NCBI GenBank assembly: GCA_003661965.1
Contig: QMXD01000004.1
Span: 1-32,657 of the forward strand
Length of the DNA stretch: 32,657 nucleotides
Origin: Candidatus Hecatellales archaeon
GTDB lineage: Archaea; Thermoproteota; Bathyarchaeia; Hecatellales; Hecatellaceae
Direction: 5' to 3'
Position numbers and translations under genes: made by a program. The notes below the pieces were generated by a model, which ran no database searches, was not told where the DNA came from, and saw only the letters and a program-made list of their open reading frames with translations. Below, in pieces: positions 1 to 32,657 of this stretch (within the stretch, counting starts at the first letter, position 1; every line of letters starts with the position of its first letter).

Positions 1-342
1 AAGAATATATCCACGTTCATCCTGTGGGTGAGCCTGAAACCTAAAAACATTCCCATCATCCAAAAATATTTCTACGATTTGTCTTGCCTGTTCAGGTCCA
101 TCCCCAGAAACTGTTACCTCCCAGCCCGGAACTATTATTACGTCCCTAAAATGTTTTGATGCGATTTTTGAGGCTTTAAACCCATACTCCCTATTTTCAT
201 GTTCTGTTATGGCTATTCCGTCTATTCCGCTTCTACGGATAGCCTTAACTATTCTTTCAACAGTCTCTATTGTTGGCTCTGGAAAACCCATAGTCTCAAA
301 AGGGTGGGTATGTAGGTCGAGTTTAAGAGTTTTATTCCACAT
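1..342 (-). CDS. PHP-domain metal-dependent phosphoesterase, 3' end outside window
   Basis: Reverse strand open from ATG at 342: MWNKTLKLDLHTHPFETMGFPEPTIETVERIVKAIRRSGIDGIAITEHEN..., with the PHP motif LDLHTH. Confidence 0.8.
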   Translation of the reverse strand, partial: MWNKTLKLDLHTHPFETMGFPEPTIETVERIVKAIRRSGIDGIAITEHENREYGFKASKIASKHFRDVIIVPGWEVTVSGDGPEQARQIVEIFLDDGNVFRFQAHPQDERGYIL

Positions 343-441
343 TTTTAAACCATTTTTACATTATGTTTAAGAAAGATTTAAGCTATAACATAGGTTGGCT
401 TAAAACAACTGTTTAACAATAAAGCTTTTGGTGGAGACTAC

Positions 442-1164
442 TTGTCAAGGATAAAAAAACCTGTAGGTAAGGGGGAGATAAAAGAGGTTGTTTATGGTGA
501 GGAGAGATGGAGACTGCTTAAAAGTTTAAGGTTAAAGGCTTTAAACATAATGGAAGCCCTAGTAAAAGCCGGGTTTAACCCTATTGTTCATGGTAGTATA
601 GCAAGGGGTGATGTTGGAAAAAGAAGCGACATAGATATAGCTGTTTTGGATGTTATTCCATCCTATAAGGTTGAAATAGCCTTAGAAAACTCTGGGTTTA
701 AAATTGTTGATAGGGTTATGATTCAGGCTTCACCAAGACATACTGTTAAAGCCCACATTTACCTTGACGAGTTAACAACAGTAACCTTCCCCCTCATAAA
801 AATGACAAAGATAGAAAGGGAGTTTTATAGGTTTGGTGGTGAATTGAGTTTTGAGGAGTTAAAAGAAAATGTTAGGGTTGCTGGGGTTGATAAGAGGCTT
901 ATGCTTATAGAACCTACAACCTATGGACATATAGAATCCTCAATTTTAGGTAGGGAAACAGAGGTTGCGTTAAAACTTAACGTTAGTGTCGAAATCTTAA
1001 GGGAGAGAACCAGAGTCTTGATAAGAAGGGATAATGTTGGAAGAACAGGTGTATATTTAAAGTATAGGTTAAGGGATGAGGAAGTTTTTGAGGAGGCTTT
1101 AAAAGAAAACGCTTCAAAGGATCCTGCCTTACGTAGGATGCTTATTCAACGTGGCTTTTTATAG
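442..1164 (+). CDS. Nucleotidyltransferase domain (pol-beta superfamily) protein
   Basis: HGSIARGDVGKRSDIDIAVLD motif (GS-x-G-x-x-SDxD). Confidence 0.75.
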   Translation: MSRIKKPVGKGEIKEVVYGEERWRLLKSLRLKALNIMEALVKAGFNPIVHGSIARGDVGKRSDIDIAVLDVIPSYKVEIALENSGFKIVDRVMIQASPRHTVKAHIYLDELTTVTFPLIKMTKIEREFYRFGGELSFEELKENVRVAGVDKRLMLIEPTTYGHIESSILGRETEVALKLNVSVEILRERTRVLIRRDNVGRTGVYLKYRLRDEEVFEEALKENASKDPALRRMLIQRGFL

Positions 1165-1213
1165 GTAAACCTAAGAAAACTAGATTAAGCCTTAAAACAT
1201 AATCCTCATAAAG

Positions 1214-1570
1214 ATGCAGAGGCTAAAATGTTGCCGTTCATGTGTTTACTGGGATTTTGCATCAAAAAAGGTTCCTGTGGATGTTAGGAAAAAGCCTTTA
1301 AAAAACGAGTTTTTAGAGGTTTCTTTTGAAAATCATTCGGTTAAAATTCCAGCTTGGGAGTGGAAAACCGTTAAACCCATAAAACTAAGTGAAATTTTGC
1401 GTAGAAGGGTATGTTTTTATGGGAAGGGGGTTGTTGAGCCTTGGGATGAATGTGAAAACTATAAGCCAAAATTTGAGGATGGAAGGGTTGCATGTCAACT
1501 AGAAAACGTTGGATGTGAGTATTCGGATGTATGCCCAAAAAACCCCTCAAGAAAAAGATACACAGTATAG
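1214..1570 (+). CDS. Cys-rich hypothetical protein, possible metal binding
   Basis: ORF with CCRSC and several further Cys pairs. Confidence 0.5.
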   Translation: MQRLKCCRSCVYWDFASKKVPVDVRKKPLKNEFLEVSFENHSVKIPAWEWKTVKPIKLSEILRRRVCFYGKGVVEPWDECENYKPKFEDGRVACQLENVGCEYSDVCPKNPSRKRYTV

Positions 1571-1752
1571 GGTTTAGTCAGCCTGGTGTAGGCTAATCAT
1601 CACTCATAACGTGCAATTTTCATCATCCCCAACCGTTTATATTCTCTTGTTGTTTGAAAACCTTTACCTTAACAATATATAACCCGAAAAGCTAAAACCC
1701 ATGGAAATGTAGAATAATGTGATACTGTTGGTGTTTAAGGTGTATGGGTTAG

Positions 1753-3321
1753 ATGATTGAGGAAAAAGAAAAACTGCTTCTTGTAGGCTTAATTGTTTTA
1801 GCCTTAATTGGAGGAGTTTTTGTCGGAATCTTTATTCAAGGAGTTTTTACACCTAAACCAAAACCTATAACCCCATGTGTAGGAATAATCGACATCTACG
1901 GTCCCATAGTTTCAGTTGGGGAAAGAGACTACATACTTAGGATGGTGGATTACACGTTAAAAAACGACACGATAAAGGCTGTTGTGTTAAAAATTGATAC
2001 ACCAGGAGGCTACGTGGATTTTGTTCAAGACATTTATCTCAGCCTTCTAAAGCTTAGAAACAAAAAACCGTTGGTTGCATCTGTCTCTTTTGGACCTTCA
2101 GGAGGATACTATATTGCTGTGGCTGCAAACCATGTTTATGTTACACCTCAAGCAATAGTTGGAAACATTGGGGTTATAGGTTTTCTTCCACCAAAACCAA
2201 GCCCCCGCGAAAACATTGTTGAAACCGGACCGTATAAGCTTACAGGTTTCCCTGTTAAAGAATACCCGTTTATGGTTAAGGAAGCCTTAAACACCTTTCT
2301 GGATACAGTTGAAAAGGAGAGGGGAGTAAAGCTAAAAATAGGTAGAACTGAACTTTCAAAAGCTTTACTTTATTTTGGTTATGAGGCTGTAAAGTATGGT
2401 TTGGCTGATGGTTTAGGTTCAACTGTGGATGCTGTTGAAAAGGCTGCTAAACTAGCAAACCTTACAACCTATGAGGTTGTGGATGTTAGCAGCATTATTA
2501 AGCCTCCAACAGAAAAACATAAGGTTTCAAGTATAGCTGACCTTAAAAACCTACATACACCACCAGCACTCTACTACATCTATATACCCTCCTCAGCTAA
2601 AACCTCTAAAGGTGAAGAGGCTTTTAATATAGGGAAAGCTTCTAGCCTAAACATAACAGGAAAAACTATTCTTGTTGACCTTTCACATGGAAACGCCTTT
2701 AAACCCTACGAGTTAAACATTCTTACCTCTGAAATTGTTTCTAGAGGTTTTAATGTTCAGTATGTGTATAGCTTTGAAAATATGTCTAGCTGGGAGAATG
2801 TTTCAGCCCTTGTAATAATTTCACCAACAAAAAAGTTTACCTTTAAAGAGGTTAATCTAACAAGGGTTTTTGTTAGGGGTGGAGGAAAGCTTCTCTTATT
2901 TTTTGAGCCTACAAGAACAACCACAAGTGAAATAAACATGATTGCAAACGTTTTTGGCTTAGTTTTTTCTAACGGCTACCTATACAACCTAAAAGAAAAC
3001 TATGGAAACTACCGAAACATAATCATAAAAAACTTTGCACCAGTAAATCTGACAAAAGGCTTAAGGGAAGTTGTCTTTTTCACAACAACCTATATTTGTG
3101 GGGGAGAAAAGGTTTGTTGGACATCAAACAACACCTATTCTTCTGAAAGTGGTTATGCCAACGTATATCCACCAATAGCCTTAGCCTATAAAGGGAGAGT
3201 CTTAGCTATAGGAGACCAAACATTCCTAACCGAGCCTTACTGTTACATTAAAGACAATTATAGGCTCATAAAAAATGTTGCCGCATTTTTAACCTCAAAC
3301 CAAACAAAAATCCTTCACTAG
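1753..3321 (+). CDS. Membrane-anchored S49 (SppA/ClpP-like) serine protease with an extra C-terminal domain
   Basis: N-terminal TM, then LKIDTPGGYV and SFGPSGGYYIAVAANHVY (S49 core); C-terminal ~230 aa resembles a GATase-like/DUF4350-type domain. Confidence 0.8.
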   Translation: MIEEKEKLLLVGLIVLALIGGVFVGIFIQGVFTPKPKPITPCVGIIDIYGPIVSVGERDYILRMVDYTLKNDTIKAVVLKIDTPGGYVDFVQDIYLSLLKLRNKKPLVASVSFGPSGGYYIAVAANHVYVTPQAIVGNIGVIGFLPPKPSPRENIVETGPYKLTGFPVKEYPFMVKEALNTFLDTVEKERGVKLKIGRTELSKALLYFGYEAVKYGLADGLGSTVDAVEKAAKLANLTTYEVVDVSSIIKPPTEKHKVSSIADLKNLHTPPALYYIYIPSSAKTSKGEEAFNIGKASSLNITGKTILVDLSHGNAFKPYELNILTSEIVSRGFNVQYVYSFENMSSWENVSALVIISPTKKFTFKEVNLTRVFVRGGGKLLLFFEPTRTTTSEINMIANVFGLVFSNGYLYNLKENYGNYRNIIIKNFAPVNLTKGLREVVFFTTTYICGGEKVCWTSNNTYSSESGYANVYPPIALAYKGRVLAIGDQTFLTEPYCYIKDNYRLIKNVAAFLTSNQTKILH

Positions 3322-3789
3322 CTAAAACTGTTTAATTATGGCGTTTTTATCTAGTATGGTTCCACAGTAGTAGCATCTTAAAAGAATAGGGTCTTTACTT
3401 TTAACATGAAAAACTGGTTTAACTGGTTCTGGGCTGTTGGTTATACATGATGGGTTTGTGCATTTAATTATGTCTTTAACGATGTCTGGAAGTTTAACCT
3501 TCTCTTTTTTTACAACATTAAAATCTCTTATTATATTTATGGTTGCTTTTGGTGCGACTAAGGCTATTTCAGCAACCTCTTTTGGGCTTATCTCTCTACC
3601 CTCAATTTTTACTATATCTTTTTTGCCAAGCTTTTTGCTTGGAACATTCATAATCACACTAACAATAAACCCTTCATGTCCAGTAATGTTAAGGATTCTT
3701 AAAACAGCTAAGGCTGTTCCACCTGTTATATGGTCTATTACTGTTCCCTCACGAATTTTTTCTACACGAAGCTTCCTATAAGCTTTCAA
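3322..3789 (-). CDS. pyrI: Aspartate carbamoyltransferase regulatory chain
   Basis: [23 protein letters not shown]-terminus and Zn site CTNPSC...CYYC. Confidence 0.95.
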
Positions 3790-3856
3790 CTACCATCAAA
3801 CATATTTAGCTTCAAACAAAAATTTAAAATGTGACGGATAAGGGGAGCACACCTAA

Positions 3857-4774
<918 letters not shown>

Positions 4775-4862
4775 ACATAATAAAATTTAAAAGCATTAAC
4801 TTTCTCATTCTGCATTTACAACAAACCTAAAACACTCTAGACAACTGGTTTGGGGTTTCTTG

Positions 4863-5533
4863 TTGGAGAGTGTGGTTACAGGCTTTAAGGTTTTAGATGA
4901 AAAGCTAAGCGGATTTTTTGGACGTGGAAAAAACATACTTGTTTTTGGTCCCCCAATGTCAGGTAAAAAGTTTTTTCAAAAACCTTTGTTTATAGGGGGC
5001 TTTTAAACGGTGAGGCATGTATATTCACATGCACAAACAACACTGCTGAAGGTGAAAGTAGACAGTTTACCGAGTTTGGATATAGGGTTGGAGAGTTTGA
5101 GGAGGAAGGGTTTCTTGTCTATGTTGATTTTTACTCAAAAACTGTTGGTTTAAAGTGTGAGGAGAAAAAACATGTTAGATATGTTTCAAGTATGATGGAT
5201 TTAACAGGCTATAATGTTGCTGTTAGAGATTTAACAGCCAAGTTTTGGAGGGAAGAAAAACCTGTTAGACTTGTTTTTGACTCTGTTACACCGTTACTTC
5301 TCTATAATGAGCCTAGAACCGTTATGCGTTTTTTACATATTCTTTTTGGTAGGCTTAAAAGTCTTAACATTATAAGCCTCTTCCTTATCGAGGAGGGTAT
5401 GCATAGCCGAGAAACCATGGTAACACTTACAAGCATGATTGATGGCATTATAGAAACAAAAAACGAAAACGGAAAAAACTGGGTTAGGTTAAAATCAGAA
5501 GCTTTAAGTGGCGACTGGATACCTTTAACCTAG
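4863..5533 (+). pseudogene. KaiC/RadA-like RecA-fold ATPase, frameshifted after Walker A
   Basis: TTG at 4863: LESVVTGFKVLDEKLSGFFGRGKNILVFGPPMSGKKFF then a stop; homology resumes one frame over (KTFVYRGLLNGEACIFTCTNN...LVFDSVTPLLL) through the ORF ending 5533. Frame change lies at the T6 run 4971-4976. Confidence 0.7.
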
Positions 5534-6489
5534 CCACCTTTTTTTAGGTTTAAGTATAAACATGCAATAGTTGTCACCTTTAGCTATACACTTAACCTCT
5601 TTACCAACAAAATCTTTCCCTAGAATCATGCTTAGGTTTCCAGCAAGAGCCCCACGTGTAATATGACATGAAGGCTCATTCTGTTTCCCAAAATGTTCTA
5701 AAATGCTTTCAGCCTCAAAATTGTTTAAAAGTATCACTTTAACCTCCTCCTCAGAAAAACTTTCAACATACCCTAAAAACGTCCAAGATACCAGCATCCA
5801 GCAAACACATAGTTAACAATCTCCTCTTTAGGTATACCAAGAGATAGATACCTTTTTACAGCATCCCTTCCACACCTATAACCAAAATTGTAAAGAAAAG
5901 TCTTTATTACAGGACCTAAACCTCTAACAACCTCTATTAGGCTTGCAGGCCAATATCTGCTAGACATAAGCACACATCTTTCACCAAAACGTATAATTTT
6001 TCCATCCTTGTCGACAATGGGAGGTTCAGCCGTGATTTTTTCTAGAAGCTTTTTGTAGAAGTTTACTAGCTCATCCTTATCCTTTAAAACATCCAAAAAA
6101 GCCACCTCCAACCTATGAACCCAAAATTTTTTGATTTTTTCAACCGCCTTTTTCATTTCTAGGAGGATTAAACCCAAGGTTGCTTTTGAGTCTGACATAG
6201 CAACAAGAAGAGCTTTTTCTCCAGCACCTGTTGTAATTATTTTTGCTTGGGTTCCCTCAACAATAACTCTTTCAGTTATACCTTTTTTTAGCTCTGAGAA
6301 GGCTGTTTCAGCAGCCCCAGTCATTGTGGCTGTCATAGCTGCAAAGGTTTCAGCATCAACATCTTCAGGCATCATACTGGCTATAAGTAAACCGTCTCTT
6401 GAAACTATAGCTGAGGCGTAAACACCTGAACTACGGTTTAAACCTGATAAAGCCTCTTTTAAAGCCTCTTTTAAGGGTGTTTCATCCAA
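5525..6489 (-). pseudogene. Roadblock/LC7 domain + V4R domain protein, split by a frameshift
   Basis: ORF 5773-6489 has Roadblock (ASAIVSRDGLLIASMMPEDVDAETFAAMTATM) and N-terminal V4R (FGYRCGRDAVKRYLSLGIPKEEIVNYVFAGCWYLG). ORF 5525-5797 carries the V4R remainder (ESILEHFGKQNEPSCHITRGALAGNLSMILGKDFVGKEVKCIAKGDNYCMF). Adding one base at 5775-5779 joins them as ...LGRFLGYVESF... Confidence 0.75.
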
Positions 6490-6520
6490 ATTTTACCACC
6501 TACCCACATTTTTTGTTTAC

Positions 6521-7750
6521 TTAAGCCCAAACTGAGTGTAAAGAAATAATTCTTATCCAAAAACGGTTTTCACCCCAAACACCAAAAATTTGTTTAAGAA
6601 GTATTTCAAGACCCTCAAAAATCCCCTTTTTCTTTGTGGCTATTGTGCCAACTATGGGTATGTTTTCAGGAAGCCTCATTCTTCTACGAATTTCTTCGAT
6701 TGGTAGGGCTTCAGCTAAATCTTGCTTGTTGGCAAAAACAACTAGGGGTAACCCGTAAACTCTAGCCTTTCTTAACATTTCTAGGGCTCTTGGGAAGCTT
6801 TCAGGTTTGGTGCTGTCAACAACCAGTATAACACCAACAGATTCACCTCCAAGCATTTCTAAAACAGGGTCAAACCTTTGCTGACCTATAGTCCCAAAAA
6901 GGTCTGCTGAAAATCCTTTATATTCAAGATGCCCAAAATCTAGGGCTATGGTTGTTGATTCTCTTTCAACACTTACAGCTCTAACAGATAAACCATGAAC
7001 AACCGTGGTTTTACCTGCATTATAGGGTCCTGTAACAAGAATTTTTGGTATGTAAACTTTTAAGCCTCCAGGTTTAACAAGCTTAAACGGTATGGGTGGT
7101 CTTTTAACCTCTCTACCAGCAATTTTTCTAGCCGTATAGATTTCTGTTGTGATTATGCTTCTTTCTAAGGCTTTTACATCAATTATGTTGTCACAGATTT
7201 CGCTAAGTCTTTGTTTTAAGGTTAAGTCATAATCCCAGTCTGTAAAAAGGTAGATTGGTGAAAAACTGTAAACCAAGCTCATCCTATTCCATAAAGCCAA
7301 CTCATCCAAAATTTTTAACCCAAAATAGTCTACAAGTGTTGACAGTGAATCTATGACTAAAAGTTTGTTAGGCTTTTTAATTTCTTTAACAACCCTAAGG
7401 ATTAGGCTGCTAATTTCTTCTAGGTTTGACTGGTCTGAGACGAAGTAGGGTTCACTGCTTTTTATACCCATAGCTGAGGAATACGAGTCTATAAGGATTA
7501 GATTTTTGTTTTCATGGTAGGATTGAACATCCCAACCATACCTACCAAAATCTTCAATAACAATATCAACTCTTTTATTGTTTACAAAATAGGCAACCAA
7601 ACCACCGTTTTTAAGCCACCTATAACAAATCTGGTAGGCTAAAACAGAACAGTCAACAAGAGGGTTACACCAGATAACTGTGCTTAACCCAACCTTTAAA
7701 CCATCCCTAAAAAACTCGTTTAAAACAGGAAAACCAGAAAGCTCACCCAA
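6521..7750 (-). CDS. KaiC/RecA-like domain (degenerate P-loop) fused to a COG2229/MglA-type small GTPase
   Basis: N-terminal CNPLVDCSVLAYQ in the P-loop position and LLVIDSLSTLV; C-terminal G1 GPYNAGKTT, ESTTIALDFG, G3-like LFGTIGQQRF, G4 ANKQDL. Confidence 0.8.
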   Translation of the reverse strand: MGELSGFPVLNEFFRDGLKVGLSTVIWCNPLVDCSVLAYQICYRWLKNGGLVAYFVNNKRVDIVIEDFGRYGWDVQSYHENKNLILIDSYSSAMGIKSSEPYFVSDQSNLEEISSLILRVVKEIKKPNKLLVIDSLSTLVDYFGLKILDELALWNRMSLVYSFSPIYLFTDWDYDLTLKQRLSEICDNIIDVKALERSIITTEIYTARKIAGREVKRPPIPFKLVKPGGLKVYIPKILVTGPYNAGKTTVVHGLSVRAVSVERESTTIALDFGHLEYKGFSADLFGTIGQQRFDPVLEMLGGESVGVILVVDSTKPESFPRALEMLRKARVYGLPLVVFANKQDLAEALPIEEIRRRMRLPENIPIVGTIATKKKGIFEGLEILLKQIFGVWGENRFWIRIISLHSVWA

Positions 7751-7766
7751 AACCCTACACCCAAAA

Positions 7767-8488
7767 CTAAACAGAAATTATTATTCCTCTTCTAGGCTGA
7801 ATTATGAAGGGGAAAACACCCATACTATGGTTTACACCCCTCATTTTTCTGATGTAAAGCTCTCTCCTAAAACCAGTTTCAACCATTTGAAGTCTAAGAA
7901 CAATAATACCTGAAGCCAAAAACTCTTCAACACCATAACGGCTAAGCTTTTTTGTTCCTGTTGGAATTTCTGAGGTGCCTATGGTTGTTATGTTAAGCTC
8001 TTCTAGGGCTTGAAAAAGTCTTCTAAGATAGTTTCTAATATACATTTGGGCGTCAAGACTTGTTAAAGGCTCATCAGACCTAGCAACTAGGGGGGCTATA
8101 GGGTCTATAGCAAGCCTTTTAGCCTCAACCTCATCAATATAACCCTTTAACCCTTTAGATTGTCAACGATTTGAACAGAATCAACCTTTTTAATATCTGA
8201 AAAATATGGGGAAAGCTCAACCATAAGCAACCTATTTTCATCGATAAGCTTTTCAAGGTCCCAGCCTAAGGTTAAAGCATCCTCTACAACTCTTTCAGGT
8301 TTTTCGTCTATGGTTACATAGATACCGTTGTCACCATAGCTAACCCCATAATAAAGGTATTGGAGGGCGAAGGTTGTTTTACCTGTTCCAGTTTCACCTG
8401 CAACAAGGTAAACTCTTCCTTTTGGGAAGCCTCCCTCAATAAAGTTGTCCAACCCTTCGATTCCAGTTTTAACTTTAAGGTTTTCCAA
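7767..8488 (-). pseudogene. KaiC-like ATPase, frameshifted
   Basis: N-terminal ORF 8147-8488 (VYLVAGETGTGKTTFALQYLYYG) and C-terminal ORF 7767-8045 are one protein. Intervening reading GYIDEVEAKRLAIDPIAPLVARSDEPLTSLDAQMYIRNYLRR is open in the second frame; the break is at the 8-bp tandem repeat AACCCTTTAACCCTTT (8141-8156). Confidence 0.75.
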
Positions 8489-8541
8489 GGGTTTTCCCTT
8501 TTTTTTATGAAAAATTTGGGTGGTTGGAGGGTATTTGAGGA

Positions 8542-9690
8542 TTATTCTTTTTTTAGAAGAATTTTTCCGATGGATGGTCCTATAAGCACGGAAAAAAGTG
8601 AGAAGAGGACGAATATGGAGTAAAAGGTTTCGTTTAGGATTCCGATGTTTCTCCCTATTTCAACCCCAGCCAATATTAGGCTTAGTCTTGCTGTTTTAAT
8701 AAAGCCTAGCGAGAAGCTTTCTTTAAACGTTAGGTTAAAAATTCTTGAAACCAATCCTACACCAAAAACCTTCCCAAAAATTCCAACAAGTAAAACTAGG
8801 AGGAAAATTAGAATGTTTTCTATGTTTTTAACAAGGGCTACTAGGTTTGTGTTTACACCAACCATGATAAAAAAGAATGGGATAAAAAAGCCGTAACCGA
8901 AGCTTGTAAGGTTTCTTTCAAGTAGGCTTCCCCTCCAAGTAATCACGGAAACGATTAAACCAGCAACAAAAGCACCAATTATGGCATGGAAACCTATAAT
9001 TTCTGCTAGTAGGGCTAGGATGGCTATAAGTGCAAAACAAAACCTAACCTCAAAATAAAAGTATGGGTTTGAGCCACAACACATCCTAACCTTTTGACCA
9101 ATCTTAAACCTGCCAAAAAAGAAGGGTAGCATAAATAGGGCTACCACATAAAAAACTGAGAAGATGAATAGGTAGTTTAGGGTTTTAAGGAAAACCTCCA
9201 CAGAAACCGTTAAAAGAAACATGCTAACAATATCAACAATCACCGTGGAGCGAAGCAACAAAAAAACAAATTCCTCCCTTTGTTTAAGTTCTCTGGTTAA
9301 GGGTAAAACAACACCAAGCGAGGTTGTTGAAAATATTGTTCCCATAAAAAAGGGGTTTACACCAAGATATTCCCCCAAAAACAATCCTAGGGTGAAGGGT
9401 ATAAGTAGGGAGGCTAAAGCTATAGAAAACACTGGTGTAAACCTTTTTCTTATCTCCCCAAACTCAACCTCTAAACCAGCCAAAAAAAGCAGGTATATCA
9501 AGCCAAAATAGGAGAAAAAGTCAAGCCAAGGGTTTGGAGTTATCATGTTAAGAAAAGATTTTCCAAGGATAATTCCTATGGCAATTTCAACAACAACAAG
9601 CGGAACCCCAACCTTATAAGAAAAAACTGGTGCTAAAAGTATTGCAAAAAGAATTATAGCCAAAGACAGGATTGTTGAAGAAACCTCCAA
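8542..9690 (-). CDS. CPA2/Kef-type Na+(K+)/H+ antiporter
   Basis: About 12 hydrophobic segments; KVGVPLVVVEIAIGIILG and FHAIIGAFVAGLIVS typical of cation:proton antiporters. Confidence 0.85.
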   Translation of the reverse strand: MEVSSTILSLAIILFAILLAPVFSYKVGVPLVVVEIAIGIILGKSFLNMITPNPWLDFFSYFGLIYLLFLAGLEVEFGEIRKRFTPVFSIALASLLIPFTLGLFLGEYLGVNPFFMGTIFSTTSLGVVLPLTRELKQREEFVFLLLRSTVIVDIVSMFLLTVSVEVFLKTLNYLFIFSVFYVVALFMLPFFFGRFKIGQKVRMCCGSNPYFYFEVRFCFALIAILALLAEIIGFHAIIGAFVAGLIVSVITWRGSLLERNLTSFGYGFFIPFFFIMVGVNTNLVALVKNIENILIFLLVLLVGIFGKVFGVGLVSRIFNLTFKESFSLGFIKTARLSLILAGVEIGRNIGILNETFYSIFVLFSLFSVLIGPSIGKILLKKE

Positions 9691-9760
9691 GACAAACCCA
9701 CTTAAACAAACCTATAAAAATTTAGGGTATCAAGAGACATTTTTTCTTTTCGAATTTTTA

Positions 9761-9790
9761 GTGCATTACACTGCATTACAGTGCATTATC
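9761..9790. repeat. Three tandem 10-mers GTGCATTACA/CTGCATTACA/GTGCATTATC
   Basis: Direct reading; related copy at 30837-30866. Confidence 0.8.
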
Positions 9791-9917
9791 TCTTCTAAAA
9801 ACGGCTTTTACAATCTGGAGGTAGGCTTCTGTTTTGCTGTTTTTCTATTTGTTTTTATGTAAACTAGGAATGTCTTTATCAGCATCTTTTTCCTTTTTAC
9901 TTTTGGTGTGGGTGGGT

Positions 9918-10559
9918 ATGTCTGGGGAGCGTGTTCCCTCTGACTATGCTAGGATGGGTTTTGTGGAGGCGGAGCTGTTTGATAAGAAGGTTAAAGAACA
10001 TTTTATGCCTGCAATTATTTCTATGGTTAAACAAATCATAGAGGATTATGATTTGCAGGGTGTATGTGTGGATGTTGGTTGTGGGACTGCTGTTTTTGCG
10101 GTTGAGTTATGTAGACATTCTAACCTAACCATATATGCTTTGGAAAGGGAGGAAGCCATATGTAAGGTTGCATATGTAAACATTAAAAGGGAGGGGTTAA
10201 AGGATAGGATAATCCCTGTTTTGGGTGATGCACATAAAATGCCTTTTAAAGATGAGTTTGCCGATTTTGTTATTAGCAGAGGCTCATACCATTGTTGGGA
10301 GGATAAGGTACTCGTGTTTAAAGAGGTTTATAGGGTGTTAAAGAGGGGTGGTATCGCTCTTGTTGGTGGTGGGTTTGGACGATATGTGACCGAGGAAGAA
10401 TTAAAAAGAATGAAACTTTTAAGGGATCTTTCTCTAGGGGAGAATGCAAAAGCCTATAGTTCACCAGACAAATTAAGAGAGGTTGTATACAGGGCAGGTA
10501 TACCTAACTTCCGTATAATTTATGATCCAGTAGGTCTTTGGGCAGAAATAAAGAAGTAG
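9918..10559 (+). CDS. SAM-dependent methyltransferase (class I)
   Basis: VCVDVGCGTAVFAVEL motif I and VISRGSYHCWEDKVLVFKEVYRVLKRGG; ATG at 9918 preferred over the ORF-track start at 9834, whose N-terminus is hydrophobic/atypical. Confidence 0.8.
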   Translation: MSGERVPSDYARMGFVEAELFDKKVKEHFMPAIISMVKQIIEDYDLQGVCVDVGCGTAVFAVELCRHSNLTIYALEREEAICKVAYVNIKREGLKDRIIPVLGDAHKMPFKDEFADFVISRGSYHCWEDKVLVFKEVYRVLKRGGIALVGGGFGRYVTEEELKRMKLLRDLSLGENAKAYSSPDKLREVVYRAGIPNFRIIYDPVGLWAEIKK

Positions 10560-10599
10560 CCGTGAAACTGTTAAGTTTAGATTTTTTAGTCCTCAATTT

Positions 10600-10678
10600 T
10601 GGCGGGCTCGAGGGGATTTGAACCCCTGTTCTCCGGCTCCGAAGGCCGGTGCGTTTGTCCTGGCTACGCTACGAGCCC
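10600..10678 (-). tRNA. tRNA-Arg (anticodon UCG), 3' CCA encoded
   Basis: Reverse strand GGGCTCG...CCGGC-CTTCGGA-GCCGG...CAGGGGTTCAAATCCCCT-CGAGCCC-G-CCA; acceptor, anticodon and T stems all pair. Confidence 0.93.
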
Positions 10679-10729
10679 CCTTTCTTCTAAAAGATTTATT
10701 TACCTCTTCTGGTTATAGGATTTTCTAGC

Positions 10730-10776
10730 TTAGAGTAATCTTTAAACTTAGATTTGTCTAAGTTTAGAGTATTCTT
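10730..10776. promoter_or_regulatory. Perfect 10-bp inverted repeat flanked by 13-bp near-identical direct repeats; candidate operator
   Basis: TAAACTTAGA-TTTG-TCTAAGTTTA (10743-10766); TTAGAGTAATCTT (10730-10742) and TTAGAGTATTCTT (10764-10776). Confidence 0.6.
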
Positions 10777-10778
10777 GG

Positions 10779-11534
10779 GTGGAGTTTGGGATGGAAACTC
10801 ATAGTAGGGATTTGGAGTTTAGGCTTATGACGATTAAGCTTTTAAACACGATTAAAAGGAAGCATACCTACCGTGAAATTTCTCAGTGGACTGGTTTACC
10901 TGTAACTGTTTTAAGCCGTTATGTTAAGGGTCATGTTCTTCCAACCTCTAAAAGGGCGAGGGAGATATGGGTTGCACTTCAAAAGGTTGCAGACCTTGAA
11001 ACAACCCTGCTTTCAAGGATTAAGTTTGATGAGATGGGTTATTTTGACAACACCCAGATAGTTTATGATATTCCTCTTCTACGTTTAGCAACCCAACATG
11101 TTGTTTCAAAGTTTGCTGGGAGAAGGATAAACAAAATTTTAACTGCTGCTGTGGATGGGATACCCTTAGCCACCCTTATAGCAAACTCTCTTGATGTGGA
11201 TTTGGTTGTTGCTAAAAAGGCTAAGGAGGTTGGTGTTAAAGAGTATATTGAGGAAAGCTATATTCCACCTGATTCAGGTGTAATCGTAACCTTTTATGTG
11301 CCTAAGGATTCGCTTAAAAGAGGGGATAGTGTTCTTATAGTTGATGATGTTGTTAGGACGGGGGAAACACAGGAAGCCTTAATCCATCTTGTAAACAAGA
11401 TTAAGGCTGAGGTTGCAGGAATATTTGTTCTTGTGGCTGTAGGCTCAGACTGGAAGAGTAGGTTAAGTATCCCTCCAAACTGTCCTGTTGAAGCTTTAGC
11501 GGTTATAGAAAAGGTTCCAAGCGAAAAAACCTAG
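10779..11534 (+). CDS. HTH + phosphoribosyltransferase-like transcriptional regulator
   Basis: N-terminal HTH (TYREISQWTGLPVTVLSRYVKGHVLPT); PRPP motif VLIVDDVVRTGET. Confidence 0.85.
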   Translation: MEFGMETHSRDLEFRLMTIKLLNTIKRKHTYREISQWTGLPVTVLSRYVKGHVLPTSKRAREIWVALQKVADLETTLLSRIKFDEMGYFDNTQIVYDIPLLRLATQHVVSKFAGRRINKILTAAVDGIPLATLIANSLDVDLVVAKKAKEVGVKEYIEESYIPPDSGVIVTFYVPKDSLKRGDSVLIVDDVVRTGETQEALIHLVNKIKAEVAGIFVLVAVGSDWKSRLSIPPNCPVEALAVIEKVPSEKT

Positions 11535-12553
11535 CCTAAAATTTTTTCTAGGTCTTCTGGTGTTGGCTTAACAATCCCCTTTTCAGTTATTATCCCGGTT
11601 ACAAGTTCTGGTGGGGTTATGTCAAAGGCTGGATTATAAACTTTAATGTTTTTTGGGGCTATCCTACAACCACAAAAGCTTAAGATTTCCTCTGGTTTTC
11701 TTTCCTCGATAACAACCTCTTCAACTCTGCTTTTTCTGTCTATGGTTGAGGTTGGAGCAGCAACATAAAACGGTATCCTATGATGTTTGGCTAAAACAGC
11801 TATAGAGTAGGTTCCAATCTTGTTTATTACATGTCCAGACATTAGGATTCTGTCAGCCCCAACAACAACCTTATCCACCATACCCTTCTGCATAACCCAT
11901 CCAACCATATTGTCTGTGATAAGGGTAAACGGAATCCTCTCCCTTTTAAGCTCAAAAGCTGTAAGTCTTGCACCCTGAAGAAGAGGTCTTGTTTCTGTTG
12001 CTACAACCTGAATTTTTTTACCTTGTCTAAAAGCAGCCTTAATAACACCTAAAGCCGTCCCATATTGGACTGTTGCAAGGTCTCCTGCGTTACAATGGGT
12101 TAAAACCTTGTCACCGTCAAAAATAAGCTCAGCACCCTTAAGACTAAGTGTATAGTTTACCTTAGCATCAGCCTCAACAATTTCAAGACATTTTTTGATA
12201 ACAAAATCTTTAAACTCTTTAAAGGTTCCCTCAAACTTTTCAGCCTCACCAAGAACCAAATCTATAGAGTTAAAAAGGTTTACAGCTGTTGGACGTGTAG
12301 CCTTTATAAGCTTACCTGTTTTTTTAAGCTCCCTAAGCAAACCCTCCTTTGTTTTTGTTTTACTTTTGTAGGCTGTTTGGGCTAAGGCTAAGGCTGAAGC
12401 AGCACCAAGTAGGGGAGCACCCCTAATCCTCATCTCCTTTATTGCTTTTGCAACCTCTTTTGGTGTTTTAAGCTTTAGGTAAACAAGTTTTTTTGGAAGC
12501 TTTGTCTGGTCTACTGTTACAACCAAACCTTTCCTCCAAGAAATCGTTCTCAA
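11531..12553 (-). CDS. mtnA: S-methyl-5-thioribose-1-phosphate isomerase / aIF2B-like family
   Basis: MRIRGAPLLGAASALALA, THCNAGDLATVQYGTALGV, ETRPLLQGARLTAFEL, GADRI. Confidence 0.88.
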   Translation of the reverse strand: MRTISWRKGLVVTVDQTKLPKKLVYLKLKTPKEVAKAIKEMRIRGAPLLGAASALALAQTAYKSKTKTKEGLLRELKKTGKLIKATRPTAVNLFNSIDLVLGEAEKFEGTFKEFKDFVIKKCLEIVEADAKVNYTLSLKGAELIFDGDKVLTHCNAGDLATVQYGTALGVIKAAFRQGKKIQVVATETRPLLQGARLTAFELKRERIPFTLITDNMVGWVMQKGMVDKVVVGADRILMSGHVINKIGTYSIAVLAKHHRIPFYVAAPTSTIDRKSRVEEVVIEERKPEEILSFCGCRIAPKNIKVYNPAFDITPPELVTGIITEKGIVKPTPEDLEKILG

Positions 12554-12638
12554 AACTTTTCTTCCTCCATATAGGTTTTATATTTGTCTCAACATGTATA
12601 GCTTCAGATAGCATAGCATATATAACGATTGTTTACGG

Positions 12639-13178
12639 TTGGCTGGGTTGGAAAAAAAACCTTTAAAAGGACTGCTTACAAACGGAAAGGTTTACGTTAA
12701 AAAAGATGAGTCTGGTGTAGAGGTTTTGCTTGAAAAGGGTTATGGTGAAAAGCTTAATGGGGAAGTGGAGTTTTCACCATGGGAAACACTGTATCTGGTT
12801 GGTGAGGGTTGGCTTGAGGTTTTTGATGAAAAAACAGGTGAAAAGCTTGGTTTTGAAAAGCTTGTTGAAATTTTTTCACGTGAGGATAGGTCTGTCTGGT
12901 CAAAATATCTGGTTTATAGGGATTTACGTTCTAGGGGTTATGTGGTGAAAAAGGGTTTTGGTCAAGGTGTAGATTTTAGGGTTTATGAACGTGGAGCCTA
13001 CGGTAAAGAGGCTGCAAAAATTCTTGTTTACAGCGTTTTTGAGGGTGAACCTATACCAATAAAAAACCTTATCAGCCTTCTTGACAGCGCAAGAAACATG
13101 AAAAAAGATGTTGTTATAGGGGTTATAGAAAGAAGAGGTGAAGTTGTCTATTATGCTCTTTCAACCTTCAACCTTTAA
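12639..13178 (+). CDS. endA: tRNA-splicing endonuclease
   Basis: YLVYRDLRSRGYVVKKGFGQGVDFRVYERG with conserved catalytic-region motifs. Confidence 0.92.
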   Translation: MAGLEKKPLKGLLTNGKVYVKKDESGVEVLLEKGYGEKLNGEVEFSPWETLYLVGEGWLEVFDEKTGEKLGFEKLVEIFSREDRSVWSKYLVYRDLRSRGYVVKKGFGQGVDFRVYERGAYGKEAAKILVYSVFEGEPIPIKNLISLLDSARNMKKDVVIGVIERRGEVVYYALSTFNL

Positions 13179-13185
13179 CCTTACC

Positions 13186-13938
13186 CTACATAAAAAAACG
13201 GTAGATACATTCGGTTGAAGACTCTAGGTTTAACGGTGGATAACGTTCCAACCTAATCTTTTTGTTAAGAGTTTTAAGGATAGCACACATAAGAGGAAAA
13301 CATTTTTTCTCACACAACCTCCTATCAAAAGATTCACAGCTTCTTAAAATAGGACATTTAACCTTCATCTCAAGTTTTTCAGCCTCAAGCTTAAACGTAA
13401 CAAACTCTTTTAGGTTTACCGTCGTAAAAGAGTTAACGGTCTCCATTAGGTTTAGAAAAAACGTTTTTAAATCTTCAAGACTGCCAACACGTATTTTTTG
13501 TTTTTTAAGGTATCCTTTAACAAAAAGTTTAAGAAAAAATTTTTCGCTAAGGGTTCTCCAATCTGTTAGGCTTAAGGGAATTTTTATGTTTGGATGTAAA
13601 CATTCAAGGGGTGTAGGATTCTTCTGTTCAAAGCCTATCGTATGTTTTCTTAAAAAACTGTTAAGCCAAGAATGTGCAGGATAACTTGGTGTGATTAAAT
13701 GTTCAAGATAAACCCATCTAGGCTCAATTTCAGCCTTAACCCTCCCATCAGAATAAACACGAACATGGATTTGCCATATCCTGTTAAGGTTTTTAGCAAG
13801 CCCAAAAACCTGGTTTTCCTCAACTATTTGGGGTGTATCCCTAAACCCTTCCCCACGAAGAACCTCCTCAAACCTTTTTATCTCCTCAACCCTAACCCTA
13901 AAACATTCACAACAGGTTTTTTTACCCAAAAACCACAC
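13186..13938 (-). CDS. Hypothetical protein with clustered Cys residues
   Basis: Long ORF in a compact gap; C-terminal CPILRSCESFDRRLCEKKCFPLMC. Confidence 0.6.
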   Translation of the reverse strand: MWFLGKKTCCECFRVRVEEIKRFEEVLRGEGFRDTPQIVEENQVFGLAKNLNRIWQIHVRVYSDGRVKAEIEPRWVYLEHLITPSYPAHSWLNSFLRKHTIGFEQKNPTPLECLHPNIKIPLSLTDWRTLSEKFFLKLFVKGYLKKQKIRVGSLEDLKTFFLNLMETVNSFTTVNLKEFVTFKLEAEKLEMKVKCPILRSCESFDRRLCEKKCFPLMCAILKTLNKKIRLERYPPLNLESSTECIYRFFM

Positions 13939-13989
13939 CCTTTAGCTAGGTTAAAACACATATTTTATCCATGTTAATAAGCTTATTCC

Positions 13990-15327
13990 TCACCCTTTTT
14001 TCAGCCTAGAAACAAAAAAATCTTTAAGCTTACCGATTAAAACCTCCTCCTCAAACTTTTTTTCCATATCCCTAACCTTAACCTTCCCCTCAGCAAGCTC
14101 ACGCTCCCCAACTATCAAAACATAGGGGAAACCAAGCCTATCAGCATACTCCAACTGTCTTGTAAGTGAACGGTTTCTTAGGTCAAAGTCTGCTGGTATC
14201 CCCCAAGACCTAAGCCTTTCAACAAGCTCAAGAGTTTTAACATGAACCCTCCTATTTGCTGAGGCTACAAAAACCCCCATTAAAGGTTTAGGTTTCTCCA
14301 AAACCCCGTTTTTTTCTAGGGTAAGCATAAGTCTTTCAATACCTCCAGCAACACCTGTGGCTGGAAGGTCTCTACCAAAAATTTTGCATAGTTTATCGTA
14401 ACGTCCACCAGCAACTATAGCCCCAACCTCCTTTGCAACCCTATCATAAACCTCAAAAACAACACCATCATAATAGCCTATCCCACGAACAATACTAGCA
14501 TCAAAAAAACATTCCTCAATCTTTTTGAATGCTTTTAGGCTTTCCATAAGCTTTTCAAGCTCCCCTAAACCAAGCAAAAACTTCTCGTTTTTTATTTGGT
14601 AGTTTAGGATAGTCGACAAAACCTTTTCATATTCACCGCTAACAGAAACAAAACCTAAAATTTTTTCTGTTTGTTGACTGTTTAACCCAAGCTTATCAAG
14701 CTCACCAATAAAATCTTCTTTTGAAATCTTCCTATACTTGTCGATTATTCTTAGAACAGCCTCAACCTTCTCACCTACAATGTTTAGGCTGTTTAGAAAA
14801 CCTTCAACAAGCTTTCTACTACTTATCCTAACCTCAAAACTTTTTAAACCAACATTTTTAAGAACATCAACAGTTAAAGAAATTATTTCAGCATCAGCAT
14901 CAGCCTCAACACTTCCAAAAATTTCCGCATCCCACTGGTAAAAACACCTATACCTACCAAACTGAGGCTCATCATACCTCCACATATTCGAAATTGCAGC
15001 CAGCTTAACTGGAAGGGTTAGGTCAGGTCTGCTTGCAACCATCCTTGCCAAACCAACTGTTAAATCAAACCTTAAACCAAGCTTTCTTCCAGCCTTATCC
15101 TCAAACCAGTAAATTTCATCTTTTATTGATGGACCACATTTAGCCTCTAAGGTTTCAAGGTTTTCGATTGGGGAGGGTTCAACAAGCCTAAAACCGTATC
15201 TTTCAAGAATCTCCATAATTTTTTTGTTGATTTGTAGACGTTGAGCCATTTCTTCAACTCCAATATCCCTCATTCCCCTAGGCAAAGGAAACCCTTTTAA
15301 AGCCAAAAACCATCCACCAGCTAACAA
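13990..15327 (-). CDS. hisS: Histidyl-tRNA synthetase
   Basis: FPLPRGMRDIGVEE, GIGYYDGVVFEVYD, GGRYDKL, GVAGGIERL. Confidence 0.96.
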   Translation of the reverse strand: MLAGGWFLALKGFPLPRGMRDIGVEEMAQRLQINKKIMEILERYGFRLVEPSPIENLETLEAKCGPSIKDEIYWFEDKAGRKLGLRFDLTVGLARMVASRPDLTLPVKLAAISNMWRYDEPQFGRYRCFYQWDAEIFGSVEADADAEIISLTVDVLKNVGLKSFEVRISSRKLVEGFLNSLNIVGEKVEAVLRIIDKYRKISKEDFIGELDKLGLNSQQTEKILGFVSVSGEYEKVLSTILNYQIKNEKFLLGLGELEKLMESLKAFKKIEECFFDASIVRGIGYYDGVVFEVYDRVAKEVGAIVAGGRYDKLCKIFGRDLPATGVAGGIERLMLTLEKNGVLEKPKPLMGVFVASANRRVHVKTLELVERLRSWGIPADFDLRNRSLTRQLEYADRLGFPYVLIVGERELAEGKVKVRDMEKKFEEEVLIGKLKDFFVSRLKKG

Positions 15328-15423
15328 AATTCTTAAACTTTTATCCTACCTAAACTTTAATTTTATGGAAACTATTTAACCTTCTGTAAAGGATAAAGGT
15401 TTCTGTTTGTGGGGTAATAAAGG

Positions 15424-15615
15424 GTGGTTGAAAAACATCGCCACTGTATTGTTTGTGGGTTACCTATAAGCCCAGAAAAAGACCCACCAGTCTGCAGTAA
15501 AAAATGTGAGTTTCTTTTAAGGAGAAAGGAGAGAAGAGAAAGAATTTTTTGGGGTCTAGCTATGGTTCCCCTAATAGTTCTAATGGTTTTACTGCTTTTC
15601 CTAGGTAAAACCTAA
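15424..15615 (+). CDS. Small Zn-ribbon, C-terminally membrane-anchored protein (DUF2116-like)
   Basis: HCIVCGLPISPEKDPPVCSKKCEFLLRRKERRER followed by one TM helix. Confidence 0.75.
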   Translation: MVEKHRHCIVCGLPISPEKDPPVCSKKCEFLLRRKERRERIFWGLAMVPLIVLMVLLLFLGKT

Positions 15616-16739
15616 AACTCCGGAAAACCCTTTTTCTTCCACCTCTCCAAAAAACTTTTTAACTCTTTAAAGGTCTTAAAAACCCTTGTTGAATGTGCAA
15701 TAATCCATGGGCTTGGATTTTTTAGTTTACAAACAATAAACGTCGGCTTCCCCCTACTCCTAGCATAAAAAAGCTCCATACATGTTCCAGCAGAAACTTT
15801 TGGCATATATGCAACAAGAAAGTCACATCTAGCAATATCCTCCAAATCTCTCCTAACAAACCCTTTAACAGGAACCTTTTCCCACCAAGCCTCACCCCTA
15901 TAAGAATAAAAAACTTTTTCACGTTCCCATGGATCTAAAACCTCAAAACCCAAGCTTTTAAGCATTCTTCCAAGCCTACGCCTATAAAACTGTTTTTTCT
16001 CCATTCCTTGAATTGGACCTGAAAGAAAAACTTTTTTGCTGGTTTCCCTAAGCTTAAATAGGTCTGGCTTGTTTGTGACTATTCCATCAACACCAATCTT
16101 GGTTAGGTTTGTAGCCTCTTTTAAACTGTCAACAGTCCAAACATAAACCTTTAAACCTTTACCATGTGCCTCTTCAACCATCCTAGAATCCACATACTTA
16201 TATTCTGGGAAAATAAAGTCAGCCTTGCTTTTTAAGGCTAAACCACCAACATTTATGGGGTAACATCTAAAAATTATTCCTGTTTTAATTTTGCTGTTAA
16301 ACTCTTTAACCTTTTTTACGGTCTCATGAAAAAACGAGGTAACAATAACATCCTCAACAAAACCTTCATCCTCAAAAATTTTTGTAACCTTAGCCTCATA
16401 ACCAGGCTTTTTAAGTTCTACAACAAGTTTTGCTTTCCCTTTAACAGTATCAATAACCTCTTTAAGTGTTGGAATTTTTTCTCCAAGCCCAGCATCAAGC
16501 CTCCTTAATTCTTCCAAAGTTTTTTCTTCAACATAGCCACTCCCATCGGTTGTTCTGTCAACAGTTTCATCATGGATAACAACAAAAAAACCGTCTTTGC
16601 TTAGTCTAACATCAACCTCAACCATGTCAGCCTTAAGCTCTAAAGCTTTTCTTATAGCCCTTAAAGTGTTTTCAGGCTCGTAGAAGCTTGCACCCCTATG
16701 AGCAACAATTTTAACCTTATCTTCCAACATTGCAACCAT
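15612..16739 (-). CDS. Glycerophosphodiester phosphodiesterase fused to a nucleoside deoxyribosyltransferase-like domain
   Basis: IVAHRGASFYEPENTLRAIRKALELKADMVEVDVRLSKDG (GDPD); KVFLSGPIQGM...DLEDIARCDFLVAYMPKVSAGTCMELFYA (deoxyribosyltransferase-like). Confidence 0.82.
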   Translation of the reverse strand: MVAMLEDKVKIVAHRGASFYEPENTLRAIRKALELKADMVEVDVRLSKDGFFVVIHDETVDRTTDGSGYVEEKTLEELRRLDAGLGEKIPTLKEVIDTVKGKAKLVVELKKPGYEAKVTKIFEDEGFVEDVIVTSFFHETVKKVKEFNSKIKTGIIFRCYPINVGGLALKSKADFIFPEYKYVDSRMVEEAHGKGLKVYVWTVDSLKEATNLTKIGVDGIVTNKPDLFKLRETSKKVFLSGPIQGMEKKQFYRRRLGRMLKSLGFEVLDPWEREKVFYSYRGEAWWEKVPVKGFVRRDLEDIARCDFLVAYMPKVSAGTCMELFYARSRGKPTFIVCKLKNPSPWIIAHSTRVFKTFKELKSFLERWKKKGFPEF

Positions 16740-16794
16740 AAATTAGTTTTGTAGAACCTCTATTTTTCTTTGTTTAAACATAAATAGGTTATGT

Positions 16795-17322
16795 TTAGGG
16801 GAGAAGAAGCCTAACCAGTTTTTCAGGTAGGTTATCCCGATTTTTAAACGTTACCTCAAAAATTTTTACGTTAGGATTCTTTTTTATCGAGTCTATTAGG
16901 GTGTCTCTAGCCCTATAATGAACCGTTCCAAGCAGAGGTTTTATGTTGTCTAGGGCGGTTTTAACTGTCTCCCTAAACTCGTTTGAAAAAAGCTCCATAG
17001 GTCCAACCTCATCAACCACAACAACATCAGCCTCCCTTAAAGCCCTTCTAATAGCTTCAACCCCAACCTCAACCAAATCTTTAAGATTAACAACATATTT
17101 TCCAAGTTTAGGACCAGAACCTTGAAGAGTTGCCAAAAAACCTTTTTTGCCTGTTAAAACATCTATAACCTCAAAACCAATTCTTTTTCCCTCTTTTCTA
17201 ACCTCAAAGGTTAACATTCCACCAACAACCATACCCCTATCCTTTAAAGCTGAAACAACCCTTTTTATAACGGTTGTTTTACCTACCCCCGGAACCCCTG
17301 TTAAAAAAACCTTTTTAACCAT
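16795..17322 (-). CDS. THEP1-type nucleoside-triphosphatase
   Basis: FLTGVPGVGKTTVIKRV, VVVDEVGPMELFS, GTVHYRARD. Confidence 0.9.
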   Translation of the reverse strand: MVKKVFLTGVPGVGKTTVIKRVVSALKDRGMVVGGMLTFEVRKEGKRIGFEVIDVLTGKKGFLATLQGSGPKLGKYVVNLKDLVEVGVEAIRRALREADVVVVDEVGPMELFSNEFRETVKTALDNIKPLLGTVHYRARDTLIDSIKKNPNVKIFEVTFKNRDNLPEKLVRLLLP

Positions 17323-17350
17323 TGTCGGCTTCTCCCAGCCAAATTAAAGG

Positions 17351-18480
17351 TTAAAGCCTACTAATCCTTTCAACCATTTTTTCTTTACCCTTAAAATATG
17401 CACGTACAGGTTCAAGCATTTTTGTTAGGGTTTCTACAACACTGTTTTTTAGGTCTAGGGGGTGAATTTTCCCTTCAACATAGCTTTTTTCAAGTTCCTC
17501 GTAGCTTGAAAACTCTACAGAGCCACCGTATTTTGCTTCCCTTTCAATAAGAAAGCTTTTTTCCCTAGCAAAAACCACATATTTTACTATTTCTAGTATA
17601 GGGTTTCCCTCAGCCTGTCTTGGTGGACAATATGCTCCAAGAATTTTGCTTTTTATATCCTCTGGAGAATCATGGATAAATATACATCCTTTAGGCTTAC
17701 TTTTAGACATCTTAGTTCCAATCTGAAGGCTAAGCCTCTCATTCTCATCATAGTGGGCTTCAGTTTTCTCGGAAAAACCAGCTAAACCAAGCAAAAGATG
17801 GCTGTGGAGACAAACAGGCTTCTTAACCGAAAGCTTTTCCGCTGTATCCCTAGCCAACATATGGGCTTTACGTTGATCCATCCCTGCACATGCACAGTCA
17901 ACCTCCAACATAAAAATGTCCGCCACCTGCATACATGGGTAGAATAGGTAGGCTGTTTCAACATCTGTTGGTTTTAGTTCTCTTCCCATGATTGGGAGGC
18001 ATCGGATAACCCTTGGAAGGTTTGATTTTTTAGCAACTCTTACGACGGTTTCCCAGTATCCATCCTTTTTTACAAGGTCTGAAGCCCAAACATATTTGAC
18101 TTTGTCTTTTGTTAAGCCTATAGAGGAGAAGGCTTCAATAAAGTATTCTCCACAATCTCTTATGGTTTGCATATCTCCCCCAAACTTGTTGTTTATCCAT
18201 GCATGCCAATCAGCTAAAAGAATTGTAAAGTCAAATCCAGCTTCAACCATATCTAAAATCTTGTAGCCACATACAAGCCCAGTTCCTATATGCATTATTC
18301 TGGGTGGTGAACCCTTCTTATTCCAGCCGAAATTTAAGGGTTCAACCACTATCCAGAAGGCTCAAAACCCCAGTAGGCTTTAGGTTTAGCCTCACACTCT
18401 AAAAGGTTTTTTAGCTCCTCATAGGTTATAATCTCCTCCAAGTTTCTTTTAACAAGCTCCAACTTTTCCTCCAAATCCAA
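17351..18480 (-). CDS. tyrS: Tyrosyl-tRNA synthetase, two exons: 18480..18351 and 18297..17351 (intron boundaries +/-1 nt)
   Basis: 5' part LDLEEKLELVKRNLEEIITYEELKNLLECEAKPKAYWGFEPSG is outside the ORF-track entry but is typical TyrRS; 3' part MHIGTGLVCGYKILDMVEAGFDFTILLADWHAW...IGTKMSKSKPKG. Confidence 0.85.
18298..18350 (-). other. Candidate 53-nt BHB-spliced intron in tyrS mRNA
   Basis: Central helix CUGG:CCAG (18356-18353 / 18303-18300), 3-nt bulges AUA (18352-18350) and AAU (18299-18297), inner stem GUGG(U)UGAACCCUU:AAGGGUUCACCAC; symmetric cleavage restores the frame. Confidence 0.75.
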
Positions 18481-18570
18481 AAAACATCATCCTCCATACC
18501 GTTAATCTTTCAACAACCTAACAAAAAACTTAGGTTAAATCTAGGTTTAAACTTTATTTTACGGTTTTAG

Positions 18571-18786
18571 GGGGGGTTGTCGCCCGAATAACTAACACTT
18601 AGCTTCACTGTTGAGCTTTACGCTCACCTCTGCTAAGCTCTCTCGTATCGGGCTTTTCTCCCCTTCCTACCGCCACCCCTCCCAATGTCCCACGGCTGGG
18701 TTTATCCGCCCTCATCGATAGCGCCCATTTCGAGTGGACGCTTCCTAGGTTGGACTCCGCTCCGCGGATTAAGGGGGAGGGGTGGT
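18571..18786. ncRNA. GC-rich structured RNA candidate, identity and strand unresolved
   Basis: GC-rich island in an AT-rich region, no credible ORF. Reverse-strand helices: CCACCCCUCCC:GGGAGGGGUGG, UCCGC-GGA-GCGGA, GCGUCCA:UGGGCGC, CUUAGC:GCUAAG enclosing GAGC-GUAAA-GCUC, GCCCGA:UCGGGC. Confidence 0.55.
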
Positions 18787-18831
18787 TTCAGCAAGAAAAA
18801 TGCAGTAAGCCTATGCTCTTAAGCTTTTTGG

Positions 18832-20520
18832 TTAGGTTTGGGAGCTATAAATGTTTAGGGGTTCGGTTAGGTCTAATTCAAAAGCGGCAATAGGGTTTGG
18901 TATCCTAAAGTTTTCCAAGATTTTTGGGTGGATTTCTCCGAGGATGACAGCCTCTTTTCCCCTAATCTTTATTGAGGCTACTCTTCCAGGTATAAAGCTT
19001 GGATGTTCTGTTGGTTTTATCTCCCAATCCTCAATTTTAAGGTTTTTAAGTAGCATGTAAACTATGGCTTGAATGTTTTCATAGCTTGCCTTATAGTCAC
19101 ATATTGCAGCTGCAACCCTTAACTCGTTTCTTGTTTTTGTTTCAGAATCCTCGTCAGGAACAACAACATCTCCACACTCAAAAACTTTTTGTGGATATTC
19201 AACATGAACGTTTGCTGAGAGAAAGCTTAAGATTCCTGGTAGAAGCCATCTTCTAACAACAGAAAACTCTGAGGTTTTTGGGTTTAAAAGCTCTATAAGG
19301 TCAAGTTTTTCAAAACCCATTTTTGTTGTTTGGTTTTCCATGCTTGTTAAAACATAGGTTGCAATTTCTTGGAAGCCAAAACCAACCATAAGCTCCCTAA
19401 CCTTCCTCATAAACCTTGTTTTTGGAAGCTCCCTACCATAGGTTAGGGTTGGGGGAAGTTCAGGTTTAAGCTTATCATACCCATAAGCCATTATCAGGTC
19501 TTCAACAAGGTCTATCTGATGTAAAATGTCGCAACGGTAGGATGGGATTGTAAGCAGAAGCTTTTCTTTACCCTTAACCTTCACATTAAATCTTGCCTTT
19601 TTCGCAAGTTTAACTAAGGTTTTAAGGTTTACGTTTAAACCTGAAACACTGTTAAAATAGTTTAGGTTAAGCTCAGCCTTAAACGGTTTTAGGGTTGCAA
19701 ACCAAACAACCCTTTTCTTATACCCTCTAGGATAAAAAACTTTAACACTTTCAACAATTCCACCTCTTTCAGCCAAGTTTGAAACTAGGATGTTTAGGGT
19801 TTGTTCTACTGGTTGGAGGCTTAAACCTGTTATGTCTATAAACAGGTTTTTTGTTGAGGTTGTTACCTTGGTGTATTCTCCGTTTATTATTGGTGGCATG
19901 GATAAAACCATACCTTTAGAGTCTAGAAGGATGGGGTAACGTGGAAGATTCTCTAAAATCCACCCATACTTTTTACCTTGATAGGTTTGCTCCAAAATTT
20001 CTTTGGCTGAGAGTGGTTTTGTCCCATCTAAAGGTATAAACCTTATTTTTTCAGGTTCTAAGGCTGTATAGGTTATTGGAGGCTTAACCACATCAAAATT
20101 ATGAACACCAATAGCAACCATCCTACGTTTCCTACCCAAGGTTTCATGAAGTTTTTCCTGAATCTGGATTAGCTGTTGGAAGGCTTCCTCTGTAAGCCTA
20201 ACATTCCTTACGACAGCCCCAACCACATAAGGTCTAACATCCCTAACCTTCTCATCAACCTTAACCACAACCTTTCCCCTTCTAACCTTGTAGGTTGGGA
20301 GACCTGTTTTAATCCCAAAAAACCCTTTAAGTGTTCTTGCAACACCCTCAACAGAAAACATGTCAGGTCTGTCAGCATTAACCTCAATGGTTAACTGTTT
20401 TTCAACAACAGATTTAACCTCACATTTTACAAGGGGTAAAACATATTCTAAATCCTTTAAAGGAATTTTTCTACCTAAAAGTTCACATAGGTCATCGTAT
20501 TGGATGGTTATGGTTGGCAT
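18832..20520 (-). CDS. pheT: Phenylalanyl-tRNA synthetase beta subunit
   Basis: IEVNADRPDMFSVEGVARTLKGF, YRCDILHQIDLVEDLIMAYGYDKL. Confidence 0.96.
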   Translation of the reverse strand: MPTITIQYDDLCELLGRKIPLKDLEYVLPLVKCEVKSVVEKQLTIEVNADRPDMFSVEGVARTLKGFFGIKTGLPTYKVRRGKVVVKVDEKVRDVRPYVVGAVVRNVRLTEEAFQQLIQIQEKLHETLGRKRRMVAIGVHNFDVVKPPITYTALEPEKIRFIPLDGTKPLSAKEILEQTYQGKKYGWILENLPRYPILLDSKGMVLSMPPIINGEYTKVTTSTKNLFIDITGLSLQPVEQTLNILVSNLAERGGIVESVKVFYPRGYKKRVVWFATLKPFKAELNLNYFNSVSGLNVNLKTLVKLAKKARFNVKVKGKEKLLLTIPSYRCDILHQIDLVEDLIMAYGYDKLKPELPPTLTYGRELPKTRFMRKVRELMVGFGFQEIATYVLTSMENQTTKMGFEKLDLIELLNPKTSEFSVVRRWLLPGILSFLSANVHVEYPQKVFECGDVVVPDEDSETKTRNELRVAAAICDYKASYENIQAIVYMLLKNLKIEDWEIKPTEHPSFIPGRVASIKIRGKEAVILGEIHPKILENFRIPNPIAAFELDLTEPLNIYSSQT

Positions 20521-20524
20521 ATTT

Positions 20525-22033
20525 TCACCTCTCCCTCAAAAAATCAAGCCTTTTAGAGTGGAGTTCCCTAATATCGTCAACCCCAAGCTTAACCATAGCA
20601 AGCCTATCAACACCAATCCCCCAAGCCAAAACAGGATACCTAACACCCAAAGGTTTAGTAACCTCAGGTCTAAACATTCCAGCCCCAGCAGCCTCCATCC
20701 AACCAATCTTTGGATGATAAACAAAAGCCTCAACACTAGGCTCTGTAAAGGGGAAGTATCCAGGCTTAAACTCAACCCTTCCAATGTCTAAGGCTTTAGC
20801 TATCTCAGACAACATACCCAACAAATGTTTAAACGTCAAATTTTTGTCAACAACAATCCCCTCACAATGGTAAAACTCCATCGCATGTTTAGCGTCAAGA
20901 ACATCTGGACGGAAAACCCTTGAAACACAAAACATTTTAATGGGAGGATTCTTATGTTCTGAAAGAAATCTTGCGGATACGGCTGTAGTTTGGCTTCTCA
21001 TAACAAGTCTTTTTGCAACCTCAAAACTCCATTTGTATCTCCAACCCCTAGAACCTGTAACCCAACCATTCTCATGGGTTTTTTTAACCCTTTCAACAAG
21101 CTTTTTATCCTTTAAAACCCCATACCTAGGATTTTTTATCTGGTAACTGTCATGAATTTCTCTTGCAGGATGGTCTTGAGGCTGAAATAAAACATCAAAA
21201 TTCCAAAGCTCAAGCTCAACATAAGGTCCATCAGCCTCCTCAAAACCCATAGAAACAAGAATCCTTTTAAGCTCATCAAGAAACTCTAAATAAAAATGTT
21301 TTTTTCCAGGATAAATTTTTGGTGGGGTTGCTGTAACATCATATTCCCTAAATTTTGTTTCACGCCACCTACCAGAAACAATAAGTTCACTTGTTAACGC
21401 TGTTACTTCCTCCTCAAAAACTGGTTTAACTTCTCCGCTTTCAAGCTTAACCAAACCGTTTTCTGTAAGCCTAACAACCCTATCAACAAAAACCTTCTCT
21501 AAAACAAGCTTCCTTTTTTTAAGCTCGTTAACTGTGGCTTCTTCTTCTTGGCTAAGATTTTTTGATTTAACCTCACCCTCAACAAGAATCCTACGTAAAA
21601 GTTTTTCATCTCCTCCTTTGCTGGGTTTGGTTTCCACCCTAACCTTTACAACATCACCCTCTCTAACAATTTTACCCCAACCCTTCCTAACAATCCATCC
21701 TAAAGCAATTTTGACGGTGTCCTCAGAAAGGTTTGAATTTTTAACTATGTCTTCTAGGGTTGCCTCCCCACCAAGCATTAAAACAGTTTCAACAACCCTT
21801 CTCTCAGGTAAACCCTCTAAAGCATAACTTTTTCCCTCATCCGTTAGCCTATAGGAGGCTTCCTTTAACTCAAAAGTTTGAACATATCCTTCCTGCTCTA
21901 AACCTAGAATGCTCCTCATAACTGCTGAATGGTCTAAACCTAAGGTTTCACATATCTCCCTAACAGTTACCTCCATGTTTTTTTCTTTAGCAAACCTTAA
22001 AATTTCATAGCTTACCCTATCCACCCTTTCCAA
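20525..22033 (-). CDS. pheS: Phenylalanyl-tRNA synthetase alpha subunit
   Basis: N-terminal winged helices; LFQPQDHPAREIHDSYQI, FYHCEGIVVDKN, GMFRPEVTKPLG, AWGIGVDRLAM. Confidence 0.96.
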   Translation of the reverse strand: MERVDRVSYEILRFAKEKNMEVTVREICETLGLDHSAVMRSILGLEQEGYVQTFELKEASYRLTDEGKSYALEGLPERRVVETVLMLGGEATLEDIVKNSNLSEDTVKIALGWIVRKGWGKIVREGDVVKVRVETKPSKGGDEKLLRRILVEGEVKSKNLSQEEEATVNELKKRKLVLEKVFVDRVVRLTENGLVKLESGEVKPVFEEEVTALTSELIVSGRWRETKFREYDVTATPPKIYPGKKHFYLEFLDELKRILVSMGFEEADGPYVELELWNFDVLFQPQDHPAREIHDSYQIKNPRYGVLKDKKLVERVKKTHENGWVTGSRGWRYKWSFEVAKRLVMRSQTTAVSARFLSEHKNPPIKMFCVSRVFRPDVLDAKHAMEFYHCEGIVVDKNLTFKHLLGMLSEIAKALDIGRVEFKPGYFPFTEPSVEAFVYHPKIGWMEAAGAGMFRPEVTKPLGVRYPVLAWGIGVDRLAMVKLGVDDIRELHSKRLDFLRER

Positions 22034-22065
22034 CCCGCCTAAACATAGTCTAACAAATCTATTTT

Positions 22066-22446
22066 TTAGCTTTTCCCAGTTTTCTTAAACATTTCTTCTG
22101 TGATTATTCCAGCCTCAACAAGTTTAACAACAGCATTTACACTTGCCTCCCCAACAAGCCTTCCAATATCACCTCTTTTATGCTCCCATCTAAGCTTGGT
22201 TGAGCCGCTTTTAGAGTTATAAACAACACCAACAACATTCTCAACCCTAACAAAATCAACATCCCTAATCTTTCTAAGTGTAACCTTATCCTCAGCCTCA
22301 GCATAAACCAAACCTTTCCCACAAACCCTTTCAGGAAAAACCTTTTTATCCTCCAAATATTCTTTAGGCACAAAAGAATAACAACAGCTTAAAATCAAGA
22401 ATTTTCTAAAGTTTTCAAGTGGACATGTTAAATCGATAAATACCAA
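22066..22446 (-). CDS. Conserved-looking hypothetical protein
   Basis: ORF in compact context upstream of pheS. Confidence 0.5.
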   Translation of the reverse strand: MVFIDLTCPLENFRKFLILSCCYSFVPKEYLEDKKVFPERVCGKGLVYAEAEDKVTLRKIRDVDFVRVENVVGVVYNSKSGSTKLRWEHKRGDIGRLVGEASVNAVVKLVEAGIITEEMFKKTGKS

Positions 22447-22574
22447 GGTTTTCCCCTAACCATTAAACATGCTCATAGGAGGCTTCTCCTAAAAAAGGCT
22501 TTACCCAAACCTTTAAAGGGTTTATGGTAAACTTTATCTTTTCCTGAATAAAATATCCATCAACCGTTAGGACG

Positions 22575-23708
22575 GTGAACCTATTGTCATCCGACGAGGA
22601 AATGGTTGTAACACCATGGAAGGTTTCAGGAAAAATAGACTATGAAAAACTTATAAGACAGTTTGGAACCCAACCCCTAACAAAAGAAATCCTAGAAAAA
22701 CTCAAAAAACATGCTGGAAGCCTCCACTACCTAATAAGAAGAGGATTCTTCTTCTGCCATAGAGACTTTGACCTCATACTAAACCTTTACGAGCAAGGTA
22801 AAAAATTCGTTTTATACACTGGGAGAGGGCCTTCAGGTCCTGTTCATCTTGGTCATTTGCTTCCGTGGATTTTTACTAAGTATCTTCAGGATGCTTTTGA
22901 TGTTAAGCTTTATTTTCAGATGACTGACGATGAAAAGTTTCTTCTCCACCATGATTTTACGGTTGAAAGGTCTGTAGGCTACACCTACGATAATGCTTTG
23001 GATGTTATAGCTATAGGGTTTGAGAAGGAAAAGACAAGGATAATTTCCGACATAAAAAACATTAGGGCTTTATACAACATCGCGGTTAAGGTGGCAAAAC
23101 ATGTAAACTTTTCAGTTGTTAGAGCTGTTTTTGGTTTTGAGGAAAGCACAAACATAGGGCTAATATTTTTCCCAGCAATTCAGGCGGCACCATGCTTTCT
23201 AGAGTCAGTTTTAACTGGTGAAAATGTTCCAGCCCTAATTCCAGCAGCCATAGACCAAGACCCATACTGGAGGGTTACAAGGGATGTTGCACCTAAGCTT
23301 GGATTTTATAAGCCTGCCCAAATCCATAGCAAGTTTTTGGCTGGGCTTGGTAAAGGTGGGAAAATGTCTGCCTCCCAGCCTGAAACATGTATTTTTACCA
23401 CGGATTCTCTTGAGGCTGCTGAAAAAAAGGTTTTTAATGCTTTTACAGGTGGGCAGCCAACAGCCCAAGAACAAAGAAGGTTTGGTGGAAACCCTGAGGT
23501 TTGCACAGTTTACCAGTATATGCTTTATCTTTTTGAGGAGGATGATGGGAAGGTTAGGGAGCTTTGGGAAAACTGTAGGTCTGGAAGGATAATTTGTGGG
23601 GAGTGTAAAAGTATTCTTGCTGAAAGAGTAAAAAAGTTTCTTTTGGAGCATCAAAAAAGGAGAGAAAAAGCTAAAGATGTTGTTGAAGAATATTTTTTGA
23701 AGGATTAA
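22575..23708 (+). CDS. trpS: Tryptophanyl-tRNA synthetase
   Basis: VTPWKVSGKIDY, GRGPSGPVHLGHLLPW, GGKMSASQPETCIF. Confidence 0.96.
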   Translation: MNLLSSDEEMVVTPWKVSGKIDYEKLIRQFGTQPLTKEILEKLKKHAGSLHYLIRRGFFFCHRDFDLILNLYEQGKKFVLYTGRGPSGPVHLGHLLPWIFTKYLQDAFDVKLYFQMTDDEKFLLHHDFTVERSVGYTYDNALDVIAIGFEKEKTRIISDIKNIRALYNIAVKVAKHVNFSVVRAVFGFEESTNIGLIFFPAIQAAPCFLESVLTGENVPALIPAAIDQDPYWRVTRDVAPKLGFYKPAQIHSKFLAGLGKGGKMSASQPETCIFTTDSLEAAEKKVFNAFTGGQPTAQEQRRFGGNPEVCTVYQYMLYLFEEDDGKVRELWENCRSGRIICGECKSILAERVKKFLLEHQKRREKAKDVVEEYFLKD

Positions 23709-23744
23709 TTAGGGTTAAACCTATCCTATTTTTAGGGTTTTTGG

Positions 23745-24374
23745 TTGAAGGTTTTAGCCTTAATTTCTGGTGGAATAGATTCCCCTGTAGCCGCCTATAT
23801 GGTTGGTAGGATGAATGTTAAGGTTATCCCCATCTACTTTGACAATTCACCCTTTTCTAGTGGAGAAGCAAAAAATAGGGCTGTTGAATGTATAGGTAGG
23901 CTTAGCAAAATTTTAGGTTTAAAAGAAGCCTATATTTTCCCTTATGGGGTTTGTCTTCAAGAGCTTTCTAATAGGTGTAAAAGAAATCTTATTTGTGTTT
24001 TATGTAGAAGGATGATGTTTAGGGTTGCTGAAAGGTTTGCTTTAGAGGTTGAGGCTTCAGCCTTGGTTACTGGTGAAAGTTTGGGGCAGGTTGCAAGCCA
24101 AACCCTCCAAAACGTTTTTGTCGAGGATAAGGCTGTTAAAATTCCTATCCTCCGCCCCCTAATAGGGTTAAACAAGGAGGAATCCGTTAAAATTGCTAGA
24201 AGAATAGGAACCTATGAAATTTCAACCAGAAACGTTGTTTCATGCACAGTTAACCCTAAACATCCAGCAACCAAAGCTAAACTTAGCCAAATCTTGGAGG
24301 AGGAAAAAAAGCTAAACATAGAAAAGCTTGTTTTTGATGTTGTTTCTGGGAGAAAAAAAGTCTTTTTGGGTTAG
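23745..24374 (+). CDS. ThiI-like PP-loop domain protein without THUMP/NFLD region
   Basis: ALISGGIDSPVAAYMVGRM, LICVLCRRMMFRVAE, LVTGESLGQVASQTLQN. Confidence 0.88.
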   Translation: MKVLALISGGIDSPVAAYMVGRMNVKVIPIYFDNSPFSSGEAKNRAVECIGRLSKILGLKEAYIFPYGVCLQELSNRCKRNLICVLCRRMMFRVAERFALEVEASALVTGESLGQVASQTLQNVFVEDKAVKIPILRPLIGLNKEESVKIARRIGTYEISTRNVVSCTVNPKHPATKAKLSQILEEEKKLNIEKLVFDVVSGRKKVFLG

Positions 24375-24375
24375 A

Positions 24376-25308
24376 CTAAAAAATTTTTGCTTTTGTTTTT
24401 AGCTGGTAGCCGTTTAACGCCTCGGTTTGGCTGTCAATTTCTAGGTAGGCTGCATAAGGGTTAAAGTATGGTTCACCTTTTCTTGAGAAAACAGTTAAAA
24501 CAGCACCGTTATGGTTTACTTTTATCCCCTCGTAGCATGGTTCATGTCCACGTATAAGTGTTTTAACCCCAATTTTTCCAAGAAAACTTTTTGTAACATC
24601 TTCACCAAAAAGTTTTCCAGCACCCCTAGGTGAAGGGTAAACACCCTTTATATCTTCTTCAGGATCACTCCATAAAATTTCTTCTAAAAGCCTTTTTGCT
24701 GGATGATGTTTTGCTGCATAGCTTAAATCTTGAAGGTTTTTTGCTTCACTTGGGATTCCGCCGTGAAGAAAAAGATATTTGCCTTTTAGGATGGCTGAAT
24801 GGGGTAACTTATCAAAAAACACCAAAAACTTTTCATAGATTTTTTCCCAGTTTCCCCCAAACTTTCTTTTTAGGTGGTATGGTAGGTCGTGGGGGACTGC
24901 TATAAGGTCTGATGGTCCTTCATGGTTTCCCCTTAAAAGGATAACGTTTTCTGGATGATTTGCTTTCAGCCAAAAAACTATGTAGTAAACTTCTGGTGAG
25001 AGGAAGCCTCTATCCCCATAGTCACCCAGAAAAAGGATTATAGGTTTTTCTCCTCTCCTCACAGCATCCAAAAAGTTTGAGTTTTTAAGGATGTAGATAA
25101 GGCTTTCAAGGTCTCCATGAATATCTCCAACAACCACAATCTTTCCCTTAGCCTTTAAATCGACTAGCCCCTCTTCAACCTTATAGTTTTCTAGGGATTT
25201 AACCTCTTTTTCTTTATCAAGCCTTAAACAAACATTTTCAATTAAACCTATAAATTCTGAGGGTTGAACGGTTTTAGCTTTCTCCACGATTTCTTCTACC
25301 ACACCCAT
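24376..25308 (-). CDS. PPP-family Ser/Thr protein phosphatase
   Basis: VVGDIHGDLESL, LGDYGDRG, LLRGNHEGP, FLHGGIPS, RGHEP. Confidence 0.93.
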   Translation of the reverse strand: MGVVEEIVEKAKTVQPSEFIGLIENVCLRLDKEKEVKSLENYKVEEGLVDLKAKGKIVVVGDIHGDLESLIYILKNSNFLDAVRRGEKPIILFLGDYGDRGFLSPEVYYIVFWLKANHPENVILLRGNHEGPSDLIAVPHDLPYHLKRKFGGNWEKIYEKFLVFFDKLPHSAILKGKYLFLHGGIPSEAKNLQDLSYAAKHHPAKRLLEEILWSDPEEDIKGVYPSPRGAGKLFGEDVTKSFLGKIGVKTLIRGHEPCYEGIKVNHNGAVLTVFSRKGEPYFNPYAAYLEIDSQTEALNGYQLKTKAKIF

Positions 25309-25367
25309 TTTCTTCCACGTTAGGTTTGACAGGAGGTTTTCTTCTAAAACATGAATAATTAATTTAT

Positions 25368-25712
25368 TTGGTTAACTTAACCTTAAACCTTATGAGTCTA
25401 ATGTTAACGGTTAAGTATAGCCTATTGCTTATAGTAGCAGTTCTTATGTTGTTCATTAACATTAAACTTTTAGCCAGATTTGTTAAAGTAAAGCTTGCTA
25501 CAAGCAAAATTTTTCTTAGACAAAAAGAGTTTTTAGATGTGGTTTTAGGTTTTCTTGTGGCTTTACTTTTTCTTCTTACAGCCACCTCCTCCTTCTGCGT
25601 ATCAACGTTTCTAAAAGAAAACACTATAAAAACTGTGGGGATTATATTTGCAAACCTAACAGCCTTAACTCTCCTTCATACCTTTTACAGGTTTTATCGG
25701 ATGGTTAGGTGA
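25368..25712 (+). CDS. Small membrane protein (exact start uncertain)
   Basis: Hydrophobic ORF, adjacent to a similar ORF. Confidence 0.6.
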   Translation: MVNLTLNLMSLMLTVKYSLLLIVAVLMLFINIKLLARFVKVKLATSKIFLRQKEFLDVVLGFLVALLFLLTATSSFCVSTFLKENTIKTVGIIFANLTALTLLHTFYRFYRMVR

Positions 25713-26072
25713 ATGTTTATGGTTAATGTTTCGTTTCTTCTTCTTTTAGGTCCCCTAACCTCATCCATAGCCCTACTATTTGTTTTAGCCACCTATCTTA
25801 AGGCTAGAAAAAACCTAAAATGTGCTGTTTCAAGACTTTTTCTTAGAAAAGAAAAAACCGCTAAAGCCTTTTACTCTCTTATAGTTGGCTCATGCTTTTT
25901 TGTTATCAACCAGATATTTACCCTACTTTACAGCCTAAAACTTGTTAGCTATATGGTGCTTTTTTTGATGTCGATATGTTTAGGTTCACTTTTTGCTCTT
26001 TCCCTAACTTTTACCTTTTACGAGTTTATGGTTGTTATGGATGTTTGTGTTAAAAAACCTAAAACTGTTTAA
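25713..26072 (+). CDS. Small membrane protein, likely paralogue of the preceding ORF
   Basis: Shared pattern SKIFLRQKE / SRLFLRKEK and C-terminal FY(R/E)F. Confidence 0.6.
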   Translation: MFMVNVSFLLLLGPLTSSIALLFVLATYLKARKNLKCAVSRLFLRKEKTAKAFYSLIVGSCFFVINQIFTLLYSLKLVSYMVLFLMSICLGSLFALSLTFTFYEFMVVMDVCVKKPKTV

Positions 26073-26144
26073 CTTTTTAGAAAAACTTATTTTTAGGCAA
26101 ACCTAAAAATCTAGGTTGACAAAACCTTTTAGGGAAGAATTAAA

Positions 26145-26459
26145 ATGGCTATTGAGACCTTTTATCCTCTTCTAGGTCAGCTTGGTTTTGGTGGAATTTT
26201 AGGGTTTGTTATAGGCTACACCTCCAAAAAGCTTCTAAAAATCCTTATGGTTTTTATAGGCTTGTTTTTTATGGCTTTACTCTACCTATCCTACACGGGT
26301 TTTATCCAAATAAACTACGATAAAATTTCAGCAACAACAGAGGCTTTCCTAAGAAACCTTTTTGGTGGAGGGTTAAGCCTACCCCTATTCTTATCCTCAA
26401 ACATACCGTTTATTGGAAGTTTTATTGTGGGGTTTGGTTTAGGGTTTAAGACGGGATAA
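26145..26459 (+). CDS. FUN14-family membrane protein
   Basis: LGFGGILGFVIGYTSKKLLKI and C-terminal FIGSFIVGFGLGFKTG. Confidence 0.8.
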   Translation: MAIETFYPLLGQLGFGGILGFVIGYTSKKLLKILMVFIGLFFMALLYLSYTGFIQINYDKISATTEAFLRNLFGGGLSLPLFLSSNIPFIGSFIVGFGLGFKTG

Positions 26460-26534
26460 CAAAAAGGGTAGCCATCCAACAGCCTAATTTAAATCTGGGT
26501 TTAAACATTTTTCCTATTGGTTTGGGGTTAAAAA

Positions 26535-27104
26535 TTGTCCCTACAAATTTTAAGCGGTGAAGACTTAAAAAGGCTTAGAAAGTCCTATGGGTTAACCCAA
26601 AAAGAGGTTGCTAAAAAGGCTGGTGTAAGCCAATCACTTATAGCCAGAATTGAGGCTGGAAAGATTGACCCAAGACTTTCAACAGTTAAAAAAATTTTAA
26701 ATTCGATTTTGAGTGTAAAACGTGGGTTAGATGCTGCAAGCATAATGCATAGTCCAGTTATATCTGTTGATGTTAAAGATTCTGTGAGAAAAGCTGTAGA
26801 CCTTATGGAAAAACATGGAATATCTCAGCTTCCGGTTTTTGACGGGGATAGGATTGTTGGAAGTGTTTTAGAGGGGACAATAATTAGGAGGATTCTTCAG
26901 GGTAAGGAGCCTGAAAAGGTTTTTAGTTTAAAGGTTGAGGATGTGATGGAGGAACCTTTTACAACAGTTTCACCTAGAACAAGCATAAACGAAATTTTAA
27001 CTCTTTTTACCCATGAAAAACCTGCTGTTCTTGTTGTTGATAAAGGTAAACCTGTAGGTATAATTACAAAGATAGATTTGATAACCTCTATTAGGTCCAG
27101 ATAG
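26535..27104 (+). CDS. XRE HTH + CBS-pair regulator
   Basis: LRKSYGLTQKEVAKKAGVSQSLIARIEAGKIDPRLSTV; two CBS repeats. Confidence 0.92.
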   Translation: MSLQILSGEDLKRLRKSYGLTQKEVAKKAGVSQSLIARIEAGKIDPRLSTVKKILNSILSVKRGLDAASIMHSPVISVDVKDSVRKAVDLMEKHGISQLPVFDGDRIVGSVLEGTIIRRILQGKEPEKVFSLKVEDVMEEPFTTVSPRTSINEILTLFTHEKPAVLVVDKGKPVGIITKIDLITSIRSR

Positions 27105-27107
27105 TCT

Positions 27108-27809
27108 TTGAAGCCTTTAAAACTAAACCCTGAAAAAAGAATTCCTTCTAGATGTGTATGTTTGGATAGGTTGCTTCATGGGGGTTTACCCTCAGCTAAG
27201 CTTACGGTTTTTTATGGTGAGGCTGCAACAGGAAAAACAACAATAGCCCTCCAATATTCTGTTAACTGTGCTAGGGAGGGTTTACAGGTTTTATATGTTG
27301 ATGGGGATGGAGGTTTTCCTGTTGAAAGACTTAAACAGATGGCTACAGACTTTGAAAGTTTAGCCTCCCTAATCCTTGTTTTTAACCCAAAAAACTTTTT
27401 TGAGCAGACGGTTTTACTGGAAAATCTTGAGGTTTATCTTTCTGGTAGGGTTGGACTTATTGTTGTTGATACCATTAACAACCTATACAGACTTGCAATA
27501 AAAAACACTGAAACAGTTTTCACCTTAAACAAGGAGCTTAATAGACAGTTAGCCTACCTAACCCACTACGCAAAAACCTACAACCTTCCAGTTCTTGTTT
27601 TAAGCCAAGTTCATGCTGTTATAGGGGAGGAAAACGGGAAAATTGAACCTGTTGCAATAAGAGCCTTAAACTATTGGGCTTCAAACGTTATACGTTTAAA
27701 CCTAAACCCAAAACCAGGTTTAAGAACAGCCATTCTAGAAAGGTTGGATGGGAGAAGTTTTACAAACGTTTTTTGCCATTTTAGGCTTTTTGGTGGTGGT
27801 GTAGAGTAG
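27108..27809 (+). CDS. radB: DNA repair/recombination protein RadB
   Basis: LDRLLHGGLPSAKLTVFYGEAATGKTTIALQ, LIVVDTINNLYR, LSQVHA. Confidence 0.9.
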   Translation: MKPLKLNPEKRIPSRCVCLDRLLHGGLPSAKLTVFYGEAATGKTTIALQYSVNCAREGLQVLYVDGDGGFPVERLKQMATDFESLASLILVFNPKNFFEQTVLLENLEVYLSGRVGLIVVDTINNLYRLAIKNTETVFTLNKELNRQLAYLTHYAKTYNLPVLVLSQVHAVIGEENGKIEPVAIRALNYWASNVIRLNLNPKPGLRTAILERLDGRSFTNVFCHFRLFGGGVE

Positions 27810-27816
27810 GTTTAGC

Positions 27817-28704
27817 TTAACTAAACCTTTTTTCTCTCCAATACATCGTGATTATGCTAAGAAATATTATGGCTGCTCCAACCATTTGAAGAGGCTCCAA
27901 TCTTTCACCAAGAAATAGGAAAGCCAAAACAAGGGCTGAAATAATTTCCGATGTTGAGTAGATGCTTGCTCTCCCAGCCTCCACGTTTTTAAGACCGAAA
28001 ATGAAGAAGGTGAAGGCTGCTGTTGTAGGTATAAAAGCTATTAGGAATATTAAAATCCATGTTTGAATTCCATGTGGGATAAAGATACCGTTAAAAAAGA
28101 GGTTTACTAGGGTTAGGGTTAAAGCACCAAAACCAAGTGTATAAACAATTATTGTGGGTTCTTCAACATCTTTAAGCATAACCTTGCTAAGAATCATGTA
28201 GATAGAGTAGGCTAAGGCTGAGGCTAAACCTACAGCCACACCTAAACCTGTAAGTTTTAGGTAGGTTAAACTATAACCTTTAACCACAAAAAAACATCCA
28301 ACAACCACAAACATTACAGCAAAAACCTTTGTAAGGGTTGGTTTTTCACCAACAAAAAACCTTGCAAGCATAAGTGTAAAAATAGGGTATGCGTAAAGCA
28401 GCAGAACAGCAACAGAGGCTGATATAAGCTTAACAGCATAAAAGTAGGCTAAAATTCCTCCAGCAACACCAACAACCCCAGCAACCGAGAGACACGGAAT
28501 TTTTCTAGGTTTAACCCTTAAAACTGTAGGGTTTAATAAAAGAAAAACAAGGGTTAAAGCTAAAAATCCTATGGTTAACCTATACATAGCCACAGTTTCA
28601 GGCTGTAAACCATTATTCATAAGAATTTTACCTAAAACACCAGCAGAACCCCAACAAACACCAGCAGAAAAAACTAGGATAAAACCAAGCTTTTTCCTTT
28701 CCAA
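27817..28704 (-). CDS. EamA/DMT-superfamily transporter
   Basis: 10-TM EamA-like repeats; AYPIFTLMLARFFVGEKPT, SEIISALVLAFLFLGERLEPLQMVGAAII. Confidence 0.9.
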   Translation of the reverse strand: MERKKLGFILVFSAGVCWGSAGVLGKILMNNGLQPETVAMYRLTIGFLALTLVFLLLNPTVLRVKPRKIPCLSVAGVVGVAGGILAYFYAVKLISASVAVLLLYAYPIFTLMLARFFVGEKPTLTKVFAVMFVVVGCFFVVKGYSLTYLKLTGLGVAVGLASALAYSIYMILSKVMLKDVEEPTIIVYTLGFGALTLTLVNLFFNGIFIPHGIQTWILIFLIAFIPTTAAFTFFIFGLKNVEAGRASIYSTSEIISALVLAFLFLGERLEPLQMVGAAIIFLSIITMYWREKRFS

Positions 28705-28803
28705 GAGGCTCCACCAGTTTTAGGCTGAAAACAAAACTGTATATTCCACCATAACCAAACATAAAAAATTTTTTAGTGTTGTAGAGATGTTTTAGGTTTA
28801 CCT

Positions 28804-29274
28804 TTACTCCTCTTCTAGGTTCTCATCAAACTCAGATTTTTCTTCTTCCCCTCTCAGCAGAACAGATTTTTCTATTGAGGCTCTTTGCATAACACTTTCC
28901 GAAACATAGATTGTGGCTCCTGCTCTTACGGTTAAGGCTATAACATCGCTTGGTCTCCCCTCAACCACCCTTTCCTCACCAGAAACCTCAAGCACAAGTT
29001 TTGCTAAAAACCTGTTTGCTTGAATATCATAAACTTCTCCACGTTTAACCCTAGCGTTTAACTCGTTAAGGATTGTCATTAAAAGGTCGTGGGTGTTTGG
29101 GATTGGAAGCTTAATTCCCTGAAGAGCCATAGCAATAGAGGAAGCTTCAAGCTCACCAATAACAATCAGTAAAACTCTCTCCCTAGAATCCTCAAGGATT
29201 AGTGCAGGTGTAGGTCCATAGGAGGTTCCCACTTTAGCTATACCTGAAATTTGAACTTGAACATTTTCTTCCAT
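28804..29274 (-). CDS. Bifunctional nuclease-family (DUF151) protein
   Basis: PALILEDSRERVLLIVIGELEASSIAMALQGI; GRPSDVIALTVRAGATIYVSE. Confidence 0.88.
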   Translation of the reverse strand: MEENVQVQISGIAKVGTSYGPTPALILEDSRERVLLIVIGELEASSIAMALQGIKLPIPNTHDLLMTILNELNARVKRGEVYDIQANRFLAKLVLEVSGEERVVEGRPSDVIALTVRAGATIYVSESVMQRASIEKSVLLRGEEEKSEFDENLEEE

Positions 29275-29352
29275 TTTTTAAACTCTCTCTGCTTAACTAT
29301 TAAGTTTTGATGGTTATATACCTTTGGATTCATAAGGTTTATTGGTGGTTTT

Positions 29353-29802
29353 ATGGTTGAAAAGAAGGTTTCGATGGTTGATATAACAGGAAAACCGTCT
29401 GTTTATAGGGAGGCTGAAGCTAAAGGTGTTATAAAGCTTAAACCTGAAACCATAAACCTAATAAAAAACGGGGAAGTTGAGAAGGGAGACCCTCTTGAAA
29501 TAGCAAAAATAGCTGGTGTTTTAGCTGCAAAAAACACAAGCCAAATTATTCCTTTATGTCATCCTATACCCTTAACCCATGTGGATGTTAAAACAAGGAT
29601 TTTGGGTGAGGATAAGGTTGAGGTGTCATCAACAGTTAAAACTGAGGCTAAAACAGGTGTTGAAATGGAGGCTTTAACAGCAACCCTAACAGCTCTTTTA
29701 ACCGTATGGGATATGGTTAAACAGTATGAGAAGGATGAGAGGGGACAGTATCCTTCAACAGAAATCTTATCCGTTAGGGTTGTGTCAAAAATTAAGGGTT
29801 AA
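29353..29802 (+). CDS. moaC: Cyclic pyranopterin monophosphate synthase
   Basis: MVDITGKPSVYREAEAKG, IPLCHPIPLTHV, KTGVEMEALTA. Confidence 0.96.
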   Translation: MVEKKVSMVDITGKPSVYREAEAKGVIKLKPETINLIKNGEVEKGDPLEIAKIAGVLAAKNTSQIIPLCHPIPLTHVDVKTRILGEDKVEVSSTVKTEAKTGVEMEALTATLTALLTVWDMVKQYEKDERGQYPSTEILSVRVVSKIKG

Positions 29803-29863
29803 ATTCCAACCCAAAACTCTAATTTAGGATGAGTTTGTATTATTTAGGTAAGGTGTTAAAAAA

Positions 29864-30424
29864 TTGGCTGAAGCAGAATCTTCAATTTTTCTTATGTTAC
29901 CTCTCCTACTCCTATGTTGTCTTCTTCCAATGTTGATGAGGGGTGGTATGGGAGGAAGACCTTTAGAGGCTGCAAAAGAATTTGATATTTGGATTGTCCC
30001 CCTAAAAATAGGTGAGGTTTTTGACACCATAGTTAGAGAGGTTGAAAATTGGAGGGGGAAAGCCCTCATAGAACCGCAAAAAACACCCCTACCATTCTTT
30101 AAGCTTGGAAAAGAAACAGGTAAAAGGTTTGAAGTTTCACAGTCTATTCCTCCAAGACTTCTTAGGGTTATGGATAGACAGGAGGGTGAAATGGTTTTTG
30201 AGCTTACGGAGATAGAGGGTGGAGGCACATCGGTTAAAGTTTCATTTTCTCCACCTGCAAAACCTAGAATTCAAACCCTTAAAGCCCAATTCCCAGCAAA
30301 AATAATGACTGGGTGGAGGTCATGTCCATTCTGCGGTAAACCGATTCTTCCAGACTATAACCTATGCCCCTATTGTGGTCAAAGATTGAGGGTTACCGGG
30401 GGAAACCAAAACGAGAAGGTTTAA
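29864..30424 (+). CDS. Hypothetical membrane-anchored protein with C-terminal zinc ribbon
   Basis: N-terminal hydrophobic segment; CPFCGKPILPDYNLCPYCGQ. Confidence 0.75.
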   Translation: MAEAESSIFLMLPLLLLCCLLPMLMRGGMGGRPLEAAKEFDIWIVPLKIGEVFDTIVREVENWRGKALIEPQKTPLPFFKLGKETGKRFEVSQSIPPRLLRVMDRQEGEMVFELTEIEGGGTSVKVSFSPPAKPRIQTLKAQFPAKIMTGWRSCPFCGKPILPDYNLCPYCGQRLRVTGGNQNEKV

Positions 30425-30434
30425 CTGGGAAATT

Positions 30435-30854
30435 TTGCTTTCCCATAACCACCCAGTAACCATAAGGCTTAAGGGGAGAAAACTTAGGGTTTGTGCAAGA
30501 TGTTTAGGGGTTGTTTTAGGTTTTTTAGCTTTAACCCTAACCATAAAACTTTACAGTTTAACATTCTTCCAAAAACTATCTTTCCCCTATCAGCTTACAA
30601 TATGCCTAATTTTGGCTTCCCCAGCAATAGTTGACTGGGTAACCCAAAAATGGGGAATTAGAGAAAGCAACAATTCTTTAAGGGTTTTTACAGGGTTTTT
30701 TGAGGGTTTGGCTGCTGTTCTACTATACCTTTCAGCAGCACCCCTTACCCAAAAAATTCTTATTCTCTTGTTTGTTGAGGCTTTAACCTTAAACATAGGT
30801 TTTGCTGGGGAGAGGCTCCTAAAAAAGGGAATTTTTGTGCATTATACTGCATGA
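30435..30854 (+). CDS. DUF2085-like membrane protein
   Basis: LSHNHPVTIRLKGRKLRVCARCLGVVLGF plus TM helices. Confidence 0.75.
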   Translation: MLSHNHPVTIRLKGRKLRVCARCLGVVLGFLALTLTIKLYSLTFFQKLSFPYQLTICLILASPAIVDWVTQKWGIRESNNSLRVFTGFFEGLAAVLLYLSAAPLTQKILILLFVEALTLNIGFAGERLLKKGIFVHYTA

Positions 30855-30866
30855 CACTGTATTACA
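30837..30866. repeat. Second copy of the 10-bp-period triple repeat GTGCATTATA/CTGCATGACA/CTGTATTACA
   Basis: Same unit, phase and 5' flank (GAATTTTT) as 9761-9790. Confidence 0.75.
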
Positions 30867-30875
30867 TGTTTTGGG

Positions 30876-31814
30876 CTACTTGTAGAATGGTTCTCTTGCC
30901 ATTACAGCCTCCAAAAAAACTTTACGTAGTTTTTCTTCTGGGGTGTTTTTTCGGATGTGGGATACTATGTCTATAAGGTTGTCGTTTCTCATTAGGCATG
31001 GCTTAAGCTTACCTGAGGCTGTAACTCTAAGCCTACTACAGTTCATACAAAAGCTTGAGTTGTGGAAGGGTCTGACAAGTTCAACTTTTACCTTTTTTCC
31101 GTTGTCGTTAACATGGTAAATTTTTCTGTTGTGGAGGCTTCTAACCTCAACTTTTTCAGCTTTAGAAGCTAAAAGTTTTTCAACATCGTCTAGGCTTGTA
31201 TAGTATTCTTCATAAAGCTTTTTAGCATCTCCAAGGTTTTCAAGTTCTATAAGTTGGAGGATAACATCTTTTTCTGATGCAAACCTTATCATGTCTTGGA
31301 TTTCGTTTTTGTTTAAATTTTTAAGGACAACCATGTTTATCTTTACTGGTTTTAAACCATAGTTTAAGGCGTAGTCTAAGCCTTCAAGAACATCTTTAAG
31401 ACGGTTAAACCCTGTAATCTTCTCGTAGGTTTTAGGGTTTAAAGATGAAAGGTTTATGTTTACCCTGCTTAAACCTGAATCCTTTAAATCTTTAGCAAGC
31501 TTAGCTAAAAGTAGACCGTTGGTTGTCATTGAAACCTCTTTAACACCAGAAACACCACTAATCCTTGAAACTATCTCACAAATATCCTCCCTTACTAAAG
31601 GTTCACCACCAGTTAACTTAATCTTTCCAACAGCAAAAGAGGATGCAACCCTAACAATTTTTTCTATCTCCTCAGGAGTCATCTCATCTTTAACGGTTTC
31701 ACTGTCACCCTCACCATGGCAAAATATACATTTTAGGTTGCAACGTTGGGTTAAAGAAATTCTTAGGCTTGTTATAGGACGGTTAAACCTATCCACAAGC
31801 AACAATACAACCAT
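30876..31814 (-). CDS. moaA: GTP 3',8-cyclase MoaA-like radical SAM enzyme
   Basis: LRISLTQRCNLKCIFCHGEG, KLTGGEPLVREDI, FCMNCSRLRVTASGKLKPCLMRN. Confidence 0.93.
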   Translation of the reverse strand: MVVLLLVDRFNRPITSLRISLTQRCNLKCIFCHGEGDSETVKDEMTPEEIEKIVRVASSFAVGKIKLTGGEPLVREDICEIVSRISGVSGVKEVSMTTNGLLLAKLAKDLKDSGLSRVNINLSSLNPKTYEKITGFNRLKDVLEGLDYALNYGLKPVKINMVVLKNLNKNEIQDMIRFASEKDVILQLIELENLGDAKKLYEEYYTSLDDVEKLLASKAEKVEVRSLHNRKIYHVNDNGKKVKVELVRPFHNSSFCMNCSRLRVTASGKLKPCLMRNDNLIDIVSHIRKNTPEEKLRKVFLEAVMAREPFYK

Positions 31815-31875
31815 CCAGCGGTATGTTTAACCAGTAATAACGATTATACGTAAACCCTTATATTAAAAAATCGGT

Positions 31876-32481
31876 TTAGGCTAAACCTTTCTCTTTGGCT
31901 TGTGAAAAAATAGCTTCAAGCTGTTTTTTCATAAGTCTAGGCTCTTTACTTAGGTTAAAATAGTCAGCAAAAAGACTTGTTGTTTTTAACACAAAAGATT
32001 TTCCAAGCTTCTCCCTTTTTATAAGCCCCATCTCCTCAAGCTTTTCAATATGCTCATAGGCTTGCTGCCCCCTAACAATAACAACCTTTGCCTGTGGAAC
32101 AGGCTGTCTATAGGCAATATAGGCAAGGGTTTTAAGAGGTCCCTCTGTTAAAAGAGGTTTAACCGTAAGTCTTCTAACCCTAGGAACGTAGGATGGTTTT
32201 AGCTGCATAACAAACCTTTTATCTTCAAGCTCAACAATTTCTAGGGCACCGTTCCTACTGTTATATTCCTCCATAAGGGATTTTGCCAACTCATAAACCT
32301 TCCTTTTCGAGTAGATTTTTGTTATTGAGCAGAGGGTTTTAAGTTCAAGAGGGTAGCCAGCAGCATAAAGTGCAGCCTCAATTAAAGCCTTTTTCTCCTC
32401 AAGATTTTCCTTTTCCTCTTTTTCTTTCTTTTCTTTCCCCTCTCCACCATCAGACTTTTTAGGTTGCTCGTTGCTGTTCAC
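31876..32481 (-). CDS. scpB: Segregation/condensation protein B
   Basis: KKALIEAALYAAGYPLELKTL; LKTLAYIAYRQPVPQAKVVIVRGQQAYEHIEKLEEMGLI. Confidence 0.93.
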   Translation of the reverse strand: MNSNEQPKKSDGGEGKEKKEKEEKENLEEKKALIEAALYAAGYPLELKTLCSITKIYSKRKVYELAKSLMEEYNSRNGALEIVELEDKRFVMQLKPSYVPRVRRLTVKPLLTEGPLKTLAYIAYRQPVPQAKVVIVRGQQAYEHIEKLEEMGLIKREKLGKSFVLKTTSLFADYFNLSKEPRLMKKQLEAIFSQAKEKGLA

Positions 32482-32657
32482 GTTTTTCAGCCTCCAAACA
32501 TAACGCTATATAAATTTCTCCAAACTCCTCCTCCTGAAAAAGCTCAACAAAACCTTTTGAAGCAAGAAAAATTAGAAGTATAAATGTTCTTACAACCTCA
32601 ACTTTAGATTTACCTGAAACTATCCTTCAAAACGGAATTAAACCTCGAATTTTAAGG
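32459..32657 (-). CDS. scpA: Segregation/condensation protein A, C-terminal fragment, apparently disrupted near the window edge
   Basis: VSGKSKVEVVRTFILLIFLASKGFVELFQEEEFGEIYIALCLEAEKREQQRAT; overlaps scpB start; an in-frame stop lies upstream of VSGKSK. Confidence 0.7.

What the first reader, a model, noticed from the sequence alone, without database searches (positions are those of the whole stretch)
18291..18360. Candidate BHB intron in the tyrosyl-tRNA synthetase gene, placed next to the HIGH-like motif
The supplied ORF (17351-18349) lacks the TyrRS N-terminus. It lies just upstream in another frame (LDLEEKLELVKRN...PKAYWGFEPSG) and hits TAG exactly where MHIGTG should follow. Between them are 53 nt with a textbook bulge-helix-bulge: CUGG:CCAG central helix, 3-nt bulges AUA and AAU, a 13-bp inner stem with one bulged U, and an outer exon helix GCCUU/AAUGC with one mismatch. 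Cutting both bulges at the same position removes 53 nt, restores the frame and gives GFEPSGIMHIGTG (cut after nt 1) or GFEPSGLMHIGTG (cut after nt 2). A simple one-base indel would instead leave about 18 extra residues (VVEPLNFGWNKKGSPPR) in the active-site region. Archaeal mRNA introns removed by the tRNA endonuclease are rare; cbf5 is the classic case. endA lies in this window.
Basis: partly seen in the sequence, partly recalled or inferred. Interest (0 to 1): 0.9.

Follow-up and report, generated by a model that had tools for sequence, protein, structure and literature searches.

The report
Spliced intron in archaeal tyrosyl-tRNA synthetase gene
An essential archaeal gene, tyrosyl-tRNA synthetase, is interrupted beside its active-site motif by a tiny intron of the kind normally cut out of tRNAs, and the same intron sits at the same nucleotide in 33 related genomes; I found only one earlier archaeal gene (cbf5) reported to have such a coding-sequence intron.

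Summary
The finding holds and is stronger than claimed. On the minus strand, tyrS runs from TTG 18480, breaks at GGA|TAG, and resumes at 18297. Removing 53 nt (18350-18298) by cutting both 3-nt bulges after nt 2 gives a complete 358-aa TyrRS (GFEPSGLMHIGTG). It is the only tyrS in the genome. The decisive evidence is comparative. An insert of 21-53 nt sits at exactly this site in 33 of 260 Bathyarchaeia genomes (14 genera, 7 families). None of the 33 can be read through. All 33 give Ser-Gly-(Leu/Met)-Met-His on canonical cutting. The bulge-helix-bulge covaries (96% paired; 51 doubly compensated cells against 18 expected). The exon codons are frozen to TC(T/C)GGA (33/33, against 3/52 in intronless relatives). 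The genome also carries two EndA paralogs, RtcB, intron-bearing tRNAs, and a canonical BHB intron in cbf5. One correction: the EndA in the window lacks the catalytic His and looks like the structural subunit; the catalytic subunit is on another contig. Splicing itself is inferred, since no RNA data were available. This is a new host gene for a known intron kind. I found no earlier report of it in an open-access literature search.

The parts
18351..18480 (-). tyrS exon 1 (TTG start at 18480; MDLEEKLELVKRN...AYWGFEPSG plus first base of the split codon)
   Evidence: residues 1-43 conserved in relatives
18298..18350 (-). 53-nt BHB intron (AGTGGTTGAACCC...GGGTTCACCACCCAGAA), cut after nt 2 of each bulge
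   Evidence: CM match 18284-18366; homologous introns in 32 other genomes
17351..18297 (-). tyrS exon 2 (last two bases of the split codon, MHIGTG... to stop)
   Evidence: NCBIfam NF006330 tyrosine--tRNA ligase, 445.9 bits for the spliced protein against 386.0 for the unspliced ORF
18353..18356 (-). 5' strand of central 4-bp helix, CUGG (exon 1, Ser-Gly codons)
18350..18352 (-). 5' bulge AUA (cut after AU)
18300..18303 (-). 3' strand of central helix, CCAG (intron)
18297..18299 (-). 3' bulge AAU (cut after AA)
12639..13178 (+). EndA paralog lacking the catalytic His: probable structural (beta) subunit of an (alpha-beta)2 splicing endonuclease

Best explanation
It is an archaeal bulge-helix-bulge intron in the tyrosyl-tRNA synthetase mRNA. 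The transcript folds so that the Ser-Gly codons of exon 1 pair with the end of the intron. The (alpha-beta)2 EndA cuts each 3-nt bulge after its second nucleotide, and RtcB joins the exons, restoring the codon between Ser-Gly and Met-His of the HIGH-like active-site motif. The intron is conserved in place across part of the Bathyarchaeia and has probably been lost several times. Shown here: gene anatomy, sole copy, conservation, covariation, exon codon constraint, presence of EndA and RtcB genes. Inferred: the cutting and ligation in vivo, the nt-2 cut, the roles of EndA and RtcB, and common descent with losses.
For: Spliced protein is full length and matches archaeal TyrRS end to end (2cya 1-351, E 1.8e-105; NF006330 445.9 bits). 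Only tyrS in the genome. Same-site inserts in 33 genomes, 14 genera, 7 families of the class, none outside the class in a 400-genome phylum sample. Lengths 21-53 nt, no readable frame in any. All 33 yield Leu or Met at the junction with the nt-2 cut; intronless relatives have L 34, M 10, F 7, P 1. Covariation: 96% paired, 51 doubly changed cells vs 17.9 shuffled, slid controls 22-46%. Exon codons TC(T/C)GGA 33/33 vs 3/52, p = 2e-20. Two EndA paralogs, RtcB, intron-bearing tRNA-Lys, -Gly, -Ser, and a canonical BHB intron in cbf5 of the same genome whose nt-2 cut restores the Asp codon of TLDP.
Against: No RNA evidence. In six f2 genomes the central helix has only 3 bp plus a G.A mismatch. The outer helix is poorly conserved (80% of cells; one pair fails in 16 of 26). 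The minimum-energy fold of the isolated strand partly closes the 3' bulge. Distribution is patchy: at least 10 gains or losses on the TyrRS tree.
Confidence: 0.93

Rival explanations
1. Translational bypassing like phage T4 gene 60: the ribosome stalls at GGA before a stop, hops over the structured segment and resumes downstream, so no splicing is needed.
For: Take-off would be GGA, followed directly by TAG in the window; a strong hairpin lies in the gap; 17 of 33 genomes do have a GGA codon at the landing position.
Against: 16 of 33, the window included, have AGA or AGT where the landing codon must be, so peptidyl-tRNA-Gly could not re-pair. The change follows the needs of the central helix (U-A versus C-G), not of a landing codon. 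Gap length is free (21-53 nt). The two 3-nt bulges keep their place.
Confidence: 0.03
2. Sequencing or assembly error, or a decayed tyrS pseudogene.
For: The contig has other broken frames that look like simple indels (5192, 5773, 8147).
Against: Same site disrupted in 33 genomes, including two Bathyarchaeota records titled chromosomes (CP070749.1, CP070826.1) and BA2 (LIHK01000055.1). TyrRS is essential and has no second copy. Both exons are conserved, with compensatory changes in the insert.
Confidence: 0.01
3. The downstream ORF starts at GTG 18349 and makes an N-terminally different TyrRS with VVEPLNFGWNKKGSPPR before MHIG.
For: The mechanical ORF 17351-18349 exists.
Against: The segment is not conserved in sequence, length or frame. 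It would delete the TyrRS N-terminus that is conserved upstream in the other frame.
Confidence: 0.02
4. On the history only (compatible with splicing): repeated independent gain of a mobile BHB intron at a favoured site, rather than one ancestral intron with many losses.
For: Ten or more state changes on the tree, seven forced by well-supported branches; stem sequences differ between families.
Against: Identical insertion nucleotide, invariant first inner G-C pair and very similar bulges in all families; no homing gene fits in 21-53 nt; lineage-specific loss is argued for cbf5 (PMC2738675).
Confidence: 0.2

Closest known systems
cbf5 pre-mRNA intron of Desulfurococcales and Sulfolobales (PMC2738675)
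   Same: BHB structure, tiny size (16-44 nt there, 21-53 here), conserved site at an active-site codon, hetero-oligomeric EndA, patchy lineage-specific absence
   Different: Different gene (tyrS) and different lineage (Bathyarchaeia); the BHB is mostly canonical; splicing of cbf5 was shown by experiment, here it is inferred
Canonical archaeal tRNA introns
   Same: h-B-H-B-h' geometry with 3-nt bulges and 4-bp central helix
   Different: Lies in a protein-coding gene, not next to an anticodon
HVO_1309 5' UTR BHB in Haloferax volcanii (PMC7714728)
   Same: mRNA cut by EndA at BHB sites
   Different: That is in an untranslated leader; here the coding sequence is interrupted and must be rejoined
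T4 gene 60 translational bypass (from my own knowledge)
   Same: GGA followed by UAG and a roughly 50-nt gap with a hairpin
   Different: No conserved landing codon, variable gap, BHB covariation

Membership tests
Archaeal BHB (EndA-type) intron | 4-bp central helix flanked by two 3-nt bulges on opposite strands, with inner stem | tested here: met
   27 of 33 have all four central pairs, 6 have three
Archaeal BHB (EndA-type) intron | Symmetric cutting of both bulges restores a functional product | tested here: met
   33/33 give an intact TyrRS with L or M at the junction
Archaeal BHB (EndA-type) intron | Host encodes EndA (alpha plus beta) and the RtcB ligase | tested here: met
Archaeal BHB (EndA-type) intron | Excision and ligation observed in RNA; circular intron | not testable with these tools
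   no transcriptomes available
cbf5 intron (orthologous intron) | Located in cbf5 at the catalytic Asp codon | tested here: not met
   this intron is in tyrS; a separate cbf5 intron exists in the same genome
T4 gene 60-type bypassing | Matched take-off and landing codons | tested here: not met
   16 of 33 lack a GGA landing codon
Group I or group II intron | Catalytic RNA core | tested here: not met
   21-53 nt inserts; Rfam finds only a tRNA in the window

The most novel reading that the evidence does not exclude
Bathyarchaeia keep a standing set of ancient EndA-spliced introns in mRNAs of the RNA/translation machinery (tyrS and cbf5 at least), lodged at active-site codons, so that production of an aminoacyl-tRNA synthetase depends on, and may be tuned by, the tRNA-splicing machinery.
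Probability: 0.35. Interest if true: 0.88.

Novelty: new member of a known kind. Interest (0 to 1): 0.8.

Why it matters
A 2020 paper names cbf5 as the only reported further BHB intron in an archaeal mRNA (PMC7714728). A second protein-coding gene, an essential synthetase with the intron conserved over a large part of a class, shows that pre-mRNA splicing by the tRNA endonuclease is not a one-gene oddity. It also means that ordinary gene callers will mis-annotate tyrS, and by the same logic cbf5, in these genomes, and it offers a gain/loss system for studying how such introns persist in essential genes.

Tried and rejected
A motif-only significance test on the window was uninformative: hundreds of loose BHB matches. 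Other broken ORFs in the window were examined as further intron candidates and look like simple indels: a homopolymer run at 5773, homopolymer runs near 5000 upstream of the ORF at 5192, and an 8-nt tandem duplication (AAAGGGTT) at about 8147. tRNA-Tyr was not found among 28 tRNA matches, so a link between tyrS and tRNA-Tyr splicing could not be tested. The number of EndA paralogs does not explain presence or absence of the intron: intron-plus and intron-minus genomes alike mostly have two.

Full report
Observation. The tyrS gene lies on the minus strand. Exon 1 begins at TTG 18480 behind a GGAGG and reads DLEEKLELVKRN...AKPKAYWGFEPSG before TAG; the catalytic part continues at 18297 in another frame. 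The fold is stronger than all 200 shuffles (z -3.9). Cutting each bulge after its second nucleotide removes 53 nt and leaves a 358-aa protein that aligns from residue 1 with a solved TyrRS (2cya, E 1.8e-105) and scores 445.9 bits on NCBIfam NF006330, against 386.0 for the unspliced ORF. No second tyrS exists in the assembly; the other hit is the tryptophanyl-tRNA synthetase at 22575-23708. A loose BHB pattern alone is common by chance here, so comparison had to decide.

Comparison. A search of the same class (260 genomes) and regions fetched from it, plus a covariance model, put an insert at exactly this nucleotide in 33 genomes from 14 genera and 7 families. Inserts at this site are also seen in named records: NJEB01000075.1 (Hecatellales ex4484_218, same genus), JAOZNA010000061.1, LIHK01000055.1 (BA2), CP070749.1 and CP070826.1. 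These named records are the same genomes as G001, G209, G051, G067 and G066. In a 400-genome sample of the phylum all 9 matches are in the same class. Intron lengths are 21, 22, 23, 24, 25, 27, 29, 30, 32, 34, 35, 37 and 53 nt. In 31 of 33 an in-frame stop lies inside the insert and the other two shift the frame, so none can be read through.

Structure under selection. On 26 distinct sequences the central and inner helices are 96% paired against 22-46% when the partner is slid, with 51 doubly changed cells against 17.9 in shuffles. The second pair of the central helix switches U-A to C-G in step with the Ser codon (TCT or TCC). In six f2 genomes the central helix has only three pairs and a G.A. 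In intron-bearing genes the two codons before the site are always TCT GGA or TCC GGA (33/33), whereas intronless relatives use many Ser-Gly codon pairs (3/52 match; Fisher p = 2e-20; related genomes are not independent, so the p-value overstates). The exon half of the splice structure thus appears to be held by selection at synonymous sites. With the nt-2 cut the split codon is always Leu or Met, within the range seen in intronless relatives (L 34, M 10, F 7, P 1); with the nt-1 cut it would be Ile or Val in 13.

Machinery. The genome has two EndA paralogs. The one on contig C1 has the catalytic His context (GPGIDHAPYL) and aligns best with solved archaeal tRNA-splicing endonuclease chains 3p1z_B and 2cv8_A. 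The one in this window has Ala where the His should be (GKEAAKIL) and weakly matches beta-subunit models, so the enzyme is probably (alpha-beta)2, the type linked to relaxed substrate choice (PMC2738675). Nearly all tested Bathyarchaeia have two paralogs, with or without the tyrS intron. RtcB is present, and ARAGORN predicts introns in tRNA-Lys, -Gly and -Ser.

Internal control. In the same genome and in many relatives cbf5 is broken at the TLDP motif. In the window's genome a 26-nt insert with CCCU:GGGG, bulges UGA and AAA and an 8-bp inner stem is removed by the same nt-2 rule to restore GAT (Asp). Twelve of the 18 genomes examined resolved this way; four more did not fit the script's motif, and G074 and G034 have uninterrupted genes. 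Cbf5 is the gene whose BHB splicing has been demonstrated in crenarchaea (PMC2738675), so the rule that repairs tyrS also repairs a gene where it is known to be right.

History. On a TyrRS tree of 86 sequences the intron needs at least 10 changes, seven of them forced by well-supported branches. Identical site and shared motif favour one gain and several precise losses, as argued for cbf5, but repeated gain is not excluded.

Rivals. Translational bypassing deserves mention because GGA-UAG plus a hairpin resembles T4 gene 60, but 16 of 33 genes lack a GGA landing codon and the conserved feature is the BHB. Error, pseudogene and in-frame translation are excluded by the comparison.

Literature. 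Eight searches found only cbf5 as a coding example, with the statement in PMC7714728 that no other BHB mRNA intron had been reported by 2020, a 5' UTR case in Haloferax, and unproven predictions cited in PMC2738675. Subscription papers and preprints were not searchable, so priority is not certain. Splicing itself has not been observed here.

Noticed in passing
G000:C53:5182-6161 (L218) and loci L220-L233: cbf5 carries a BHB intron at the catalytic TLDP motif in the window's genome (26 nt) and in many other Bathyarchaeia; the 2009 survey (PMC2738675) placed the intron's gain in the ancestor of Desulfurococcales and Sulfolobales, so it is either older or was gained again.
   Followed up: partly
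window 5773-5800 (-), about 5000-5192 (+), about 8147 (-): Three other interrupted genes (a V4R-like protein and two KaiC/RadA-like ATPases, named by eye). They look like simple indels in homopolymers or an 8-nt tandem duplication, not BHB introns; assembly errors or real decay.
   Followed up: partly
window 12639-13178: EndA paralog without the catalytic His, likely the structural subunit; the catalytic one is on another contig (L138:1231-1785).
   Followed up: yes
L150 (G051:C4:17222-17270): A second, orphan tyrS N-terminal fragment that still holds a short BHB-like insert but no catalytic domain after it: probably a decaying partial copy.
   Followed up: no
L211, L213, L214: Predicted introns in tRNA-Ser(GGA), tRNA-Lys(TTT, 45 nt) and tRNA-Gly(CCC) in the same genome; tRNA-Tyr was not found.
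   Followed up: no
window 14220-14314 (-): ARAGORN's tRNA-Ile(AAT) call inside the hisS gene is not supported by Rfam and is probably false.
   Followed up: partly
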